Shown: piece after piece, positions 1 through 64,000 of the stretch
Layout of the letters: the number at the start of each line of letters is the position of its first letter
Position numbering within the stretch: position 1 is the stretch's first letter
DNA from: a virus
DNA length: 64,000 nt
Virus record (IMG/VR): IMGVR_UViG_3300024239_000161
Coordinates: 25,330-89,329 of that record
Reading direction: 5' to 3' (one strand)
Notes under the pieces: generated by a model
What the model was told of the DNA's origin: nothing
The model's input: the letters and a program-made list of their open reading frames with translations, nothing else
Databases searched by the model: none
Position numbers and translations under genes: made by a program

Positions 1-66
1 CTGAAATGGGATGCCATTCGTCTTAACTTTATGAAGAAAACTTCCCGAGCAAAACTGCCTCTATGA
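1..66 (+). CDS. 3' end of an unidentified gene (partial)
   Basis: The first 66 bases read openly in frame 1 and end in TGA at 64-66, overlapping the gp59 start as ATGA. The visible tail is 21 residues and basic, with KKTSRAK near the end. Too little remains to name it. The start-stop overlap suggests it is cotranslated with gp59. Confidence 0.6.
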   Translation: MKWDAIRLNFMKKTSRAKLPL

Positions 67-659
67 TTGTGACTCCTTTTGAAACTTATCAACATTATTT
101 GTCACTTAAAAATCATTTCACAAATCCAAAATACGACTTCTTTAAATACGGTGCGAAGACCCGTGCCAGTGTAACTTCTTTCAATAAAAGAAAGGACAAA
201 TACTGGTTTGAAAAAACTTCGCGTAAGTATGATGACAAAGAAGTCGTAAATTTTCTTGTATCAAACTTTGTATCTGCAGACAACCCACAAAACTTATGGA
301 TTGGAGAAATTATAAATTCTGGCGAAAGAACATACGCAGAATGGATGCGGAGACAACAGAGTTTGACTTACTTATTCAAAGAGCAAAGCAACGAATTGCT
401 CTCGGAGAACAAATTAGAGGATGTTTTCAATTGTTCCAAAGGACACCCAATCATCCTCAAAAAGTTTCTAAGCGGGCAATTGTCGCTAGAAACCTTAACA
501 ATATACGAAAAAATATTTGGTTTCTCAAAAACTTTTGATAAAAAACTTGACGACCCTGTGTGGGAAACCGTAAGTTTGAAAATAAAAAAATACACTCCAT
601 TCATAAATACTGACATATTCCAGTTTAAGAAAATTTTACGGGACATTATAAATGAGTAA
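63..659 (+). CDS. 59: gp59, loader of the replicative DNA helicase
   Basis: The 198-residue product aligns by eye with T4 gp59, which loads the gp41 helicase onto gp32-coated single-stranded DNA at forks and recombination intermediates. Shared blocks are KYDFFKYGAKTR, then KRKDKYWFEKTSRKY, then VVNFLVSNFVSADN; T4 has KYDVIKY, KRRDKYFFQKLSEKY and ALIFISNLVAN at the same places. Length is close to the T4 protein (about 217 aa). The ATG at 63 overlaps the previous stop, and the gene overlaps gp33 by 8 bases. The 59-33-32 cluster is also grouped in T4. Confidence 0.9.
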   Translation: MIVTPFETYQHYLSLKNHFTNPKYDFFKYGAKTRASVTSFNKRKDKYWFEKTSRKYDDKEVVNFLVSNFVSADNPQNLWIGEIINSGERTYAEWMRRQQSLTYLFKEQSNELLSENKLEDVFNCSKGHPIILKKFLSGQLSLETLTIYEKIFGFSKTFDKKLDDPVWETVSLKIKKYTPFINTDIFQFKKILRDIINE

Positions 660-984
660 CTTTTTTGACTCCGATATTATTCAAGATGAACTGAAAGAAA
701 TCAATCAGTTACAAGAAAGTATCTACGGAAGTCTTTTGACTTTTGGTATGATGGACCGTGAAACCAAACTGGAGCATATTGAAAAACTTGAATCCTTGCT
801 AGAAAAGCAAAGAGTGATGTATACTAGGTTGTCCCTTTCAGACGACCCTAAAGCGGTTGAGATGAAAGATAACCTACGCAAATCAGTCGCACTGATGGGT
901 TTCCCACCAGAGACTGATATGCAAATCTTATTCAATAGTATGACCAAGACTATCCAATCCCTCAAACAATACATTGACGGTTGA
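652..984 (+). CDS. 33: gp33, late-transcription co-activator (DUF1825-like)
   Basis: This 110-residue acidic, helical protein sits between gp59 and gp32, the T4 position of gp33, the co-activator bridging host RNA polymerase and the sliding clamp at late promoters. Its start FFDSDIIQDELKEINQLQ and the block GMMDRETKLEHIEKLESLLE resemble the cyanobacterial DUF1825 family as I recall it. The assignment rests on position plus this resemblance. T4-type late promoters (TATAAATA) occur throughout the window, so the phage needs such a factor. The end of the gene overlaps the promoter of gp32. Confidence 0.75.
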   Translation: MSNFFDSDIIQDELKEINQLQESIYGSLLTFGMMDRETKLEHIEKLESLLEKQRVMYTRLSLSDDPKAVEMKDNLRKSVALMGFPPETDMQILFNSMTKTIQSLKQYIDG

Positions 985-1002
985 GGGAATCCCTGTTATA
1001 CT
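974..1002 (+). promoter_or_regulatory. sigma70-type promoter for gp32
   Basis: TTGACG at 974-979, a 17-base spacer, then TATACT at 997-1002. The -35 box lies inside the last codons of gp33. It would start transcription about 35 bases upstream of the gp32 ATG, allowing high gp32 expression apart from gp59 and gp33. Confidence 0.7.
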
Positions 1003-1044
1003 ATCCGAGTAATCCCCCGAATCCAATTTATCCGAGGTATCCAA

Positions 1045-1977
1045 ATGGGTTTTTCCGACCTTAAAAAACAATCTAAACTTGGTTCTCTCACCGCAAAACT
1101 GGTGAAAGAAGTAGAAAAAATGAATACTATTGGAAGTCCTTCCGATGATCGTCTGTGGAAAATGGACGTAGATAAAAGCGGTAATGGATATGCCGTAATC
1201 CGTTTTCTGCCTGCCCCTGATGGTGAAGACATTCCTTTTGTGAAGGTTTATAGTCACGCATTCCAAGGTCCTGGTGGTTGGTTGATTGACACCTGCCTGA
1301 CGACTATGAATCAAAAGTGCCCTGTATGTGAGCACAACTCTGGTCTCTGGAATAACGGCACTGATGCTGGTAAAGAGGTTGCACGTAAGCAGAAGCGCAA
1401 ACTGACTTATGTTTCCAACATCTATGTGGTAAAAGATCCTGCCAATCCTGAAAATGAAGGTAAAGTCTTCCTCTTCAAGTATGGTAAGAAGATCTTTGAC
1501 AAACTGACTGCTGCAATGCAACCTGAGTTTGAAGATGAAGAAGCAATCGATCCGTTTGACTTCTGGCAAGGCGCCAACTTCAAACTGAAGGCAAAGAATG
1601 TTGCTGGTTATCGTAACTATGATTCCAGTGAGTTTGCTCCTCAGAGTGCTTTGCTGGATGATGATGATGCTCTGGAAGCAATCTGGAAGAAGCAGTATTC
1701 TCTTGCTGAATTTGTTTCTCCCGATCAATTCAAGACTTATGAAGAACTGAAAGCACGTCTTCATTCTGTGCTTGGATCGAAAGCAAATGTGCGTCTTGAT
1801 GTCGAAGAAGGTGAAGAGGAAGAATATACTCGTGGGTCTTCCCGTGAGTTGACTGATGACCTTCGTGAGGAAATCAGCAATCTGAAACCAACTCGCCGCG
1901 CTGCTGCTCCTGCGGCAGAAGAAGATGAGGACGATGATGCGCTTTCGTATTTCGCAAAATTAGCATCTGATGATTGA
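1045..1977 (+). CDS. 32: gp32, single-stranded DNA-binding protein
   Basis: The 310-residue protein has the T4 gp32 layout. There is a basic N-terminal segment, an OB-fold core with a zinc site, and a very acidic C-terminal tail (EEDEDDDALSYFAKLASDD) that in T4 recruits replication partners. Zinc ligands are predicted at H71, C84, C92 and C95 (CPVC); T4 uses H64, C77, C87 and C90, so His-to-first-Cys spacing is the same. It coats ssDNA during replication, recombination and repair. A dedicated promoter overlaps the end of gp33. GC content is higher than in the adjacent endonuclease gene. A late promoter lies directly after its stop codon. Confidence 0.95.
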   Translation: MGFSDLKKQSKLGSLTAKLVKEVEKMNTIGSPSDDRLWKMDVDKSGNGYAVIRFLPAPDGEDIPFVKVYSHAFQGPGGWLIDTCLTTMNQKCPVCEHNSGLWNNGTDAGKEVARKQKRKLTYVSNIYVVKDPANPENEGKVFLFKYGKKIFDKLTAAMQPEFEDEEAIDPFDFWQGANFKLKAKNVAGYRNYDSSEFAPQSALLDDDDALEAIWKKQYSLAEFVSPDQFKTYEELKARLHSVLGSKANVRLDVEEGEEEEYTRGSSRELTDDLREEISNLKPTRRAAAPAAEEDEDDDALSYFAKLASDD

Positions 1978-1980
1978 TGT

Positions 1981-2080
1981 CTAAATACTAATGCTCTAAC
2001 AAGGTCGCACTTTTAGAGAAGGGTGGAGAAATCCACCCTATTTTATTATAAATACTATTGCGACCTTAATTTAGAAGCAG
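1981..2080 (+). promoter_or_regulatory. Late-switch cassette 1 upstream of GIY-YIG gene
   Basis: In order: outer late promoter CTAAATAC (1981-1988); left arm AAGGTCGCA (2001-2009); hairpin GGGTGG/CCACCC (2021-2038) followed by a T-rich run; inner late promoter TATAAATA (2047-2054); right arm TGCGACCTT (2059-2067), the exact reverse complement of the left arm; then the endonuclease ATG at 2081. RNA started at the inner promoter lacks the left arm. Read-through RNA could fold the two arms together just upstream of the start codon. Six more nuclease genes here carry related versions. Confidence 0.75.
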
Positions 2081-2752
2081 ATGGACTATTATACTTACGC
2101 ATATTTGCGTGAAGATGGGACACCCTATTATATTGGTAAGGGAAAGGGTAGAAGAGCATTTTTAAAACACGGAAGTTTTTATCCACCATCAAAGGAAAGA
2201 ATTTTATTTTTAAAAAGAAATCTTACAGAGGAACAAGCATTTAATCACGAAATCTATATGATTGCTGTGTTTGGCAGAAAAGATCTAGGAACTGGAATTC
2301 TTCATAATAAAACTAATGGTGGGGATGGATGTTCTGGAAAAATAATGACTGAAAAGGATATTGAAAATAGAAGAAAAGCAAGACTTGGAAAACCTTTATC
2401 AGAATCTCATAAAAGAAAAATTGCAGAAGCAAATAGAGGAACTCCAAAGACTATTACTGAAAAAAGAAGACAGTCAGATATAGAAAAAGGTTTAAGAGCA
2501 AGAGGAAAATTAGTTGGAGATAAAAATCCAACTAAAAGACCAGAAGTTAGGAAAAAAATAAGTGATTCTTGTAAGGGAAGAAAACCTTGGAATAAGGGTA
2601 TTCAAAATTCAGATATAATGGGAGGTAAAAATCCAAGAGCGAGAAAACTATGCTATAATGGCGTAGTATATGATTGCATAAAAGATGCTGTAAAAATGAC
2701 TGGTAGATCAAAATATTATATTTACAAGTATAGTGTTTTTTATGAAAAGTGA
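2081..2752 (+). CDS. GIY-YIG homing endonuclease with NUMOD3 repeats
   Basis: The 223-residue protein opens with a GIY-YIG domain: YTYAYLREDGTPYYIGKGKGRR gives the two tyrosine strands and the catalytic arginine region, and NHEIYMI carries the conserved glutamate. From about residue 95 come DNA-binding NUMOD3-like units such as GKPLSESHKRKIAEANRG. It is a free-standing mobile endonuclease lying between gp32 and the gp53 cluster. Codon usage is AT-rich compared with gp32. Its end overlaps the Mom-like gene. Close relatives lie at 7564-8193 (minus) and 61949-62686. Confidence 0.9.
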   Translation: MDYYTYAYLREDGTPYYIGKGKGRRAFLKHGSFYPPSKERILFLKRNLTEEQAFNHEIYMIAVFGRKDLGTGILHNKTNGGDGCSGKIMTEKDIENRRKARLGKPLSESHKRKIAEANRGTPKTITEKRRQSDIEKGLRARGKLVGDKNPTKRPEVRKKISDSCKGRKPWNKGIQNSDIMGGKNPRARKLCYNGVVYDCIKDAVKMTGRSKYYIYKYSVFYEK

Positions 2753-3335
2753 TTATTATATTCAAAGGGTTCCCAAATCAGAAATAAAAGAATTATTGTA
2801 TAATTACCATTATCTAAAAGACATATCAAAAGATTTCAAAAGTGGATATAATTATTCTTTATATAAAAAATCTTTTACAGATGTGTTAAATATTGGAGGT
2901 CCTGTTGGGGTCTGTATTTTCACTGGACTTCCTGTTCCTGAAATCGCAAAAGGTGCCTTTGGATTAGAGAGAAATGAACAACAAGGATTATTCGAACTTT
3001 CACGACTCTGCATTCATCCACAAACTCAACAGAGCGAGTATAATATCACTTCTTGGTTTGTTTCAAAAGCGATTAGACAGTTACGAAAAGATACTGAAGT
3101 TAAGGCAATTATCTCTTACGCTGATAGTGATTTTCATTCTGGCACAATCTATCGCGCTTGTAACTTTAAGTATATGGGTCTCACAGATCCAAAAAAAGAT
3201 TTCTACTATTCAGACGGAACTAAGCACTCTCGTGGAAAAGTAAAAGGTGCTGAGGGAGAATGGAAAGAACGCTCCCGCAAGCACCGTTATGTGATAGTTT
3301 TTGATAAGAATCTAGAATTAAAATGGAATAGTTGA
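2745..3335 (+). CDS. mom-like: Mom-like DNA modification protein (GNAT fold)
   Basis: About 196 residues resembling phage Mu Mom, which converts adenine to a carbamoylmethyl form that protects phage DNA from restriction. Supporting blocks are LFELSRLCIHPQ, then NITSWFVSKAIRQLRK, then ISYADSDFHSGTIYRACNFKY, the pattern of Mom-family acyltransferase-like proteins. ATG 2745 overlaps the GIY-YIG stop by 8 bases; an in-frame ATG at 2733 is an alternative. Coupling to the endonuclease implies transcription from the late promoter upstream of it. Activity is not shown by sequence. Confidence 0.7.
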   Translation, partial: KSDYYIQRVPKSEIKELLYNYHYLKDISKDFKSGYNYSLYKKSFTDVLNIGGPVGVCIFTGLPVPEIAKGAFGLERNEQQGLFELSRLCIHPQTQQSEYNITSWFVSKAIRQLRKDTEVKAIISYADSDFHSGTIYRACNFKYMGLTDPKKDFYYSDGTKHSRGKVKGAEGEWKERSRKHRYVIVFDKNLELKWNS

Positions 3336-4010
3336 TTTAGTATTCTCAGTTTTAATTAGAGTATCATTTACATACTGCGATGACCTATCATAAATCATCG
3401 CTTTTCTTGTGTCATTAATAACTTGCTGTAGGTATCTTGGTTTTAATACATAGATACCTCTCTTATCATTATTCTTTCTCACTTCATACTCATAATTACT
3501 CACTCCTACTATAGGATCTGGAATACGAATCACATCATCTCCTAATCTTGTTGCATCATTTGTATAAAGAGTGCCATCATCATAGTAAGAAACCTTAAAG
3601 TCTGCATCTACAACTTGACCAGCAGGAAGAATTAATCTATCTTCTGAGTCTCTGACTTCTGTAGTTTCGTAATGATGAATCGCATTCAAATTATTTCCAT
3701 AAATTGACTCTGCATAATCATAAACTTGCTTATCGGAAAGTGGCCATTGGTCTCTGAGTCTTGTGATTCCTGCAGATACGATGACTACCCAATCATATTG
3801 AGTGCTACCATAAAGTTCTTGAGCAACTAATTCTGGTCTAGACCCATCTGGAATTTGATATTTGTCAAAGACAGTAAAAACATTTTGTAAGTCATCACGC
3901 AGTTTGACTCTACGGAAAAGATTCTTGACAATCAAATACTGATCAGATGAATTAGAATCTGATAGGAATGACTGATATTCTAAGTTGGGTAGTTCTCTGA
4001 AGTAAGTCAT
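3318..4010 (-). CDS. 53: gp53, baseplate wedge subunit
   Basis: The 230-residue protein matches the T4 gp53 family. An N-terminal region has MTYFRELPNLEYQSF and FRRVKLRDDLQNVFTVFDKYQI, followed by PELVAQELYGSTQYDWVVIV, the LysM-like part that in T4 helps close the wedges around the hub. It lies last in a minus-strand set gp4, unknown, gp48, gp53, sharing one base with gp48 (4010). Expression is expected late from the promoter at 5782-5789. It converges on the Mom-like gene with an 18-base overlap. Confidence 0.85.
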   Translation of the reverse strand: MTYFRELPNLEYQSFLSDSNSSDQYLIVKNLFRRVKLRDDLQNVFTVFDKYQIPDGSRPELVAQELYGSTQYDWVVIVSAGITRLRDQWPLSDKQVYDYAESIYGNNLNAIHHYETTEVRDSEDRLILPAGQVVDADFKVSYYDDGTLYTNDATRLGDDVIRIPDPIVGVSNYEYEVRKNNDKRGIYVLKPRYLQQVINDTRKAMIYDRSSQYVNDTLIKTENTKSTIPF

Positions 4011-4921
4011 TAGTATCCGACTCCTGTTGCTCCTTCTGTGCTGTTGTAATCTTCCGCGTAAATTGGAGTCAATTCTTGGAATTGTAAGGTCAACTGCATA
4101 TGAACGGGTGTGCCGTCAGAATAAGTTGCATAGGTATTAGAACCTGTAAAGTTTAATCCCAAATTTTGAAGGGCACATATTTTGTACTTATTTAGATATG
4201 GGTGGGGTTTTCCACCACTCATATATTGAATTTTAAAAACACTTGGGGCAGTTAAGAATAATCCTCCTGCAGCACCTGATGTAGTTCCTTTTCTTGGTGA
4301 CATTTCCTTTTTTAAGAAATATGCCAAATCTTTAATTACTCTTCCCTCATCAGCATCTCTTGGTGATAAATCAAATGCTAAAGAAAAAGGCTCTCTCAAG
4401 CTTACTCCTCTAAAAAGTAACTCAATATTTTCATTAATCACTGCTCCAGTATCTCTTGATAGAAGTTCTCCAAATAAGTTTGGATCGGTTCCAAGTAACT
4501 GCTCAACTGCTTTCGTTGCAAAAAAATCTTGAATTGCTTTTTGTCCCAATCCAGTCTGTGCCGAAGATGTTACTTTTTTAATAAAAGCAGATACTCCTTG
4601 ACCAAAACCTTGAAATGAATTTCCCGCTTTTATTGTTTCCTGTGCAACGCCTACCCCAGCAGCTATTATACCACTCATACCACCAGAACCCCATCCTGCA
4701 GATTGTGAATTGACTGGTAAAGATTGTGGAATTGGAAGAATAACACTACCTCGTATATCTTTTTGACCTATAGATTGATAATATGTATCTGAAGTTGGTA
4801 CTACAAAATTGGTAGAACTTAATTGCCCAACACCTGGAGGGCGATATTCATAAGCATCAATTTTCACATAGTCGGTATTATTTTCTAATCTTTTTTGTGG
4901 ATACCTGAATGTGGGTGCCAT
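4010..4921 (-). CDS. 48: gp48, baseplate tail-tube cap
   Basis: The 303-residue protein begins MAPTFRYPQKRLENNTDY and carries EPFSLAFDLSPRDADEGRVIKD followed by a C-terminal strand-rich tail-tube-like part (HPYLNKYKICALQNLGLNFTG, MQLTLQFQELTPIY). These are the landmarks I associate with T4-family gp48, which caps the baseplate hub and starts tube polymerisation with gp54. Its neighbours gp53 and gp4 and the divergent gp54-like gene support the call. The stop overlaps the gp53 start. Confidence 0.85.
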   Translation of the reverse strand: MAPTFRYPQKRLENNTDYVKIDAYEYRPPGVGQLSSTNFVVPTSDTYYQSIGQKDIRGSVILPIPQSLPVNSQSAGWGSGGMSGIIAAGVGVAQETIKAGNSFQGFGQGVSAFIKKVTSSAQTGLGQKAIQDFFATKAVEQLLGTDPNLFGELLSRDTGAVINENIELLFRGVSLREPFSLAFDLSPRDADEGRVIKDLAYFLKKEMSPRKGTTSGAAGGLFLTAPSVFKIQYMSGGKPHPYLNKYKICALQNLGLNFTGSNTYATYSDGTPVHMQLTLQFQELTPIYAEDYNSTEGATGVGY

Positions 4922-4936
4922 TTATTTTTTTTTGAA

Positions 4937-5311
4937 CTATTTAGTCCTGACATTGCCGAAAGATAATCTTTTTAAGTCTTCAATTTCGGATGGATAAATT
5001 TCATATAACTTACCCGCGATTTCATCCCAAGTATACTGTCTATCTTTCCCCCAATGATAATTTAATCCAGTAAATCCCCAGTTATAAACTTTTTTCACAT
5101 AGACAAAAGGATTTTGGTCATAATTTATGTTTGGAGTTTTTGCATTGTAAACAAAAACATAATACTTTCCTGCTACTGGAGGTAATGGAGATTCAGTCAA
5201 TACATTCATAATTTCAATCATTGTATCATCAGCATCTTCAGTACCAATAAACTTTTTTACAAGACCAGCAAGGCGACTTCTTTGTCTTTGTTGAAGAGTT
5301 TTTCTTGGCAT
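4937..5311 (-). CDS. Conserved-looking protein between gp4 and gp48, function unknown
   Basis: A 124-residue protein with a basic start (MPRKTLQQRQRSRL) and the segment GKYYVFVYNAKTPNINYDQNPFV, then YHWGKDRQYTWDEI and EIEDLKRLSFG. I recall similar proteins at this place in marine T4-like phages but know no function. It shares one base with gp4 and sits 15 bases from gp48, so it is probably translated with them late in infection. A virion or assembly role is an inference from position only. Confidence 0.7.
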   Translation of the reverse strand: MPRKTLQQRQRSRLAGLVKKFIGTEDADDTMIEIMNVLTESPLPPVAGKYYVFVYNAKTPNINYDQNPFVYVKKVYNWGFTGLNYHWGKDRQYTWDEIAGKLYEIYPSEIEDLKRLSFGNVRTK

Positions 5312-5748
5312 TACTTAATCCCTAACTCGTGCTCGGTGATTACTTTAAACTCATAACCTCTATCAGCACACCATTCTCTTGCTGCTTCCCACTTTGATTG
5401 ATTTTTAGCATACTCATAGACCTCAGCAATATATTTTTGTGTTTGCCTCTTTGGTTTAGTAGGAGGGACAGTTTGCTTCGATGGTTTAATCTCAATCATA
5501 TATTTTTTGATGCTTCCATCAGACTCTTTAACCTTGATAAGAAAGTCTGGAAAGTATCTGTGAATTCTCCCATCTAAAGGTGATCGATAAGGGATACATT
5601 TTTCCTCAGATGACCATTCAATTATTTTTTCGTTGGTGTCGCAATATACACAAAACTTTCTTTCCCACAATGATCTATAGATGATATTAGTTGGGTCACC
5701 ATTATATTTTTCTGGATATGATGGTTTATATTTACCTTTATATGACAT
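5311..5748 (-). CDS. 4: gp4, head completion protein
   Basis: The 145 residues closely follow T4 gp4 (also called gp50/65): GDPTNIIYRSLWERKFC, SSEEKCIPYRSPLDGR, HRYFPDFLIK, MIEIKPSKQT and AREWCADRGYEF all have near-identical counterparts in T4. The fold is TnsA/endonuclease-like, with D (FPDF) and E-x-K (IEIK) in the catalytic pattern. In T4 it is needed to finish DNA-filled heads before tail joining. It is the first gene of the minus-strand baseplate set, just inside the divergent late promoters. Confidence 0.93.
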   Translation of the reverse strand: MSYKGKYKPSYPEKYNGDPTNIIYRSLWERKFCVYCDTNEKIIEWSSEEKCIPYRSPLDGRIHRYFPDFLIKVKESDGSIKKYMIEIKPSKQTVPPTKPKRQTQKYIAEVYEYAKNQSKWEAAREWCADRGYEFKVITEHELGIK

Positions 5749-5789
5749 CTAAATACTTAATAATATAAACAGTCGTATAAGGTATTTAG
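5749..5789. promoter_or_regulatory. Divergent pair of late promoters
   Basis: CTAAATAC at 5749-5756 reads on the + strand toward the gp54-like gene. GTATTTAG at 5782-5789 is the same box on the minus strand, reading toward gp4. The two 8-base boxes are exact reverse complements 25 bases apart and face each other across the intergenic region, so each transcript would cross the other's promoter. Confidence 0.65.
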
Positions 5790-5790
5790 A

Positions 5791-6636
5791 GTGGCAACAC
5801 CCCGCAGAATATCTGATATTAAGCCATTGATGACCAATCTGGCACAAACTTCTCACTATGAGGTGAAGTTTGGTACTCTGCCACCACAGTTAATGTCATA
5901 TCTCCGTAATAAAGGTATTAACTCTAGATTTATTGCTGAAAGTGCAGGTCTTCTCTGCTATTCTGCTGTTCTTCCAACAACTACATTAGGTTCTTTCACG
6001 GTTGATGGAAACTTTATGGGTGTTCAGGAGAAGTTTGCAAACTCTAGAATTTATTCAGAAATCACTCTAGATTTTTATGTTGATAGTGATTATCAAATGC
6101 TTAATTTCTTAGAGTGTTGGATGGAATTCATTGCAAGTGGATCTTTTTATCGTAATCCTAATACACCTCTTACTGGAGAAAATCCTCCAATCAACCAAAA
6201 TGTAGATGGGTATTTTGTAAGGATGCAATATCCCAAATATTACAAAGCAGATGCTGTATCCATTGTTAAGTTTGATAGAGATTATAGAAGAGAGATTGAA
6301 TACAACTTCAGAGGACTATTTCCTCTGAATATAAGTTCTATTCCAGTTTCTTACATGGCATCCGATGTTATGAAAGTGTCTGCTTCTTTCCAGTATGACA
6401 GATACATTGTTGGAAAGGCAAATTCATTCAATATCTTTAATGGAAACAACAATAATCTTAATCCTCTACAACCACAAAATACACCATCCGCTCCACAGTC
6501 TGCAGAAGATGTTTACAGAGCATCTCAGGAAACTTTCACCTTTGGCACGCAAACTAATCAAACAATTCAGACTGCATCAGAATCTTTATCAGCAAATCCA
6601 TTATCTACGCAAGCAAACCCCGAAACTCTCTTCTAA
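5791..6636 (+). CDS. 54: gp54-like baseplate tail-tube initiator
   Basis: A 281-residue protein starting with GTG. It has a tail-tube-type core: ANSRIYSEITLDFYVDSDYQMLNFLECW, a central insertion, then FRGLFPLNISSIPVSYMASD and VSASFQYDRY. This follows the order of T4 gp54 (strand with FRMDSEACNYRAMQDW, then FTGCIPISVSAPELSYDG), and gp54 acts with gp48 next door. The last 70 residues are low-complexity, rich in N, Q and P. A gp19-like tube protein is the main alternative, but the gp48 neighbourhood favours gp54. Confidence 0.65.
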   Translation: MATPRRISDIKPLMTNLAQTSHYEVKFGTLPPQLMSYLRNKGINSRFIAESAGLLCYSAVLPTTTLGSFTVDGNFMGVQEKFANSRIYSEITLDFYVDSDYQMLNFLECWMEFIASGSFYRNPNTPLTGENPPINQNVDGYFVRMQYPKYYKADAVSIVKFDRDYRREIEYNFRGLFPLNISSIPVSYMASDVMKVSASFQYDRYIVGKANSFNIFNGNNNNLNPLQPQNTPSAPQSAEDVYRASQETFTFGTQTNQTIQTASESLSANPLSTQANPETLF

Positions 6637-6640
6637 ATAA
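6633..6640 (+). promoter_or_regulatory. Late promoter CTAAATAA
   Basis: The box overlaps the stop codon of the gp54-like gene and lies 27 bases before the gp26-like start. Confidence 0.5.
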
Positions 6641-6666
6641 TTTTAACTGAAATTCTATAGGTCATT

Positions 6667-7386
6667 ATGCCTTTACCAAAAATATCTACACCAACATATG
6701 AGTTGGAAATTCCTTCACTGAAAAAGAGCATTAAGTATCGTCCATTTCTTGTGAAGGAGGAGAAAATTCTAATTATTGCGATGGAAAGTGAAGATCCAAA
6801 GCAAATTGCCGAAGCTGTTAAGAATGTAATTGGAAATTGTATTATCAGTCGTGGAATCAAGGTTGAGAAACTTGCAACCTTTGATATTGAATATTTGTTT
6901 CTGAATATTCGAGGAAAATCTGTTGGAGAGTCGGTTGATATTTTAATTACCTGCCCTGATGATGGCACTACACAAGTTCCTATGAGTATCAACTTAGACG
7001 ATATTCAAGTTGAATTTGATAAGGAGCATTCGAGAGATATTAAACTTGATGATAATCTAACTCTGAGAATGAGATATCCATCAATGCAAGAGTTTGTGAA
7101 GAGTAACTTTGTAGTTGGAGAAGAGATTTCTGTTGATGACACTTTTGATATGATTATTTCTTGTATTGAGCAGATTTATAGTGAAGAAGAATCTTGGGCA
7201 GCATCAGATTCGACTAAAAAAGAATTGAAAGAATTTCTTGAGCAACTCACTTCTCAACAATTCAAAGACATTGAAAAGTTTTTTGAAACAATGCCAAAAC
7301 TTTCTCATACAATTAAAGTGAAGAATCCAAATACTGGAGTTGAAAGTGAAGTTGTCTTGGAGGGTCTAACAAGTTTTTTCGCCTAG
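6667..7386 (+). CDS. 26: gp26-like baseplate hub protein / tail assembly chaperone
   Basis: A 239-residue protein opening MPLPKISTPTYELEIPS and KYRPFLVKEEKILIIAMESED, the signature of the T4_baseplate family (T4 gp26). T4 gp26 acts in hub assembly together with gp51. The reading frame ends at TAG 7384, three codons after the run AGT TTT TTC. That run matches a -1 slippery site, and the -1 frame stays open into the next ORF. The pair therefore resembles the G/GT tail-assembly chaperones of long-tailed phages. Confidence 0.8.
   Translation: MPLPKISTPTYELEIPSLKKSIKYRPFLVKEEKILIIAMESEDPKQIAEAVKNVIGNCIISRGIKVEKLATFDIEYLFLNIRGKSVGESVDILITCPDDGTTQVPMSINLDDIQVEFDKEHSRDIKLDDNLTLRMRYPSMQEFVKSNFVVGEEISVDDTFDMIISCIEQIYSEEESWAASDSTKKELKEFLEQLTSQQFKDIEKFFETMPKLSHTIKVKNPNTGVESEVVLEGLTSFFA
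7374..7380 (+). other. Predicted -1 ribosomal frameshift site T TTT TTC
   Basis: In the zero frame the codons are AGT TTT TTC GCC TAG. The heptamer T TTT TTC (7374-7380) lets both Phe tRNAs re-pair after slipping back one base. The new frame reads TTT TTT CGC CTA GCG ATG ATG and continues to TAA at 7560, giving a fusion about 60 residues longer than the gp26-like protein. Confidence 0.6.
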
Positions 7387-7388
7387 CG

Positions 7389-7562
7389 ATGATGCATGAG
7401 GATCTTGCATCATATTACAAGACAAATTTTGCCCTTGTACAACATCATCGATGGTCTTTAACTGAACTAGAAAATCTTATACCTTGGGAAAGGGAAGTTT
7501 ACATTACTCTTCTCCAACAATATATTGAAGAGGAAAACTTAAAAAATAATCAAAATTCTTAA
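7389..7562 (+). CDS. gp51-position small ORF, probable frameshift extension of gp26-like protein
   Basis: The ORF starts ATG ATG at 7389 and encodes 57 residues containing MMHEDLASYYKTNF, then HHRWSLTELENLIPWERE and LLQQYIEEE. It lies in the -1 frame of the upstream gene with no intervening stop after the slippery run, so it could be made alone or as a C-terminal extension. T4 gp51 occupies this map position, but this ORF is much shorter and no sequence match is claimed. The ORF ends 2 bases before the convergent endonuclease stop. Confidence 0.7.
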   Translation: MMHEDLASYYKTNFALVQHHRWSLTELENLIPWEREVYITLLQQYIEEENLKNNQNS

Positions 7563-7563
7563 A

Positions 7564-8193
7564 TTATCTTATTTTTTCAACTTTTATAATGTCTTTATGT
7601 TTTTTTCTATTTCCTAGATAAACCATATGAATATTTCCACAACTATAATTATTTTCCTTTGCCCAACTAGGCAATCCACATATTTCTATCGTGTTTCCAT
7701 TTGAGAAAGTAAGTTTCCACCAGTTTGCCCTAGGATGTTTTTCGCCTAATTGTGCATTACTCATTTTTTCTCTGGTTTCTTTGGATGCAGATTTTCCATA
7801 ATTATGATTTTTTTCTCCTTTCTGTGCATTGCCTATTTTTTCTTTATGCTCCTTTGAGAGAATTTTATTTTTGTTTATTTCACTCAAATTTAATTTAAAT
7901 TCTAAAGAACGAATGGCACCACTTGATCCTTCGCCCCCGCTTGTTTTATTAAGAAGAATACCTGTGCCTAAATCTTTTCTACCAAAGACATAAATCATAT
8001 ATTCTTCGTGATTAAATGCTTCTTTTTCTGTGAGATTTTGTTTTAATATTATTATTCTAGATTTATCTTTTGGAGGCTTTACATCACTCTTTTTTCTTTT
8101 GTGCAGTCTATTATTACTTCCTTTACCAATATAATATGGTGTTTTGTTTTCACGCAAATATGCGTAAGTGTAAAATCTTTTAAGATTTTTCAT
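7564..8193 (-). CDS. GIY-YIG homing endonuclease
   Basis: A 209-residue protein with the GIY-YIG core YTYAYLRENKTPYYIGKG, conserved NHEEYMIYVFGRKDLGTGIL, and NUMOD3-type units (LSKEHKEKIGNAQKGEKN and ASKETREKMSNAQLGEKH). A short C-terminal domain follows that probably contacts DNA. It is the only minus-strand gene between 5.79 kb and the window end, placed between the gp51-position ORF and the next hub gene, and brings its own late cassette. That is consistent with insertion of a mobile gene. The core is closely similar to the 2081 and 61949 endonucleases. Confidence 0.9.
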   Translation of the reverse strand: MKNLKRFYTYAYLRENKTPYYIGKGSNNRLHKRKKSDVKPPKDKSRIIILKQNLTEKEAFNHEEYMIYVFGRKDLGTGILLNKTSGGEGSSGAIRSLEFKLNLSEINKNKILSKEHKEKIGNAQKGEKNHNYGKSASKETREKMSNAQLGEKHPRANWWKLTFSNGNTIEICGLPSWAKENNYSCGNIHMVYLGNRKKHKDIIKVEKIR

Positions 8194-8297
8194 TGTTACT
8201 CTAATCTGGTGGTTATTGCTATTTATACAGGAAAAGCACCCAAAGGTGCTTTATCCCAACCTGAAAAGAACCACCAGATCAGGTATTCATATTTATC
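8194..8297 (-). promoter_or_regulatory. Late-switch cassette 2 (minus strand)
   Basis: Read on the minus strand: outer late box GATAAATA (8297-8290), left arm ATCTGGTGGTT (8279-8269), hairpin AAAGCACC/GGTGCTTT (8252-8233), inner late promoter TATAAATA (8227-8220), right arm AACCACCAGAT (8214-8204), then the gene start at 8193. The 11-base arms are exact complements. The sequence around the arms resembles cassette 5 (54.7 kb), including CTTTTCAGGTTGGGA, though the arms differ. Confidence 0.75.
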
Positions 8298-8298
8298 A

Positions 8299-8306
8299 AA
8301 TAAATA
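8299..8306 (+). promoter_or_regulatory. Late promoter AATAAATA
   Basis: The box lies 37 bases before the 8344 start and would restart late + strand transcription downstream of the inserted minus-strand endonuclease. Confidence 0.5.
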
Positions 8307-8343
8307 ACTTATATTGAAGAAGAAACCCTGAAGAATCAATCGA

Positions 8344-9993
8344 ATGGATAGGGCAGAAGCTGGTTTAAGAGCACAAACAGGCGAAAAGCCAAGTGGTGGT
8401 TACTATACCAGCTCGGAAAGAATTACCCTACAAAAATTTTCTCTTGGTAGAATCACTACATTACCAAGATCAGTTTTTGGTGGTCGTACAGTAGCAGGTG
8501 GTGGGGGTGGTACCGCTGGCGGTGGAGCAGGTGGCGGAGGAGCAGTTGCTGCAGGATCTGCGATTGTAGTAAGACCACAAACAAGTTTAGTAGATAGGGC
8601 ACAGACATTACAAATACAAACAAACGCACAATCAATTGGAGGTCTTCAGCAGAGTCTTGATGTTATTCGCGTACAAGTAACTGAATTAAATCAAGGAATT
8701 CAAAACACTGCAAAACAACTTCAAGCAGAAAGTGCTTTAGAGCAGAATCAACTTAAACAAGAACAAGAAGCAGAAAGAAGATTAGCAGAGCGTAAAGTTC
8801 GTCTTGGGAAGGAAAGTGAATTAGAGAAAAATATTCAAGCAGCATTAATGAGACCGATTGCTAAACTTCAGCAAACGGTTACAAGTCTTTTTGACCGAAT
8901 AATGGGTGCCTTGACGACATTATTCTTTGGATGGTTGACAAATCAGGGGATTGAAACCCTAAAAGCACTTGCTGAAGGTGATACTAAGAAACTTGAAGAG
9001 ATTAAAAACAATGTCATTAAGAATGTATTATTTGCAATAGGTGCTTTTGCTGCTGTAAATCTAGGATTCGGTCTCTTAATGAGAACCATTACTGGATTGA
9101 CTCTTAAGTTGGCAAGTTTTGTTGCTAGAATCGCTCTGGCACCGTTTAGATTAGCAGGTGCTGCAATTGGAAGACTACTTGGGTTTGGTGCTAACGCAGC
9201 AAAAACAATTACAAGACCCGGTGGAAGAGTACCTATTACTACCAGTGGTGGAAAGGTATTGGGTGCAGGTAGTCCAATGTCAAGATTTTTGGGAGGCGTT
9301 AATAATATAGGAAAGGGCGCTCGGAGTTTTTTAAAGGGTACTGGTAGTATTGCTTCTAAAATTCTTACTCCATTGGCAATTGGTGTTGGAACTTATAGAA
9401 TTTCGCAAGGAGACATTGTTGGTGGTTTATTATCTTATGGATCTGCAATTCCTGGTATTGGATTAGGATTTGCTGGATTGGATGTAGCAAGAGAATTTGG
9501 ATTTGGAAAGGGCACATTCTTTGGCAAAAAAGAAGACCAACCAACACCAACAGCAGCACAGCCATCCGCACAACCAGCAGCAACTCCAGCACCACCAGCA
9601 GCACAAGTAGCAGCACCATCACAACCACAAACACCTGCAATACCATCAATGTCTGAAATGACATTTGGGGTAGATACTGCAAATATGCTACAAGGTCCAG
9701 CACAATCACCAACACAAGAAACAGCACCTCCATATGGCACAGTAAATCTTGAAGGTTTACTTCAAGAAAAAGCACCTGCTGCAGATATTCAAGCACCGCC
9801 AAAACCAAATACACCTGTTGGCACTTTACCTGAAGCAAAACCAAATATTATTATGGCAGGTGGTGGAAAAGATAGAACCCAGACAATGGTTTCTCAACAA
9901 GAACCTTTAACTGATGTGCCATTTATACCATCTTCAAACACTGATAATTTCTATGTGCTCTACTCACAACTTAACTACAATGTGGTGATGTAA
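8344..9993 (+). CDS. Tail-core structural protein (possible tape-measure or hub component)
   Basis: The 549-residue protein has a glycine-rich N-terminal linker (about 45-75) and a coiled-coil with Q/E/R-rich heptads (about 95-165). Hydrophobic helices follow (about 185-285, with LTTLFFGWLTNQG and VLFAIGAFAAVNLGFG), then an A/P/Q-rich linker (about 400-520), and the end is DNFYVLYSQLNYNVV. T4 places gp27, gp28 and gp29 around here, and a tape-measure-like role fits the helices, but no direct match to gp29 was seen. Its architecture parallels the next gene. Confidence 0.6.
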   Translation: MDRAEAGLRAQTGEKPSGGYYTSSERITLQKFSLGRITTLPRSVFGGRTVAGGGGGTAGGGAGGGGAVAAGSAIVVRPQTSLVDRAQTLQIQTNAQSIGGLQQSLDVIRVQVTELNQGIQNTAKQLQAESALEQNQLKQEQEAERRLAERKVRLGKESELEKNIQAALMRPIAKLQQTVTSLFDRIMGALTTLFFGWLTNQGIETLKALAEGDTKKLEEIKNNVIKNVLFAIGAFAAVNLGFGLLMRTITGLTLKLASFVARIALAPFRLAGAAIGRLLGFGANAAKTITRPGGRVPITTSGGKVLGAGSPMSRFLGGVNNIGKGARSFLKGTGSIASKILTPLAIGVGTYRISQGDIVGGLLSYGSAIPGIGLGFAGLDVAREFGFGKGTFFGKKEDQPTPTAAQPSAQPAATPAPPAAQVAAPSQPQTPAIPSMSEMTFGVDTANMLQGPAQSPTQETAPPYGTVNLEGLLQEKAPAADIQAPPKPNTPVGTLPEAKPNIIMAGGGKDRTQTMVSQQEPLTDVPFIPSSNTDNFYVLYSQLNYNVVM

Positions 9994-9994
9994 T

Positions 9995-11917
9995 ATGGCA
10001 GTATCAGCACCAGTTAGAAGAGTAATTTTTACAGCAAATGAATCTAAGAAGGGAGTTGCTCAAGGTAGAGAGGGCATAAAAAACATAGGGCAAGTCATTC
10101 TAAAGAGAACTAAGGTTAAGAGAGAAGCATTTGCCCAAACAAATCTCTTCAGAAAAAGAAGAGAAGAAAGTGAAAAGAGAATGATGCTTGAGGATGAACT
10201 TGAAGCGCCTAGAGTTGCTGCTATTCCAACAGGCGCTCAACAGTTAGTAGAAAAAACTGGCGCTAAAGGATTTTTTAACAGAATTTTAGGATTTCTTGGT
10301 TATCTTGCTGCTGGTTGGTTGATGAATAATCTTCCAACCTGGATTGCAATGGGTAAAGAGTTTATTGCAAGAATTCAGAAAGCGGGTGAGATTGTATCCG
10401 GATTTTTCAATAATACAATTAAACTGTTTACTGGGGTTGGAAGTCTTTTAAGTTCTTTAGGGCAAAACTTATTGCAGTTTGATTTCTTTGATACATCAAA
10501 TCGTGTGAAAAATTCGATGAGTGAATTGAATAGCACTATGGGAAGTCTAACTGGACAAATTGAAGAAGCGTTTAGTTTATTAACAACACCACTTACAGAA
10601 GGTAAGTATAGTGGTGAAGAAATTCCTGAAACAGGAACACAACAAACCGATCAAGGTGCCTATCAAGAACCACCTCCTTATAGTGGTAGTGCTCCTTCTT
10701 CTGGGGGAACAAAATACCCAGAGTTAGCATCCTTAGTTGTAAAAGGTGAAGGTGGAATTAATTCAGTTAATAGGGGCAATGCTGGCGATACTCCAGGTGG
10801 TGCGAAATCTATTTTTGGTAAAAACCTAACTGATATGACAGTTGGTGAAATTATGCAAGCTCAAAGACAAGGTAGAGTTGTTGCAGTTGGTAAATATCAA
10901 TTTATTCCTTCCACTTTATCTGGTGCTGTCAAATATACCAAAATTCCATTAAATGCTAAATTTAACTCTGCAACTCAAAACAGACTCTTTGATTACTTAA
11001 TTGATGTTAAAAGACCGGAAATTGGTGCATACATTAATGGGAAATCAAATGATAGAAGAACAGCTGTTCAACAATTGGCAAGAGAATTTGCTTCAGTTGG
11101 TCTAGAATATCCAGAAGCAGGCAGAGTTCGTGGGCAATCTAGGTATGCTGGTATTGGCAGAAATAAAGCTAGTATTTCACCAGAAGCAGCAGCAAGTGTT
11201 CTTGATAAACAAAGAAGGGGAGGTCCTGCTCAACTTCAACCATCAAAACAAGAATCGCAAATACAACAAGTTCCTGTTGGAAATGTGAATCCAACAATTG
11301 GTGATAGACTTGGTGCTGGAAGGGGACATAAAGGAGTTGATTTGCAAGTTAAAATGGGAACACCATTAAGAGCAATTTCTGACGGTGTTATTGTCGATTC
11401 TGATTTTGAAAAAGGTTGGGGAAACTTTCTAGTAATGAAAGATGATCGTGGAATTTATCACTTGTATGGTCATATGCAATCGGGATATAAAAGGGGAGGT
11501 CCAGTTAAAAAGGGTGAGGTGATAGGAAAAGTTGGTATGACTGGTAGAACATCCGGACCTCATTTACATTGGGAGGCTGGAACTGGATGGAATGGGGGGC
11601 AAGTAACAGGAAGATTTGATGCTCTCAGTAGATATAGTAAGTTTGCCCCATTTAATACTCAACCTGGACCTGGAGTTGTATCAGCAACACCAGCACAAAT
11701 CGCAGCAGCGCCTCAACAGTCACAAACAGTTCCTTCTGCGCTTACTCCAGAAAGAAGAGGGCAAGACATTATAATTGTAGACCAACCAAGACAACAGCAA
11801 AATATTATTACTCCTGCTGCAAGTGGTGGGGGAGCAGCACCTTCTCCAATCAGTGATTTTGACTTGTTAAATAACTTTATCAAGAATAAACTTCTCCTGG
11901 ATCTAGCTTACCTATAA
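9995..11917 (+). CDS. Tail-associated cell-wall hydrolase: muramidase-like plus M23 peptidase
   Basis: In this 640-residue protein, residues 1-215 are helical and include FFNRILGFLGYLAAGWLMNN, similar to the previous protein. About 245-410 looks like a lysozyme or transglycosylase: a candidate catalytic E252 in VVKGEGG and GKYQFIPSTL near 299. About 440-535 is an M23 (LytM) endopeptidase with ligands H445 and D449 (GHKGVDLQ), H489/H493 (HLYGHM) and H523-H525 (HLHWE). It probably opens the cell wall during DNA entry, a job done by gp5 lysozyme in T4. The stop overlaps the next start. Confidence 0.8.
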   Translation: MAVSAPVRRVIFTANESKKGVAQGREGIKNIGQVILKRTKVKREAFAQTNLFRKRREESEKRMMLEDELEAPRVAAIPTGAQQLVEKTGAKGFFNRILGFLGYLAAGWLMNNLPTWIAMGKEFIARIQKAGEIVSGFFNNTIKLFTGVGSLLSSLGQNLLQFDFFDTSNRVKNSMSELNSTMGSLTGQIEEAFSLLTTPLTEGKYSGEEIPETGTQQTDQGAYQEPPPYSGSAPSSGGTKYPELASLVVKGEGGINSVNRGNAGDTPGGAKSIFGKNLTDMTVGEIMQAQRQGRVVAVGKYQFIPSTLSGAVKYTKIPLNAKFNSATQNRLFDYLIDVKRPEIGAYINGKSNDRRTAVQQLAREFASVGLEYPEAGRVRGQSRYAGIGRNKASISPEAAASVLDKQRRGGPAQLQPSKQESQIQQVPVGNVNPTIGDRLGAGRGHKGVDLQVKMGTPLRAISDGVIVDSDFEKGWGNFLVMKDDRGIYHLYGHMQSGYKRGGPVKKGEVIGKVGMTGRTSGPHLHWEAGTGWNGGQVTGRFDALSRYSKFAPFNTQPGPGVVSATPAQIAAAPQQSQTVPSALTPERRGQDIIIVDQPRQQQNIITPAASGGGAAPSPISDFDLLNNFIKNKLLLDLAYL

Positions 11918-13266
11918 TGTCAATTCAAAAGTCCATTTACGAGCAGTTAGTTTTAGAGTCAAGCGATCGTAGTAGGACGATTGACATCTCAACAGGTGCG
12001 ATTGCGATTGACTATTATGAGGATATTTTTTCACCAACAATCACAGCGAAAGTTAAGGTTATCAACACAGGAAACACAATTGTTGCAGAAGGTGGCACAG
12101 GAAGGCAATCAATTTACAATGGTCTTCCTTTAAGAGGTGGTGAAAGAGTTTTAATGAAGATTGCAGGAAACTCAGAAACTAATCCTGGATTGGATTTTTC
12201 TAAAAGAGTAGAAGATTATTTTTATGTTTCAAGTATCAGTGATGTAATCTCGGAGACAAATCAAGAAAGTTTTACTCTTCATCTAGTTTCAAGAGAAGCG
12301 ATTACCAATGAAACTGTGAGAGTGGGTAAAAAGTTTAAGGTTGATAATTCTATTAGTGATTCTGTAGAAGACATCTTAAAAAATTACCTTAAGACAAATA
12401 GAATAGGAACTATTAATAAGTCTTCAAATAAGTATGGATTTATTGGAAATATGAGAAAACCTTTTACGGTTTTAGTTTGGTTGGCATCAAAAGCAGTTCC
12501 TGAATCTTCTGGAAGTGCAACTGCTGGATTTTTATTCTATCAAACTCAGGATGGATTTCAGTTTAGGTCAATTGATGACTTAATTAATCAGGAGCCTAGA
12601 ACCGACACAAATGATAATAGAGTCGTATTTACATATAATCAAGTCAATCAGGCATATGATGAAAATAATAATAAGGTAAACAACAATTTCAATATCCTTA
12701 ACTATTATGTTGAAAAGAATCAAAACTTACTTGAAAAGTTAAAACTAGGAACATATGCCAGTCAAAGAATATTTTTCAATCCTTTAAACGGATCAATAAC
12801 AGGTCCTGGACAAGATGTTTTCAAGTTTCAAAATTATTCCGATAAGACAAGTAATCTTGGCAGTAAAATTAAACTTCCGCCATTATCTGAAGGAAGTGAA
12901 AAAACTCTAGGTGACACACCAACAAGAATTATTACTGGAATTCTTGATGTCGGCACCTTAAACTCTGATATCTCAACCGATGTGAATGCAGATCCTACAG
13001 AGTATCAATCACAATCTTTAATGAGATACAATAGTCTATTCACTCAGACATTAAATGTTGTAGTTCCTTCGAATACTAACTTGAGAGCAGGTGATGTTGT
13101 AGAATGTCAATTCCCTAAAATCACACAAGCTGATGAAAAAGAATATGACACTGAAACTAGTGGTCTATATATGATTAAGGAATTGTGTCATCACTTTGAT
13201 GCAAATAATTCATATACATCTATGAAATTAATTAGAGATACTTTCGGAATCAACAAAAAGGCATAA
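11917..13266 (+). CDS. gp27-like baseplate hub protein
   Basis: A 449-residue protein with strand-rich segments typical of hub proteins: YYEDIFSPTITAKVKVINTG, NQESFTLHLVSREAITNE and a late TNLRAGDVVECQFP block followed by SGLYMIKELCHHF. This is the general order of gp27/gpD-type hub proteins, with two tube-like domains and a loading platform. It is directly followed by a gp5-type OB protein, as expected for the hub trimer. The name is a functional analogy, not a sequence-proven orthology. Confidence 0.6.
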   Translation: MSIQKSIYEQLVLESSDRSRTIDISTGAIAIDYYEDIFSPTITAKVKVINTGNTIVAEGGTGRQSIYNGLPLRGGERVLMKIAGNSETNPGLDFSKRVEDYFYVSSISDVISETNQESFTLHLVSREAITNETVRVGKKFKVDNSISDSVEDILKNYLKTNRIGTINKSSNKYGFIGNMRKPFTVLVWLASKAVPESSGSATAGFLFYQTQDGFQFRSIDDLINQEPRTDTNDNRVVFTYNQVNQAYDENNNKVNNNFNILNYYVEKNQNLLEKLKLGTYASQRIFFNPLNGSITGPGQDVFKFQNYSDKTSNLGSKIKLPPLSEGSEKTLGDTPTRIITGILDVGTLNSDISTDVNADPTEYQSQSLMRYNSLFTQTLNVVVPSNTNLRAGDVVECQFPKITQADEKEYDTETSGLYMIKELCHHFDANNSYTSMKLIRDTFGINKKA

Positions 13267-13269
13267 TAA

Positions 13270-15315
13270 ATGATAGACGAATCACTTCTTAAAAGTCATT
13301 TTATAGGTAGAGATGGTTTCCGTTGGTGGTTAGGGCAAATTGCACCTATAGAAGCGTGGGAAGAGCAAGCAAATGGTGGTGGATGGGGATATAGATATAA
13401 GGTTAGAATACTTGGTTATCATCCTTTAGATGTAGCAGAACTATCAAATGATGATCTTCCTTGGGCACAAGTGATGTTTCCAACCACTACAGGAAGTGGT
13501 GCTGCAAAATATGCTGTAAATCCAAAAATAAGACCAGGTGATATGGTCATTGGATTTTTCTTAGATGGTGATAATGCACAAATCCCAGTTATTATGGGAG
13601 CACTTGGACACACAAGTGAGTGGTCTACTTCTGGATATACTAATCCATTTCAACCTTTTACAGGATTTACAACTAATATTAAAAATCCTGGACCAAGTGG
13701 AAGAAATTATGCAGATCAAACAAATGAATCTACAAGAGAATCTCAAAAGACTCCAAGAGCAGTTCCTCCAGAAGTAGCAGCAAGACTTAGAGAAATATCT
13801 GCTTATACTGGTATTGGAAGAGAAGTTGTATTTGCCGATACTTGTGAAGATACAACAATTAAGACCATAAAATCTGAAGTTAATAACTTACTTAAAGATA
13901 TACAAGAAACACAAGGAAAAATTGCAGAGTATAAACAAGCAATTCAGAATACTGCTGAAGTCATTAAATCTGCCGTGAATTGGATAGTCGGTAGAATAAT
14001 GGATTCAATTTATAATTTCTTAGTTGGGGATGAAGAAAATCCTGGAATTATTCCAAAAGCATTGAAGGCATTATATATCAGTGTTTATGGATCTGTTTTT
14101 GCCGCAACTGGAAATCCTGCTGTAGCACACACCGCTGGTTATAAATCTAATGAAGTTTTTGTAATTCCAATTAAAATCTTAGAAGAAGCACTTTCTTGTG
14201 TTACAAATGCAATTGTTGAAGGTCTCACTACTATAATTGTACAATTATTAGAGTCTCTTCTTGAAAATGTGGATAGATTTGTAACTTGTGTAGCAGAGCA
14301 ATTTATTGGTTCTTTAGTCAATACAATTGTTGATGCTGTTGCTGACGGATTATCTGCTGCCTTAGATGGTGTATCTGCACTTCTAGGTGGCGTATTCAGT
14401 GTTGTTGATTTTGTCACCAGCACTGTAGATGCAATTCTTGGGTTGGGAGGACTATTTGACTGCAATCAAAATAATACAAAGTGTGATGGAACTAAGGAAT
14501 GGATAATTGGTGTTGGTCCAAAGAGCAGTTTAGATCCACTCGAATCTTTCAATAATATTTTCGAAATTGCAAATACGATTGGAGGTGTTGTAGGAGATGT
14601 AACTTCTGCAGTTGAAGGTGTTGCAGGAATCGCAGATGTTTTCTCAAATGATATTTTACAAGATGCTCTTAATGGTCTAGGAGAATGTATTCCAACTTTC
14701 CCAACAACTTGCGGATCTCCAACGATTAATATTTTTGGTGGAGGAGGATCTGGAGCAACTGCATTTCCAATTCTTGGAGTTCCATCTCCAATCAATAATA
14801 CAATTAATAATGTAACACAGACTGCAAATATTATTGGTGCTGTAGTTACAAATCCTGGATCTGGATATCGTTTCTCACCATTTGTTGAATTCTCTGATAG
14901 TTGTGGATTGGGATATGGTGCAAAAGGTAGAGCAGTTTTAAATGATGCTGGTGAAGTGACTGCAATTTATATGACATCCTCTGGAGAAGGATATCCAGTA
15001 GTTCAGAATCAAGACCCATATGGTGTTGTTGATGTTGAAGTTCCGACGGCAGGTTTAAATTACTCTAGTGGTGATACTGCAATTGATAATTTTGGAAACA
15101 CTTATAGTTTAACCATTGACAATGGTAGAATACTTTCAGCAACTCCTCTAAATATTTTAGAAGTTACAGACATTCCTGTAATTACAATCAATTCTGAAAC
15201 TGGATTTGGTGCTGTATTAAAACCGATTCTTGGGTCCATTTCTCAACCATCAGAAACACAAAGATTAGTCGGAGATTTTGTAGGTATTAAGACATCAGTA
15301 GACTGCCCAACATAA
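13270..15315 (+). CDS. 5: gp5-type baseplate hub OB-fold protein (no lysozyme domain)
   Basis: The N-terminal 120 residues form the gp5/VgrG OB-fold: YKVRILGYHP, DLPWAQVMFPTTTG, PGDMVIGFFLDGDNAQIPVIMGALG. T4 gp5 has the same LPWMSVIQPITS and VYGHFLD blocks. There is no lysozyme domain after it. Instead come long hydrophobic helices (about 230-400), a glycine-rich region, and two modules with GSGYRFSPFVEF and GEGYPV motifs also seen in other phage structural proteins. The beta-helix is in the next ORF. It is longer than T4 gp5 (681 versus 575 aa). Confidence 0.75.
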   Translation: MIDESLLKSHFIGRDGFRWWLGQIAPIEAWEEQANGGGWGYRYKVRILGYHPLDVAELSNDDLPWAQVMFPTTTGSGAAKYAVNPKIRPGDMVIGFFLDGDNAQIPVIMGALGHTSEWSTSGYTNPFQPFTGFTTNIKNPGPSGRNYADQTNESTRESQKTPRAVPPEVAARLREISAYTGIGREVVFADTCEDTTIKTIKSEVNNLLKDIQETQGKIAEYKQAIQNTAEVIKSAVNWIVGRIMDSIYNFLVGDEENPGIIPKALKALYISVYGSVFAATGNPAVAHTAGYKSNEVFVIPIKILEEALSCVTNAIVEGLTTIIVQLLESLLENVDRFVTCVAEQFIGSLVNTIVDAVADGLSAALDGVSALLGGVFSVVDFVTSTVDAILGLGGLFDCNQNNTKCDGTKEWIIGVGPKSSLDPLESFNNIFEIANTIGGVVGDVTSAVEGVAGIADVFSNDILQDALNGLGECIPTFPTTCGSPTINIFGGGGSGATAFPILGVPSPINNTINNVTQTANIIGAVVTNPGSGYRFSPFVEFSDSCGLGYGAKGRAVLNDAGEVTAIYMTSSGEGYPVVQNQDPYGVVDVEVPTAGLNYSSGDTAIDNFGNTYSLTIDNGRILSATPLNILEVTDIPVITINSETGFGAVLKPILGSISQPSETQRLVGDFVGIKTSVDCPT

Positions 15316-15316
15316 G

Positions 15317-15874
15317 ATGAATTACGAAGCAAGAGATTATATTAGTATAGGACCTAAGTTTAGAATTACTACCAATGATCCCTTAATGGGAGGAGATGGC
15401 ACATCTGTTTATCATATGTATGCCTATACAAATGATAATGATGTTCATTTGCAAACCTTTACTGAAACTGGTGCCTATAAAATTTTAAATGACAAAGGAA
15501 TTGAAATCGTTGCAGGAAACACAGGATCTGAAGGAAGTGTTGATATCTGTCTCACTGGAATGGGTGGGGATATTTGTATCACTGCAATGAGTAATGGAAC
15601 TGTGAAGATTAAAGGAAAAACCGTGATGATTGAAGCAGTCGAAGATTTAGATCTCAAAGCAGGTAGAAATATTAACATGGTTTCTGGATCTGGAAGAATT
15701 ATTCAGAAAGCAAACAAAATAGACCAGGTTGCACTTACTGGAAACGCAATTCTTGACACATTTGGTAAGAGAGCGTTTGCACTTTCTCCTGTTGGTAATG
15801 AATATATTACTGATGTATTTGTTGGCGGTCTAAATGTAATTGGTGCTATTAAATCTATTGTGGGAGTAGGATAA
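15317..15874 (+). CDS. Beta-helical needle protein (gp5 C-terminal domain equivalent)
   Basis: The 185 residues include short repeating strands, VDICLTGMGGDICITAMSNG then TVKIKGKTVMIEA then LDLKAGRNINMVSG, the register of the gp5/VgrG triple-stranded beta-helix. T4 carries this as the C-terminal part of gp5; here it is a separate gene one base after the OB-fold ORF and sharing one base with the next ORF. It would form the membrane-piercing spike. Confidence 0.7.
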   Translation: MNYEARDYISIGPKFRITTNDPLMGGDGTSVYHMYAYTNDNDVHLQTFTETGAYKILNDKGIEIVAGNTGSEGSVDICLTGMGGDICITAMSNGTVKIKGKTVMIEAVEDLDLKAGRNINMVSGSGRIIQKANKIDQVALTGNAILDTFGKRAFALSPVGNEYITDVFVGGLNVIGAIKSIVGVG

Positions 15875-16581
15875 TGTCAGCAGTTAATACACTATTCAGT
15901 TTAATTGGATTTCCTTTATTACCTCAAAGGGGAGAGGAAAAGTTTTATCACGATAATAGCACCTTTAATCAAAATGTGAGAATTACTGGAGATTTAATCT
16001 CCCAAAGCAATTCACTAACTCTTGGTGAGAAAGTTATTTGTGGTAATACGTACTTAGTTTTAAATCCATTAAACAGAAAAGCACAACTTCCAAATCTTTT
16101 TGTATCTGGAAGTATCTTTGGATTTAGAAATTTAACAATATCTGGAATATCTGTTTTTAACAATACAGTTATTGCAAATCGCAATGTGATTGTAAATGGT
16201 AGAATAATTCTTGCTAACTGTGGTGATGTTGCATCTAGAATTAATAGAGCAGACACTCTCCCATCATCGGACATAAAATTAAAAGAAAATATTTCACCAA
16301 TTAAAAACGCTTTAGAAAAAGTATCTAAATTAAATGGTGTTGAGTATGATTTTAAAGATTCTAAAGACTACGGATATCTTAGAAAACATCAGATAGGATT
16401 GATTGCACAAGAAGTAGATAAAGTTATTCCAGAAGTTGTATCTCAACAAGAAAATGGAAATCTAGGAGTATCATATCAACACTTAACTGCAGTATTAGTA
16501 GAAGCAATTAAAGAGCAACAAACACAAATTGATAGTCTTAGAAAAGAGATTGAAAACTTAAAAAATGGAGAAAGTAAATGA
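15874..16581 (+). CDS. Structural protein with C-terminal S74 intramolecular chaperone
   Basis: A 235-residue protein. The N-terminal half is beta-rich (VRITGDLISQ, NVIVNGRIIL). The C-terminal half is a Peptidase_S74 domain: SSDIKLKENISPI, then QIGLIAQEVDKVIPEVV, VSYQHLTAVLVEAI and a terminal coiled-coil. S74 domains trimerise fibres and then cut themselves off ahead of the SD-x-x-LK motif. By position it may be a small fibre or tip associated with the hub. It overlaps the next gene by 4 bases. Confidence 0.75.
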   Translation: MSAVNTLFSLIGFPLLPQRGEEKFYHDNSTFNQNVRITGDLISQSNSLTLGEKVICGNTYLVLNPLNRKAQLPNLFVSGSIFGFRNLTISGISVFNNTVIANRNVIVNGRIILANCGDVASRINRADTLPSSDIKLKENISPIKNALEKVSKLNGVEYDFKDSKDYGYLRKHQIGLIAQEVDKVIPEVVSQQENGNLGVSYQHLTAVLVEAIKEQQTQIDSLRKEIENLKNGESK

Positions 16582-17261
16582 GCGAGCAACTTACTAATTT
16601 ATTATCAGGAAAAATATCAGGAAATAATGATTCTATAGAGGTACTTGCAGAGAGAAGACCTGGAATACAAACAAATATTGATTTGTTTTCTCCAATATGT
16701 AACACCGTAGATAGTCAAATTGTTTCCATCGCAGCAAGTATTGTTACTATTCAGTCAGAGATTGTTGGATTATCTACAAATGCTTACGCTGTCGGTTGCG
16801 GCACCACTGGAGTTGGAGTATCCACAATATACCCAGATACTGTAAGAAATTATAGTTATAATATTTCTACGCAGTCATACGACGGGGACTCCCCATATGA
16901 TGTAAATGTCGCTTTTCTTAGCTCTGGCAATGTTGGATTTGGAACTTTTTTAGTTTATACACAAAATGATTCTTCACAATCAGGAATTGGAACTCTTTAT
17001 GATGATATAGGAACTTGTTACAGAATACCTTGTGTTTCAGGAAACTGTGTATCTTTTGCATCCTCTATTACCGCAAAACAAAGTCAACTTACAACACTTA
17101 GAAATCAACTAACAGATTTAGTTACTTCATCCAATAATGTAAGAACAGAAAGAGTTGACTATGAAATTGAAAGATATGCTGGAAATTATACTATTAGAAT
17201 TTTAACTCAAGAAAATACAAGAATATCTACAGCAATTACTACAATCAGAAATTATTCTTAA
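16578..17261 (+). CDS. Late-region protein with helical ends, function unknown
   Basis: A 227-residue protein coupled by ATGA to the S74 protein and ending the hub operon. It has helices at both ends (VDSQIVSIAASIVTIQSEIVG and SSITAKQSQLTTLRNQL) around a Cys-containing strand-rich middle (GTCYRIPCVSGNCVSF). Virion or assembly role is inferred from operon position only. Confidence 0.65.
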   Translation: MSEQLTNLLSGKISGNNDSIEVLAERRPGIQTNIDLFSPICNTVDSQIVSIAASIVTIQSEIVGLSTNAYAVGCGTTGVGVSTIYPDTVRNYSYNISTQSYDGDSPYDVNVAFLSSGNVGFGTFLVYTQNDSSQSGIGTLYDDIGTCYRIPCVSGNCVSFASSITAKQSQLTTLRNQLTDLVTSSNNVRTERVDYEIERYAGNYTIRILTQENTRISTAITTIRNYS

Positions 17262-17268
17262 AACCCCC

Positions 17269-17297
17269 TTGACACCAGGACCCAGACCCCCTATAAT
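17269..17297 (+). promoter_or_regulatory. Consensus sigma70 promoter
   Basis: TTGACA (17269-17274), a 17-base spacer, TATAAT (17292-17297). The sequence after the -10 (ATGGGGGTAATC...ACACCCCAATG) is nearly repeated after the promoter at 63238, so these two promoters form a sub-family. Confidence 0.85.
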
Positions 17298-17323
17298 ATG
17301 GGGGTAATCAACGAAACACCCCA

Positions 17324-17524
17324 ATGAGCACCACACAAGAGACTGTTAAAGGTATTGTGATTGATGTCTGCACCCGCACTTTTCTTCTTACCAGCGACCA
17401 AGGAAGTGAGCGTATGGTAGAATGTGAGACTGTTCAAGAGTTTATGAATGTGTTGGAAGTTGTGACTGCGAATCTTGACCCCGACCAAATCGAATATGCA
17501 GACCTTGCGGTTTATGGGCAGTGA
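17324..17524 (+). CDS. Small early protein, unknown function
   Basis: A 66-residue acidic protein, MSTTQETVKGIVIDVC then FLLTSDQGSERMVECETVQEF, looking like a small beta-barrel followed by a helix. It lies 26 bases after a perfect sigma70 promoter and on its own transcription unit between late structural genes and the tRNA cluster. No family recognised. Confidence 0.7.
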   Translation: MSTTQETVKGIVIDVCTRTFLLTSDQGSERMVECETVQEFMNVLEVVTANLDPDQIEYADLAVYGQ

Positions 17525-17533
17525 TGCTATAAT
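17505..17533 (+). promoter_or_regulatory. sigma70-type promoter for Phd-like gene
   Basis: TTGCGG (17505-17510), 17-base spacer, TATAAT (17528-17533), overlapping the end of the preceding ORF. The next ATG is at 17556 with AGG at 17548-17550. Confidence 0.65.
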
Positions 17534-17555
17534 ATAAGTATCCTCAAAGGAAAGA

Positions 17556-17729
17556 ATGGAAATTTTCACAGTAGAAGAGTTTCAGGAAAGATTTGATGAA
17601 TTGATGGAGAGAGTAGAAATGGGAGAGCATATAGGAATTGTGGATGAGAATGGAAAGGCAGCAGTTATGTTGCCTGCGGATGATGACCTCATACGAATAC
17701 ACACTGAGTGTAATAACGAGGCATCATAA
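17556..17729 (+). CDS. Phd/YefM-like antitoxin-type protein
   Basis: A 57-residue protein whose sequence follows the N-terminal Phd/YefM antitoxin pattern: FTVEEFQERFDELMERVEMG, then EHIGIVDENGKAAVMLPADD. The family signature is an F-x-x-L-x-x-V-x-x-GE helix followed by a strand with G-x-x-A-V-x-x-P. No toxin gene lies beside it: a promoter is upstream and a tRNA downstream. It could neutralise a host toxin or act as a small DNA-binding regulator. The call is by motif only. Confidence 0.6.
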   Translation: MEIFTVEEFQERFDELMERVEMGEHIGIVDENGKAAVMLPADDDLIRIHTECNNEAS

Positions 17730-17740
17730 TTCATCATCTG

Positions 17741-17828
17741 GGAAGTGAGACTTGGTAGTCAGAGGAGTCTTATAAACTCTTTCCGCCAGATTAGCGGCTT
17801 TGAGGTGGTTCGAATCCACCCACTTCTA
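17741..17828 (+). tRNA. tRNA with long variable arm, anticodon UAU as folded (identity uncertain)
   Basis: Acceptor GGAAGTG pairs CACTTCT (17741-17747/17821-17827). The anticodon stem GGAGT/ACTCT (17764-17768/17776-17780) has loop CTTATAA. A variable arm CCGC/GCGG follows (class II), then T arm GGTGG-TTCGAAT-CCACC (17804-17820). The D arm is unusual, GACT/AGTC with a 4-base loop. A class II body suggests Leu, Ser or Tyr, but the loop gives UAU (reads AUA). It may be a diverged or non-canonical tRNA. Confidence 0.6.
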
Positions 17829-17830
17829 CT

Positions 17831-17862
17831 TACATATATCATTTTATAAATAGGTATATGTA
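17831..17862 (+). promoter_or_regulatory. Late-switch element 3 (short form) before HNH gene
   Basis: TACATATA (17831-17838) and TATATGTA (17855-17862) are exact complementary arms around a late promoter TATAAATA (17845-17852). It lacks the nested terminator-like hairpin of the longer cassettes. The HNH ATG is at 17881. Confidence 0.6.
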
Positions 17863-17880
17863 TAACTTCATAACACCATA

Positions 17881-18312
17881 ATGTATACTACTATCACTAC
17901 CTGTCAGAGTTGCGGATGCGACATTCTAAATGAGAGAATGACGAAAGGGCGACTAAAAAAATGGTGTAGTGAATCTTGTAGAGCAAAATGGAGATATGAA
18001 AACGATCCTGTAATTAAAGATAGGAACACTTATACCGAACAAAAAGCAAGAGGTTATTCCAATAAATGGAAAGCACTTCAATACAAAGGTAGTAAGTGTC
18101 AAACTTGTGGCGAAAGTAGACCAGCAACTCTATGTTTTCATCATAGAGACCCATCAGAAAAATCGTTTAATCTTGATGGGAGAACTTTTGCTAATAGAAA
18201 ATGGAATTCTGTTAAGGAAGAAGTTGATAAATGCGACCTTCTTTGCCATAACTGCCATCATATGTTACACTATGGTGATAGTTGGGAAGAATTCCTAAAC
18301 GAGCAGGTTTAG
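17881..18312 (+). CDS. HNH homing endonuclease with zinc-finger pairs
   Basis: A 143-residue protein. The N-terminal CQSCGCDIL with WCSESCRAKW forms one Cys4 cluster. CQTCGESRPATLCFHHRDP, then CDLLCHNCHHMLHYG, gives a second Cys4 site and an HNH-type nuclease core (HH...N...H). It sits between two phage tRNA genes under its own late promoter. Its last codons and stop lie inside the tRNA-Met gene by 10 bases. It is a mobile element, probably targeting the tRNA region. Confidence 0.85.
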   Translation: MYTTITTCQSCGCDILNERMTKGRLKKWCSESCRAKWRYENDPVIKDRNTYTEQKARGYSNKWKALQYKGSKCQTCGESRPATLCFHHRDPSEKSFNLDGRTFANRKWNSVKEEVDKCDLLCHNCHHMLHYGDSWEEFLNEQV

Positions 18313-18376
18313 CTCTCTGGTTGAAAGCAGCGAACTCATAATTCGCCTAAGGTGGGTTCGATCCCCACAACCTGCA
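18303..18376 (+). tRNA. tRNA-Met (CAU)
   Basis: Acceptor GCAGGTT/AACCTGC, anticodon stem GCGAA/TTCGC with loop CTCATAA giving CAU, T arm GTGGG-TTCGATC-CCCAC, discriminator A. CAU could also be an Ile tRNA if the C is lysidinylated. The first 10 bases overlap the end of the HNH gene, so nuclease mRNA and tRNA processing compete. Confidence 0.9.
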
Positions 18377-18380
18377 CCTT

Positions 18381-18454
18381 GCCCGCATAATCCAACAGGC
18401 AGAGATAGGGAGCTTAAAACTCCTCCAGTGTCGGTTCGAATCCGACTGCGGGTA
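18381..18454 (+). tRNA. tRNA-Leu (UAA), short variable loop
   Basis: Acceptor GCCCGCA/TGCGGGT, anticodon stem GGGAG/CTCCT with loop CTTAAAA giving UAA, variable loop of 5 bases, T arm GTCGG-TTCGAAT-CCGAC. It begins 4 bases after tRNA-Met. The short variable loop is unlike bacterial tRNA-Leu, which is class II. Confidence 0.85.
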
Positions 18455-18459
18455 TTAAA

Positions 18460-18467
18460 AATAAATA
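18460..18467 (+). promoter_or_regulatory. Late promoter AATAAATA
   Basis: The box lies 6 bases after tRNA-Leu and 21 bases before the 18489 start codon. Confidence 0.5.
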
Positions 18468-18488
18468 TAAGATACGGGAGTAAGTCCT

Positions 18489-18791
18489 ATGTCTTATCGT
18501 ATCGACCAAGCATATTGTTGGTATCTAGATGGAAGTATGATTGTAAAAATGTATTTTATTAATCATATTCCATTTACATTCGACGAACTTCCAGATGGTC
18601 ATTTATACGATCAAGATCTTTGTAGGGAAGCGGACAAAAATCGCACATTTGAACCAGAAGATTTATATAAAAACTCATTTTATTTGATAGATGAAGAAGT
18701 TCATCCTTGTTTTTTTCCAGTTGAATTGGAAAATCCAGAAGACCTTCCAGACGACTTTGAGTTTGAATGTGGAGAGGATTTGACTTCATAA
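18489..18791 (+). CDS. Acidic late-region protein, unknown function
   Basis: A 100-residue, strongly acidic protein (ELENPEDLPDDFEFECGEDL at the end) with an aromatic N-terminal half (YCWYLDGSMIVKMYFINHIPF). GGGAG 14 bases upstream of the ATG is a possible ribosome-binding site. It is transcribed from a late promoter ahead of the giant structural gene. No family recognised. Confidence 0.65.
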   Translation: MSYRIDQAYCWYLDGSMIVKMYFINHIPFTFDELPDGHLYDQDLCREADKNRTFEPEDLYKNSFYLIDEEVHPCFFPVELENPEDLPDDFEFECGEDLTS

Positions 18792-18794
18792 ATA
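18787..18794 (+). promoter_or_regulatory. Late promoter CATAAATA
   Basis: The box overlaps the stop of the acidic ORF and lies 32 bases before the giant structural gene. Confidence 0.5.
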
Positions 18795-18826
18795 AAAGAT
18801 AGCAATATCTTAGAAGTCATAATACG

Positions 18827-21800
18827 ATGCCTCTGAATAAGTTAAGCAACTTCATCAAAAATACTGATGGGCGCACGCTGTATGTAAATCCAAACGATTT
18901 AGACGCTACAGATTCGATTACTAATACTGGCAATTCCCTTGCACAACCTTTTAAAACGATTCAGAGAGCACTTTTAGAAGCAGCAAGATTCTCTTTTGTG
19001 AATGGGAAAGATAATGATTTAGTAGAAAAGACAACGATTCTTGTTTTTCCTGGTGAGCATTTAATCGACAACAGACCTGGATTTTCTATTTACGATAATA
19101 GCGACACTGCATATGCTGTTCCTCCAACTGGTGGTGTAGGAACTCCTGCACTTTCAACATTATCATTAGAATTAGATTCTAACTTTGATCTTACACAAGA
19201 TGATAATATTCTTTATAAGTTCAATAGTGTCAATGGTGGTGTTGTTGTACCTAGAGGCACCTCCATTGTCGGTCTTGACTTAAGAAAAACAAAAGTCAGA
19301 CCAAAGTATGTTCCTAATCCTACTGACCCATTAGTAGGAAAATCTGCAATATTCAGAGTTACTGGAGCGTGTTATTTCTGGCAGTTTTCATTCTTTGATG
19401 CTGATGAGTCTGGTCTTGTTTATACTCACCCATCATTTTTTACAAGTGGTTATCAATCAATTCCAAGATTCTCTCACCATAAACTAACTTGTTTTGAATA
19501 TGCTGATGGTGTCAACGAAGTTGGCACTTACGGTCTCACAGACCTTGATATGTATTATAGCAAACTTTCGAATGCATTTAACTCATATCGTCCAATTCCT
19601 GCAGATGCAAAGTTTCCTGCAAGTGATGAAGACTTTGCAAAAATGGATCCAGAGTGGCAGATTGTTGGAGCATTTGCTTCAGATCCGATTGATATACAGA
19701 CAGTTATTTCTGGAAACGGCACTACAGCAAGCACATTAGTTACAGTCACAACTACTGAAGATCATAACTTAAATGCTGGCACACCAATTAAAATTAGAGG
19801 TGTTGCTTCTCCAACTTATAATATTTCTACAAAAGTTCAAAATGTCTTAAGTGCAACACAATTTACATACTTACTTGAGTCTTTCCCAATTACTTTGGAT
19901 CCAACTCCAACAGCGACTGGAGCAACGGTAACTGTAGAGACTGACACCGTATCTGGAGCGTCTCCTTACATCTTCAACTGCTCATTAAGATCAGTATGGG
20001 GTATGAATGGAATGCACGCTGATGGTAGAAAGTCATCAGGTTTCCGCTCAATGGTTGTTGCACAGTTTACCGCTGTGTCCCTACAGAAAGATGATAGAGC
20101 ATTCGTAAAATATGACCCAACCTCAAGATCTTATAATGGTGTAAATTATACGACTGTTTACGGTGCAGATCTTCCTACAGGATCTTCACAAACAGATACA
20201 ACAAAAGTTTATCACTTAGATCCTGACGCAATTTACAGAAAAGATTGGGAATCAAGTCACATTAAAGTTTCTAATGATTCCTTTATTCAGGTAGTATCTG
20301 TATTCGCAATCGGATTTAATAAGCACTTTGATATTGAGTCTGGTGGTGATGCTTCAATTACAAACTCCAACTCAAACTTTGGTCAGATATCTCTTAACTC
20401 TGATGGATTTAAAGCAGAGGCATTTAACAAAGACGATAATGCCTTTATCACATCTATCATTGCTCCAAGAAATATTGATTCTACAACCGAAGAAGATATT
20501 GAATGGTTGTCGATTGATGTTGGATTAACGACTAATGTAACTTTTAATCCAACTGGAAATAAATTATACCTTTACGGATTAAATGCATCAGATAGTCTTC
20601 CTGTAAGTGTGACTCAGGGACATAGAATTGGTGCTCGTCATAACGATAAATTATATCTTTCGATCGATAACACTGAATATTCTGCAAACATTTACATGCA
20701 GGATGGTGTAACGAGTGCATATAAAGTTTATGATGTATCTAGTGTTTCTTCATCTATTCTTACTTTCACAAGTAATCATACTCTTAAAGATGGTGAAAAG
20801 ATCATCATCAATAGTGAAACTGGAGACCTACCAGAAAATGTAACTCCACATATAGTTGGATATGCAGTTACTTCTGGATTATCTGCAAATCAAATTAAGT
20901 TAGCAACTTCATTTACGAACGCTCTAAACAATGAAGCACTAACAATTTATGGTGGAGAGCAACTCAAGGTTTATAGTAGAGTCTCTGATAAATCTGCAGG
21001 AGACATTGGATCTCCAATTCAATTTGATACTGCTGCTGGTAACTGGTATATTACAGTCAATTCTGGAAATGATATCTATAATGAAATCGATACTCTTGGT
21101 GTTGCTGGTCTCAGTGAAACTACAGACTTAACTTATGTAAAGAGAATTATTGATGATAGAAGTTTAGACGAAAAAGTTTATAAGTTAAGAGTCGTTATTC
21201 CAAAAGAATTAACTGGTGCAAAAGATCCTGAAGATGGTTTTATTCTTCAAGAGTCTAGCACAACAGGTGCAAGAGCAGGAGACTTTACTCGTACAAGTAT
21301 TGCTAGCACTGACTTTGAATATGATAAAAATCCTAGATTCATTACAACTTGCACATTAGCATCCACAACAGTTACCGTATTAACTTCACTTCCTCACGGA
21401 TTGAATACGGGAGACTTGGTAGTTATTCGTAATGTGACTGACAGCAGTAATCCAAGTGGTCTGTATGATAGAGGATATAATGGTAAGTTTGCTGTAGCAT
21501 CAATTGTGAATGATATGTCATTCACATATTCAACAACCGATGTAAATGGAAGAGTTCATACACCAGGAGCATCAAGCACTAACGATATTAATTCAAGAAC
21601 GACAGCAGACCAAGTAAGAGATCTTCCTCGTTTTGAAAGAAACGATTGGAAATCAAATCTTTATGTTTATCGTAATGAAGTTATTTCTCCTTATGTTGAA
21701 GGAGCACAAGATGGAATTTACCACTTGTATGTTTTAAATGCAAGTAATGCGATTACAGAAGAGTTTACAAATCTTGAATATTCACAAAGTCCAGTAGATC

Positions 21801-24301
21801 TTTATCCTCAATTAGATAGAGATAATGCTGATGCAAACCCACCTTCAGCGAAGACATTTGCTCTCCGTGCTCCTATTGGAGATACAAATACAAGTGATCT
21901 TAAGAAGAGTATTACAAGAGAAACTATTGATAAATTATCAACTACTTTAAGAATTGGGCAAACAATTCAAACAGTTTCTTCAACAACATCAAGTGCATCT
22001 TTAAGTTTTGATAGAAGGCATGGTCTTGGTAGCATTGCTACTGGTGCAATTACTGGTGGCGCTTCATATAATAATGGCACCTACTATGATGTAAAACTTC
22101 TGAATACTGCCGCTGATCCCGGTACAGGCACTTGGAAAGGTGCGACTGCAAAAGTTGTTGTAACTGGAGGTGTGGTTACATCTGTTGATATTATTTCAGG
22201 TGGTTCTTATTATACTGATAGTGAAGCACTTTACTTTGACAATACAAGAATTGGTGCGGGAGATGGCAATGCAAGATATACACTTGCAACAGCAGGAATC
22301 TCTACAAGCATTGGTGATGTAGTTCAAGTTACTGGTATTGGCACTACATCTGATGGATATTATAGAATTAGTGCAGTCGATTCAGAAACACAAATTTCAG
22401 TTGCTAAAACTGCTGGAGACCCGACACCAATCGCAGGGCAATATGCCTTTGTTGTAGGATCATCATCTAAAATTGATTCTAGTCCATATGTTTCTGCAAC
22501 TGGAATTACAACCTTTACAACTGCAACTCCTCACGGATTGTTAAAGGGTAATAAGTTTAGAGTCATCAACTCTTCTAATAATAATCTTGGAGACTATGTT
22601 GTTGCTGAAAGAGTAGGTGTTACTACATTCACTGCTGTTACTAATCAGTCTCTGAGTGCTACAAATGGATATATTCTGAAGCACGGTTTCTCAGCAAATG
22701 AAGCAATTTCAGACATTAGAGAAGAAAACTTTGGAATTCGCCAAGTCCCATTCTATGATAGTGAAATTACTAGTCTCTCGACTGCAATTACAGATGATGC
22801 TGGGGCAACTACATTAGTCATTTCTTCTATCAACTCTGGTATTGGCACTGCTGCAAGATTCTCATTAGGATCTTACATTCAGGTTGATAATGAGATTATG
22901 AGAATTACAACATCAAACAATAATACTCAGTTTGATGTTATTCGTGGTGCTCTCGGAACAAGAAAGGAAGCACACGATGCTGGATCTCTGATTCGTAAGA
23001 TTAATCCAATCGCAGTTGAATTCCGCAGACCATCTATTCTTCGCGCTTCTGGTCATACATTTGAGTATCTTGGTTATGGTCCAGGTAACTATTCAACTGG
23101 TCTTCCTCAAGTTCAAGTTAAGTCTCTCACAGAAAGAGAAGATTTCTTAGTCCAATCTCAAGAAAGATCAGGTGGTATTGTTGTTTATACTGGTATGAGC
23201 AATAGTGGAGACTTCTTCACTGGAAATACCAAGACTTCATCTTCTTCTGGTGAAGTTACATCTTATGATATTCCAAGACCAACTGTTACAGGTGAAGATC
23301 CTTCTAAGTCAAGTGTTGTTTACGATGAAGTCACTGTTAAGGAAAGACTACTTGTTGAAGGTGGAGATTCTGGCACAGTTCTTTCTCAGTTTGACGGTCC
23401 AGTTACTTTCAACAAACAAATCAGAAGTAAAGATACCTCAACCTTTAGTGGTCAAGTAAGAGTTACAAACACAACAACTTCAGATTCTGCAACAAAAGGT
23501 GCTTTAACTGTCAAAGGTGGTGTTGGTGTTGGAGAGAACTTGAATGTTGGTGGGTTACTAAATGTCACTGGAAATGCAACTTTTGATGCAGACATAATAA
23601 CTCCATTGACAGACAATCGGGTCGTTGTTGTGGGAAGTGGTGGTGCTCTTGAAGATGATAGTAACTTAACATTTGATGGTAATACATTGAGTATTGGAGC
23701 AGTCACAGAATCAACTAGTACTTCCACTGGAGCATTAGTTGTTGACGGTGGTGTTGGAATAGCAAAGACTCTCAATGTTGGTGGAGACATCAATGTTAAT
23801 GGAGATATTATTATTGCATCCGCATCAACTCTTGTTTCTTCTGCTGGTAGTTTTGGCAATATACAAGTAGCAGTAACAGATGATAATACCATTGATACAT
23901 TAACTGGTGATCTCAAACTATCAGCAGTCGCAGGAAATCTAGTTGCGATTCAGACAAATACCACCATCACTGGTATTCTGAGTGTAACCGATGACATCAC
24001 CGCATTCTGGTCTTCTGACGAAAGACTGAAGGACAACATTACTCCTATTGATGATCCTCTTGCCAAGGTTCTCTCAATCAGTGGTAATACATTTGATTGG
24101 AATGATAATTCCAACAAGTCAGGACATGATGTTGGTTTGATTGCACAAGAGATTGAGAAAGTTCTTCCAGAAGCAGTCACAACAAGAGATAATGGATACC
24201 TTGCAGTTGATTACCACAAAGTTGTTCCATTGCTTGTAGAGGCAATTAAAGAAATCTCAAGTAAAGTCGAATCACTTGAGCAAAAACTGCAAGATAAATA
24301 A
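18827..24301 (+). CDS. Giant virion structural protein with C-terminal S74 domain
   Basis: An 1824-residue protein. The N-terminus, DGRTLYVNPNDLDATDSITN then QPFKTIQRALLEAARFS, is a pectate-lyase-like start that I recall from large cyanophage structural proteins sometimes named VrlC. The body holds repeated strand modules built on an HGL/HNL turn: EDHNLNAGTPIKIRG, LPHGLNTGDLVVIRN, TPHGLLKGNKFRVIN. Residues from about 1500 carry GGVGVGENLNVGG and GGVGIAKTLNVGG shaft repeats. The end is Peptidase_S74: SSDERLKDNITPI, VGLIAQEIEKVLPEAV, VDYHKVVPLLVEAI. Probably a trimeric fibre or baseplate appendage. Confidence 0.8.
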   Translation: MPLNKLSNFIKNTDGRTLYVNPNDLDATDSITNTGNSLAQPFKTIQRALLEAARFSFVNGKDNDLVEKTTILVFPGEHLIDNRPGFSIYDNSDTAYAVPPTGGVGTPALSTLSLELDSNFDLTQDDNILYKFNSVNGGVVVPRGTSIVGLDLRKTKVRPKYVPNPTDPLVGKSAIFRVTGACYFWQFSFFDADESGLVYTHPSFFTSGYQSIPRFSHHKLTCFEYADGVNEVGTYGLTDLDMYYSKLSNAFNSYRPIPADAKFPASDEDFAKMDPEWQIVGAFASDPIDIQTVISGNGTTASTLVTVTTTEDHNLNAGTPIKIRGVASPTYNISTKVQNVLSATQFTYLLESFPITLDPTPTATGATVTVETDTVSGASPYIFNCSLRSVWGMNGMHADGRKSSGFRSMVVAQFTAVSLQKDDRAFVKYDPTSRSYNGVNYTTVYGADLPTGSSQTDTTKVYHLDPDAIYRKDWESSHIKVSNDSFIQVVSVFAIGFNKHFDIESGGDASITNSNSNFGQISLNSDGFKAEAFNKDDNAFITSIIAPRNIDSTTEEDIEWLSIDVGLTTNVTFNPTGNKLYLYGLNASDSLPVSVTQGHRIGARHNDKLYLSIDNTEYSANIYMQDGVTSAYKVYDVSSVSSSILTFTSNHTLKDGEKIIINSETGDLPENVTPHIVGYAVTSGLSANQIKLATSFTNALNNEALTIYGGEQLKVYSRVSDKSAGDIGSPIQFDTAAGNWYITVNSGNDIYNEIDTLGVAGLSETTDLTYVKRIIDDRSLDEKVYKLRVVIPKELTGAKDPEDGFILQESSTTGARAGDFTRTSIASTDFEYDKNPRFITTCTLASTTVTVLTSLPHGLNTGDLVVIRNVTDSSNPSGLYDRGYNGKFAVASIVNDMSFTYSTTDVNGRVHTPGASSTNDINSRTTADQVRDLPRFERNDWKSNLYVYRNEVISPYVEGAQDGIYHLYVLNASNAITEEFTNLEYSQSPVDLYPQLDRDNADANPPSAKTFALRAPIGDTNTSDLKKSITRETIDKLSTTLRIGQTIQTVSSTTSSASLSFDRRHGLGSIATGAITGGASYNNGTYYDVKLLNTAADPGTGTWKGATAKVVVTGGVVTSVDIISGGSYYTDSEALYFDNTRIGAGDGNARYTLATAGISTSIGDVVQVTGIGTTSDGYYRISAVDSETQISVAKTAGDPTPIAGQYAFVVGSSSKIDSSPYVSATGITTFTTATPHGLLKGNKFRVINSSNNNLGDYVVAERVGVTTFTAVTNQSLSATNGYILKHGFSANEAISDIREENFGIRQVPFYDSEITSLSTAITDDAGATTLVISSINSGIGTAARFSLGSYIQVDNEIMRITTSNNNTQFDVIRGALGTRKEAHDAGSLIRKINPIAVEFRRPSILRASGHTFEYLGYGPGNYSTGLPQVQVKSLTEREDFLVQSQERSGGIVVYTGMSNSGDFFTGNTKTSSSSGEVTSYDIPRPTVTGEDPSKSSVVYDEVTVKERLLVEGGDSGTVLSQFDGPVTFNKQIRSKDTSTFSGQVRVTNTTTSDSATKGALTVKGGVGVGENLNVGGLLNVTGNATFDADIITPLTDNRVVVVGSGGALEDDSNLTFDGNTLSIGAVTESTSTSTGALVVDGGVGIAKTLNVGGDINVNGDIIIASASTLVSSAGSFGNIQVAVTDDNTIDTLTGDLKLSAVAGNLVAIQTNTTITGILSVTDDITAFWSSDERLKDNITPIDDPLAKVLSISGNTFDWNDNSNKSGHDVGLIAQEIEKVLPEAVTTRDNGYLAVDYHKVVPLLVEAIKEISSKVESLEQKLQDK
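24293..24300 (+). promoter_or_regulatory. Late promoter GATAAATA
   Basis: The box overlaps the end of the giant structural gene, 18 bases before the next start. Confidence 0.5.
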
Positions 24302-24318
24302 CTTTAAAACCATAAAAG

Positions 24319-26571
24319 ATGGCAAATTTTAATAAGTCTTTTAACTTTAGGAATGGTGTACAAGTTGATAATGATAATTTCATTGTAAACTCAAATGGTT
24401 TGGTTGGAATTGGTACGACTATTCCTAGAGATTATATTTTGAATGTCTATGGTGATACAAGAGTTACAGGATTAGTTACAGCAAATAATTTATATACAGT
24501 AAATTCTGTAACTACTGGTATTTCTACAGTAGGATTTCTTACTGCATCAGATATTAATGTTTCTGGTATAGTTACAGCAACATCATTCTCAGGAAGTGCT
24601 TCTGGATTAACTGGAATTTACGCTATTGCAGTAGATGGATGGTATGTAGACTCAGGGTTTATTTCAACAACATCTAATGTTGGAATAGGAACCACAATTC
24701 CAAGAGCGGCACTTGATGTCAATGGAACTCTAAATGTCTCTGGTGTATCAACAATATCGGTCAACAGCACTTCTGATGCATTAAGAATCACTCAAACTGG
24801 AACTGGTAATGCTATAATTGTTGAAGATTCTACTAACCCAGATTCGAGTCCTTTTGTTGTAAATAGGGACGGAAGAATTGGAATAGGAACCACAAATCCT
24901 GGTGGTTCAAGATATTCTTTGTTTTACACTAGTTTAGTAGTAAGTGGTCCTGATAGTTCTTTAAGACAAGGAATTACAATTGATGGATATACCCAACCAA
25001 CAATAGCATTTCAAGGAAAATTTTTTGAGGCAGAAAATTCTGTAAAAGGACTCTTACACTATTTTCCTTTTAATTCCTCTTCAGTTGATCTTGATGATTC
25101 ACAATCAATTTCTGGAAGATCTTTCTTTATTGCTCCAAGTGAAAGAAGGGTAGTAGCAATTACTAGTTCACTTTTAGCAACTTCATCCAATATTGATATT
25201 GGTATTGGAACCGCAAATCCAACAGCAAAACTTGATGTAATTGGGAATACTTATATTTCTGGTAATACTGGTATTGGATCCACAATTCCAACAGCAAAAC
25301 TTGATGTCAATGGAACTCTGAATGTCTCTGGAGTATCAACAATATCGGTCAACAGCACTTCCGATGCATTAAGAATCACTCAAACTGGTTCTGGTAATGC
25401 TTTGGTTGTTGAAGATTCCACTAATCCCGATGCAACTCCTTTTGTTGTTAATGCAGACGGCAGTGTTGGAATAGGAACCACTGATACAAGTGGGCATAGT
25501 TTGTGTCTTTATAATTCTTCTTTTCAAATATCTAATTCAACAGAAGGAAATGGGTTTTTTAGTGGTTTTATATTTTCTTATGAACCTGTATTAAATGGGA
25601 ATTATATAATTTCTTGGTCTAAACCACTCAATATCCTTTCTGGTTTTTCCAATGTAATAATTCAAGGTGGTAATAATGATCGCAAAGTCGGAATTGGTAG
25701 CACATTACCAAATAATAAACTTGATGTAATTGGAAATACTTATATTTCTGGTAATATTGGCGTAGGAACCACAAATCCAACATCAGATATTCAAGTAAGA
25801 AAAGCATCTGGTTCTCTTGTAGAGGTTGTTTCTGATAGTGGGCAGGCAAGAATTAGTATTGGTCAATCTGTAGGCGTTGGTAACAGTAGTTCTGTATTGA
25901 GATTCGGGAATTCTGATGGCGTATTAGATATTATCAATAATGATGTTGGTGATATTAAGACTATTATTCATGGAGGAACTGGTGCAGGAAGCACTGGTAA
26001 CTTTAAGTGGGTTTATGGACAGACAAACTCAGAGACAATGACTCTGACTTATGATGGAAATCTTGGAATTAATGATATTACACCATCGCAAAAATTATCT
26101 GTCGGTGGTGGCGTAACAGTTACGGGAAATGTTTATATTAATTCTAATTTAACAGTCGATGGTAATATCAGTGGAAACATTGATTATCCAGATGTAATTT
26201 CTGGATCTAATTTATACACCACGTCTGGAATCACTACATTAGTTTCACTAAATGTTAATAACAATGTAGACTTTAATGGTGCAACTTTTGTTGGTTTAGG
26301 TACTATAGTTGGTGTTGGAACTACGGTACCTGAAAGTTATGGTGATGATATAATTGGATTAACAGTTAAAAATTCAATAGCGACGAATAAAATTTATGTT
26401 GATGATTTGATTGCAATAAATTCTGGAGTGATAACCGCTACAACTGTGAGTGCGTCATTTAATAGTTCCGATTCATCAAATCCATCTGTACAAATTGAAG
26501 TTTTATCATCTCCAGATAGAATAGTTTTTACAGTTCTCGGAGTTGGGTCTACCACATTAAACTTATTCTAA
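24319..26571 (+). CDS. Tail fibre shaft protein with repeated modules
   Basis: A 750-residue, beta-rich, low-charge protein of repeated shaft motifs: VGIGTTIPRAALDVNGTLNV, GIGSTIPTAKLDVNG, VGVGTTNPTSDIQV. Each repeat is a short strand ending in (V/I)GIGTT-x-P followed by LDV-x-G. Two blocks (about residues 125-192 and 321-388) are almost identical. No S74 domain is present; the next ORF, one base after the stop, is a candidate tip adhesin. N-terminal FNKSFNFRNGVQVDNDNFIV probably attaches to the particle. Confidence 0.75.
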   Translation: MANFNKSFNFRNGVQVDNDNFIVNSNGLVGIGTTIPRDYILNVYGDTRVTGLVTANNLYTVNSVTTGISTVGFLTASDINVSGIVTATSFSGSASGLTGIYAIAVDGWYVDSGFISTTSNVGIGTTIPRAALDVNGTLNVSGVSTISVNSTSDALRITQTGTGNAIIVEDSTNPDSSPFVVNRDGRIGIGTTNPGGSRYSLFYTSLVVSGPDSSLRQGITIDGYTQPTIAFQGKFFEAENSVKGLLHYFPFNSSSVDLDDSQSISGRSFFIAPSERRVVAITSSLLATSSNIDIGIGTANPTAKLDVIGNTYISGNTGIGSTIPTAKLDVNGTLNVSGVSTISVNSTSDALRITQTGSGNALVVEDSTNPDATPFVVNADGSVGIGTTDTSGHSLCLYNSSFQISNSTEGNGFFSGFIFSYEPVLNGNYIISWSKPLNILSGFSNVIIQGGNNDRKVGIGSTLPNNKLDVIGNTYISGNIGVGTTNPTSDIQVRKASGSLVEVVSDSGQARISIGQSVGVGNSSSVLRFGNSDGVLDIINNDVGDIKTIIHGGTGAGSTGNFKWVYGQTNSETMTLTYDGNLGINDITPSQKLSVGGGVTVTGNVYINSNLTVDGNISGNIDYPDVISGSNLYTTSGITTLVSLNVNNNVDFNGATFVGLGTIVGVGTTVPESYGDDIIGLTVKNSIATNKIYVDDLIAINSGVITATTVSASFNSSDSSNPSVQIEVLSSPDRIVFTVLGVGSTTLNLF
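24693..24893 (+). repeat. In-frame direct repeat, copy A (201 bp)
   Basis: This stretch is collinear with 25281-25481, most bases identical, and encodes the LDVNGTLNVSGVSTISVN fibre module. The distance between copies is 588 bases, a multiple of three, so recombination would keep the frame. Confidence 0.8.
25281..25481 (+). repeat. In-frame direct repeat, copy B (201 bp)
   Basis: Second copy of the 201-bp fibre module found at 24693-24893. Differences are mainly synonymous or conservative. Confidence 0.8.
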
Positions 26572-26572
26572 T

Positions 26573-27790
26573 ATGTCTCTCACAGTAAGTAAAGTAGGTC
26601 CATATTTTTCTAGTGGATCAATTTCATTTAGTCAATTAAGATCTAATTTTAAAGAGACTTCTTCTAGTGCAGTAAGTGCTTCGGAACTTTTAAGAGTTAC
26701 TGATTTAACTAATACCAATCCCATTGTCCCTGATGCCACTGAAAATGCAAATATAGCAACATCACAAAACCTTAAATTATCCCAATTTAGAAATTCTATC
26801 AAATATTACGATTTAAATCAAGGGTCTGGAGATACTGATCTTAACCTAGACATTGCCTCTTCTAGTTTATGGAATAGTAATTTAGGGAAAAATATTGTAA
26901 AAAGGGTTAATCTTGCAGGTACTTCGGCATCATCTAATGGAAATGCTGCTGCCAGTTTAATTGCTTCTGCCGTTTATAATGTAATTCTGAATATTAGTGG
27001 TTCTATACTAGGTACAGGAGGAGCATCTGGAGGTGGAAATGGTGGAAATGCCCTCAGTATTAATACAAATAATACTGGAACAGTTATTGTAAAGACTATT
27101 GGGTCCTCATCAAAAGTATATGGTGGAGGTGGTGGAGGTGGTAATAGCGGTAGTGGTGGACGAGGTGGAGGTGGATATTATATTGAATACTATACTTACT
27201 ATGGATATAGTGCTGATACAGGTGAACAAACTGGATTGAGTGGTGCATATTATCAACAATGCGATCAAGCCTGTAAAAGAATTGGTCCCAATTATTGGTG
27301 GGATAGTAATTGTTATAAAACCCTCAATCAGTATCCTACAACTTGTGGAGATAGTCGTCCTACTTGTTGGAGCATTGAAGCACAAGGTAAAGCTAGAGTA
27401 AGTAACTGTAGATTTAGTGCTACAGGCTCGAATACTTATTTTACTAGTGGTGGTAATGGAGGATCTGCACAAGCAGGTGGTTTAGGGCAAGGTTACGGGC
27501 AAAATAAAAGTTTCGGTATACGTGTAAGTGGTTTTGCTGGTGGAACTAACGCAGGAACTGGAGGAAATAGTGGTAAGAGTGGGGATGGTGGAAATTGGGG
27601 TCAAGATGGTACTGATGGTGAAAATGGTGTTAAAGGAACTGACGGTAATGCTTCCGTTGCTCCAAATATTGGTTCAGGTGGTGGTCCTACTTACGGCAGT
27701 TCTAAAGGAACTGCTGGAAGAGCGGTTGCTGGTAGTGGATATATTATAGATCCTAACAGTGTTTCTTCTGCATATTTGGGACTTAAATAG
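26573..27790 (+). CDS. Glycine-rich tail-fibre tip adhesin (gp38-like architecture)
   Basis: A 405-residue protein. The N-terminal 80 residues (ISFSQLRSNFKETSSSAVSA) look like an attachment domain. From about 145 onwards there are polyglycine tracts (GGASGGGNGGNA, YGGGGGGGNSGSGGRGGGG). Between them lies a Cys- and aromatic-rich insert (YYQQCDQACKRIGPNYWW, YPTTCGDSRPTCW). Polyglycine frameworks holding variable loops occur in T-even gp38 adhesins, so host receptor binding is likely. It follows the fibre shaft gene by one base. Confidence 0.65.
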   Translation: MSLTVSKVGPYFSSGSISFSQLRSNFKETSSSAVSASELLRVTDLTNTNPIVPDATENANIATSQNLKLSQFRNSIKYYDLNQGSGDTDLNLDIASSSLWNSNLGKNIVKRVNLAGTSASSNGNAAASLIASAVYNVILNISGSILGTGGASGGGNGGNALSINTNNTGTVIVKTIGSSSKVYGGGGGGGNSGSGGRGGGGYYIEYYTYYGYSADTGEQTGLSGAYYQQCDQACKRIGPNYWWDSNCYKTLNQYPTTCGDSRPTCWSIEAQGKARVSNCRFSATGSNTYFTSGGNGGSAQAGGLGQGYGQNKSFGIRVSGFAGGTNAGTGGNSGKSGDGGNWGQDGTDGENGVKGTDGNASVAPNIGSGGGPTYGSSKGTAGRAVAGSGYIIDPNSVSSAYLGLK

Positions 27791-27817
27791 ATATTATATG
27801 AGTTTATAATAAATCTT

Positions 27818-28273
27818 ATGGAAAATGAATATCCATCTCTACCAGAGCAAGGAAAAAATCTGGCAAAATTTACTTTTGAGATTCTAAAAAGGGCAGTCGC
27901 AAACGGAGGAGTTTCACTTTTTGTATCTGAAGATGTGCAAAGAGAAAGATTGGAAATTTGTAAAAAGTGTCCAAAATACGATGATTTGCAACACAGATGT
28001 AAAGAATGTGGTTGCAATCTAGGTGGAAAGGTAAAGTTTGCATTAGATTCTTGCCCTCTTGGTAAATGGAAGGAATCTGATCAGGATTGGATTTCTGAAG
28101 AATATGAAAACATCGTCAAAAATTTAGATAAAGATATTCCTAAGAATATGCCACCAGAACCAATGTTTCCAAACCCAGAAGAGAATAATTTAAATATTGG
28201 AGACAGATATACTTGGAATTATAAAGAATGGGAATGGGATGGTAATGAATGGAAACCATTGACAAACTCATAA
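27818..28273 (+). CDS. Zinc-ribbon protein after fibre genes, unknown function
   Basis: A 151-residue protein with a Cys cluster, CKKCPKYDDLQHRCKECGC then CPLGKW, likely binding zinc, and an acidic, Trp-rich C-terminal tail ending GNEWKPLTNS. It is the last gene of the fibre operon; a hairpin and a new promoter module follow. The role is not known to me. Confidence 0.7.
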   Translation: MENEYPSLPEQGKNLAKFTFEILKRAVANGGVSLFVSEDVQRERLEICKKCPKYDDLQHRCKECGCNLGGKVKFALDSCPLGKWKESDQDWISEEYENIVKNLDKDIPKNMPPEPMFPNPEENNLNIGDRYTWNYKEWEWDGNEWKPLTNS

Positions 28274-28338
28274 AAACCCTGTAGACTACCTTTGTCCTGG
28301 TTGAAGATCCTAATATAAGAGCTCTCAGATATCTTTAA

Positions 28339-28392
28339 GACACTTTAGAAACCGTCCACTGGGTCGCACCAGAGGCGGTTTTCTGCTATAAT
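28339..28392 (+). promoter_or_regulatory. Early promoter module 1 (terminator-promoter)
   Basis: GACACTT at 28339, AAACCG/CGGTTT hairpin (28349-28381) with an inner CTGG/CCAG, T-run, then TATAAT at 28387-28392. GACACTT to TATAAT is 48 bases. It ends the fibre operon and starts the helicase gene. Confidence 0.6.
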
Positions 28393-28405
28393 AGTCCTAT
28401 ACGCA

Positions 28406-29641
28406 ATGAGACCTGTGATTCAACTCCGTCCTCACCAGCAGACTGCTCTTGAAGCACTGCGTCAGAATGACAAAGGTATCTGTGTGTTTCCTACTGGTGG
28501 TGGCAAGACCAATGTAGGAATCTTTGATGCCATTCAAGAGTTTCTGAAAGATATTCCTCAGACGATTGTAGTTGTTGCTCCTCGCATTCTGCTTGCTGAG
28601 CAGTTGTCTTCTGAGTATCTTGAGTTTATCACCAATGCCCGTGTGCTTCATGTTCACAGTGGTGAGACGCATCACTTCAGCAGCACTCGTCCGAATGTGA
28701 TTCACACTTGGGTAGAAGCAACTCAAGGTCACAAACTGATTTTCACTACTTATAACTCCCTTCAGCAACTTCAGAAGGCAGATATTACTGTCAATACTAT
28801 CTACTTTGACGAGGCACACAACTCTGTGCGTCGTGATTTCTTCCCTGCGGTAGAGTATTTCTCTCAGGAAGCAAATCGTTGTTACTTCTTCACTGCCACT
28901 CCGAAGTATTCGGCAACGATTTCTAAACCTGGTATGAATGATACTGCTGTCTACGGTAGTATCATTGCTAAAGTTCCTGCTCCTGAGTTGGTGGAGAATG
29001 GTTATATCATTCCTCCTAAGGTGATTGCTTCCCAGATGCGTCTGTCTGTCAAGGGTGAGGATATTGCCCAACGGGACTGTGAGTATCTGATGAATGTGAT
29101 TTCGGAGAATCCTGTCAACAAGATTCTGATTTGTGCGAAAGCAACCAAGCACATTATCAATCTGCTGTCTGAAACTGACTTTGCTAATCAACTGGCAGAG
29201 GAAGGTTACTCTGTGCTTCATATTACTGCCAAGCACGGTGCTTTTATTGATGGGCAGAAGGTCAACCGTGAGGTATTCTTTGACACTCTGAATGCTTGGG
29301 GCAAGGATGCTGACAAGAAGTTTGTTGTTCTTCACCACTCTATTCTGGCAGAAGGCATCAACATTTCGGCACTGGAGGCAGTGGTGTTTATGCGCTCTAT
29401 GGATACTGTGGGTATCGGTCAGACGGTTGGGCGTACGCTGCGTCTACACCCCGATGACGCTGCTGGAATCCGCTCTGGGGCGCTTCAGGCAGGCGCTCTG
29501 GGGTCCTACACCAAGTCCTATGGTCTGGTAGTGTGCCCCGTGTTTGACCGTGCTTCTGAGGGCACTGCGAAGGCAGTCCAGAATGTGGTGGACATTATCT
29601 TCAAGCAGGGTGATGTGGCAGTGTCTGTGGTGCGCCGCTGA
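28406..29641 (+). CDS. Superfamily 2 DNA/RNA helicase (DEAH box)
   Basis: The 411 residues show SF2 motifs in order: LRPHQ (Q-like), Walker A PTGGGKT (29-35), VVVAPRILLAEQL (Ia), DEAH (135-138), FFTATPK (III), and QTVGRTLR near the C-terminus (VI). T4 UvsW is a related SF2 helicase, but I do not call this its orthologue. Possible roles are recombination, fork restart or RNA unwinding. Expression should be early from the TATAAT box 14 bases upstream. The codons are visibly more GC-rich than in flanking fibre and mini-gene regions. Confidence 0.85.
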   Translation: MRPVIQLRPHQQTALEALRQNDKGICVFPTGGGKTNVGIFDAIQEFLKDIPQTIVVVAPRILLAEQLSSEYLEFITNARVLHVHSGETHHFSSTRPNVIHTWVEATQGHKLIFTTYNSLQQLQKADITVNTIYFDEAHNSVRRDFFPAVEYFSQEANRCYFFTATPKYSATISKPGMNDTAVYGSIIAKVPAPELVENGYIIPPKVIASQMRLSVKGEDIAQRDCEYLMNVISENPVNKILICAKATKHIINLLSETDFANQLAEEGYSVLHITAKHGAFIDGQKVNREVFFDTLNAWGKDADKKFVVLHHSILAEGINISALEAVVFMRSMDTVGIGQTVGRTLRLHPDDAAGIRSGALQAGALGSYTKSYGLVVCPVFDRASEGTAKAVQNVVDIIFKQGDVAVSVVRR

Positions 29642-29648
29642 GCAGTTG

Positions 29649-29677
29649 GGAAACTGGACCACACCAGTTTCCTTTTT
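29649..29677 (+). terminator. Intrinsic terminator after helicase
   Basis: A perfect 9-bp stem GGAAACTGG/CCAGTTTCC with a 6-base loop, followed by TTTTT. Confidence 0.85.
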
Positions 29678-29690
29678 CCCTCTTTTGCCT

Positions 29691-29696
29691 TATAAT
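29691..29696 (+). promoter_or_regulatory. Promoter -10 box TATAAT
   Basis: TATAAT lies directly after the helicase terminator. A degenerate version of the module motif (GAGCAGTT...AAACTGG) starts 51 bases upstream at 29640. ATG follows at 29725 with AGGAG at 29711-29715. Confidence 0.5.
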
Positions 29697-29724
29697 ACAC
29701 TCAAACAAACAGGAGTTTCTCCAA

Positions 29725-29868
29725 ATGCGTTGTAAAGTTCAATTGTATGTTTGTGGTAAGGTCTTTGACGAAATTGTCGAAGCACGGGATTATGATGATG
29801 CCAAGCGCACTGCTATAGCACGCAATCCAACTGCTAAAGTCATCAGTGTCACTGCTATTTTCGGATGA
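29725..29868 (+). CDS. Small early protein, unknown function
   Basis: A 47-residue protein, MRCKVQLYVCGKVFDEIVEA then DYDDAKRTAIARNPTAKVIS, with a beta-beta-alpha-beta look. It has a good AGGAG site and a dedicated promoter, and overlaps the next ORF as ATGA. Similar small proteins occur in other cyanophages as I recall; function unknown. Confidence 0.7.
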   Translation: MRCKVQLYVCGKVFDEIVEARDYDDAKRTAIARNPTAKVISVTAIFG

Positions 29869-30107
29869 CTGAAAAGTTTCAGAAACCTTTCATCGACCAT
29901 CCTAGTATTCTTAATCCTAAACCAGGAGATCCGAATGGTTATGTGAGTAAGGATGGAATGTGGGCAGCAGTGCCTTATGGTAAAAAGTTTATTATCCTTC
30001 ATAATGGACAACAAGTTCATACTGCCAACAATTATAAGTCCGCAAAAACCTACATTCAAAAGTCCGTAAAAGGTGCATCGGTAGCGACTCTTAAGGAATT
30101 TTTATGA
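29865..30107 (+). CDS. Small protein, unknown function
   Basis: An 80-residue basic protein (KPFIDHPSILNPKPGDPNGY, KKFIILHNGQQVHT, YIQKSVKG). Coupled by ATGA overlaps on both sides. No domain recognised. Confidence 0.65.
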   Translation: MTEKFQKPFIDHPSILNPKPGDPNGYVSKDGMWAAVPYGKKFIILHNGQQVHTANNYKSAKTYIQKSVKGASVATLKEFL

Positions 30108-30307
30108 CGACAACATTCAAAGTCACATCTGAAGCACCCTATGATAAGCACGACTATGAAGTTGTGCTGAAAAATAACAAAAAGGTATTTTTCGACAATT
30201 GGGAGGACACGCAGGTGTATTGGTATCAAAACTCACAGGTTCCTGATTTTTTAGATGTTATAATCGTCAAAGATAAAAAGAAGGTTAAGAGTAAAGGTTT
30301 CTCCTGA
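30104..30307 (+). CDS. Small basic protein, unknown function
   Basis: A 67-residue protein with alternating charge and a lysine-rich end (VKDKKKVKSKGFS). It contains YEVVLKNNKKVFFDNWEDTQ, suggesting a small beta-sheet domain. Coupled to the previous gene by ATGA. Confidence 0.6.
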   Translation: MTTTFKVTSEAPYDKHDYEVVLKNNKKVFFDNWEDTQVYWYQNSQVPDFLDVIIVKDKKKVKSKGFS

Positions 30308-30313
30308 TAAATA
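30306..30313 (+). promoter_or_regulatory. Late promoter GATAAATA
   Basis: The box overlaps the stop of the preceding ORF, 22 bases before the next ATG. Confidence 0.4.
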
Positions 30314-30334
30314 TTCGAAATATGGGAGACGGTA

Positions 30335-30505
30335 ATGGTTACTCTATTACTTACAATGACCATATCTTGTGCTGATGCTTTAGGTATCATTCATCGTCTT
30401 ACAAAAGTTGTTGGATTGACTCCGATTCAAAAATCAGAAATCATCCAGGAAGTGCGTAAGACCATTCCCTTTTGTCCTGTAACAGTTAAAAAAGATGACA
30501 AATGA
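30335..30505 (+). CDS. Small protein with hydrophobic N-terminus
   Basis: A 56-residue protein, MVTLLLTMTISCADALGIIH then GLTPIQKSEIIQEVRKTIPF. The start could be a weak signal or membrane segment with a possible lipobox-like Cys. It overlaps the next ORF by 11 bases. Moderate support only. Confidence 0.5.
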   Translation: MVTLLLTMTISCADALGIIHRLTKVVGLTPIQKSEIIQEVRKTIPFCPVTVKKDDK

Positions 30506-30656
30506 TCAATGGAATCGTGGTCTTGACTTGTTTATCGAGTCCGTCCATAAACCAGACCATGAGTTGCGACAGTGTGCTCATAATCAGAAATGTTACAATG
30601 AGTTGATGGCAGTCAGAGAAAATGTGTTAGAATATCTGAAAACAATTCGCAAATGA
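30495..30656 (+). CDS. Small protein, unknown function
   Basis: A 53-residue helical protein (WNRGLDLFIESVHKPDHELR, CYNELMAVRENVLEYLKTI). Overlaps both neighbours, ATGA with the next. No family recognised. Confidence 0.6.
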   Translation: MTNDQWNRGLDLFIESVHKPDHELRQCAHNQKCYNELMAVRENVLEYLKTIRK

Positions 30657-30892
30657 ATACCATTTACATCTACTTTGTCATATTCTTTTGTATTGGATAC
30701 TTGATTGTCACAGACCAATCAGTAGCGAGGGCATTTTATATGCTAACTCAACTGGCAAGAGTTCAATACGAAAAGACAAAATGGTGGATACTTCACAATC
30801 CTGCAAATCCGATTGTGAAGTATATTATGTGGAGAAGAGCATATAAACTTGCGGAAGAACTGCAAAAAGAGATAGAATCCAAAAATAAATAG
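30653..30892 (+). CDS. Small membrane protein
   Basis: A 79-residue protein with one N-terminal transmembrane segment (about 3-20, IYIYFVIFFCIGYLIV) and a basic, amphipathic cytoplasmic part ending KLAEELQKEIESKNK. Start-stop coupled to the preceding gene. Confidence 0.65.
   Translation: MNTIYIYFVIFFCIGYLIVTDQSVARAFYMLTQLARVQYEKTKWWILHNPANPIVKYIMWRRAYKLAEELQKEIESKNK
30884..30891 (+). promoter_or_regulatory. Late promoter AATAAATA
   Basis: The box overlaps the stop of the membrane protein gene, 21 bases before the 30913 ATG. Confidence 0.45.
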
Positions 30893-30912
30893 TACATATC
30901 TGGAAAAAACTT

Positions 30913-31236
30913 ATGCTTTCTACACAATACAGACTTAGACTTGAAGAAATTTGTGAGAAGATTGCGAAACACGAAGAAGTTAGTCTGGAAGATATGATTT
31001 GGGCAGAGAAACTTGCAAAAGCAAATCGTTCTGCTGCTACTATCCTTCGTCAAGCAAGAAGAAAGGCAGAGAATCCAGATATGGTTGAGGGTAGTTTAGA
31101 TGACTTTATGAATCAGATGGATCTTGGTGGTCTGGGTCATGAAAGATTTGGTATTCGCGGATTCAATTCTCCAGAAGATCTACACGATTGGTTTAGGAGA
31201 GACGATGATGAAACCGATTGGAGACAGAGAGATTGA
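30913..31236 (+). CDS. Helical protein, unknown function
   Basis: A 107-residue protein. The N-terminal two-thirds is helical (YRLRLEEICEKIAKHEEVSL, DMIWAEKLAKANRSAATILR); the C-terminus is acidic and Gly-rich. It may be made late from the box at 30884. A consensus sigma70 promoter begins inside its last codons. Confidence 0.65.
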   Translation: MLSTQYRLRLEEICEKIAKHEEVSLEDMIWAEKLAKANRSAATILRQARRKAENPDMVEGSLDDFMNQMDLGGLGHERFGIRGFNSPEDLHDWFRRDDDETDWRQRD

Positions 31237-31261
31237 CATAAGACTCTAATTACCCTATAAT
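31233..31261 (+). promoter_or_regulatory. Consensus sigma70 promoter
   Basis: TTGACA (31233-31238), 17-base spacer, TATAAT (31256-31261), 22 bases before the next ATG. Confidence 0.85.
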
Positions 31262-31283
31262 ACACCCATATACACCCATTATT

Positions 31284-31472
31284 ATGGACTACAAACCTTA
31301 TTCAGCAGAGTGGAGCAGGAAAAGATACTTAGCAGAAGCAATTCGCAAGTATTTTGAAGATGATGCTTCTCCAGAGGTTGTGTTGGATGATATTACAGAT
31401 ATTCTTCAAGAATGGGAAAACTACCATACAAAAGTATTAAGTAAAACTCAATCCATTCTCAAGCAAATATAA
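31284..31472 (+). CDS. Small protein upstream of HNH nuclease
   Basis: A 62-residue helical acidic protein (WSRKRYLAEAIRKYFEDDAS, VVLDDITDILQEWENYHTKV). It has a strong early promoter and shares one base with the HNH gene. No family recognised. Confidence 0.65.
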   Translation: MDYKPYSAEWSRKRYLAEAIRKYFEDDASPEVVLDDITDILQEWENYHTKVLSKTQSILKQI

Positions 31473-31948
31473 TGGACTACAGGAAAATCAAAGTCAATAC
31501 TTCTGTTCTTGTATTAAACAGCGATTACAATCCAATTAACATTTGCAACTCACGTCGTGCTATTGTGCTTCTACTTAAGGAAAAAGCACATATGATTACC
31601 GAAAAAGTAATACGTTTGATTGATTATGTGAAACTTCCTTATCATAAATTAACTCAAAATCGACCGACAAGAAATCTGGTAATGAAGCGTGACAACTATA
31701 CTTGTGCTTATTGTGGTGCTAAGGAAAGTCTTACAATTGATCACATTCACCCAACTTCCAGAGGTGGTCAAAATACTTGGGATAATTTGGTAACTGCTTG
31801 TAATCATTGTAATTCTAAAAAAGGTAATCGCACTCCAACAGAAGCAGGTATGATTCTAAAGTTCATTCCAAAAACTCCATACAATAAAATTCATTTGGCA
31901 ATTTCGACTTCAAATGTCAAAGATTGGAAAGATTACATTTATACTTAA
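31472..31948 (+). CDS. HNH endonuclease, bacterial McrA-like type
   Basis: A 158-residue protein. The N-terminal block VLVLNSDYNPINICNSRRAI then VLLLKEKAHMI is typical of a widespread bacterial HNH family. The HNH core is CAYCGAKESLTIDHIHPTSR, then GGQNTWDNLVTACNHCNSKK, with two CxxC pairs and catalytic DH. Unlike the homing endonucleases in this window it has no late-switch cassette and belongs to an early operon. A role in phage or host DNA processing is therefore more likely than homing. Confidence 0.85.
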   Translation: MDYRKIKVNTSVLVLNSDYNPINICNSRRAIVLLLKEKAHMITEKVIRLIDYVKLPYHKLTQNRPTRNLVMKRDNYTCAYCGAKESLTIDHIHPTSRGGQNTWDNLVTACNHCNSKKGNRTPTEAGMILKFIPKTPYNKIHLAISTSNVKDWKDYIYT

Positions 31949-31960
31949 GGAATAAAATTA

Positions 31961-32260
31961 ATGAACCTCATAAAATTCTGTCATCGATACGATTTTGGTC
32001 ATGATTGGTATGTTCAAATCATTAACATCAAAAGAATCTCATTACTTCAAATTTCCATAAGTTGGAATGATTGTCCATCTTGGCCTTATCTTCAAATTAA
32101 GTCGGGAACTGGTGATATTCTTGATATTCTGTTCTGGGCATATAAGTTTGGAATTGATGTGACAATTTTAGGAAGAACCTGGAGTTGGGATTATCTGAAA
32201 GATATTGAATTTGATACATCACTGGATGATGTTGATGGTGACATTGGAGTTAGAGAATAA
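31961..32260 (+). CDS. Protein of unknown function, Trp-rich
   Basis: A 99-residue protein (FGHDWYVQIINIKRISLLQI, YKFGIDVTILGRTWSWDYL) with probable beta-sheet and acidic end. TAAGGA 10 bases before the ATG can act as ribosome site. Shares one base with the next ORF. Confidence 0.6.
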   Translation: MNLIKFCHRYDFGHDWYVQIINIKRISLLQISISWNDCPSWPYLQIKSGTGDILDILFWAYKFGIDVTILGRTWSWDYLKDIEFDTSLDDVDGDIGVRE

Positions 32261-32667
32261 TGTTTAGCACACCAGTTAGAGGCACACATCCTAATAAAAC
32301 CAAGATGAACTGGTGGGAGTATTGGATTGGACATTGTTGGATGACTGGATGGCAAAGTATGCGAATGACATTCCGCATCTGGGCAAATCTAATGACATCA
32401 GATTATGCTGGTTATGCTCTACTTAAAGAAGACGATCCTGAAACAGAATGTATCGAATGGTTCTGGGCATCACTGAATGAAGATGATGTTTATCCGAAAG
32501 AGTTTCTTGAATACCTGATGCAGATGGTGGATGATATTGAAACTGGAAAAGAAAAAGTAGTTCCACTTGATGAGGATTTCTTTGATAGAATAAAAGACCT
32601 TGTAAAAGATGTGGAGTTGGGTGACGATTATGAAACTGGCACATTGGACGAAGCATCTGAGACTTGA
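32260..32667 (+). CDS. Acidic protein of unknown function
   Basis: A 135-residue protein with Trp-rich start (MNWWEYWIGHCWMTGWQSMR) and a long acidic C-terminal part (EYLMQMVDDIETGKE, VELGDDYETG). It ends the small operon that begins at 31284. Confidence 0.6.
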   Translation: MFSTPVRGTHPNKTKMNWWEYWIGHCWMTGWQSMRMTFRIWANLMTSDYAGYALLKEDDPETECIEWFWASLNEDDVYPKEFLEYLMQMVDDIETGKEKVVPLDEDFFDRIKDLVKDVELGDDYETGTLDEASET

Positions 32668-32701
32668 TGCTTTATAATAATTTTACAGACATCATAATAT
32701 T

Positions 32702-33499
32702 ATGAAAGTCAAAATTGTATCTGATTTGCACCTTGAGTGCTGTGAGTATGAGCACGAACTTCCTAATCTTGGTGAAGGTGAAGTTTTGATTCTTGGTGGT
32801 GACATTCTATGTGCTCGCCACTTCAAGAAAGATGGAAACTTTCGTAAGAACTACGAAAGATTTGTAAAGCGTTGTTATGATAATTTTAATACCATTCTTT
32901 ACATCGCAGGCAATCATGAAGCATATGGATACAACTATGAAGGTAGTTGGAATGTCCTGAAAGAGCATCTTGGTAACCACTTTCATGTTATGGAAGATAG
33001 TGTTGTCAAGATTCAAGACTGGGTTTTTATTGGTTCAACTTTCTGGACTGATTTCCGTAATGGAAATGCTCTGGAAATGATGGAAGCATCTCAGTGTCTG
33101 AATGATTATAAGACCATTCGTATCACTTCGAAGTATCGCAAGATGAACCCTGACGATACTTATGCTTTTCATAACAACTCCAAGCAATTCCTACTGGATC
33201 AGTTAGAACTTTTCAAAAATCAGAAAATCTGGATTCTGACGCACCACGCACCCTCTTACCAGTCGGTTCACGAAAAATTCAAAAGTAGTGGAATCGCAAA
33301 CGGTGCCTACGTCAGCGATCTTGACGGTCTCATTCTAGACCATCCTGAGATTCGGGTCTGGTCGCACGGACATACCCATACTTCCTTTGACTATAAGATT
33401 GGTGATTGTAGAGTAGTGTGTAATCCCAGAGGATATTATCCACTGGAAATGAATCCAGATTTTGACCCTAACTTTGAAATCGATACGGACAATCTCTAA
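32702..33499 (+). CDS. Calcineurin-like metallophosphoesterase
   Basis: A 265-residue protein with all the metal-binding motifs in order: SDLHLE (D8, H10), LGGDIL, AGNHEAYG, ILTHHAP, and HGHTHTSFDY. This two-metal fold hydrolyses phosphodiesters or phosphomonoesters; the substrate cannot be read from sequence. TATAAT at 32673-32678 lies upstream without a clear -35. It is followed by early promoter module 2, whose GACA motif lies inside the last codons. Confidence 0.88.
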   Translation: MKVKIVSDLHLECCEYEHELPNLGEGEVLILGGDILCARHFKKDGNFRKNYERFVKRCYDNFNTILYIAGNHEAYGYNYEGSWNVLKEHLGNHFHVMEDSVVKIQDWVFIGSTFWTDFRNGNALEMMEASQCLNDYKTIRITSKYRKMNPDDTYAFHNNSKQFLLDQLELFKNQKIWILTHHAPSYQSVHEKFKSSGIANGAYVSDLDGLILDHPEIRVWSHGHTHTSFDYKIGDCRVVCNPRGYYPLEMNPDFDPNFEIDTDNL

Positions 33500-33544
33500 A
33501 CTGGCACAGGGGCACTTCACAGGTGCCCTTTTCTGCTGTATAAT
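33488..33544 (+). promoter_or_regulatory. Early promoter module 2 (terminator-promoter)
   Basis: GACAATC at 33488, AAACTGG, hairpin GGGCAC/GTGCCC (33510-33528) with TTTT, and TATAAT at 33539-33544. The hairpin loop holds TTCACA (33516-33521), exactly 17 bases before the -10, so one hairpin is both terminator and -35 region. Motif to -10 is 51 bases. Confidence 0.7.
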
Positions 33545-33565
33545 ACTTCCATAAGCAAAAGACCA

Positions 33566-33742
33566 ATGCACTATCTTTGTCTTCTGGACGGCACCATAGA
33601 GTATGCTGCTAATGACTGGAATCAATTTCAGCATTATCAGGTAATGTATGCCGAAGAGCACCAAGATGCTGAAGTCCAGTATCTTACTCTCACTGATGAA
33701 GAATATGACCAATTTTTTGCTCCTTTGGATGAAGAAGAATGA
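33566..33742 (+). CDS. Small acidic protein, paralogue of 35239-35412
   Basis: A 58-residue protein, MHYLCLLDGTIEYAANDW then YQVMYAEEHQDAEVQYLTLT and DEEYDQFF. Nearly the same pattern recurs in the ORF at 35239. It is first in a unit behind early promoter module 2; the next gene starts by overlap. Confidence 0.7.
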   Translation: MHYLCLLDGTIEYAANDWNQFQHYQVMYAEEHQDAEVQYLTLTDEEYDQFFAPLDEEE

Positions 33743-33954
33743 GAAAAGTCGTAGTAAAACCTAAATCCAGCAAGGCAAAGAATCGTCTAGCGAATACAAT
33801 GGACAATAACCCTGTCTGCATTGTAGAGCAGGATACTGGTGGTGAATTGTTTCTTGCCAGTGAGAACCGCAAATACTTCTTCTGGGTCAGCACTCGTCAG
33901 GGCACAAATCGTTTCGGTGACAAATCTGATGCACATTGGGAGGTGATTGAATGA
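33739..33954 (+). CDS. Small basic protein, unknown function
   Basis: A 71-residue protein with a basic start (MRKVVVKPKSSKAKNRLANT) and a beta-rich end (ELFLASENRKYFFWVSTRQG). Coupled by ATGA overlaps to both neighbours. Confidence 0.65.
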   Translation: MRKVVVKPKSSKAKNRLANTMDNNPVCIVEQDTGGELFLASENRKYFFWVSTRQGTNRFGDKSDAHWEVIE

Positions 33955-34127
33955 AACCAAAATTCCGTGTTATTCTAGAACAAGCAATCGAAGAGGGTGT
34001 GCGTCGTGGTTATTCCCGAGCATTCAAGTATATTGACAATCCCACTGAAGGTGCTATCATTGAAGCAGTGGAAGACGCTGTGATGTCTTCCATCTACGAA
34101 TACTTTAATTTTGAGGAGGATGAATGA
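33951..34127 (+). CDS. Small helical protein, unknown function
   Basis: A 58-residue protein (FRVILEQAIEEGVRRGYSRA, IIEAVEDAVMSSIYEYFNFE). Two predicted helices. Coupled by ATGA on both sides. Confidence 0.65.
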   Translation: MKPKFRVILEQAIEEGVRRGYSRAFKYIDNPTEGAIIEAVEDAVMSSIYEYFNFEEDE

Positions 34128-34396
34128 GTTTTTCTAAGACTGTTTCTGTTTGTGCTGCTCTCGCAAGTATCTTTGCTGCTGGTGCTGCTGGTTGGAAACT
34201 GGCAAATGAAAATCAATCTCAACCTGTAGAGCAAACACAAGATGTTTCTGCTTTTGAAGAAAAAATTAATCAACTTGAAGAAGAACTAAAACAAGTAAAG
34301 GAACAACCAAAACCTGAAACTGTAGTAGTTCAGAAACCTGTAATTCTTCCACCTCTTCCACCAGTTCCAGAACCTAAACCAGGAGAATTTGAATGA
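34124..34396 (+). CDS. Membrane-anchored coiled-coil protein with Pro-rich tail
   Basis: A 90-residue protein with an N-terminal hydrophobic segment (VCAALASIFAAGAAGW), then a heptad coiled-coil (FEEKINQLEEELKQVKEQ), then a proline-rich end (PVILPPLPPVPEPKPGEFE). This layout fits a membrane anchor with a periplasmic rod, as in some lysis or membrane-remodelling proteins, but no family match was seen. Confidence 0.65.
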   Translation: MSFSKTVSVCAALASIFAAGAAGWKLANENQSQPVEQTQDVSAFEEKINQLEEELKQVKEQPKPETVVVQKPVILPPLPPVPEPKPGEFE

Positions 34397-34602
34397 CCTA
34401 CGATGAACTCTACGAGCACATTGTAAACTATGTTGCGATGCCACATACCACTATCACGGTGCATGATAAGCGTCGTGCTTGTTTGATTCTTGGTGCTGTT
34501 ATGGAGTTTCACCTTGATTGTGCTGATGAAGGTATAGACCCTCGCACACTTGATATGACTGGTTTTGTGAATGAAAAACTTGATGAATTGGAGGGCAAAT
34601 GA
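34393..34602 (+). CDS. Small protein, unknown function
   Basis: A 69-residue acidic protein (MTYDELYEHIVNYVAMPHTT, RRACLILGAVMEFHLDCADE). ATGA-coupled to both neighbours. Confidence 0.65.
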   Translation: MTYDELYEHIVNYVAMPHTTITVHDKRRACLILGAVMEFHLDCADEGIDPRTLDMTGFVNEKLDELEGK

Positions 34603-34868
34603 GGTTTCGTAACATAGAATTTAGATGGAGCAAATGTAACAACAAGTATGAACTCGTCAAGTGGAATACACCAACAGAAGATAGTTTCTTCAAAGACCCA
34701 ACCTGTTATGTGATTGCTTTTTTTGATAAAGACAAAGAATCTTACAATATGAGAACCATTGGAGACCGATTCTTTGAGGATAAAGATGCTTGGGTTGTTG
34801 GTAAGTATAGTCTGGAGTTTCTAAATGCTATTTTTGATATTGAGAAACAAGAAGAGGACAATCTCTAA
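34599..34868 (+). CDS. Small protein, unknown function
   Basis: An 89-residue protein rich in aromatic and charged residues (FRNIEFRWSKCNNKYELVKW, YVIAFFDKDKESYNMRTIGD). The last codons are part of promoter module 3. Confidence 0.65.
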   Translation: MRFRNIEFRWSKCNNKYELVKWNTPTEDSFFKDPTCYVIAFFDKDKESYNMRTIGDRFFEDKDAWVVGKYSLEFLNAIFDIEKQEEDNL

Positions 34869-34912
34869 ACTGGCACAGGGCATCTCCACAGGTGCCCTTT
34901 TTGGTCTATAAT
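34857..34912 (+). promoter_or_regulatory. Early promoter module 3 (terminator-promoter)
   Basis: GACAATC at 34857 then CTCTAAACTGG, hairpin GGGCA/TGCCC (34878-34897) with a T-run, TATAAT at 34907-34912. The first 24 bases match module 2 exactly. Motif to -10 is 50 bases. Confidence 0.65.
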
Positions 34913-34933
34913 GACTTCATACACAACAAACCA

Positions 34934-35242
34934 ATGATTGAACTCCAATTTACAAGAGAAGAACTCCGTCATCTTTATGATGTTCTTCTTAGAAATCATC
35001 TTCAAGTCAAGCAATCAGTAATGAATAAGATTGATAAAGAACTTATTGCCGATGAGATCTTTGAACTTCTTGGTGATCTTGAGTGTTTGGATCCTATTCT
35101 TGATGAGGAATGGCAGAACAAACTATGGTATGATGACCCAGAAGATGAGTACACAATTGCTGTAAAAAGAGATCCTAAAATGTGGAATCGCCAAACGATT
35201 GCTGAACTTAAAACTCTTATTGGTAAACTGGAGGCAAAATGA
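34934..35242 (+). CDS. Helical acidic protein, unknown function
   Basis: A 102-residue protein, MIELQFTREELRHLYDVLLR then KIDKELIADEIFELLGDLEC. ATG 34934 is chosen because the in-frame alternative at 34892 lies upstream of the promoter -10. The opening resembles those at 41432 and 51559, which share a strand plus T/S-x-x-E-L-x-x-L helix. Confidence 0.65.
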   Translation: MIELQFTREELRHLYDVLLRNHLQVKQSVMNKIDKELIADEIFELLGDLECLDPILDEEWQNKLWYDDPEDEYTIAVKRDPKMWNRQTIAELKTLIGKLEAK

Positions 35243-35412
35243 ACTACCTTTGCCTTGTTGATGGTCTTGTAGAATACGCCAGCACTTCTGAAAGTTCCTT
35301 TGCTCATTACCAACTGATGTATGCCGAAGAACACCAAGATGCTGATGTCCAGTATCTCACACTGACTGATGAAGAGTATGATGCTATGTTCCCTGTGGAG
35401 GATGAAGAATGA
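35239..35412 (+). CDS. Small acidic protein, paralogue of 33566-33742
   Basis: A 57-residue protein, MNYLCLVDGLVEYASTSESS then YQLMYAEEHQDADVQYLTLT. Both copies keep MYAEEHQDA and VQYLTLTDEEYD. ATGA-coupled on both sides. Confidence 0.7.
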   Translation: MNYLCLVDGLVEYASTSESSFAHYQLMYAEEHQDADVQYLTLTDEEYDAMFPVEDEE

Positions 35413-35588
35413 CTGACACCTGGAAGAAATGGACTATCTGGACTTCTATTCATCTCTTTGAGTATTGTGTGTATTCTTGGAGAAATCATATGTGGAACCA
35501 TCTTGACGGGTATCCTAATGAAACCAGAATGAGAAACTTATTCTGGCACTATCTAAACTACGGCAACACAAACACTTATTATGACTAA
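35409..35588 (+). CDS. Small Trp/Tyr-rich protein
   Basis: A 59-residue protein (TWKKWTIWTSIHLFEYCVYS, NLFWHYLNYGNTNTYYD). Overlaps the next ORF by 8 bases. No family recognised. Confidence 0.55.
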   Translation: MTDTWKKWTIWTSIHLFEYCVYSWRNHMWNHLDGYPNETRMRNLFWHYLNYGNTNTYYD

Positions 35589-35787
35589 AACATACACAAG
35601 AGAACAATTTATTCAAAAACTGAATAAGGGTGATATTCCAGAAAGATATTGTCTTTTTGCTGGGAAAGGATATGTTCCTAAAAAAGTTCCATTCACTATC
35701 TACCAAGAGTTTGATAATCTAACGGATTTCTTGAATATGAGACAATCACATATCCAGAATGGTCTAAATGTTTTATGTTTTGCTTGA
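35581..35787 (+). CDS. Small basic protein, unknown function
   Basis: A 68-residue protein (YTREQFIQKLNKGDIPERYC, KKVPFTIYQEFDNLTDFLNM). No clear domain. Confidence 0.6.
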   Translation: MTKTYTREQFIQKLNKGDIPERYCLFAGKGYVPKKVPFTIYQEFDNLTDFLNMRQSHIQNGLNVLCFA

Positions 35788-35792
35788 TTATT

Positions 35793-36074
35793 ATGACTAA
35801 CGAAGAATACCCAGTATCAAACGAATTCATCACATTTGTAAGAATTCGACTGAACCACGAACAAAAGCAACAACTCAATCGTTTCCTCAATCTCCATTAT
35901 CTTGGTGATGTGAATTGTAATGAAATGGATGAGAATGGTCATTTTGTTGCCAAGTATCCAGAGAAAGAAACAGAAGAGTTCAAAGATGCTATGTGGAGAG
36001 CACACACAACTCACGAATGTGAAGTCAAAGTGGTGTTTGATGTAAATGGTAATTGTAGGTTAGAACTACCATAA
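35793..36074 (+). CDS. Small protein, unknown function
   Basis: A 93-residue protein starting at ATG 35793 (MTNEEYPVSNEFITFVRIRL), with a ferredoxin-like strand-helix pattern and KYPEKETEEFKDAMWRAHTT. Its stop codon is part of the outer late box of cassette 4, so the endonuclease element inserted directly after it. Confidence 0.65.
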   Translation: MTNEEYPVSNEFITFVRIRLNHEQKQQLNRFLNLHYLGDVNCNEMDENGHFVAKYPEKETEEFKDAMWRAHTTHECEVKVVFDVNGNCRLELP

Positions 36075-36175
36075 ATAATAATGCTTGTGTGTGTCGTAAC
36101 CAGAAGCAGAGATTAGGTGTCTTCGGACACCTTTTCTTGTATAAATAGTAATACGACACACAACAAGGCAGAACT
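36071..36175 (+). promoter_or_regulatory. Late-switch cassette 4
   Basis: Outer box ATAAATAA (36071-36078), left arm TGTGTGTCGTA (36088-36098), hairpin AGGTGTC-TTCG-GACACCT (36115-36132) followed by TTTCTT, inner promoter TATAAATA (36140-36147), right arm TACGACACACA (36152-36162). The arms are exact complements of 11 bases. AAGG at 36166-36169 precedes ATG 36176. Confidence 0.75.
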
Positions 36176-36919
36176 ATGACTTCACAAAGTCCAAGAATAT
36201 ACTTGTATAAGATTACCTTTGAAGAAGTTTCTTATTACTATTATGGTGCTCATAAAGAAAAAAAGTTTAATGAATACTATATGGGAACTCCTGTAACCCA
36301 TAAGTGGATGTGGAAATTTTATACTCCTAAAAAGCAAATACTTCAATTTTTTGACTTCACAGATGAAGGTTGGATAGAAGCACAGGAAGTTGAAAAGAGA
36401 TTAATAAAACCATTTTATAACACCGATAAGTGGTGTCTTAATGAAAATGTTGGTGGTAAAGTTTTTATTGATTTGTGCTCAAAGGGTGGAAGAAAAGCAT
36501 ATGAACTTGGAATAGGAGGACACGCAAGGACTAAAGAACAAATGACCAAAGATGGGAAAAGTGGAGGAAAAAAAGCATACGAACTTGGATTGGGCATTCA
36601 TGGAAGAACTAAAGAACAAATGAGTGAAGATGCAAAAAATGGAGGACTAACCGCATATAAACTTGGTGTTGGAGTTCACGGAAGAACTAAAGAACAAATG
36701 AGTGAAGATGGTAAAAAAGCAACACAAAGAGCAAAAGAACTTCGTGTAGGTCTTTATGGACTGGCAACCGAAGAAAGAAGAGAAAATGTAAAAATTACCA
36801 ATTCACAAAGATGGGAATGTTGTATGACTGGTTATGTATCAACTTCTGCTGGAGTAGTTTCTTATCAAAAAGGAAAAGGAATAGATACATCTAAAAATAA
36901 TAGAAGACGCATATCATAA
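36176..36919 (+). CDS. GIY-YIG-like homing endonuclease with tandem repeats
   Basis: In this 247-residue protein, residues 1-90 look like a divergent GIY-YIG domain: IYLYKITFEEVSYYYYGAHK with E (WIEAQEVEKRL). About 98-200 holds four repeats of 22-25 residues built on GG-x-x-AYELG-x-G, HGRTKEQM and SED-x-K. They differ from NUMOD3 but probably also bind DNA modularly. The C-terminus is basic (KNNRRRIS). Late cassette 4 upstream supports a mobile endonuclease. The catalytic arginine of the domain is not certain by eye. Confidence 0.75.
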   Translation: MTSQSPRIYLYKITFEEVSYYYYGAHKEKKFNEYYMGTPVTHKWMWKFYTPKKQILQFFDFTDEGWIEAQEVEKRLIKPFYNTDKWCLNENVGGKVFIDLCSKGGRKAYELGIGGHARTKEQMTKDGKSGGKKAYELGLGIHGRTKEQMSEDAKNGGLTAYKLGVGVHGRTKEQMSEDGKKATQRAKELRVGLYGLATEERRENVKITNSQRWECCMTGYVSTSAGVVSYQKGKGIDTSKNNRRRIS

Positions 36920-36920
36920 G

Positions 36921-36977
36921 GACACTTTCTAAACTGGAACAAGGGCACTTGAAATCAGGTGTCCTTTGTCGTATAAT
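36921..36977 (+). promoter_or_regulatory. Early promoter module 4 (terminator-promoter)
   Basis: GACACTT at 36921, AAACTGG, hairpin GGGCAC/GTGTCC (36943-36964), TTGAAA in the loop (36949-36954), 17-base spacer, TATAAT (36972-36977). Motif to -10 is 51 bases. Confidence 0.7.
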
Positions 36978-36999
36978 GACTTCATAAGCAACTAAACCG

Positions 37000-37263
37000 A
37001 TGAACTACGAAACTGAAATCATAGATGGGCACAAAGCAGTTGTCCGTCATTTCTTTGAACCACACGAAATCCAAGTTGGTTCTCGTTGGGCACGGGCAGA
37101 TGGTTCCAAAGGTTTTGTGACCGTTGAGGGTTTCAATTATTATGGAAGTGTAAATCCTTATGAATGGGATGTTGTGTATTCTTGGGAAGAGAACGGTGTA
37201 AAGAAAACCTGGCAAAAGGAAATGTTTATTTTTCAAACCAGATATTGCCTGATTGTAGAATGA
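37000..37263 (+). CDS. Small beta-rich protein, paralogue of 45932-46192
   Basis: An 87-residue protein, MNYETEIIDGHKAVVRHFFE then PHEIQVGSRW and YSWEENGVKKTW. The copy at 45932 shares most of these blocks. Probably a small beta-barrel. First gene after early promoter module 4. Confidence 0.7.
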   Translation: MNYETEIIDGHKAVVRHFFEPHEIQVGSRWARADGSKGFVTVEGFNYYGSVNPYEWDVVYSWEENGVKKTWQKEMFIFQTRYCLIVE

Positions 37264-37349
37264 AACTCAACACTATTGTTTTACTGAATGCCTACCAAAC
37301 AATTGTTCTTTGTTGGGGAGTAGCAATTGCTCTTGGTATTCTAAAATGA
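37260..37349 (+). CDS. Very small membrane peptide
   Basis: A 29-residue peptide, mostly hydrophobic (IVLLNAYQTIVLCWGVAIAL), coupled by ATGA on both sides. Single predicted membrane segment. Its reality rests on the start-stop coupling. Confidence 0.5.
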   Translation: MKLNTIVLLNAYQTIVLCWGVAIALGILK

Positions 37350-37498
37350 ACCTCATAATCAAATACTTACTTCAAGTTCCTTTACTTTTCTTTTTTGTTA
37401 CTGGGATAAACTCAATTGTTGGTGATGACTATTTGATTTCTATTCTGGTGGCATTTGGTGCCTTACTTCTTTATACTACCGGTGATTATCTTGACTAA
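37346..37498 (+). CDS. Small two-segment membrane protein
   Basis: A 50-residue protein with two hydrophobic stretches (LLQVPLLFFFVTG and LISILVAFGALLLYTTG). Start ATG 37346 overlaps the preceding stop. Confidence 0.6.
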   Translation: MNLIIKYLLQVPLLFFFVTGINSIVGDDYLISILVAFGALLLYTTGDYLD

Positions 37499-37751
37499 AC
37501 TCTTTCAATACGATAAAAAAGTTTGGGATGATGGTGATACTGACTACACTTGGCAGCTTGGTATCATCAACAATAAAACATTACTCTGGGTTCATTATGA
37601 AAATCCCAGTCGTTTAGTTTTTAGTGATGGTGGATTACACATCCTATTCTCATTTTTTACTAATTCTTTATTTGGAGTAGATTTTCAAGTTGGTAAGGTT
37701 GGTTTGAGTTTAAACTTTTTTACAGAATACTTTGATGGATGGAATGACTAA
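37491..37751 (+). CDS. Protein of unknown function, TTG start likely
   Basis: About 86 residues beginning TKLFQYDKKVWDDGDTDYTW. No ATG fits near the upstream stop; TTG at 37491 would give an overlap of 8 bases, like neighbours. An in-frame alternative begins at 37455 inside the membrane gene. The C-terminal half is aromatic-rich. Confidence 0.55.
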   Translation: MTKLFQYDKKVWDDGDTDYTWQLGIINNKTLLWVHYENPSRLVFSDGGLHILFSFFTNSLFGVDFQVGKVGLSLNFFTEYFDGWND

Positions 37752-37951
37752 TGTTTAACTTCAAAGAGGACTGGGAAGAACCAACCAAAAAAGCAATTCA
37801 ACAAATTATCTCCTATAAAGGATACATTCCATCCAAAGACCTCAACGAGTATCAGTATCAAACCTATCTCCAAGTAGCAACACCACAAGAACTGGAAAAA
37901 GACATTATCTTTGAAGCAACGATGCGTAAAGTTATTAGAGGTGTATTATGA
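37751..37951 (+). CDS. Small protein, unknown function
   Basis: A 66-residue helical protein (FNFKEDWEEPTKKAIQQIIS, TPQELEKDIIFEATMRKVIR). TAATG overlap with the previous ORF and ATGA with the next. Confidence 0.65.
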   Translation: MFNFKEDWEEPTKKAIQQIISYKGYIPSKDLNEYQYQTYLQVATPQELEKDIIFEATMRKVIRGVL

Positions 37952-38148
37952 AAGTTTATGATTACCGAATTGTAGAGTGCTTTGATTTTGATGAGATGAG
38001 CACCTATTACAGCATTCAAAAATATAGTGTTGCTCAAGAAGAATATGTTCTTTACTCACCTAAACGATTTCTAGAACTTATGCAAGCAAGAGCAGCAATT
38101 AAGATGTTGAGGAAATATAAACAACCAATTTACCATTATGTGGAGTGA
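37948..38148 (+). CDS. Small protein, unknown function
   Basis: A 66-residue protein (YDYRIVECFDFDEMSTYYSI, LMQARAAIKMLRKYKQP). Beta strand start and helical end. Confidence 0.65.
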   Translation: MKVYDYRIVECFDFDEMSTYYSIQKYSVAQEEYVLYSPKRFLELMQARAAIKMLRKYKQPIYHYVE

Positions 38149-38151
38149 GAA

Positions 38152-38367
38152 ATGACTAACGAACAAATCCTTGAACTTGTGAGATTTCACTTTCAAGAGG
38201 GTGGATTGAGAGACGATGGTAGTTGTTCTGAATATTTTGGAACTCCTGAAAATTTTATTGAGTTTGCCCGAGCAATCTATGAAATTGGTAATGAAAATGG
38301 TTGGGAAAGTCACCAAGAAAGTGTATCCCTGAACTCCTCTTATCCTACTGATTATAACTATGACTAA
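38152..38367 (+). CDS. Small acidic protein, unknown function
   Basis: A 71-residue protein (MTNEQILELVRFHFQEGGLR, SEYFGTPENFIEFARAIYEI), helical. Overlaps the following membrane ORF by 8 bases. Confidence 0.65.
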   Translation: MTNEQILELVRFHFQEGGLRDDGSCSEYFGTPENFIEFARAIYEIGNENGWESHQESVSLNSSYPTDYNYD

Positions 38368-38533
38368 ACTACTTAAATACATCAAATCTTTAAAAACAAT
38401 CTATGTTCCTTCACTTTGGTTTGGTGTTTTGTTAGTTGCTTTGTTCTTTCCACAGTATGTTTTGTGGTTTATGTTTGGAACTGTTTGGGGAGTTTTATGG
38501 ATGATTGCTTATAATTGGTTTCACGACGAATAA
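38360..38533 (+). CDS. Small membrane protein
   Basis: A 57-residue protein with a basic start (MTKLLKYIKSLK) and two hydrophobic segments (LWFGVLLVALFFPQYVLWFM, TVWGVLWMIAYNWF). Ends at early promoter module 5. Confidence 0.65.
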   Translation: MTKLLKYIKSLKTIYVPSLWFGVLLVALFFPQYVLWFMFGTVWGVLWMIAYNWFHDE

Positions 38534-38534
38534 G

Positions 38535-38590
38535 GACACTTCCCAAACTGTTCACTGACCTCACCACAGACCCTGTGGATGCCTTATAAT
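38535..38590 (+). promoter_or_regulatory. Early promoter module 5
   Basis: GACACTT at 38535, AAACTG, stem CCACAG/CTGTGG (38564-38578), TATAAT at 38585-38590. Motif to -10 is 50 bases. No strong T-run and no clear -35. Confidence 0.6.
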
Positions 38591-38612
38591 ACTCTCATAA
38601 GCAACCAAACCG

Positions 38613-38825
38613 ATGACTAATCCCATCATTCCCAAAGTCGCATACATTCCTCTTGAATACCATATGTCTGTTGAAGATTTCTTGGAAGTTTGGAAGGATA
38701 TGGAAATGGAAGAAGAACCCACACAAGAAGATTATGATACTTTTATTCTTGATAGGGGAAAATCGTATTTTTATGATATGAGAGGAGAACTTGAACTTTA
38801 CATTCGTTTGACGGAGGACAACTGA
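38613..38825 (+). CDS. Small acidic protein, unknown function
   Basis: A 70-residue protein (MTNPIIPKVAYIPLEYHMSV, DFLEVWKDMEMEEEPTQEDY). First gene after early promoter module 5. Confidence 0.65.
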   Translation: MTNPIIPKVAYIPLEYHMSVEDFLEVWKDMEMEEEPTQEDYDTFILDRGKSYFYDMRGELELYIRLTEDN

Positions 38826-38826
38826 A

Positions 38827-38973
38827 ATGTCTAACCCAACTGACGAACAACTTGATGAACTCTGGGATGAGATTGGAGGTTATTACAATCTTTATCCCGA
38901 AGTTAGAAATACTATCCGTGAGGCACTCAATCGTTGGGGAACACCAGAGCCAGAGGTAAAAGAAAATGCCTGA
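38827..38973 (+). CDS. Small acidic protein, unknown function
   Basis: A 48-residue protein (MSNPTDEQLDELWDEIGGYY, VRNTIREALNRWGTPEPEVK). Overlaps the next ORF by 8 bases. Confidence 0.6.
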   Translation: MSNPTDEQLDELWDEIGGYYNLYPEVRNTIREALNRWGTPEPEVKENA

Positions 38974-39097
38974 CGACCTTCAAAGAGAAGAAGAACTATT
39001 CTTCAAAGCACTTGAAGAATACAAAGAGAAAAAATCACAAGAACCAAAAGACAAAACCACAAACACTCTACCAGCAGTAATCGCAGCAGTATTATGA
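38966..39097 (+). CDS. Small protein, unknown function
   Basis: A 43-residue charged protein (LQREEELFFKALEEYKEKKS) ending in a short hydrophobic tail (LPAVIAAVL). ATGA overlap with the next ORF. Confidence 0.55.
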   Translation: MPDDLQREEELFFKALEEYKEKKSQEPKDKTTNTLPAVIAAVL

Positions 39098-39318
39098 CTA
39101 ACCAACAAAAAGCAGAAGAACTCCTAAAAGTTTTCTGGGAAAGTCAAGCACACAATCCTGCTTGGTTGCTCCAAGAAACTCTTCAACATCTTCGTAAGCA
39201 ACTATCAGGGCAAAATCCCGTCAATTTGAATGATGAACTGAATGTTATGTATGTTCTTGGTTATGATGATTGTTTGAAAGATATTGATGCTATTATTGAT
39301 GAATTGGAGTTGCTCTAA
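39094..39318 (+). CDS. Small helical protein, unknown function
   Basis: A 74-residue protein (KAEELLKVFWESQAHNPAWL, MYVLGYDDCLKDIDAIIDEL). The GYDDCL-x-x-I end resembles the GWNDCL/GYNDCL ends of the 44304 and 48722 proteins. Confidence 0.65.
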   Translation: MTNQQKAEELLKVFWESQAHNPAWLLQETLQHLRKQLSGQNPVNLNDELNVMYVLGYDDCLKDIDAIIDELELL

Positions 39319-39512
39319 TGTCTCTTGAAGATGGATTGACTTATCGGCATAAAGCATATGCTAATTCTATGAAAGCATATCGTCAGGCAAATCCCGATTG
39401 GAAAGAACAACAACTCGCAAGTGAAGAGTATGCTAAAAAATGGATGGAAACCTCTGCCTGTGCTTATCAAATAGCACAAGAAAAACTTGCTAATGAATTG
39501 GAGTTATTATGA
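39318..39512 (+). CDS. Small helical protein, unknown function
   Basis: A 64-residue protein (YRHKAYANSMKAYRQANPDW, YAKKWMETSACAYQIAQEKL). Shares the ELELL ending with the upstream ORF; TAATG coupling. Confidence 0.65.
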   Translation: MSLEDGLTYRHKAYANSMKAYRQANPDWKEQQLASEEYAKKWMETSACAYQIAQEKLANELELL

Positions 39513-39721
39513 CTGACACCGCATACAAAGTTTGGGAAGCATTCAAAGCAGAACTTACACAACCAGCAACAGATGATATGAAACAAGCACTTGCTACTGC
39601 TATCCGTGAGATTGCTAATCAATATCAATACTATCAGTGTTGTAAAGATGAAGGTGTAGAAGATATGGTAGTTGATGCTCAAAAACTTTATGAACTTTCT
39701 TATAATGTGGAGGCACTTTAA
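39509..39721 (+). CDS. Small helical protein, paralogue of 40496-40693
   Basis: A 70-residue protein (DMKQALATAIREIANQYQYY, VVDAQKLYELSYNVEAL). The A-x-x-AIR-x-x-A and V-x-A-x-x-x-YE-(L/I)-x-x-x-x-EAL pattern recurs in the 40496 ORF. Confidence 0.65.
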   Translation: MTDTAYKVWEAFKAELTQPATDDMKQALATAIREIANQYQYYQCCKDEGVEDMVVDAQKLYELSYNVEAL

Positions 39722-40024
39722 ATGAAACCGTATTCTCACCTCCATTCAATTCTTGAAGAATTTTTAGATAATCTTCTCTCCCAATCGTTTTACTGGAAAA
39801 GATTTTTCGTTGCTTTTAGTAGTTGGTGTTTTCGTATGACTACTCTCACAGAAGATGATTTAGAAAATAAAGTTCCAATCAATAAATTGGGAATTTATAG
39901 TTTATATTGTGATAAATCTCAGTGGTCTTATAGAGTAGGTGGAGTTCAAGAAGTTCAAAACTTTTGGAATTCTATAAATGAAGGTTATATTGATATGACT
40001 TATGAATTTTTTGGAGTGGAATGA
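39722..40024 (+). CDS. Protein related to 56903 and 57139 ORFs
   Basis: A 100-residue protein with aromatic N-terminal segment (FYWKRFFVAFSSWCFRMTTL) and the end VQNFWNSINEGYIDMTYEFF. A similar FF/FW-x-x-(L/I)-(S/N)-x-G-(Y/W)-x-x-M ending occurs in proteins at 56903 and 57139, suggesting a small phage family. Confidence 0.6.
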   Translation: MKPYSHLHSILEEFLDNLLSQSFYWKRFFVAFSSWCFRMTTLTEDDLENKVPINKLGIYSLYCDKSQWSYRVGGVQEVQNFWNSINEGYIDMTYEFFGVE

Positions 40025-40239
40025 TGAATGAACGAGAAAAACAACTATCACGAGAAATGAATGCGACTGAACCAACAGACGCAGAAATCCTTGAATTTCT
40101 ACTCAATCAATTCAAATCTCATTCTCTTCAAATGAATGGTGAAAGTGATTGGGTTTTTATGAATAGTGGATATCCTATGAGTAGAGCAAAAGGACGAACC
40201 GCAAGAGATGCTGTGATTGCTGCTATGAGGGCAAAATGA
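40021..40239 (+). CDS. Small protein, unknown function
   Basis: A 72-residue protein (EPTDAEILEFLLNQFKSHSL, MNGESDWVFMNSGYPMSRAK) starting at ATG 40021, coupled by ATGA; ATG 40024 is an alternative. Confidence 0.65.
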   Translation: MMNEREKQLSREMNATEPTDAEILEFLLNQFKSHSLQMNGESDWVFMNSGYPMSRAKGRTARDAVIAAMRAK

Positions 40240-40499
40240 AATCCTTCAATATCAACTACCCAATCAAAGTCAAACTCACAGAGTTTGGTAAAGAACTTCA
40301 TAAGAAACAATGGGAAGATTTTTGGAACTCTCATGGTAAATTGGATAAGTTTCCTTATACTCCACCGAAGGAAGATGAAAATGGGTATGTGGAGTTTCAA
40401 ATGTGGGATTTGATGGAGAAGTTTGGTGATTATTGTGGGTTGTGTAAAGAACCACCTTTTGAAACTGTAATTCTTATTGACGAGATGGATTTGAAATGA
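40236..40499 (+). CDS. Small protein, unknown function
   Basis: An 87-residue protein (NYPIKVKLTEFGKELHKKQW, YVEFQMWDLMEKFGDYCGLC). Strand-helix start and hydrophobic end. ATGA-coupled. Confidence 0.65.
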   Translation: MKSFNINYPIKVKLTEFGKELHKKQWEDFWNSHGKLDKFPYTPPKEDENGYVEFQMWDLMEKFGDYCGLCKEPPFETVILIDEMDLK

Positions 40500-40693
40500 C
40501 TAACTATAAACAAGAACGAGCACAAAAAATTATGAGAGCATACGAAGCAGAAGATACTTACAACTTTCCAAAAGACGGAGTTGCTGCTGCTATTCGTGCT
40601 ATGGCAGATAGTTTCGTGTATGATGATAATGGACTTGTTTGGGTTACTGCTGATGACTTTTATGAAATTGCTAAAGATTTGGAGGCACTATGA
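40496..40693 (+). CDS. Small helical protein, paralogue of 39509-39721
   Basis: A 65-residue protein (NYKQERAQKIMRAYEAEDTY, GVAAAIRAMADSFVYDDNGL, FYEIAKDLEAL). Same helical pattern and EAL ending as the 39509 ORF. Confidence 0.65.
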   Translation: MTNYKQERAQKIMRAYEAEDTYNFPKDGVAAAIRAMADSFVYDDNGLVWVTADDFYEIAKDLEAL

Positions 40694-40911
40694 AATTTGA
40701 TGAATTTGATTGGTTTGCGATTTTGATTATTCCTATTTCTCTAATCGTTGCTGGTAGTATCATCACTTATGATGCTCAACAACAACGAGTATTATTCCAA
40801 CAAACATACAATAAAAACTTGGAGTGTCGTCAAGCACTCAAAGACCAAACGATGGTAAGAGTGAATGAAATTTGTGGAACTGTTCCTGTGATTGGAGATT
40901 TTGTGAAATGA
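40690..40911 (+). CDS. Small membrane protein
   Basis: A 73-residue protein with one N-terminal transmembrane segment (WFAILIIPISLIVAGSIITY) and a Cys-containing C-terminal part (CRQALKDQTMVRVNEICGT) that may be outside the cytoplasm. Confidence 0.65.
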   Translation: MKFDEFDWFAILIIPISLIVAGSIITYDAQQQRVLFQQTYNKNLECRQALKDQTMVRVNEICGTVPVIGDFVK

Positions 40912-41108
40912 TTGAACCAGGTATTATTATTCCTTTTATACTGGGTATTCCAACGATTGCTACTGTGATATTCTTTCTTGGTTTCAATATCGGTGGGCAT
41001 AATGGTATGAGTGTAGGAAAGAATGAGGGTATTGTGTATTGTATGGAACAACCAAAAGAATGTAAGATACAGTATGATTATCTAAAACTTCAGGAGAACC
41101 AGAAATGA
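40908..41108 (+). CDS. Small membrane protein
   Basis: A 66-residue protein from ATG 40908 with a transmembrane segment (IIIPFILGIPTIATVIFFLG) and a hydrophilic end. ATGA-coupled on both sides; follows another membrane protein, so the two may act together. Confidence 0.65.
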   Translation: MIEPGIIIPFILGIPTIATVIFFLGFNIGGHNGMSVGKNEGIVYCMEQPKECKIQYDYLKLQENQK

Positions 41109-41266
41109 ACCAATATTATAACGATTATCCAAAAGAACCTATTGGTGGTGGTAATCCTTATTACTGCTGTTCTTATTGTAAGATAAGTGACCCACAAATC
41201 AACGGAGAACTTAAAAATCATACAGAATGGTGTGAGTATCGTATTCAAAAGGAACTTGGAAAATGA
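41105..41266 (+). CDS. Small Cys-rich protein, possible zinc finger
   Basis: A 53-residue protein with YYCCSYCKISDPQINGELKN then HTEWCEYRI. CxxC followed by H-x-x-x-C spacing suggests a C2HC-type zinc site. Confidence 0.6.
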   Translation: MNQYYNDYPKEPIGGGNPYYCCSYCKISDPQINGELKNHTEWCEYRIQKELGK

Positions 41267-41439
41267 TTGAACTTCGTATCGTTGAGAATGAACTGGGAAT
41301 GAAACCAGATATTCAGTATCGTCATCATATGCTTAGAGTTGATGCAAATGGAGCATTATGCCCACCTCCATATGAGTATGTGTGGAGTGAATGGAAAACT
41401 GCTCCTTATGTAAATGTGGAGGAGATTGAAAATGATTGA
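41263..41439 (+). CDS. Small protein, unknown function
   Basis: A 58-residue protein (MIELRIVENELGMKPDIQYR, PPPYEYVWSEWKTAPYVNVE). I recall similar short proteins in cyanophages. Overlaps the next ORF by 8 bases. Confidence 0.65.
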   Translation: MIELRIVENELGMKPDIQYRHHMLRVDANGALCPPPYEYVWSEWKTAPYVNVEEIEND

Positions 41440-41599
41440 AATTCAAAAGAACTACAAACTCACACTCACAGAGCAACAAGCAAAAGAACTCTATGAATTT
41501 TTGAGAGGAGCAAAGGATTGTGGTCATCTATCTACTGACCGAGATTTGGTGCTTGTTTATCACGAACTCAAAAAGCTCTTTGATAGTGGCATCCGATGA
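41432..41599 (+). CDS. Small helical protein, unknown function
   Basis: A 55-residue protein from ATG 41432 (MIEIQKNYKLTLTEQQAKEL, LVLVYHELKKLFDSGIR). The strand then helix pattern resembles the 34934 and 51559 proteins. Confidence 0.65.
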   Translation: MIEIQKNYKLTLTEQQAKELYEFLRGAKDCGHLSTDRDLVLVYHELKKLFDSGIR

Positions 41600-41814
41600 A
41601 AAAGTATCGTATCAAAAAACAAACTTATGGTGATACTACAAAGTATTATCCACAAGAGAGATGGTTCTTTTCGTGGTCTAATATCTTTGCCTATGAGGTT
41701 TATTTTGATGGTGGATACGATACTCTAGAAGAAGCACGGAAACGACTTTGTGAGTATTGTAGAAAACCTGTGGTAGAATACCTGAACTTTGACCTTAATG
41801 AGGATTGTAAATGA
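41596..41814 (+). CDS. Small basic protein, unknown function
   Basis: A 72-residue protein (KYRIKKQTYGDTTKYYPQER, YDTLEEARKRLCEYCRKPVV). Beta start and helix with Cys pair at the end. ATGA-coupled. Confidence 0.65.
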   Translation: MKKYRIKKQTYGDTTKYYPQERWFFSWSNIFAYEVYFDGGYDTLEEARKRLCEYCRKPVVEYLNFDLNEDCK

Positions 41815-42149
41815 AAGTTTATTCACTTTATCATCATAATAAATTTGTAGCATCCTTCCCATCAAGAGAAGAATCGGTTTCTTACGGAAAAGAATGTGGT
41901 GGAGACCCTTGGGACTACGACATCCTTGAAGAGTATTTGAATAAGACACCTTATCAAATGTATACTCCTCCTTATACTACACCTAATACTATTCCTTGCG
42001 TTTCTCCTAATTCCACAAAGATTGTTCATACTGCTCAACCTAATGACCCAAAACCTCATTTTGATACTTATGGTGGAGTGAAAGCAGAACCTTATAAAGA
42101 TGTAAGTATAAGTTGGTATGGAGGTTATAGGGACCATTTGGGATTATGA
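41811..42149 (+). CDS. Protein of unknown function, Pro/Tyr-rich middle
   Basis: A 112-residue protein (MKVYSLYHHNKFVASFPSRE, KTPYQMYTPPYTTPNTIPCV). The N-terminal 45 residues look folded; the rest is low-complexity. Confidence 0.65.
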   Translation: MKVYSLYHHNKFVASFPSREESVSYGKECGGDPWDYDILEEYLNKTPYQMYTPPYTTPNTIPCVSPNSTKIVHTAQPNDPKPHFDTYGGVKAEPYKDVSISWYGGYRDHLGL

Positions 42150-42436
42150 ACGAAACACTCAATAAGAACCTCACACTCATTCAAGAGGTTGCTACAAAGG
42201 CACTTGAAGAACTCAAGAACTCCACAGAACGATTTGGTGGTGTAAATTATGCTGACCTACGAGTGGTGGATGTATGGGTGAAGTATAGTATTCACGAAGA
42301 GGATTTGGAGTATGGTGTGTTGATTGAAGAATGCTCACCAACTGCTTATGATTTCCAGGATTATATGTTAGAATACTTGAAAGATAATCTGCCTAATAAT
42401 TTGGGGTGGAGCATTTATGTGGAGTTGGATTGGTAA
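42146..42436 (+). CDS. Acidic protein, unknown function
   Basis: A 96-residue protein (LIQEVATKALEELKNSTERF, YGVLIEECSPTAYDFQDYML). Helix then beta. ATGA-coupled to the preceding ORF, 2 bases before the next. Confidence 0.65.
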   Translation: MNETLNKNLTLIQEVATKALEELKNSTERFGGVNYADLRVVDVWVKYSIHEEDLEYGVLIEECSPTAYDFQDYMLEYLKDNLPNNLGWSIYVELDW

Positions 42437-42438
42437 GT

Positions 42439-42993
42439 ATGACTAAAACCCAAAAAGCATTAGAACGAGTTATTCTTGAACTTGATAGTTGGTGTGATAA
42501 TTGGACTCCCACATCTTATAATGACCCTCGCATTAGTTTGAGACAGATTGCTGACCGTGCCCGTGATGTTTTAGATCCTAAGAAAAAAATGACTGACTTT
42601 CAACCAAAACCACAAACACCAGAGCAAGTAGATGAAGGTCTGCGTAATGCTTTTAGACAAGCAATCAAAGATGGTGTGATGGATGCTACTCCTTACCTGA
42701 AACAAATGGAACCTAAAATTGAAATTGACCCTTCACTTATTCTCAAATCTGGTGATTGTATTTACTATCACGGAATAAAGTATCAAAAAGTAGTGGAACC
42801 AAAAAGTTTTTATAATAAACTTTGGGACTTGCTAAAAACCAAACTGAATGATACTCTTGATTGTGATGAACTGACTGATGAAGTTATGGATTTGATTAAA
42901 GATACTATTCCAGAACCTTTGGAGAATAAGTTTTATTCTGAAATCATTCAAGGTTATAATACAGCAATCAAAGATATTGTGGAGAACTTCTGA
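42439..42993 (+). CDS. Acidic modular protein (family with 44304 and 48722)
   Basis: A 184-residue protein from ATG 42439. The C-terminal module YYHGIKYQKVVEPKSFYNKL, then DCDELTDEVMDLIKDTIPEP and QGYNTAIKDIV, recurs in 44304-44630 (IDGVKYQKVEEPKPQIL, CDELLDKIVGWLPDEL) and in part at 48722. Function unknown. Confidence 0.7.
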   Translation: MTKTQKALERVILELDSWCDNWTPTSYNDPRISLRQIADRARDVLDPKKKMTDFQPKPQTPEQVDEGLRNAFRQAIKDGVMDATPYLKQMEPKIEIDPSLILKSGDCIYYHGIKYQKVVEPKSFYNKLWDLLKTKLNDTLDCDELTDEVMDLIKDTIPEPLENKFYSEIIQGYNTAIKDIVENF

Positions 42994-43012
42994 TGACTGA
43001 TATAAAACGAGA

Positions 43013-43020
43013 TATAAATA
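43013..43020 (+). promoter_or_regulatory. Late promoter TATAAATA
   Basis: A perfect T4-type late box 20 bases before the internal-head-protein candidate, in a region otherwise full of early modules. Confidence 0.7.
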
Positions 43021-43040
43021 CCTAAAAAGTATCAGTAGAA

Positions 43041-43535
43041 ATGAAAACTTTTAGAGAGTTTATATTGGAATGTGAGTTGGTTGAGGGTAAAGTAGAGTGG
43101 GACAATCCAAAGAGACCACTTCAATCTGGACTAACTCCAAGAGAAAAAAATAGGGCAGTTAGAAAAAGATTAGGTGTTGAAAATCCTGATAAACCATCAT
43201 TCTATAAAGGTGGTCCAAGTGAAAGAGATTATGAGAGATATGGAAAACTAAAAACAGCACACGACACGGAAAAAGATAAGAAAGTTCCTGACGAAAAAAG
43301 ACAGAAATTCAAATCAGTAGCAAAAGGTCGTCTTGGTGGTGAGCATAGTGCTGGTAGAATAAGAAGAATGGCTGGGGTCCATTCAGGAGCACAGAGAGGT
43401 AGAAATGCTGAAAAAGGAAAAGGTAGTTATGCTGTAATGTCTCAAACGCAGGGTGGAAAAGAAAGAAGAGAAAAAGATAAGAAAAGATATGGTGATTATG
43501 CTGACTTGAAGAGATTGAAAGAACCAAAAAAATAG
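43041..43535 (+). CDS. Candidate internal head protein with capsid-targeting sequence
   Basis: A 164-residue, strongly basic protein. Its first ten residues, MKTFREFILE, match the T4 capsid-targeting sequence MKTYQEFIAE of the internal proteins, which ends at a gp21 prohead protease site (I-x-E). Here cleavage would follow I-L-E at residue 10. The rest is K/R/G-rich with low-complexity runs (RLGGEHSAGRIRRMAGVHSG), fitting packaging with DNA and injection into the host. A perfect late promoter lies 20 bases upstream. Confidence 0.7.
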   Translation: MKTFREFILECELVEGKVEWDNPKRPLQSGLTPREKNRAVRKRLGVENPDKPSFYKGGPSERDYERYGKLKTAHDTEKDKKVPDEKRQKFKSVAKGRLGGEHSAGRIRRMAGVHSGAQRGRNAEKGKGSYAVMSQTQGGKERREKDKKRYGDYADLKRLKEPKK

Positions 43536-43573
43536 AGGAATAGACACTTCTAAACGAGTGAGAGTGGTATAAG

Positions 43574-43630
43574 GACACTTCGCAAACAGGCACAAGGGCA
43601 CTTGAAACAGAGTGCTTTTTGTTGTATAAT
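43574..43630 (+). promoter_or_regulatory. Early promoter module 6 (terminator-promoter)
   Basis: GACACTT at 43574, AAACAGG, hairpin (43595-43618) with TTGAAA (43602-43607) in its loop, 17-base spacer, TATAAT (43625-43630). Motif to -10 is 51 bases. Confidence 0.7.
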
Positions 43631-43652
43631 GACTTCATAGATAAAAACTCAA

Positions 43653-43967
43653 ATGACTTTTAACACAGATATTGAAAAAACTGAAAAAGAAATTGCTGTC
43701 TTACAAAAGAAACTTGAACTCCTGAAAGAGATTGAGACGCATAAATCTCAACCAAGAATGTATCTTGAAAACTCTGGGAAGTTTGAGGTTGTTTCTTATA
43801 ATGATAAGATTTATTATCGTCTGGAATATTCAACTGCTATTTTTTGGTATATGAGAAAAGAGGATGATAATGGTGCAATTTTCCTGAAACAGATTGCTGA
43901 TGGTGAAACTCATCGTCTGCTTGAAGGACTTTGGTTTAATGAGGTGCGAAAGGGAAATTATGTCTGA
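43653..43967 (+). CDS. Coiled-coil protein, unknown function
   Basis: A 104-residue protein starting with a coiled-coil (DIEKTEKEIAVLQKKLELLK) followed by a beta-rich part (MYLENSGKFEVVSYNDKIYY). First gene after early promoter module 6; overlaps the next ORF by 8 bases. Confidence 0.65.
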   Translation: MTFNTDIEKTEKEIAVLQKKLELLKEIETHKSQPRMYLENSGKFEVVSYNDKIYYRLEYSTAIFWYMRKEDDNGAIFLKQIADGETHRLLEGLWFNEVRKGNYV

Positions 43968-44163
43968 ATGTACTTGTTCCTATCTTCAAATGGGAACCAA
44001 AACCTCCAACACTAAAAACCTCAACCCCAATTGCCCTCTTCACGGAACTGATAGTGTATGGTATAATAGTCCAGAACAAGTCAATAAACGGAAGGATAGG
44101 TCTCAACGACTTCGGGAACTTTATGATGCTGCTCGTAAAGCAAGGGAGGATGTAAATGACTAA
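43960..44163 (+). CDS. Small Cys-containing protein
   Basis: A 67-residue protein from ATG 43960 with MSECTCSYL and NPNCPLHG, possibly one metal site, then a basic helix (KRKDRSQRLRELYDAARKAR). Confidence 0.6.
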   Translation: MSECTCSYLQMGTKTSNTKNLNPNCPLHGTDSVWYNSPEQVNKRKDRSQRLRELYDAARKAREDVND

Positions 44164-44302
44164 CACTCAAAAAATTCAATCCAAAATTGATGAATTACAT
44201 AAAAAGTTTGATGTTCTTCAATCACAATCTGCAACTTTAAGTGAATTGAATAGTGTGCGAAGAGAGTTAAATGTTGCTTATGAAAAGTTGAGGAAGAACT
44301 GA
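44156..44302 (+). CDS. Small coiled-coil protein
   Basis: A 48-residue protein with heptad character (IQSKIDELHKKFDVLQSQSA, LNSVRRELNVAYEKLRKN). Overlaps the previous ORF by 8 bases. Confidence 0.6.
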   Translation: MTNTQKIQSKIDELHKKFDVLQSQSATLSELNSVRRELNVAYEKLRKN

Positions 44303-44303
44303 A

Positions 44304-44630
44304 ATGACTGAACCAGAAATCATCGTAGAAAGAAAAAAATATGGAAGTTCTGCTATGGATTATACTATGAGAGTTTATCAAAAACTTAATGAAGAAACCA
44401 TAATGATTGATGGTGTGAAGTATCAAAAAGTAGAAGAACCAAAACCACAGATACTCAAAGATATTATTCGTGAGTGGTGGGGTGATGATGAAACTTCCTC
44501 AACTTGTGATGAACTTCTGGATAAGATTGTTGGATGGTTGCCTGATGAGTTAGAATATGAAGAAGATGAGATGGGATATAATCAAGGATGGAATGATTGT
44601 TTGAATGAAATCAAGAGGAAACTGCGATGA
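44304..44630 (+). CDS. Acidic modular protein (family with 42439 and 48722)
   Basis: A 108-residue protein with IDGVKYQKVEEPKPQILKDI, then TCDELLDKIVGWLPDELEYE and the end YNQGWNDCLNEIKRKLR. The C-terminal module is shared with 48722 (WLP and GYNDCLTKIKSKLR) and 42439. Confidence 0.7.
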   Translation: MTEPEIIVERKKYGSSAMDYTMRVYQKLNEETIMIDGVKYQKVEEPKPQILKDIIREWWGDDETSSTCDELLDKIVGWLPDELEYEEDEMGYNQGWNDCLNEIKRKLR

Positions 44631-45181
44631 CTGAACCATTAAATCATAAACTTGATGTAAGTAAAATCAAAACACTCACAGATGTAAAGAATCTCTTTGA
44701 GTGTATGTGTTTGTCTTCTAATGCGAGTGAAGAACACGAAAAGTATGAACTTCTCAAAGAGTATTTTACTATTCCAAATGAACCACAAGAAATCAAATTT
44801 GAATTACCCCGCAAATCTTTGGAAGAAATCTCACAAGAGTTTGATGAGAAGATTGATAAACAGATTGAAGATGTAGAGTATAAGTTCGCACAACTCAAAT
44901 ACTCTCAAGAGTATCAGTTTAGTAAAAAGATTACCAGGATTATTGAGGATATTGAGTATGCTCGCAAGAATGGAAGTTTTCCAGCAAAATTAGATTACTC
45001 TAAACTTACTGCGACTGGTAGTAATATTACTTCCAATTTTGTAATTAAAGAAGGTGGTAAAGAAGTTGGATATTATACATTTGGTTCGGGATATTTGAAG
45101 TATTATATGAATAAGAAACCGACTGCTATTAGTCGTTGGTTTATGAAAAATTGTCTTTCTTTTGTATGGGTTGATGTATGA
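44627..45181 (+). CDS. Protein of unknown function with helical middle
   Basis: A 184-residue protein. Residues 50-115 form long charged helices (KSLEEISQEFDEKIDKQIED); the C-terminal part is beta-rich (TATGSNITSNFVIKEGGKEV, YYTFGSGYLKYYMNKK). ATGA-coupled on both sides. Confidence 0.65.
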   Translation: MTEPLNHKLDVSKIKTLTDVKNLFECMCLSSNASEEHEKYELLKEYFTIPNEPQEIKFELPRKSLEEISQEFDEKIDKQIEDVEYKFAQLKYSQEYQFSKKITRIIEDIEYARKNGSFPAKLDYSKLTATGSNITSNFVIKEGGKEVGYYTFGSGYLKYYMNKKPTAISRWFMKNCLSFVWVDV

Positions 45182-45474
45182 TGACTAATCCTCTAATTGA
45201 AAAATATAATGAACTCTACGGAAAGAAAGAAGAACCAAAACCAGATTATTATAAGGGTGAAAAGTCATACGCAGAAGAACTGGAAGAACTTCGGGATACT
45301 TCTACTATTCCTGTTAGTAAAATCAAATCTTATGACATTAATAGTGTGAATGTTTCTTTTCAACAAATCGCAGAAAAAGTTAAAAATGGTGAGGCACAAG
45401 TATCCAGTATGAGTATGGAAATGGATATAATGTATGGAACAAAAATAACCTTTGAGGTTTATGTGGACACTTGA
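45178..45474 (+). CDS. Protein of unknown function
   Basis: A 98-residue protein (NPLIEKYNELYGKKEEPKPD, NVSFQQIAEKVKNGEAQVSS, ITFEVYVDT). Its last codons form the start of promoter module 7. Confidence 0.65.
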   Translation: MMTNPLIEKYNELYGKKEEPKPDYYKGEKSYAEELEELRDTSTIPVSKIKSYDINSVNVSFQQIAEKVKNGEAQVSSMSMEMDIMYGTKITFEVYVDT

Positions 45475-45521
45475 AGAACTGGCACAGGAGCATCCCACAG
45501 GGGCCCCTTTTGCCTTATAAT
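45466..45521 (+). promoter_or_regulatory. Early promoter module 7
   Basis: GACACTT at 45466, GAACTGG, imperfect hairpin (GGAGC to GGGGCCCC) with TTT, TATAAT at 45516-45521. Motif to -10 is 50 bases. The -35 (TCCCAC) is poor. Confidence 0.6.
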
Positions 45522-45542
45522 GACTTCATACGAAACAAACCG

Positions 45543-45749
45543 ATGACTTCCCTTTTTTCAGTCAAGTGCTTCAGTCCTTCACAAGTTTTTTATACTTGTC
45601 AAACTGAAACTTGGATGGAAGCAGTTGCTATGGCACATCTTCTGGCAGAAACATATGGTCATCGTGCCAATGTGTATAAACCCAATGAGGTTCATCACGC
45701 ATATTCTGCTACTGGAAAACCCGACATCACCAATCGCATCTTTACTTGA
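45543..45749 (+). CDS. Small protein, unknown function
   Basis: A 68-residue protein from ATG 45543 (SLFSVKCFSPSQVFYTCQTE, WMEAVAMAHLLAETYGHRAN). The in-frame upstream start at 45471 would precede the promoter -10. Confidence 0.65.
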   Translation: MTSLFSVKCFSPSQVFYTCQTETWMEAVAMAHLLAETYGHRANVYKPNEVHHAYSATGKPDITNRIFT

Positions 45750-45756
45750 ACTAAAA

Positions 45757-45930
45757 ATGCACTACGAAACTGACATCATCATTCATCAGTATTCATCTGA
45801 TGGAGATTTTTATTACAAACTCAAAGTCACAGATGTAATGAATATGGATTACTACTATGATGGTAGTGCTTCTACACTTGATGATGTTATGGAATGTATC
45901 CAACTTCACCTCAAACAACACCAGAACTGA
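45757..45930 (+). CDS. Small acidic protein, unknown function
   Basis: A 57-residue protein from ATG 45757 (MHYETDIIIHQYSSDGDFYY, STLDDVMECIQLHLKQHQ). One base before the next ORF. Confidence 0.6.
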   Translation: MHYETDIIIHQYSSDGDFYYKLKVTDVMNMDYYYDGSASTLDDVMECIQLHLKQHQN

Positions 45931-45931
45931 A

Positions 45932-46192
45932 ATGAACTACGAAACTGAAATTATCAACGGACACACAGCAGTTGTCCGTCATTTCTTCAAACCACACGAA
46001 ATCAAAGTTGGTTCCCGTTGGATTGGTTCTTCTGGTAGTATTGTTGTGGTTGAGGGCATCAATCAGTATGGTTCTACTGGCACTTGGTATGAGGTTGTTT
46101 ATTCCTGGGAAGAGAATGGTGTGAAGAAAACATACGACAAAGACCAATTTGCTTTCCAGTGTCGTTATTGTTTGATTATTGAGGACACTTGA
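45932..46192 (+). CDS. Small beta-rich protein, paralogue of 37000-37263
   Basis: An 86-residue protein, MNYETEIINGHTAVVRHFFK, then YSWEENGVKKTY and RYCLIIEDT. About two-thirds of residues match the 37000 protein by eye. Both copies lie near a promoter module. Confidence 0.7.
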   Translation: MNYETEIINGHTAVVRHFFKPHEIKVGSRWIGSSGSIVVVEGINQYGSTGTWYEVVYSWEENGVKKTYDKDQFAFQCRYCLIIEDT

Positions 46193-46240
46193 CGAACTGG
46201 CCCAGGAGCATCCCACAGGTGCTCCTTTTGGTTGTATAAT
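46184..46240 (+). promoter_or_regulatory. Early promoter module 8 (terminator-promoter)
   Basis: GACACTT at 46184, GAACTGG, perfect stem AGGAGCA/TGCTCCT (46204-46226) with TTTT, TATAAT (46235-46240). Motif to -10 is 51 bases. Confidence 0.7.
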
Positions 46241-46265
46241 GACTTCATACACAAAGGAACTCCAA

Positions 46266-46418
46266 ATGTTCTACATCTATCAGACCACCAACGGAGAAAC
46301 TAAACTTCTTTATGAAACTATTGATGAAAAAGTAGCACAGAATGAAGTAGAACGCATCAATTCTTATCTTGATAGTGCTGGTATTCCTGGTTGGGTTTCT
46401 TCTGCTTACTACAACTGA
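46266..46418 (+). CDS. Small protein, unknown function
   Basis: A 50-residue protein from ATG 46266 (FYIYQTTNGETKLLYETIDE, VERINSYLDSAGIPGWVSS). It has the strand-helix look of other unit-opening genes. AAGGAAC 12 bases upstream. Confidence 0.6.
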   Translation: MFYIYQTTNGETKLLYETIDEKVAQNEVERINSYLDSAGIPGWVSSAYYN

Positions 46419-46420
46419 TT

Positions 46421-46612
46421 ATGACTGATCAAGAAAAACTTTACAAACTCTGTATTCTTGATTTGCTAATTGCGATTGATGAGGACATAGTGGATTGGAG
46501 AAACTATTACAAACTCTGGACAGCAGTTGGACTTGCTGATAAAACTCTTGACATTTGGGCAGGAGACAATCTCAAACAAATGCGTGATGAACTTATTGAG
46601 GAATTGAAATGA
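46421..46612 (+). CDS. Small helical protein, unknown function
   Basis: A 63-residue protein from ATG 46421 (EKLYKLCILDLLIAIDEDIV, WAGDNLKQMRDELIEELK). ATGA-coupled to the next. Confidence 0.6.
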   Translation: MTDQEKLYKLCILDLLIAIDEDIVDWRNYYKLWTAVGLADKTLDIWAGDNLKQMRDELIEELK

Positions 46613-46743
46613 ACAGATTTGAAAAGAAAGATGAAAGGAACAAAAAGTTCATTCAAACAAAAGGATATGATATTTGGGGTAGAAATGTTGATAAGGCAAG
46701 AGTTGCCGAACACGATAGAAGAAGAGGTGTAAAAACTAAATGA
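46609..46743 (+). CDS. Small basic protein, unknown function
   Basis: A 44-residue, K/R-rich protein (MNRFEKKDERNKKFIQTKGY, ARVAEHDRRRGVKTK), possibly nucleic-acid binding. ATGA-coupled on both sides. Confidence 0.6.
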   Translation: MNRFEKKDERNKKFIQTKGYDIWGRNVDKARVAEHDRRRGVKTK

Positions 46744-46928
46744 AATACAACATCAAAAAACAACAAATCATTCAAAATGAAGAAGATGGTTGGAGTTTTC
46801 AATTTTGGGAAGAAGTAGATTTTGTAAAAATTGTTTATTTTGAAGAACCACTTTCAAAAACAACAGAATTTCGTATTCCTAAAGATTGTGTAGAATATTT
46901 TATTGATGCTTTGGAGAACCTGAAATGA
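46740..46928 (+). CDS. Small protein, unknown function
   Basis: A 62-residue protein (YNIKKQQIIQNEEDGWSFQF, EFRIPKDCVEYFIDALENLK), beta then helix. Confidence 0.6.
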   Translation: MKYNIKKQQIIQNEEDGWSFQFWEEVDFVKIVYFEEPLSKTTEFRIPKDCVEYFIDALENLK

Positions 46929-47116
46929 CTGACTTCTCTCAAGAACAATTTGTTGATTTAGGACAAACACTCTTTGTTGAGTGGTTGAAAACCTTGAATA
47001 ATGCTCAAAGTTCAACCGAAGAAGAAAGACGGGAACTATTTAAGTTTGCTGCTGAAATGTCTTTTGAAGCAGCAGAAGAGTTTGCTAAAGTATTCCGTCA
47101 TCAAGAGGAGAACTGA
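46925..47116 (+). CDS. Small helical protein, unknown function
   Basis: A 63-residue protein (EQFVDLGQTLFVEWLKTLNN, LFKFAAEMSFEAAEEFAKVF). ATGA-coupled to the previous ORF. Confidence 0.6.
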   Translation: MTDFSQEQFVDLGQTLFVEWLKTLNNAQSSTEEERRELFKFAAEMSFEAAEEFAKVFRHQEEN

Positions 47117-47117
47117 A

Positions 47118-47276
47118 ATGACCACCAATTTCACTGAACAACAACGACAAATTTTATCAATTGTTCTGTTTGAGCAAGTTGGTAAATCTTCGGAAGGAGA
47201 ACAGATGGACAAAGAAACACTGGAACTTTATAAGGAAATTGTAAATCAAAAGATTTCTACTCTGGGGGTAAAATGA
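47118..47276 (+). CDS. Small protein ending LGVK, unknown function
   Basis: A 52-residue protein from ATG 47118 (FTEQQRQILSIVLFEQVGKS, LYKEIVNQKISTLGVK). The LGVK ending is shared with the next two ORFs. Confidence 0.6.
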   Translation: MTTNFTEQQRQILSIVLFEQVGKSSEGEQMDKETLELYKEIVNQKISTLGVK

Positions 47277-47599
47277 CTATCAAAGCAACTGAACTTCTCA
47301 AACTCTTTACTAAAGCAAAACAACTTGGTTTTAGTGTTGAGGTTCGTGAGGACAAAGATGGGGACTATGTAGTTCGTATCTTTGAAATGTTCCGTCCAGA
47401 AAACTTTGATGAAAAGGCAGTCATCACTCAAAAAGGTGAAAGTAACTGGAACAAGGATGGTTATAGTTTTGATTATATGATGGATGTTCTTGATGGAATG
47501 TTGGAAGAAAAACGACAAGAGAAAATCAAAGAACAAAAACGACAAGAACTTCTTGCTCGTTTGACTGATTTTGAAAAGGACTTGCTGGGAGTAAAATGA
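47273..47599 (+). CDS. Protein ending LGVK, unknown function
   Basis: A 108-residue protein: alpha/beta N-terminal part (LLKLFTKAKQLGFSVEVRED), charged coil (EEKRQEKIKEQKRQELLARL), end FEKDLLGVK. The junction bases GTAAAATGACTATCAAA are the same as at the start of the next ORF. Confidence 0.65.
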   Translation: MTIKATELLKLFTKAKQLGFSVEVREDKDGDYVVRIFEMFRPENFDEKAVITQKGESNWNKDGYSFDYMMDVLDGMLEEKRQEKIKEQKRQELLARLTDFEKDLLGVK

Positions 47600-47937
47600 C
47601 TATCAAACGCATCAAAGTCAAAGAAACTCAACGATACTGGGGGGATTTTGATGGTCCTCTTGATAGTATTATTGCTTCACTCCAGAGGGAATTGGATGCT
47701 GGTTGGGAAGGTATTGTGATTGAATATGAACGAGATTATGGTGATTGTCACGACCAAGAAGTTCCTTATCTTTACAAGCATCGTGAAGAAACCGACAAAG
47801 AATATGAGAAACGGATGAAGCAACTGGAGAAAGAAAAGGCAGTAAAAGCAAAGGCAAAGGAACGAAAACTTCAACAACTCAAGAAAGACCTTGCTAATCT
47901 AACTGAAGACGAACTCAAACAACTTGGAGTAAAATGA
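47596..47937 (+). CDS. Protein ending LGVK, unknown function
   Basis: A 113-residue protein (SIIASLQRELDAGWEGIVIE) with a lysine-rich coil (KQLEKEKAVKAKAKERKLQQ) and the end EDELKQLGVK. Shared start MTIK and end LGVK with the upstream gene suggest duplication. Confidence 0.65.
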   Translation: MTIKRIKVKETQRYWGDFDGPLDSIIASLQRELDAGWEGIVIEYERDYGDCHDQEVPYLYKHREETDKEYEKRMKQLEKEKAVKAKAKERKLQQLKKDLANLTEDELKQLGVK

Positions 47938-48119
47938 TTGAACGAGTAAAATTCACACACATCACACGAGTAATCTGTCCTCGCACAGGTGTTCATTATC
48001 TTGATGCTATTTCGGACAAGGGTGAGCATTATATGGCACAAATGGAAACTGGTGTAGAGAAATGGATTACATATAAACGAGTATGGTATAAAGACCCTCA
48101 ACAACCTATGGATATTTGA
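47934..48119 (+). CDS. Small protein, unknown function
   Basis: A 61-residue protein (MIERVKFTHITRVICPRTGV, AQMETGVEKWITYKRVWYKD), beta-rich. ATGA-coupled to the preceding gene. Confidence 0.6.
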   Translation: MIERVKFTHITRVICPRTGVHYLDAISDKGEHYMAQMETGVEKWITYKRVWYKDPQQPMDI

Positions 48120-48121
48120 TT

Positions 48122-48481
48122 ATGAAAGACCTTGAACTTGGACAAATGATTTTCGGCAATCCCACAGAGGAATATAGTGTTCCTCGTGAGAAATGGATGG
48201 GTGGTCCATTCCAAATCTTGATTGATGCGATTACCGAAAAGACAGGAGAAAAAGATTATGGATATACTCCACATTTCTCCAACGATTTCTTTATCATCCG
48301 TCCTTATTATTGGGGTGATGATGAAGATGAAATGGATAAACCGAACTTTGAAATTCCAAGTGAAAACTTCCGTTTGACTTGGTATAAGTATCCTTTTAGA
48401 AGTTCTTATGCGAATGAGAAACTTACTCCAAAGAGGTGGAATGTCCTTATTCAAAAATGTATCAAGAGTTTGGAAGAATGA
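48122..48481 (+). CDS. Acidic/aromatic protein, unknown function
   Basis: A 119-residue protein from ATG 48122 (KDLELGQMIFGNPTEEYSVP, FIIRPYYWGDDEDEMDKPNF, YPFRSSYANEKLTPKRWN). Looks like a compact mixed alpha/beta domain. I recall similar phage proteins of unknown role. Confidence 0.65.
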   Translation: MKDLELGQMIFGNPTEEYSVPREKWMGGPFQILIDAITEKTGEKDYGYTPHFSNDFFIIRPYYWGDDEDEMDKPNFEIPSENFRLTWYKYPFRSSYANEKLTPKRWNVLIQKCIKSLEE

Positions 48482-48729
48482 CTAAACATCTTACAAAAGA
48501 TTGGGAGTTTGTTGAGGAGATTGAAACCTCCTTCAACGAATGGTTTCACGGTGATTATGGAACTTTCTCATATAGAAGTGAGGCATTTTATACTGATTGC
48601 GAAATCGGTGATGAGAAGACCCGACAAGATATGCTAAAAAATTGGATTTACGCATCGTTCTATGAGGGTTTTATGCGAGGAAAATATGCTAAACTGGAAG
48701 AGGAAGTAGGACTTACTAATAATGAGTGA
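48478..48729 (+). CDS. Small protein, unknown function
   Basis: An 83-residue protein from ATG 48478 (HLTKDWEFVEEIETSFNEWF, DMLKNWIYASFYEGFMRGKY). ATGA-coupled to the previous gene, 8-base overlap with the next. Confidence 0.6.
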   Translation: MTKHLTKDWEFVEEIETSFNEWFHGDYGTFSYRSEAFYTDCEIGDEKTRQDMLKNWIYASFYEGFMRGKYAKLEEEVGLTNNE

Positions 48730-49429
48730 TTTAATCTTCTACACAAATGGTGAGGAAACATACCGTATTTCTCCTCCAACTCCTGGAACCAAATGTCCTG
48801 AAATGAAACTTGAAATCAAAATGACTGAAACATTTACACTTGAACTCACACTTGACGAACTTCACATGCTTGATAAGTATGTTGAATATTGTGAAGAAAC
48901 AAAAGAGTTTTTTGAAAAACTTAAGAATGCTTATCCTAAACAAAAATCACCAGTAGAAGAAGCATATAAGGACTGGTGTGGTGAATATCCAACAGGCGGT
49001 CCAAGTGAAGATGCGAAATGGGGTGCTTTTCTAGCAGGTTATTGGGTAACACAACCAAAAGCAGTTCCAGTTGATGAACCTGAACATTATGATGAGATTG
49101 AATGGGATGAGAAAGATAATTCAAAACCTATGGATGAGGTTGTGAATAGGTTGCTGGAAAAGTGGAAGACCGACCCACCAGAGTTTCTGAAGTTTGAATT
49201 GGGTAAAACTCTGGAAGATTTGATTACTCGGTGGTGGTTGGATACTCATACAGACTACAAAGATTGGGATGTTCCAACTTGTGTTGATGATTTGATTGAC
49301 CAAATTCAGTTGTGGTTGCCTCGTGAGCAATCACACGAAGGAACACAGGATGTTTCTGTGATTGACCTTGTGGATGGTTATAATGACTGCCTCACCAAAA
49401 TCAAATCCAAGTTGAGGAATAAGAAATGA
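48722..49429 (+). CDS. Modular protein (family with 42439 and 44304)
   Basis: A 235-residue protein. The N-terminal part has MKLEIKMTETFTLELTLDEL then HMLDKYVEYC. The middle WCGEYPTGGPSEDAKWGAFL is followed by the shared C-terminal module LGKTLEDLITRWW, CVDDLIDQIQLWLP and GYNDCLTKIKSKLRNKK. The module suggests a repeated helical unit used in several accessory proteins. Confidence 0.7.
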   Translation: MSDLIFYTNGEETYRISPPTPGTKCPEMKLEIKMTETFTLELTLDELHMLDKYVEYCEETKEFFEKLKNAYPKQKSPVEEAYKDWCGEYPTGGPSEDAKWGAFLAGYWVTQPKAVPVDEPEHYDEIEWDEKDNSKPMDEVVNRLLEKWKTDPPEFLKFELGKTLEDLITRWWLDTHTDYKDWDVPTCVDDLIDQIQLWLPREQSHEGTQDVSVIDLVDGYNDCLTKIKSKLRNKK

Positions 49430-49785
49430 AATCAATCACAGACGACACCTACTACGAAATAGACACAGAAGAATTCGCATACTCTCCTTATGCTCCTGTG
49501 AGTAAGGAGACTATAAAAAGAGAAAAGAAATACTGGAAATCAAAATCTCCACAAGAGTATTATAATACTATGAAAACTGGTATTCTGGATTCACTCAAAT
49601 GTTATGGAGTGATGTATGAACCAATCACAACTGAGATTCTGGATAAGATTAGATACACCATTTTTGCTTCTCCTTTTGATAATGGTGCGACTTGTAAAAA
49701 GTTGAGAGTGTTTTTTAATGCTGATAAGCAACAAATCCAGATTGACTGGAAGTTTGATGGAAAGTATTATGAGGTTTATGTGTAG
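49426..49785 (+). CDS. Protein of unknown function
   Basis: A 119-residue protein (DDTYYEIDTEEFAYSPYAPV, ETIKREKKYWKSKSPQEYYN) ending in beta strands (KLRVFFNADKQQIQIDWKFD). It closes the unit ending at module 9. Confidence 0.65.
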   Translation: MKSITDDTYYEIDTEEFAYSPYAPVSKETIKREKKYWKSKSPQEYYNTMKTGILDSLKCYGVMYEPITTEILDKIRYTIFASPFDNGATCKKLRVFFNADKQQIQIDWKFDGKYYEVYV

Positions 49786-49841
49786 GACACTTCACAAACC
49801 GACCACTGACCCTTGTGGTGAGTGGTTTGTTCTGCTATAAT
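49786..49841 (+). promoter_or_regulatory. Early promoter module 9 (terminator-promoter)
   Basis: GACACTT at 49786, AAACCG, stem ACCACT/AGTGGT (49802-49826), TTGTGG (49813-49818) 17 bases before TATAAT (49836-49841). Motif to -10 is 50 bases. Confidence 0.65.
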
Positions 49842-49864
49842 GACTTCATACACACAGAAACCTG

Positions 49865-50035
49865 ATGACTAAACAACCAAAAACGATTGAGGATAAACTC
49901 AATCAACCTCATCTTACTTACGATCAAGGTGTAATGGATTGTTGGGACTATTTTTATTATGAACTTGGAATGAAAGATTTAGCAGACGAAATGCTTGATT
50001 ATGTTGCTAATCAACGAGGTGGTGAAGAAGAATGA
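49865..50035 (+). CDS. Small acidic protein, unknown function
   Basis: A 56-residue protein (PKTIEDKLNQPHLTYDQGVM, CWDYFYYELGMKDLADEMLD). First gene after early module 9; ATGA with the next. Confidence 0.6.
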   Translation: MTKQPKTIEDKLNQPHLTYDQGVMDCWDYFYYELGMKDLADEMLDYVANQRGGEEE

Positions 50036-50184
50036 CTGAAGAACAAATTAAAATGCTTCGTAATCTCATTAAAGATGAGATTGAATGTGCCCAGATTGAT
50101 GGATTTGAGCACGGACAATGGGGATGGGCAGAGAAATCCTTGGAAATAGGTTGGAAAGAGTTTCGGGAGAGTTTCAATGACTGA
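50032..50184 (+). CDS. Small helical protein, unknown function
   Basis: A 50-residue protein (MTEEQIKMLRNLIKDEIECA, WGWAEKSLEIGWKEFRESF). ATGA-coupled to the previous gene, 8-base overlap with the next. Confidence 0.6.
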   Translation: MTEEQIKMLRNLIKDEIECAQIDGFEHGQWGWAEKSLEIGWKEFRESFND

Positions 50185-50521
50185 ACTATCACTTAAATGG
50201 AAACAAATCTTTGATGAAATCTCACAAAGTGACGACCACATCACTGGAAAAATCAATTACTACAATCTCGCAAGTATCTTGGAGGATTTGTATGTAGAAA
50301 ATGCTGAACTCAAAGAACGAATTGAGAAACTTGAATCACAAAACAAAGACATTCAAGCACCCAATGGTGACTTTCTAAAAAACTATCCAGATGTCACTCG
50401 TGTTGAAGTGATTACTGATACTGGAAGAGAGTTTGTTCGGTATGAATGCTCTAACGTTCAGGTAAGTCTTCAGGATGACGGACAAACACTTAAAGTATTT
50501 CTCTTTACGACTTATGACTGA
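50177..50521 (+). CDS. Coiled-coil protein, unknown function
   Basis: A 114-residue protein. The coiled-coil LYVENAELKERIEKLESQNK is followed by a beta-rich end (VTRVEVITDTGREFVRYECS). Confidence 0.65.
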   Translation: MTELSLKWKQIFDEISQSDDHITGKINYYNLASILEDLYVENAELKERIEKLESQNKDIQAPNGDFLKNYPDVTRVEVITDTGREFVRYECSNVQVSLQDDGQTLKVFLFTTYD

Positions 50522-50693
50522 CGAACAAATTGACACAATGCTCAAAATGCATCGGTATCTTATTCATTGTGAGATAAGTTATTTGGTTGATAAAATGAAC
50601 CAAGACGACCGTGCTGCTGACCTCCAAACAGAAGTGAATGACGGACACTGGAATAACTTTGCTCTGTGGTTGAAGAAGATTAGAGATGAGTGA
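50514..50693 (+). CDS. Small protein, unknown function
   Basis: A 59-residue protein from ATG 50514 (DEQIDTMLKMHRYLIHCEIS, HWNNFALWLKKIRDE). Overlaps neighbours by 8 bases. Confidence 0.6.
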   Translation: MTDEQIDTMLKMHRYLIHCEISYLVDKMNQDDRAADLQTEVNDGHWNNFALWLKKIRDE

Positions 50694-51258
50694 TTATTCC
50701 TGGTTAGAACCAATAGAGAAACGCACAAGAGAAATAAAGGAAGAAACCCAGAGAATCAAAGATCAAACTGAAAAAATGAAACAACAAACTCATAATCTTC
50801 CAGTTCCTGATGATGCTCCTTGGTTGAACTTATCACAAGAGGAAGTAGAAGAACTACGCAATAAGAAGTTTGAACTTACTCAATACGGCAAACAAAAGTT
50901 CAAAGAAATGACAACAGGAGAACTTATGGATACCGAAAAGTTTCAAGAAGAGTTTGCTAAATCGCAAGTATTTGATGCTGATAAGTTTGAAGAAGAAAAT
51001 CGTAAGGAACGAAGTAATCGTATTTTAAGTAGATACAATTACTTTTATAATACGGAGGTTTCTGGACTTCCTCACGGCACTCCAACAAGTATGGAACAAC
51101 TTCAATGTATTTCATTAGAGTGTATGTTGGACGCACTCAGGTATGAGAACCTTAATCATGAGTTTGATGTAGTTTCTACTGATGATATAAATGCCCTGAT
51201 TGAAGGATTATATCAGCAGGGTAGAGATTACCTTGAACGGGTGAAGAATAATGGATGA
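50686..51258 (+). CDS. Charged helical protein, unknown function
   Basis: A 190-residue protein. The start is a charged coiled-coil (EKRTREIKEETQRIKDQTEK); the C-terminal half is helical (SMEQLQCISLECMLDALRYE, DDINALIEGLYQQGRDYLER). No family recognised. Confidence 0.65.
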   Translation: MSDYSWLEPIEKRTREIKEETQRIKDQTEKMKQQTHNLPVPDDAPWLNLSQEEVEELRNKKFELTQYGKQKFKEMTTGELMDTEKFQEEFAKSQVFDADKFEEENRKERSNRILSRYNYFYNTEVSGLPHGTPTSMEQLQCISLECMLDALRYENLNHEFDVVSTDDINALIEGLYQQGRDYLERVKNNG

Positions 51259-51556
51259 ACCATTTTATCGTTTCTTTGCGATTGATTACTTTGCCACTGG
51301 TGAAGGTAAGTCATACTGGTTGATGATTTGTCGCAACTATCCATTTATTGGTGATAAAGATCGTCAAAAAGATAAATTTGTAAATTTTATTGGTATGAGT
51401 GCAGAATACTATATGCACGGATTTGATGAACTGACAGAAGAAGAGTTTATGGAAAAGTATGCTAAACTTATTCCAGAACACGTAAAAGTTCAGGTTCATC
51501 GTAGAGACCAACCAATGTTTACTTGGCAACAACATTTACACATTAATTACTGCTAA
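51251..51556 (+). CDS. Protein of unknown function
   Basis: A 101-residue aromatic protein (FYRFFAIDYFATGEGKSYWL, YAKLIPEHVKVQVHRRDQPM). Looks like a compact alpha/beta fold. Overlaps the previous ORF by 8 bases. Confidence 0.65.
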   Translation: MDEPFYRFFAIDYFATGEGKSYWLMICRNYPFIGDKDRQKDKFVNFIGMSAEYYMHGFDELTEEEFMEKYAKLIPEHVKVQVHRRDQPMFTWQQHLHINYC

Positions 51557-51558
51557 TT

Positions 51559-51822
51559 ATGAAAATCCAATTCAAAGGGCATCAAGCAACAGACCGAGAA
51601 GTAGAACTCTCACAACAAGAACTGCATAGTCTATTTGAGATGATGAGGCAAGAGTTTAAGGAGCACATCATTTACACAAGATTTGATGGTTCTTATCCCA
51701 CACAAACCGATAAGGCAATCAAGAGTTTCTGTGATACTCATAATGTGGATGTGGATTACTCAAAAGACCGTGTTGCTTTCTTTACATCCATTCTCTCATC
51801 CTTAAAAAATCCTTATCAATGA
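51559..51822 (+). CDS. Small protein, unknown function
   Basis: An 87-residue protein (IQFKGHQATDREVELSQQEL, SLFEMMRQEFKEHIIYTRFD). The strand then S/T-x-x-EL-x-x-L/F helix resembles 34934 and 41432. Confidence 0.6.
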   Translation: MKIQFKGHQATDREVELSQQELHSLFEMMRQEFKEHIIYTRFDGSYPTQTDKAIKSFCDTHNVDVDYSKDRVAFFTSILSSLKNPYQ

Positions 51823-51974
51823 ACCTCACATACCGTCAATTAATCCTCCTCACAGTTTCTCTCACGATGTTTTATGATGAGGTTGCAAAGACTTCTACAC
51901 CTGAAATGAAACAGGAACTGATGGAACTCTCACAAATTGTTCAAAATGCTGCGATGGAGGCACAAGTAAAATGA
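51819..51974 (+). CDS. Small protein with hydrophobic start
   Basis: A 51-residue protein (YRQLILLTVSLTMFYDEVAK, KQELMELSQIVQNAAMEA). A weak N-terminal membrane or signal-like stretch then a helix. ATGA-coupled both sides. Confidence 0.6.
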   Translation: MNLTYRQLILLTVSLTMFYDEVAKTSTPEMKQELMELSQIVQNAAMEAQVK

Positions 51975-52153
51975 ATAAAGAAGAAGAAATCAAGTTCATT
52001 ATGGATGAAGTTAAATCTCATCTTGAGTTCTCAAATACAATCAAAGAACATAATCAAGATAATCCAAAACTTCAAGGAAATATTGAAAAATTAGAAGAAA
52101 TCATTCAGATCTTACAAAACAAATTAGAATTAGAGAAACTGAAAGATGACTAA
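51971..52153 (+). CDS. Small coiled-coil protein
   Basis: A 60-residue acidic protein with heptads (IKFIMDEVKSHLEFSNTIKE, IEKLEEIIQILQNKLELEKL). Overlaps the next ORF by 8 bases. Confidence 0.6.
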   Translation: MNKEEEIKFIMDEVKSHLEFSNTIKEHNQDNPKLQGNIEKLEEIIQILQNKLELEKLKDD

Positions 52154-52352
52154 AAAACTCTGTAAATATTGTAAGTATTATCGCAAGAATTGGTTGGAAC
52201 ATATTGTTAATAAAAATGATTACTGGGATATTTGTACAAGACCAAATGATAATAATCCTGTGAGTGGAATCTCAAACCATTATCGTTGTGGATATGAAAG
52301 AACATATGAGTATCTTTGTGGACCTGAAGCAACTTATTGGAAGGCAAAATGA
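52146..52352 (+). CDS. Small Cys-rich protein, probable metal binding
   Basis: A 68-residue protein with MTKKLCKYCKYYRKNWLEHI, WDICTRP, YRCGY and YLCGPE. The Cys spacing suggests a zinc-binding fold. I recall this kind of short protein in cyanophages. Confidence 0.65.
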   Translation: MTKKLCKYCKYYRKNWLEHIVNKNDYWDICTRPNDNNPVSGISNHYRCGYERTYEYLCGPEATYWKAK

Positions 52353-52582
52353 ACGAACTACAAAATGTTGATGAACTCTTCCTGGATAATGTAAGTGTTC
52401 ATTATGAGGTAATGGGAGACGATGCTGTTTGGTTTTCCTTCACTCATCCAAATGGGCAAATAGACCACTTTAATATCGTTCGTAAAGGTAAGAAACTCTC
52501 TACACTTTATAGTTGTAATACTGGAAATGCGAATGGTATAAGTGTAGAAGAACCTACGATTGTTCCAGAACATCGGTTTTGA
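52349..52582 (+). CDS. Small beta-rich protein, unknown function
   Basis: A 77-residue protein from ATG 52349 (VDELFLDNVSVHYEVMGDDA, VWFSFTHPNGQIDHFNIVRK). Last gene of the mini-gene block before late fibre genes. Confidence 0.6.
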   Translation: MNELQNVDELFLDNVSVHYEVMGDDAVWFSFTHPNGQIDHFNIVRKGKKLSTLYSCNTGNANGISVEEPTIVPEHRF

Positions 52583-52583
52583 G

Positions 52584-52591
52584 AATAAATA
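52584..52591 (+). promoter_or_regulatory. Late promoter AATAAATA
   Basis: The box lies 25 bases before the LamG adhesin ATG, at the switch from the early mini-gene block to late fibre genes. Confidence 0.55.
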
Positions 52592-52616
52592 CTCCTACGA
52601 TTAAGAACAGATATAA

Positions 52617-53345
52617 ATGGCACTTGCTCACAGTCCACGAATAGTCACTGACGGACTTGTATTATGTTTGGATGCTGGGAATGCTAAGAGTTATCCTGGT
52701 TCTGGATCCACTTGGACTGATTTGAGTGGTAGTGGTAATAATGGAACTCTTGTGAATGGTGTTGGGTATTCTGGGAGTAATTTAGGTTCTTTGAGTTTTG
52801 ATGGGGTTGATGACAAAGTAACTATTAATGCATCATCTTATACAAATTTATCCTCTGGAAATTTTACAATAAGTTCTTGGTTTTATATTCCAACTTCAGT
52901 GGATACAACCGATCTATATTATTGGTTAATTGCAATTGGAACGAGTGCTGGATCATCAGATACATGGTATTTAAGAGTATGGAGATCTGGAATAGCACCT
53001 GGTTGTTTATTTACTAGAATTAATAATGTTGTATTATTAGGAACTGACGGTAATTTAAATGCATCTTATCCTGGAGATTATTATAAAGCATCTGGAAGAT
53101 GGACTTATTTTACTTTTGTAGAAAACTCTGGAACAAGTTATTATTATATGAATGGAGTTCAAACTGGAAGTGCATCAACTCCATCAATTCCTTCCGGTAA
53201 TAATTATATTACTATAGGAGATATGAGCACTGACCAAGGAGTTCCTAATAATAGGTTTTCAAATTTTTCACTATACAACAGAGCACTATCAGCATCAGAA
53301 ATCCAACAAAACTTCAATGCCCTTAGAGGAAGATTCGGAATCTAA
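52617..53345 (+). CDS. LamG-domain fibre/adhesin protein
   Basis: A 242-residue protein. It opens IVTDGLVLCLDAGNAKSYPG then TWTDLSGSGNNGTLVNG, and holds a concanavalin/LamG-3 jelly-roll (LSFDGVDDKVTI, FTISSWFYIP, WTYFTFVENSG, YYYMNGVQTG, ITIGD). It ends FSLYNRALSASEIQQNFNAL. LamG domains bind carbohydrates; as a late phage gene it probably makes a receptor-binding fibre part. It shares its start and end with the next protein. Confidence 0.8.
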   Translation: MALAHSPRIVTDGLVLCLDAGNAKSYPGSGSTWTDLSGSGNNGTLVNGVGYSGSNLGSLSFDGVDDKVTINASSYTNLSSGNFTISSWFYIPTSVDTTDLYYWLIAIGTSAGSSDTWYLRVWRSGIAPGCLFTRINNVVLLGTDGNLNASYPGDYYKASGRWTYFTFVENSGTSYYYMNGVQTGSASTPSIPSGNNYITIGDMSTDQGVPNNRFSNFSLYNRALSASEIQQNFNALRGRFGI

Positions 53346-53346
53346 C

Positions 53347-53354
53347 CTAAATAC
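53347..53354 (+). promoter_or_regulatory. Late promoter CTAAATAC
   Basis: The box lies just after the LamG gene stop and 26 bases before the next ATG. Confidence 0.55.
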
Positions 53355-53380
53355 AAAAACGAAGAGATATTGAGAGAGAA

Positions 53381-54574
53381 ATGGGAATTGCTTATAATCC
53401 ACGCACAGTTACTGATGGACTTGTATTTTCTTTGGATGTTGCAAATAGAAAATGTGTTTCACCATTGGGTTGTACTGGATTTAATGATGCTCCCCAACTT
53501 GTTAAGAATTTAGTATCAACATCAGACACCATTAATTCTTATAATGGTGTAAAGTTGGGAGATCTTTCTTACTATACAATTTTTGCAATTGATTATCCAG
53601 AGGGTTCTTTTGGTGGTTCTGCTGCTGGTAGAGATGGTATTACTCCTGGTTATAATGTAACTTCTGGAACTAAAACCTTTGATTTTGGTAGAGCATTAAA
53701 TTATGCAGTTTATAATAATCCAACACAATCTTGGGTAAAAACTTCCATTTATGATTCTTATGTGGGCACTGCTGCAGTTGATACTTTTGTTTCTGAATAT
53801 GCAACAGCAGTAGCAACTTATCCAGATGCTGTTCATATTGTTGCTGGTTCTCATAGAGATTCTTATCATACAGCAGCACAATATGAAATTCTGAGAGACT
53901 TAGGTGCTCCTAGTAATGTTGATTCTATTATTGGATTCTCTTCACCAGAATGGATTTTGGTTGGAAAACCTGGATTAGGTGCTGGAAATGCTTATGGATG
54001 GGTATTTCAGAATTATTCTACTGACCCAACTCGTGTTGCCCATTTGAATATGGGTTTGCCGATTTATGGTGGAATTAATAACTACTTGGAGTTTGATGGG
54101 ACTGATGATTATATTCAATTACCAAATTCACTAGGGTATTCTACAGAAGTTAGTGCTTTTGCTTGGTTTAGATCCACAGGATCTCCTGCTGGAGGGTATC
54201 ATATAATCTATGGTGGACAACAATTGGAAATATCAATACCAACTTCAGGTGAAATAAGAACGGGTATTTACACAAACTCCAGATATGTTTCAAATCATGG
54301 AAGTGGATTAGTCGATGGAAACTGGCATCAGGTAGGTTTTACTTTTAGTGGAACAACAAAAACATCTTATATTGATGGAGTTTCTGTTGGAACGCAAACA
54401 ACAGCAGGAACATTAACTTCTTCCTTTTCTGATAGAACTATTGGTAGGTTTGGTAGTAGCACTGTATATTACTTGAATGGTGATATATCTAATGCTCAAA
54501 TATACAACAGGGCATTAACTTCAAACGAAGTCCAACAAAACTTCAATGCTACTCGCAGTAGATTCGGAATCTAA
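53381..54574 (+). CDS. Chimeric fibre protein: ILEI-like domain inside a LamG protein
   Basis: In this 397-residue protein, residues 1-25 (RTVTDGLVFSLDVANRKC) and 225-397 (LEFDGTDDYIQLPNS, VSAFAWFRSTG, WHQVGFTFSGTTKTSYIDG, IYNRALTSNEVQQNFNATR) match the neighbouring LamG protein. Between them about 200 residues follow the ILEI/FAM3-type lectin-like pattern: VKTSIYDSYVGTAAVDTFV, DAVHIVAGSHRDSYHTAAQ, YEILRDLGAPSNVDSI and PEWILVGKPGLGAG. An inserted carbohydrate-binding domain is likely. Confidence 0.7.
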   Translation: MGIAYNPRTVTDGLVFSLDVANRKCVSPLGCTGFNDAPQLVKNLVSTSDTINSYNGVKLGDLSYYTIFAIDYPEGSFGGSAAGRDGITPGYNVTSGTKTFDFGRALNYAVYNNPTQSWVKTSIYDSYVGTAAVDTFVSEYATAVATYPDAVHIVAGSHRDSYHTAAQYEILRDLGAPSNVDSIIGFSSPEWILVGKPGLGAGNAYGWVFQNYSTDPTRVAHLNMGLPIYGGINNYLEFDGTDDYIQLPNSLGYSTEVSAFAWFRSTGSPAGGYHIIYGGQQLEISIPTSGEIRTGIYTNSRYVSNHGSGLVDGNWHQVGFTFSGTTKTSYIDGVSVGTQTTAGTLTSSFSDRTIGRFGSSTVYYLNGDISNAQIYNRALTSNEVQQNFNATRSRFGI

Positions 54575-54578
54575 ATAC
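54571..54578 (+). promoter_or_regulatory. Late promoter CTAAATAC
   Basis: The box overlaps the stop of the chimeric fibre gene, 20 bases before the 28-residue ORF. Confidence 0.55.
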
Positions 54579-54597
54579 CTAAAAAACTACTAAGACT

Positions 54598-54684
54598 ATG
54601 TACGAACAAAGAAACTTCGCAATCTTCTCAACAACTGAAATTGATAAGATTGATTTCTCACAAGTATTAGAAACAAGTGCATAA
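54598..54684 (+). pseudogene. Truncated duplicate of the 55752 gene's 5' end
   Basis: This ORF encodes 28 residues, MYEQRNFAIFSTTEIDKIDF then SQVLETSA, and stops. The full gene at 55752 begins MYTQRNFAIFSVEELDKIDF then NFVLESSAETVRK. So the N-terminal 28 residues are duplicated, with the GIY-YIG element between the two copies. The DNA has diverged at many third positions. It looks like the old 5' end left behind when the endonuclease arrived with a re-coded gene start. Confidence 0.7.
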
Positions 54685-54781
54685 ATAGCAATACCTGATG
54701 GACCGACATCTTTTCAGGTTGGGAGAGTAGTAATACTCTCCTTTTTAATGCTTATAAATACTATTGTCGGTCCATCAGGTA
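54681..54781 (+). promoter_or_regulatory. Late-switch cassette 5 (17-base arms)
   Basis: Outer box ATAAATAG (54681-54688), left arm TACCTGATGGACCGACA (54692-54708), hairpin GGAGAGTA-GTAA-TACTCTCC (54722-54741) plus TTTTT, inner promoter TATAAATA (54753-54760), right arm TGTCGGTCCATCAGGTA (54765-54781). The arms are 17 bases, fully complementary. The likely ribosome-binding AGG (54777-54779) lies inside the right arm, 8 bases before ATG 54787. Confidence 0.8.
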
Positions 54782-54786
54782 ATTGT

Positions 54787-55749
54787 ATGATTATCTACAA
54801 AACTACTAATCTTATCAACGGAAAGTTTTATGTTGGTCAAGATAGTAATAATAATCCAGAGTATTATGGTTCTGGAACTGCTTTCAAATTAGCACTTAAA
54901 AAATACGGTAAAGAAAACTTCTTAAAGGAAGCATTAGAAGTTTGCTTTACACAAAACCAGTTAAATGAAAGAGAAAAATATTGGATAAAAGAAACCAAAG
55001 CAATTGAACTTGGTTATAATTTAGCAGAAGGTGGTTTTGGTGTATCTAATATGTCTGATGAAATTAAACAAAAAATAAGTAAATCTAAAAAAGGTAAAAA
55101 ACTTTCTGAAGAGACCAGAAAGAAAATGAGTAAATCTTTTAAGGGAAGAAAACATACAGAGGAAACTAAACAAAAATTAAGTGAGATTAACAAAGGTAGA
55201 AAATTAACACCAGAGCAGTTGAAAAAAATGTCTGAAAGTCATAAGGGCAAAAAATTATCAGAAGAAACTAAAAGAAAAATTGGAGATAAAACCAGAGGTA
55301 GGAAACTTTCTGAAGAACATATAAAAAGATTGAAGGAATTTCATACTGGTAAAAAACTTTCTGAAGAAACTAAAAAGTTGATTGGTCAAAGAGGAAGAGG
55401 TAGAAAAATTTCCGAAAGTCATAAGCAAGCATTGTTAAATGCTATAAAAGGAAATCAATGGAATAAAGGTAGAAAACATACAGAGGAAGCAAAGAAAAAA
55501 ATAGGAGAAGCAAGTAAAAATAGAACTCATAATGAAGAAACTAAAAAGAAACTGAGTCAAATACAAACAAATCAAAAGAAAGTTTGTATGATAAACCCAG
55601 AGACTAAAGAAGTGATAAAGATTTTCAGTTCAATATATTATGCTGGTAAAGAAACGGGAATAAATAGAACAAATATCACTACTTGCTTAACTGGAAAAAC
55701 AAATAGAAAAAAAGCAGGTGGATATGAATGGAAATTCTATGAGGAATAG
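54787..55749 (+). CDS. GIY-YIG homing endonuclease with about nine NUMOD3 units
   Basis: A 320-residue protein from ATG 54787 (an upstream ATG at 54748 lies before the inner late promoter). Residues 1-85 are a GIY-YIG domain: MIIYKTTNLINGKFYVGQD, YYGSGTAFKLALKKYG, NEREKYWIKE. Then come about nine NUMOD3 repeats (GKKLSEETRKKMSKS, GRKHTEETKQKLSEI and others) and an IENR1-like end (IFSSIYYAGKETGINRTNIT). It lies between two copies of one gene's 5' end. Confidence 0.92.
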   Translation: MIIYKTTNLINGKFYVGQDSNNNPEYYGSGTAFKLALKKYGKENFLKEALEVCFTQNQLNEREKYWIKETKAIELGYNLAEGGFGVSNMSDEIKQKISKSKKGKKLSEETRKKMSKSFKGRKHTEETKQKLSEINKGRKLTPEQLKKMSESHKGKKLSEETKRKIGDKTRGRKLSEEHIKRLKEFHTGKKLSEETKKLIGQRGRGRKISESHKQALLNAIKGNQWNKGRKHTEEAKKKIGEASKNRTHNEETKKKLSQIQTNQKKVCMINPETKEVIKIFSSIYYAGKETGINRTNITTCLTGKTNRKKAGGYEWKFYEE

Positions 55750-55751
55750 AA

Positions 55752-56087
55752 ATGTATACACAAAGAAATTTTGCTATTTTCTCCGTTGAAGAATTGGATA
55801 AAATAGATTTTAATTTTGTATTAGAAAGTTCCGCAGAGACGGTAAGAAAAAATATTGCGGGCACAAAAACTTTTGTAAAGTGGGATGAGGGACCTTTTGA
55901 TCCAACACCTTATGAGGTGATTGACGCAGAAACTGGTGAAACTACTATATTCACTCCACAACCACCAGGACCACCAAGTTTTATTGCCGAACTCACAACA
56001 CTTGAAGGGATTTATAGTTACACAGAGATTTTAGAAATCTTGAATGGTCCAGAGTGGTCAGCACCAATGCCAATGGGAGAAGAGTAA
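55752..56087 (+). CDS. Fibre-associated protein, complete copy
   Basis: A 111-residue acidic, Pro-rich protein (MYTQRNFAIFSVEELDKIDF, GPFDPTPYEVIDAETGE, PQPPGPPSFIAELTTLEGIY). It lies two bases after the GIY-YIG stop, and its first 28 residues are duplicated at 54598. It sits between adhesin genes, so a fibre-attachment or chaperone role is plausible but unproven. Confidence 0.7.
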   Translation: MYTQRNFAIFSVEELDKIDFNFVLESSAETVRKNIAGTKTFVKWDEGPFDPTPYEVIDAETGETTIFTPQPPGPPSFIAELTTLEGIYSYTEILEILNGPEWSAPMPMGEE

Positions 56088-56088
56088 A

Positions 56089-56844
56089 GTGGGAGTCTTT
56101 GCTGGACCTCATAGTTATGGTCAAGGAAAAAATAATGCATACTCCAGTGCAAGTGCTTTAAAGAATGATTATGGAAATATTCCAAATGGTTTCTATTGGT
56201 TAAAACCATCAGGATATTCTGGAGAAGCAGAAAGAGTTTATATTGATTTTGATGGATCTGAATCTGGTATTACTGATTCCGGACCTTGGGTAAGAGTAAG
56301 ATATGCTCAAGATTATTATTCAAGAGCATCAGCATGGAAAGGAACAGGAAACTCAAGCACAACTCCTGGAGCATATTCTGGAGATTTTGATTTTGAACAG
56401 AGTTATGCTTGGATAGAATCTTTATTGAGTAATTCTACAGAAACAAGACAAAGATTTGAATCCTGGGGATATGGTTCAGTTGGTTGGACATATTCGACAG
56501 GAATGTATATGGGTGTAAAAACATTTGATGGAACTTTATATAATGGATCTACTGGTAGTAATATTGTCAAGACAAATAAACCTGCAGGAATAAGTCATGG
56601 CATAACTGATTTTAACACTTTCAACAACCCAACAACACAAGGAACTGATCCAACTGACACTAATGATAGTACATGGAGGGTTGGTGTTTTTTATTTTAGA
56701 GATACTTCATCTGGTTTAGGTATTCTTCCAATCCGTGGAGTTTATAATGGGGATGTTGATGAAGCATCTGAGCAAAGATATTTTCCTTTCAGAAATGGTG
56801 AATCGTCTTCGGGAGTTAATAGTGATATTTGGATTAAAAATTAG
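56089..56844 (+). CDS. Candidate adhesin with fibrinogen-like pattern (GTG start)
   Basis: About 251 residues starting at GTG 56089, one base after the previous stop. SSASALKNDYGNIPNGFYWL then KPSGYSGEAERVYIDFDGSE and SGPWVRVRYAQDYYSRASAW follow the fibrinogen-C/intelectin pattern (A-x-x-x-K... G-x-YW-x-x-P... V-Y-x-D... G-x-W). C-terminal GDVDEASEQRYFPFRNGESS fits as well. A receptor-binding role is inferred from domain look and neighbours. An ATG at 56044 lies inside the upstream gene and is unlikely. Confidence 0.55.
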   Translation: MGVFAGPHSYGQGKNNAYSSASALKNDYGNIPNGFYWLKPSGYSGEAERVYIDFDGSESGITDSGPWVRVRYAQDYYSRASAWKGTGNSSTTPGAYSGDFDFEQSYAWIESLLSNSTETRQRFESWGYGSVGWTYSTGMYMGVKTFDGTLYNGSTGSNIVKTNKPAGISHGITDFNTFNNPTTQGTDPTDTNDSTWRVGVFYFRDTSSGLGILPIRGVYNGDVDEASEQRYFPFRNGESSSGVNSDIWIKN

Positions 56845-56899
56845 ACACTTCTTAAACTGGCACAAGACCTCACCATAATCCTCAAAGACCTGCTATAAT
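56844..56899 (+). promoter_or_regulatory. Early promoter module 10
   Basis: GACACTT at 56844, AAACTGGCAC, no clear hairpin, TATAAT at 56894-56899. Motif to -10 is 50 bases. The next ATG codons (56903 and 56906) lie where transcription should start. Confidence 0.6.
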
Positions 56900-56902
56900 G
56901 TG

Positions 56903-57139
56903 ATGATGAAATACCTGAAGTCTAAATGGGAAATGATTATGTGGGGATTCTATGCATTCTCCAATGCTCTTTATTTTCGGTTGACATTAGAGGATAACAT
57001 TGACCGTCTCGCATTCTTTGAAGAACTTTCTGCTGGGTATATTGAAATGACTGATGAGTATCTAATGTCTCAACCAGGATTTGACCCATACAATCTATCA
57101 GGTAGAGACACCTATTATTCTTATGTGATGAGTAAGTAA
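56903..57139 (+). CDS. Small protein, possibly leaderless mRNA
   Basis: A 78-residue protein (KYLKSKWEMIMWGFYAFSNA, LAFFEELSAGYIEMTDEYLM). The ATG pair at 56903/56906 lies only 4-7 bases after TATAAT, so the transcript may have almost no leader. The ending motif resembles that of 39722 and 57139. Shares one base with the next ORF. Confidence 0.6.
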   Translation: MMKYLKSKWEMIMWGFYAFSNALYFRLTLEDNIDRLAFFEELSAGYIEMTDEYLMSQPGFDPYNLSGRDTYYSYVMSK

Positions 57140-57492
57140 TGGACTTTCCAGTATTCTTAAATAAGTGGATAATCGGATTTAAACCGATTAAACATACAAT
57201 TTTCTGGTATTGGTTTCGTCTGGTCAACCACTCTAACTGGAGAATGGATGATCACCAAAGATACTGGGATTTCTGGTTGAATCTTAACAAAGGATGGGAC
57301 CATATGAATTATGTTCATAAGTTTGAAGAATTTTGGGGCAAAAATTCATACCCACCAGAACGCATTGTTGTATCAAAAGAATCATACGATGCTCTTGTAG
57401 AAAGACTCAATGCTCCACCAGATCCAGAAGCACAGAAAAGACTCAAAGAAATTTTAAGCAAACCAGCACCTTGGGATGATGATTATGAATAA
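57139..57492 (+). CDS. Protein with TacA/DUF1778-like C-terminal motif
   Basis: A 117-residue protein. The N-terminal 70 residues are Trp-rich (FWYWFRLVNHSNWRMDDHQR, YWDFWLNLNKGWDHMNYVHK), like 39722. Residues about 75-112, RIVVSKESYDALVERLNAPP then DPEAQKRLKEILSKPAPWDD, follow the C-terminal pattern of DUF1778 (TacA) antitoxins: V-L-x-x-E-x-x-x-A-(F/L) then PP-x-P-x-x-x-L-x-x-L-x-x-x-APW. The DNA-binding ribbon-helix-helix start of that family is missing. Confidence 0.6.
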   Translation: MDFPVFLNKWIIGFKPIKHTIFWYWFRLVNHSNWRMDDHQRYWDFWLNLNKGWDHMNYVHKFEEFWGKNSYPPERIVVSKESYDALVERLNAPPDPEAQKRLKEILSKPAPWDDDYE

Positions 57493-57646
57493 GTATTTCA
57501 CACAAGTTAAGAAGAGGGCAGGACTGATTATTCTATTCGGTCAAATGTGCATTATCATTTACCAACTTGGCACATTGGAATCAAAGAAAGTTATTATCTG
57601 CGAACCAGACCAATATCAACAACGCATTATTTGTGTAGAGCAATGA
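57485..57646 (+). CDS. Small membrane protein
   Basis: A 53-residue protein (MNKYFTQVKKRAG then LIILFGQMCIIIYQLGTLES) with one transmembrane segment and a Cys-containing tail. Overlaps the previous gene by 8 bases. Confidence 0.6.
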   Translation: MNKYFTQVKKRAGLIILFGQMCIIIYQLGTLESKKVIICEPDQYQQRIICVEQ

Positions 57647-57819
57647 CGGATAAGTCTAAAATTTTCTTTGGAATTTGGAAATGTGCCTATCAACGCAGAC
57701 ATTTGTATCGTGGCACACCCAGAGAGCAGAGAGAGCATGATACACTACTGATGTGTCTGAATATGAAAGATATACAATTTTATCAATTCGATACAGAAAA
57801 ACCAAAGCACTTAACATGA
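57643..57819 (+). CDS. Small basic protein, unknown function
   Basis: A 58-residue protein from ATG 57643 (KIFFGIWKCAYQRRHLYRGT, LLMCLNMKDIQFYQFDTEKP). ATGA-coupled to both neighbours. Confidence 0.6.
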   Translation: MTDKSKIFFGIWKCAYQRRHLYRGTPREQREHDTLLMCLNMKDIQFYQFDTEKPKHLT

Positions 57820-57977
57820 ATTTCACACAAGAACAATATAAACTCATCTATACTGCTGTGCGTCGGCATCAGATTGAAAAAACTGTGCTGAATAGTCCAG
57901 AGTATCAGGAGTGTAGTGAGATACTTGACAAAATGTTTGATACCGTGTATACTCAACGAGTAGAGCAACCAACCTGA
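57816..57977 (+). CDS. Small helical protein, unknown function
   Basis: A 53-residue protein from ATG 57816 (FTQEQYKLIYTAVRRHQIEK, YQECSEILDKMFDTVYTQRV). Two helices. Confidence 0.6.
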   Translation: MNFTQEQYKLIYTAVRRHQIEKTVLNSPEYQECSEILDKMFDTVYTQRVEQPT

Positions 57978-57979
57978 TT

Positions 57980-58186
57980 ATGGGAAGACCAAAGAAAAGT
58001 GAACAAGTGGTTTCTCAAAATAGAGAAGAAGATTTTCCTTTTGATCAGTTTCCTTGGAAATTGATTCAAAAAGACGGAAAAGAAATCCGCAAGTGCTACT
58101 TTCAAACAGAAGAGCATCGCAAAAAACACATTGACAGATACAATCTTAAAAAGAAAGACATTCAACTGAGTTATAAGTATGACTGA
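57980..58186 (+). CDS. Small basic protein, unknown function
   Basis: A 68-residue K/R-rich protein (MGRPKKSEQVVSQNREEDFP, HRKKHIDRYNLKKKDIQLSY). The start GRPKK is AT-hook-like, so DNA binding is possible. Overlaps the next ORF by 8 bases. Confidence 0.6.
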   Translation: MGRPKKSEQVVSQNREEDFPFDQFPWKLIQKDGKEIRKCYFQTEEHRKKHIDRYNLKKKDIQLSYKYD

Positions 58187-58310
58187 ACGCACATTTGTAG
58201 ATAAAAACGGCAACTCCTGGACTTGGGAAGAAACTCCTGAAACCATTGAGGCACTGAAACAACTTCACGAAACTGTAAAGCAAGTAAATGACCGAAAAGA
58301 AACTGATTGA
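58179..58310 (+). CDS. Small acidic protein, unknown function
   Basis: A 43-residue protein (TFVDKNGNSWTWEETPETIE, ALKQLHETVKQVNDRKETD). Overlaps the next ORF by 23 bases. Confidence 0.55.
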   Translation: MTERTFVDKNGNSWTWEETPETIEALKQLHETVKQVNDRKETD

Positions 58311-58500
58311 CGACTGCTTTTATGTGGAGCAAAAACGATATGAACTCTGGGACTCAACCGATCTTGAAGGAAAAGGACTGGTCTCATCTCTCACTGAAGA
58401 GCAATGTATATCAGCAACCCGTGCTTATCTTAAGTGGAAACAGGAGGGTTTCCCTGAACCCGAAAAAGTTCATGAAGGAACAGTAGGTGGAAAACTCTGA
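58288..58500 (+). CDS. Small protein, unknown function
   Basis: A 70-residue protein (IDDCFYVEQKRYELWDSTDL, SATRAYLKWKQEGFPEPEKV). Overlaps the following GTG-start ORF by 14 bases. Confidence 0.6.
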   Translation: MTEKKLIDDCFYVEQKRYELWDSTDLEGKGLVSSLTEEQCISATRAYLKWKQEGFPEPEKVHEGTVGGKL

Positions 58501-58651
58501 TTATCCTTATCACGAATTAGACCCAACCACTCCTTGGTATGAGTGGTTGTGTTATTGTGAGATTTGTCACCAATTAAATGCACAGGGACAACCAAAGTGG
58601 CAAAGATATGCTGCCTATCGTAACTACTTAAAGGAAGTTGGAGTATTGTAG
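58487..58651 (+). CDS. Small Trp/Cys protein, GTG start
   Basis: A 54-residue protein beginning GTG 58487 (PTTPWYEWLCYCEICHQLNA, RYAAYRNYLKEVGVL). A C-x-x-C pair is present. AGGTGG overlaps the start; shares one base with the next gene. Confidence 0.55.
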   Translation: MENSDYPYHELDPTTPWYEWLCYCEICHQLNAQGQPKWQRYAAYRNYLKEVGVL

Positions 58652-58905
58652 TGTTTTTTAATCTTCGGGTACTTCTTTGGTCAATAGTTGCAGAATTAGA
58701 ATATATTCTGTATCCATGGAAAGAAGAATCTCCACCAGAAGAAGTTTCTCAAAAGTACAATCTGCCAGAAAAGAACATTGAAGAAAATTTGAGTTATGAC
58801 TGGTTGAAATCTCACGATGAAAAGATCACAAGACTTCAGGAAGAAATGATTTGGGTTCAAAATGAAATTCATAAACTTAATGTAAAATTAGAAACTCATG
58901 ACTAA
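58651..58905 (+). CDS. Acidic coiled-coil protein, GTG start
   Basis: An 84-residue protein: hydrophobic start (LRVLLWSIVAELEYILYPW), acidic middle (EESPPEEVSQKYNLPEKNIE) and a coiled-coil end (KITRLQEEMIWVQNEIHKLN). Overlaps the next ORF by 8 bases. Confidence 0.6.
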   Translation: MFFNLRVLLWSIVAELEYILYPWKEESPPEEVSQKYNLPEKNIEENLSYDWLKSHDEKITRLQEEMIWVQNEIHKLNVKLETHD

Positions 58906-59116
58906 ACAAGATCCAAATTGGTTTCAAAAGAAGTGGGGATTTCCGAATCCTACTCCTGGTGATATAATCTATCAAAAACTAGAAGAATTGGAAGATCGTA
59001 TCAAAGTCTTAGAAGAAGAAAATGTAGAAACAAGTAATTTACTTTATGAAATAATGAATTCTATGGAAGCAATAGATAGAAGAATAGATATTGTTTTTGA
59101 AGAATTCACTAAATAA
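58898..59116 (+). CDS. Small coiled-coil protein
   Basis: A 72-residue acidic protein (IIYQKLEELEDRIKVLEEEN, LYEIMNSMEAIDRRIDIVFE). Its stop codon is part of the outer late box of cassette 6. Confidence 0.6.
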   Translation: MTKQDPNWFQKKWGFPNPTPGDIIYQKLEELEDRIKVLEEENVETSNLLYEIMNSMEAIDRRIDIVFEEFTK

Positions 59117-59204
59117 GAATGTCTGTTTGGACGGCAATCTCTACAGACAAAAGATTAGGTGCTTTCGGGCACCTTTTCTATTATAAATAATAATGCCGTC
59201 CAAA
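59109..59204 (+). promoter_or_regulatory. Late-switch cassette 6
   Basis: Outer box CTAAATAA (59109-59116), left arm TTTGGACGGCA (59126-59136), hairpin AGGTGC/GCACCT (59157-59174) then TTTCT, inner promoter TATAAATA (59182-59189), right arm TGCCGTCCAAA (59194-59204). Exact 11-base arms; ATG at 59215. Confidence 0.75.
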
Positions 59205-59214
59205 TAGAATAGAA

Positions 59215-60015
59215 ATGAATTATCTAAAGATTTATTGTAATCTTATTAGGAAAGCAGAGAATATAACTCCTCCTGAAGGTTATACCGAAAAACACCATAT
59301 TTTTCCAAAAAGTATCTTTGGAAAAAACAATAGAATTGTAGTGCTTACAGCAAGAGAACATTACATAGCACACGCATTACTTGAAAGAATTTGTATTAAG
59401 AGATATGGAGTTAATCATTGGAAAACTATTAAAATGACTTTAGCACATAGTGGAATGAAAGGAAATAGTGGATATATTAATTCATATCTTTATGAAGGTG
59501 CAAGAATGAGAAGAAGTGAATTTATGAAGGGAAAAAAATATGGTTTAGGACTTAAACATACTGAAAAAACACGAAAAAAAATGAGTGAAATGAGAAAAGG
59601 TTTGAAATGGTGGAACAATGGAGTTGTAGATGTTAGAAGTTTAGAGTGTCCTGGAAACGAATGGGTAAATGGAAGATTAAAAGTAAAAACTGGATTAAAG
59701 CATACTGAGGAAACAAAAGAAAAAATAAGAAGCAAGTGTATTGGGAGAAAACCAAAAAATGTTTTGTTCGGAGAAAAACATCCATTCTATGGAAAAAGTA
59801 GAAAAGAGCACTCAAAATTAATGAAAAATAATTTTAATTATTTTAAAAAAAATGGTAATGTCTATGAAGTTATTTCTCCAGATGGAATCATAGGATATAC
59901 TTGTAAATTAGAAGTATTTTGTGAATTGAATGATTTAAATAGAGGTGCAATTGGAAAAGTTGTAAACTATCAATATAGACAACATAAAGGTTGGATAATT
60001 ACTAAAATTACTTGA
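59215..60015 (+). CDS. HNH homing endonuclease with NUMOD-type repeats
   Basis: A 266-residue protein. The N-terminal nuclease EKHHIFPKSIFGKNNRIVVL then TAREHYIAHALLERIC shows H-H, N and H in HNH spacing. NUMOD3-like units follow (GLKHTEKTRKKMSEMRKG, GLKHTEETKEKIRSKCIG), then an IENR1-like end (CKLEVFCELNDLNRGAIGKV). It differs from the tRNA-region HNH protein in lacking Cys fingers. It replaces the GIY-YIG core of its relatives but keeps the same type of DNA-binding tail and cassette. Confidence 0.88.
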   Translation: MNYLKIYCNLIRKAENITPPEGYTEKHHIFPKSIFGKNNRIVVLTAREHYIAHALLERICIKRYGVNHWKTIKMTLAHSGMKGNSGYINSYLYEGARMRRSEFMKGKKYGLGLKHTEKTRKKMSEMRKGLKWWNNGVVDVRSLECPGNEWVNGRLKVKTGLKHTEETKEKIRSKCIGRKPKNVLFGEKHPFYGKSRKEHSKLMKNNFNYFKKNGNVYEVISPDGIIGYTCKLEVFCELNDLNRGAIGKVVNYQYRQHKGWIITKIT

Positions 60016-60040
60016 CTTTTCGTATTAGTATTGCTATGAT
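60012..60040 (+). promoter_or_regulatory. sigma70-type promoter after HNH gene
   Basis: TTGACT (60012-60017), 17-base spacer, TATGAT (60035-60040). It begins inside the HNH stop codon region. Confidence 0.7.
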
Positions 60041-60092
60041 ACATTAGATGCTCGCATAGATATTCTTGCTGATCGTTGTAGGATTAATTACG

Positions 60093-60293
60093 ATGTATGA
60101 AACTTTAACAGAATTCGAAAGAGCACTTGCCCGTTTTGGTGATAAGGTTGCTCTCATTGCTGGACTTGAAATTACTGATAAGATTTCACCAGAAGAAGCA
60201 TATCAACAAATTAAAGACCTTTATAAGGAAATTAAAACTCTTCGTAAAGTTGAAAAGAAATCTTGGGAATCTGATATTCATATTGATATGTGA
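60093..60293 (+). CDS. Small helical protein, unknown function
   Basis: A 66-residue protein from ATG 60093 (LTEFERALARFGDKVALIAG, SPEEAYQQIKDLYKEIKTLR). An in-frame TTG at 60066 would add a hydrophobic extension. Shares one base with the next ORF. Confidence 0.65.
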   Translation: MYETLTEFERALARFGDKVALIAGLEITDKISPEEAYQQIKDLYKEIKTLRKVEKKSWESDIHIDM

Positions 60294-60451
60294 TGGAAGA
60301 CACATTAAAATTTACTCAAAATGAAGATGGATCATTTACGGCAACTTGGGATCCACAAGACCCAAAGTGGTCGTTTCTTAACAACTTGACTCAGAAGGAA
60401 ATCCAGGTTATTATGGAGCAAGCAATCAAGGAATTTACCGATGGACTTTGA
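60293..60451 (+). CDS. Small acidic protein, unknown function
   Basis: A 52-residue protein (TLKFTQNEDGSFTATWDPQD, LTQKEIQVIMEQAIKEFTDG). I recall similar proteins next to the downstream family in cyanophages. Overlaps the next gene by 11 bases. Confidence 0.65.
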   Translation: MEDTLKFTQNEDGSFTATWDPQDPKWSFLNNLTQKEIQVIMEQAIKEFTDGL

Positions 60452-61253
60452 CTACAAGAAGTATTCTCTTGAAAATCTTGAAAAGTGGATGAGTAATGCT
60501 CTCTTATCTTCTGATGCAACTCCACAAGAAATCTATGATGTCATTCATAAAGTTGTAGATGAAGAGTATCATTACTTCAAGCATCATACTGGTCGTTGTT
60601 ACGAACTTCTTGCACTTCTGAATGGTAATGGTAAGCATATTACCAACAAGTATGAGGAGAGACTTGATTCAATCCTTGAGAAAAAAGATAAACTAACTTG
60701 TGATAAGGATGACCAATCTGAAGAGTGTAAAGGTGCTTGGACTGATTTTTGGGAGGAGCACTACTATCCAGAGGAGTATAAAAAGGTAAAAGAACCAAAG
60801 GTAAAAGAACCAAAGGTAGAAGATATTATGCCTCCTTGGGGTCATAGTGATATGGAAGCACTTCGTTATACTGAAGAAGAATTGAATGCAATGTGCGATA
60901 AAGCAGCATCAGACCAAGAAAAGGAAAAGTGTCGTGAATATAATCTGCGTGAGGCAGAGTATTATGATAAACGAGCACAACTTGATCGCAGTTATGATGA
61001 AATGATTGCCGATGGATATTGGATGACTGCTGATGGTTTCTGGATGCCACCAGGAACAAAGGATAAGGTGGTTAAATGGCAACTTCCTGTTGAAGTTGAT
61101 GGTGTGAGTGGAGAATATTACGTTCAGTTTCCTGATGACTTGATGGAAGCATCTGGTATTAAGGAGAATGATGTGGTAGAATGGGTAGATAAAGGAGATG
61201 GCACATATCTTTTGCGTAAAGTAACTAAACCTATTGGAATGGAGGAATGTTGA
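60441..61253 (+). CDS. Protein with C-terminal AbrB/SpoVT-like domain
   Basis: A 270-residue protein. The N-terminal YSLENLEKWMSNALLSSDAT then PQEIYDVIHKVVDEEYHYFK is helical and of a type I recall from cyanophages. The middle repeats KVKEPK and is Cys-dotted. The C-terminal VEVDGVSGEYYVQFPDDLME, then ASGIKENDVVEWVDKGDGTY and LLRKV, has the swapped-hairpin AbrB pattern (strand, P-x-x-L-x-x-x-G-x-x-x-G/N-D-x-(V/L)). It may bind DNA as a regulator. Followed one base later by the next gene. Confidence 0.65.
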   Translation: MDFDYKKYSLENLEKWMSNALLSSDATPQEIYDVIHKVVDEEYHYFKHHTGRCYELLALLNGNGKHITNKYEERLDSILEKKDKLTCDKDDQSEECKGAWTDFWEEHYYPEEYKKVKEPKVKEPKVEDIMPPWGHSDMEALRYTEEELNAMCDKAASDQEKEKCREYNLREAEYYDKRAQLDRSYDEMIADGYWMTADGFWMPPGTKDKVVKWQLPVEVDGVSGEYYVQFPDDLMEASGIKENDVVEWVDKGDGTYLLRKVTKPIGMEEC

Positions 61254-61254
61254 A

Positions 61255-61479
61255 ATGGCACTATCCGACAGTGTAGAAACTAGTTTAAAAGAAGCAGAAG
61301 CATCTTTGAGAAATGCACTTGCTTATGCTGCACGACAAGAGCGTCCTATGGTATGCTCGGTTATTGCTGACATGATTTCCCGTATTGAAACCTTACAGAC
61401 TACCGACTCTATTCTTGATAAACTTGAAAATCGTAAAGGAGGAGACTCTGGATTCTTTGGCACTATGTTTGGAGAGTAA
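61255..61479 (+). CDS. Small helical protein, unknown function
   Basis: A 74-residue protein from ATG 61255 (VETSLKEAEASLRNALAYAA, VIADMISRIETLQTTDSILD). Shares one base with the next ORF. Confidence 0.65.
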   Translation: MALSDSVETSLKEAEASLRNALAYAARQERPMVCSVIADMISRIETLQTTDSILDKLENRKGGDSGFFGTMFGE

Positions 61480-61841
61480 TGGTGGAAAAGCAACCTAATG
61501 AATTTGGTAAAGCACTCCAAGAGTGGTGGAATTCTGATGCTTGCAAACAACTTCAGAAAGAAAATGAAGAAGCAAAGCAAAGAGCAGTAGGAAAGTATTT
61601 TATGCTTTCTGAAGAGGACAAACTTGATATGGTGCAGGCAATTTGCACGATTATGTGTAAAGCAGAATCAGAAGGCACCTCTCATCGTGGTGTTATGGAT
61701 GCTCTAGGAATCTATCCTGCTGGTTTCTGGATTGACAATCTTATGGATGTGCATAATGCTTTGTGGTCTTATTATCACGACCAAAAGAAAGAACAAGAAT
61801 TGAAAGATGACCTTGATTCTCTTGATGAATTCATTAAGTAA
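61479..61841 (+). CDS. Helical protein, unknown function
   Basis: A 120-residue protein (QLQKENEEAKQRAVGKYFML, AICTIMCKAESEGTSHRGVM, DALGIYPAGFWIDNLMDVHN). It ends the operon of 60093-61841; a late-switch cassette follows directly. Confidence 0.65.
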   Translation: MVEKQPNEFGKALQEWWNSDACKQLQKENEEAKQRAVGKYFMLSEEDKLDMVQAICTIMCKAESEGTSHRGVMDALGIYPAGFWIDNLMDVHNALWSYYHDQKKEQELKDDLDSLDEFIK

Positions 61842-61843
61842 TG

Positions 61844-61936
61844 TATAAATATTAATGCCTGCGTTGGGTGCAATCTTCACAGGTGGGAGAGGGGCAAAAA
61901 TGCTCCTTTTCTTGTATAAATACTATTGCACCCAAC
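61844..61936 (+). promoter_or_regulatory. Late-switch cassette 7
   Basis: Outer box TATAAATA (61844-61851), left arm GTTGGGTGCAAT (61863-61874), hairpin GGGGCA/TGCTCC (61891-61906) then TTTT, inner promoter TATAAATA (61915-61922), right arm ATTGCACCCAAC (61925-61936). Exact 12-base arms; ATG at 61949. Confidence 0.78.
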
Positions 61937-61948
61937 AAAAGAGCAGTT

Positions 61949-62686
61949 ATGCTAAGTCCTAATAGGTTTTATACCTATGCCTATCTGCGTGAAGATAAGA
62001 CACCTTATTACATAGGTAAAGGTAGTGGTAATAGAATTTATAGAAAAGAGGGTAGACCTTGTAACAAACCAAAAGATAAAACAAAAATAATATTTCTCAA
62101 ACAAAATTTAACAGAAGAAGAGGCATTTAGACACGAGAAGTATATGATTGCTGTCTTCGGTAGAAAAGATTTGTGGACTGGTATTCTTCATAATAGAACT
62201 GATGGTGGAGAAGGTCATAGCAACCCATCTTTGGAAACTATAGAAAAAAGAGTAAAACATTTAAGAGGAAAATTGCGGAGTGAAGAAACAAAACAAAAGA
62301 TAAGTAATGCAAAAAAGGGAATATCTAATTCTTGGTTAAAGGGAATTCCTCGCAATGAAGAAACAAAACAAAAAATAAGTGAAGCAACTAGAGGTCTTCT
62401 TCGAAATGAAGAAGCAAGAATAAGAATAAGCAGTGCATTAAAAGGTAAACCAAAATCAGAAAGTACAAAAGAAAAATTTAAAAAAATAATGGAAGAAAAA
62501 TATAGTCACATACATTATGAAATAATAACACCAGATGGAAATATAGAATATGTAAAGAATAGTTTAAAAAAATACTCTATAGAAAATGGATTAAATTCTG
62601 GTTCAATGTATAATGTTGCTAATGGAAAAGCAAATCATCATAAAGGATATAAAGTTAAAAAATATATTAATAATGAAGTTTTGTAA
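61949..62686 (+). CDS. GIY-YIG homing endonuclease
   Basis: A 245-residue protein from ATG 61949; the in-frame ATG at 61868 lies in the cassette. The core FYTYAYLREDKTPYYIGKGS, EAFRHEKYMIAVFGRKDLWT and GILHNRTDGGEGHSN is highly similar to the 2081 and 7564 endonucleases. NUMOD3 units follow (RSEETKQKISNAKKG, RNEETKQKISEATRG) and an IENR1-like end. Confidence 0.92.
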   Translation: MLSPNRFYTYAYLREDKTPYYIGKGSGNRIYRKEGRPCNKPKDKTKIIFLKQNLTEEEAFRHEKYMIAVFGRKDLWTGILHNRTDGGEGHSNPSLETIEKRVKHLRGKLRSEETKQKISNAKKGISNSWLKGIPRNEETKQKISEATRGLLRNEEARIRISSALKGKPKSESTKEKFKKIMEEKYSHIHYEIITPDGNIEYVKNSLKKYSIENGLNSGSMYNVANGKANHHKGYKVKKYINNEVL

Positions 62687-62765
62687 ACAAATTGCAAAGA
62701 GATTATAAAGTTTCTAGATAGTTATGTTATGAAATGCTAATATTGGGACACATCGCAAGAAACTT

Positions 62766-62942
62766 ATGACTCTCGCAAAAACTGGCACCGAAGTTCTTTC
62801 GACAGAAGAATGGAATGAGTTGGTGGCACTCAAAGATGCAATTACTTATGCCCCACAGACTGTTTCTGCACAAAAGATGGAAAAGTTTGCTGAATTGATG
62901 GTAAGAACTCTGGAAGGAAAGGGTGATTGCACTCCACGATAA
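62766..62942 (+). CDS. Small helical protein, unknown function
   Basis: A 58-residue protein (GTEVLSTEEWNELVALKDAI, AQKMEKFAELMVRTLEGKGD). It stands alone 79 bases after the endonuclease, with ATCGCAAGAAA upstream but no clear promoter. No family recognised. Confidence 0.6.
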   Translation: MTLAKTGTEVLSTEEWNELVALKDAITYAPQTVSAQKMEKFAELMVRTLEGKGDCTPR

Positions 62943-62950
62943 AATAAATA
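62943..62950 (+). promoter_or_regulatory. Late promoter AATAAATA
   Basis: The box lies directly after the previous stop, 21 bases before ATG 62972. Confidence 0.5.
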
Positions 62951-62971
62951 TTATCAACACGATACAAAACA

Positions 62972-63184
62972 ATGGACAACATTAATCAACACATTCAGAA
63001 GGATGAGGATCTTCTGAGTGACCCTACGATTTCTCCACAGGCACGGAGACATACGGAGGAAGAATTAGAAGCACTGAAGGCATATAAAGCAAATCATCCT
63101 GATGACGATCACGATCCAACAGCATTTGAGCTCTATTGCGATGCTAATCCTAGTGCTTTGGAAGCAAGAATTTATGAGGATTGA
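62972..63184 (+). CDS. Small acidic protein, unknown function
   Basis: A 70-residue acidic protein (INQHIQKDEDLLSDPTISPQ, RRHTEEELEALKAYKANHPD). Possibly late. Ends just before promoter module 11. Confidence 0.6.
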   Translation: MDNINQHIQKDEDLLSDPTISPQARRHTEEELEALKAYKANHPDDDHDPTAFELYCDANPSALEARIYED

Positions 63185-63186
63185 GT

Positions 63187-63243
63187 GACACTTTAAAAAC
63201 TGGCACACAGAGGGTTCTCAGGGCACTGGGGACCCCTTATAAT
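63187..63243 (+). promoter_or_regulatory. Early promoter module 11
   Basis: GACACTT at 63187, AAACTGGCACA, TATAAT (63238-63243), motif to -10 51 bases. The downstream leader (TGGGTAATCGAC then ACACCCCAATG) is nearly the same as at 17298-17326. Confidence 0.65.
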
Positions 63244-63268
63244 ATGTGGGTAATCGACAGACACCCCA

Positions 63269-63655
63269 ATGGCAACTCGCAGCAGAATCGGAATTGAGTT
63301 GAGTGATGGCAGTGTGCTTAGTTCCTATCATCATTGGGACGGATATGAATCTTGGTTGGGTCGCATTCTGAAAACCCACTACAATTCTTATCAGAAGGCA
63401 GCAGAATTGATTGATGGTGGCGATATGAGCACCTGCTGGGATGAAGATAAGCAACCTGAGTATTATTCTGCTCGTGGGGAAGATTGCCCTCCTCGTCTTG
63501 ATAAAGACCTCTGTGAGTATCTGCTCCCCGATAATAGTGAAGAGTATGCTTATGTGTTCCGCAACGGTGAATGGGTATGCTATAATATGAATCAGTTTGA
63601 TGATTCAAAACTTCCCGAAGTTGTTGAAATTCCCTCTGGTACTCTTGCTGTTTGA
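63269..63655 (+). CDS. Conserved-looking protein, unknown function
   Basis: A 128-residue protein (MATRSRIGIELSDGSVLSSY, HHWDGYESWLGRILKTHYNS, YAYVFRNGEWVCYNMNQFDD). Mixed alpha/beta; I recall this type in many cyanophages without known function. GC content is higher than in the mini-gene block. Confidence 0.7.
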   Translation: MATRSRIGIELSDGSVLSSYHHWDGYESWLGRILKTHYNSYQKAAELIDGGDMSTCWDEDKQPEYYSARGEDCPPRLDKDLCEYLLPDNSEEYAYVFRNGEWVCYNMNQFDDSKLPEVVEIPSGTLAV

Positions 63656-63658
63656 TCT

Positions 63659-63850
63659 ATGAAAACTTCTACTGCTATTGGTGTCGTTGCTGGTGCTATT
63701 GTTCTTGTAACTGTCAGCATCTTATTTGAAGCATGGTTGCTTGGACTGATTCTATCTTGGTTTAGTGTATCCTTGACCTTCTGGCAGAACCTTGCTATTG
63801 TGGTTCTTGCTAATATGATTTTCAAAAACTCTGGGAGTTCTTCTAAATGA
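63659..63850 (+). CDS. Small two-segment membrane protein
   Basis: A 63-residue protein with hydrophobic stretches (AIGVVAGAIVLVTVSILFEA, LLGLILSWFSVSLTF, LAIVVLANMIF). It overlaps the next gene by 4 bases (ATGA), so both membrane proteins may work together. Confidence 0.65.
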   Translation: MKTSTAIGVVAGAIVLVTVSILFEAWLLGLILSWFSVSLTFWQNLAIVVLANMIFKNSGSSSK

Positions 63851-64000
63851 AACCTGATAACACTGTCCGCAATTTTGGCATCATTGGTGTATCTTTTCTT
63901 CTATCACTGATGATCATTAATGCTGTGGTTGGTCCCCTCTACAACGTGTGGGCACAATCTCTGCAAGGTAAAGCAGAACTGCAGAAAGCAGAATACACCC
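63847..64000 (+). CDS. Membrane protein, 5' part only (cut by window end)
   Basis: The first 51 residues are visible: a transmembrane segment (FGIIGVSFLLSLMIINAVVG) followed by VWAQSLQGKAELQKAEYT. A membrane anchor followed by a G-K-A-x-L-x-x-AE helix resembles Band-7/SPFH-like cyanophage proteins as I recall, but too little is present to be sure. Confidence 0.55.
   Translation, partial: MKPDNTVRNFGIIGVSFLLSLMIINAVVGPLYNVWAQSLQGKAELQKAEYT

Follow-up and report, generated by a model that had tools for sequence, protein, structure and literature searches.

Internal head proteins of T-even phages are recognised by their leader (PMC12373910, PMC3012670, PMC9026906). Phage T4 Ip1, Ip2 and Ip3 are injected inhibitors that have only the leader in common and that act on different GmrSD enzymes of Type IV restriction (PMC12373910). 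In the T4 targeting peptide, residues 4 and 7 serve targeting and residues 8 and 10 permit processing; Asp at position 10 blocks processing but not targeting, and IPIII mutants assemble heads more slowly (PMC9026906). T4 IPII and IPIII begin MKTYQEFIAE, IPI begins MKTFKEF, and the ipII and ipIII genes are positioned between e and denV. Leader-based recognition is thus established for T-even phages, and within our incomplete literature coverage we found no papers that apply it to cyanophages.

The window analysed here is a 64-kb stretch of DNA out of an 89-kb virus record and contains T4-type baseplate genes. One tail gene is 72% identical to that of Synechococcus phage S-SRM01, which identifies the source as a T4-like cyanophage relative. 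Neither gp21 nor gp23 was found in the 89-kb record, itself a fragment; a gp21 protease is encoded on the same contig as one relative of the protein described below (L011). We consider it likely that one gene of the window encodes a late T4-type internal head protein that is packaged through an N-terminal tag, trimmed after E10 and/or E15 and injected. Its features are as follows.

43013..43020, plus strand: late promoter TATAAATA, an exact T4-type match 20 nt 5' of the ATG
43041..43535, plus strand: coding sequence of the predicted tagged internal protein, 164 aa, pI 10.1, an open frame with an ATG start
43041..43070, plus strand: capsid-targeting sequence MKTFREFILE, residues 1-10, resembling the T4 IPI, IPII and IPIII starts, with predicted protease site ILE/C at its end
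43071..43085, plus strand: CELVE, residues 11-15, with second predicted protease site LVE/G; Glu15 conserved
43086..43181, plus strand: conserved mature-protein core, GKVEWDNPKRPLQSGLTPREKNR..., residues 16-47, the most conserved stretch in alignment A1
43233..43265, plus strand: second conserved motif ERYGKLKTAHD, residues 65-75; E65-L70 invariant in A1
43515..43529, plus strand: C-terminal motif LKEPK (residues 159-163), in which L159 and E161 do not vary across A1
43594..43619, plus strand: terminator-like hairpin 3' of the gene, with a 10-pair stem (3 G-C) and then a T-rich tail; consensus match only
43602..43630, plus strand: sigma-70-like promoter of the next, early-type gene, TTGAAA-17-TATAAT, 11/12; consensus match only

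The window protein starts MKTFREFILE/CELVE/GKVEWDNPKRPLQSG, where slashes mark predicted cuts. Both the aromatic residue 4 and F7 of the T4-type targeting sequence are present in its first 10 residues, and its leader holds two [IL]xE sites of the gp21 type, ILE/C at residues 8-10 and LVE/G at 13-15. A preliminary description of this DNA had recognised a T4-type targeting peptide, a perfect late promoter 20 bases upstream and a highly basic protein, and all three hold: MKTFREFILE aligns with the IPII and IPIII start, TATAAATA lies at 43013-43020, and the protein has a net charge of +20, 27% K+R and a pI of 10.1. After the predicted cleavage it would be a small, basic protein of 17 kDa with pI 10.1-10.3 (T4 internal proteins, 9.0-9.7). 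Pfam, PHROGs and the PDB contain no match to it, and none was found among 50,697 GenBank phage records, T4 included, at E 0.01; the same search gave no homology of the mature domain to IPI, IPII or IPIII. The AlphaFold2 model has a mean pLDDT of 56, no confident fold, and was for that reason not used as a fold-search query.

The window protein and the T4 internal proteins thus share an MKT(F/Y)xEF N-terminus, an [IL]xE site for cleavage among residues 1-19, a small basic cargo and a gene placed among early genes. They differ in that the mature part of the window protein is without similarity to its T4 counterparts, that its leader has two predicted sites, E10 and E15, that TATAAATA lies 20 nt upstream whereas the 60 nt preceding T4 ipII and ipIII showed none, and that the host is a cyanobacterium. 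As a positive control, the motif finds ipI, ipII and ipIII in T4, together with the uncharacterised gene 61.1 (T4 18966-19130; L219, L277). Its 54-aa product starts MKTFKEFIKED, a good tag match, and is a candidate for an additional internal protein of T4.

The gene had been described as hidden among early genes. Its placement agrees with this, but it is not odd; the location is typical because T4 ipII and ipIII also sit among early genes. That the neighbours carry early modules is plausible from the 11/12 promoter of the next gene, but weak, as the region holds 29 promoter-like sites against 26 +/- 4.6 in shuffles, which is no excess. An Rfam search of 40-47 kb of the window gave no match. 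Elsewhere in the window, at 2048, 36141, 54754, 59183 and 61916 on the plus strand and at 8226 on the minus strand, TATAAATA or ATAAATA lies ~25-28 nt before ORFs. Some of these ORFs are homing endonucleases, with phrog_314 matched at 36176-36919 and 54748-55749, and the late promoter seems to travel with these mobile genes. Other proteins of the same genome with the same start, which the preliminary description had proposed looking for, did not turn up: the window ORF is the sole tag-pattern match in the window, and scanning the window plus the 25 kb before it with a relaxed pattern gave a single extra match, an ORF that resembles homing endonucleases and has no true tag.

Relatives of the window domain are encoded at 17 loci in viral contigs (IMG/VR), or 22 with a profile search. 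No relative was found in bacterial genome contigs, and a bacterial origin of the domain is rejected on that ground. Nearly all relatives keep the tag while the remainder diverges; one (L015) has the domain without it. Variants include MKTF(R/Q)(E/D)FI(L/A/S/T)E, MKTYQEF(I/V)(S/E)E, MKTFRDFITE, MKTFSQFVQD and, from a TTG start, MKTYFQFIEE. Strongest conservation in alignment A1 begins directly after E15 and extends through GKVEWDNPKRPLQSGLTPREKNR; outside this core, ERYGKLK and LKEPK, the proteins vary in sequence and length. ATAAATA is conserved ~18-26 nt upstream in L004, L008-L013 and L255, which are stand-alone relatives. The block of promoter and leader (TATAAATACCTAAAAAGTATCA...) is conserved among stand-alone relatives, and flanking genes differ between several neighbourhoods, a pattern in which promoter, tag and cargo act together as one unit. 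Relatives occupy varied accessory locations outside the head operon.

Cleavage had been expected to leave a new N-terminus at Cys11. The cut site for this, ILE/C, is present, but Gly16 is more likely. Glu15 is kept in every aligned relative that reaches this position, where the second site reads LVE, LIE or LSE before G, LLE before K, or VKE in larger fusions; stand-alone relatives have LxE/G. One relative (L256) has Asp at position 10 and yet retains LIE/G. Because Glu15 is conserved and the Asp10 relative still keeps this second site, we predict G16 as the main mature N-terminus and C11 as the alternative.

Four larger IMG/VR relatives (L002, L014, L016 and L017) also place the window's domain behind a T4-like tag. 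They differ from the window protein in an additional C-terminal domain and, in L002, L014 and L016, in an extra CWPGYKK module. Since the same domain is fused there to another C-terminal domain, it may be a packaging or partner-binding module common to several proteins and not the effector itself. Two candidate identities of the added domain were not accepted: an acetyltransferase (best Foldseek E 0.33, with several acetyltransferases among the weak matches) and Ntox28 (E 0.032, below cut-off), each a hint only. A structural protein of isolates S-P4, S-SSM4 and P-RSM4 (T4 GC0119) has nothing but the CWPGYKK module in common with the larger relatives. Two further tagged sequences lie beside the fusion gene of L017, at 4298-4984 and 7752 onward: an ORF that has an HNH-like motif, HHITP...HHKNL, and no Pfam match, and a paralog of the window family that has diverged (EGKVPWNDSKYPLQSGHTP).

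The tag is widespread beyond this family. Across viral contigs, 77 stretches have TATAAATA followed by the tag within 10-30 bases, against 0 when a permuted tag of equal degeneracy was used in the same scan. Judged from these sequences, the tag resemblance is not a product of chance, because of this difference and because tag and promoter are conserved in relatives. A scan with residues 8-10 left free gave at least 120 matches. Among the matches listed, pooling and dereplication yielded 136 complete proteins in 58 cargo groups without detectable mutual similarity, and tagged cargos had a median pI of 10.3, compared with 6.3 for the remaining ORFs of their contigs. The pooled site statistic is biased by the strict search pattern, and a 41-protein subset, not selected for residues 8-10 and with one protein per cargo group, was used instead. 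Among the matches listed, this subset had [ILM]xE at residues 8-20 in 26/41 and at residues 31-43 in 1/41, and residue 10 was most often Glu (25/41). Over six phage records the tag pattern gave 13 matches, and the reversed pattern 1. S-SRM01 has eight tag matches; the tight pattern gave none in the marine isolates S-P4, S-SSM4 and P-RSM4. Two tandem paralogs (L019 4832-6675; S-SRM01 82315-84158) start MKTFQEFQES or MKTFQQFQES, with the targeting residues but no [IL]xE at residues 8-10, and are perhaps packaged but uncleaved at that site. Three consecutive tagged genes form a cargo-gene cluster in another contig (L237 1501-2896), one with weak similarity to GNAT acetyltransferases. Enzyme guesses for other tagged cargos, mostly N-terminal fragments, fell below Pfam cut-offs and were set aside, except for the S-adenosylmethionine (SAM) lyase described below.

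Published mass spectrometry has detected other tagged cyanophage proteins in virions. For S-CREM2 virions 52 proteins are listed (PMC10665884), and all five S-CREM2 ORFs that match a relaxed tag are in the virion list (reversed motif, 0): ORF6, a SAM hydrolase (MKDFDSFLEE); ORF13 (MKDLHSFLTE); ORF14, an APH-like kinase (VKRFDAFLTE); ORF136 (MQTFSMFFSE); and ORF154, a cytidylyltransferase (MKNFSSFLTE). The motif was relaxed after inspection of the N-termini, so that the Fisher p = 6.5e-4 is indicative only. The S-CREM2 tag is more degenerate than that of the window protein (F4, F7, L/F8, E10). In S-SCSM1 the tag pattern matches two ORFs, of which one was detected: ORF91, an NMNAT reported in virions, starts MKSFLQFLKEA behind ATAAATA, and ORF30 is tagged and not marked as a virion protein. 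The five S-CREM2 proteins and ORF91 resemble the window protein in having a tag-like N-terminus and mostly a late promoter, and they are virion-detected; they differ in that several are recognisable enzymes. The authors of both studies suggested carriage in virions, and contamination could not be excluded (PMC10665884 for S-CREM2). S-CREM2 ORF12, a virion-detected Cas9-like protein (L262 7704-10313, minus strand), has a tag-like LRFASFMAEAA at residues ~17-27, and its annotated start may be too early.

One tagged cargo group belongs to the SAM lyase family: 9/9 members match PF23780 (best E 7e-21). These nine proteins, tagged and behind a late promoter (L082, L099, L119, L122, L127, L164, L165, L168 and L177), are candidate packaged anti-restriction enzymes. 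By eye, S-CREM2 ORF6 has the group's motif SSLSRL...KGG...RGDKS.KEN. Because T4 Ip1-3 inhibit restriction enzymes and one tagged group consists of SAM lyases, early counter-defence appears the likeliest class of function, a reading that reaches the window protein by analogy.

From the tag, cleavage sites, promoter, basic cargo and conservation read in the DNA, we infer how the window protein may be packaged, cleaved and injected and what it may do. The gene would be transcribed from its own late promoter and the protein would enter the prohead core through its N-terminal capsid-targeting sequence. A gp21-type prohead protease would trim it after E10 and/or E15, most likely leaving the G16 N-terminus. 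The mature protein, basic and loosely folded, would remain among the packaged DNA and be ejected into the host together with the genome. In the first minutes it would most likely act against defence or for host takeover, like T4 Ip1-3. The late internal head protein of the preliminary description is supported by the conserved tag, the permuted control, the T4 positive control and the cyanophage virion proteomes, and the window protein is probably a virion component.

The main rival to counter-defence is a DNA-associated or assembly role, in which the protein is packaged through its tag and passively ejected as a basic filler, a DNA-condensing or a core-assembly protein and has no effector role. 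The very basic, poorly structured protein would suit such a role, as would the slower head assembly of T4 IPIII mutants (PMC9026906) and the fusion of the domain to other domains, by which it may be an accessory module. Against this, the strongly conserved core GKVEWDNPKRPLQSGLTPREKNR suggests a specific partner and not mere charge, and T4 Ip1, Ip2 and Ip3 all inhibit restriction enzymes (PMC12373910); we regard this role as rather unlikely. It is more doubtful still that the protein belongs to the prohead as a structural element or scaffold, to be degraded in maturation and not retained in the virion. Cleavage of T4 core proteins occurs at sites like those of the window protein (PMC9026906), which has two of them in its first 15 residues plus LKE/P near its C-terminus; however, its internal cleavage sites are few, the T4 core proteins gp67, gp68, gp21 and gp22 start without the tag, and relatives of the window protein lie at varied accessory sites and not in a head operon. 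An ordinary late or early cytoplasmic protein whose tag resemblance is fortuitous is highly improbable. Homing endonucleases in the same window also lie behind TATAAATA, so that the promoter alone does not imply packaging, but the permuted control and the conservation of the tag among diverged relatives contradict a chance resemblance.

The preferred reading of the window gene as a tagged, injected internal protein adds to a class that is already known, and the wider tag census is a more interesting result than this gene alone. It seems reasonably probable, if somewhat less so than for the window gene itself, that among T4-like viruses infecting cyanobacteria or other bacteria of aquatic habitats the tag is a general address label for dozens of unrelated late cargos injected as a first strike. 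SAM lyases and NMNAT-like enzymes would be among these cargos, together with new families, of which the window protein's is one. If true, this would explain why non-structural enzymes, so far possible contaminants, recur in cyanophage virions, and the tag offers a testable reason for the SAM hydrolase, kinase and NMNAT-like proteins found there. If the tag works likewise in aquatic T4-like viruses, sequence would reveal the proteins that are injected before phage gene expression, and a ready list of counter-defence candidates would become available for hosts whose defences are poorly known.
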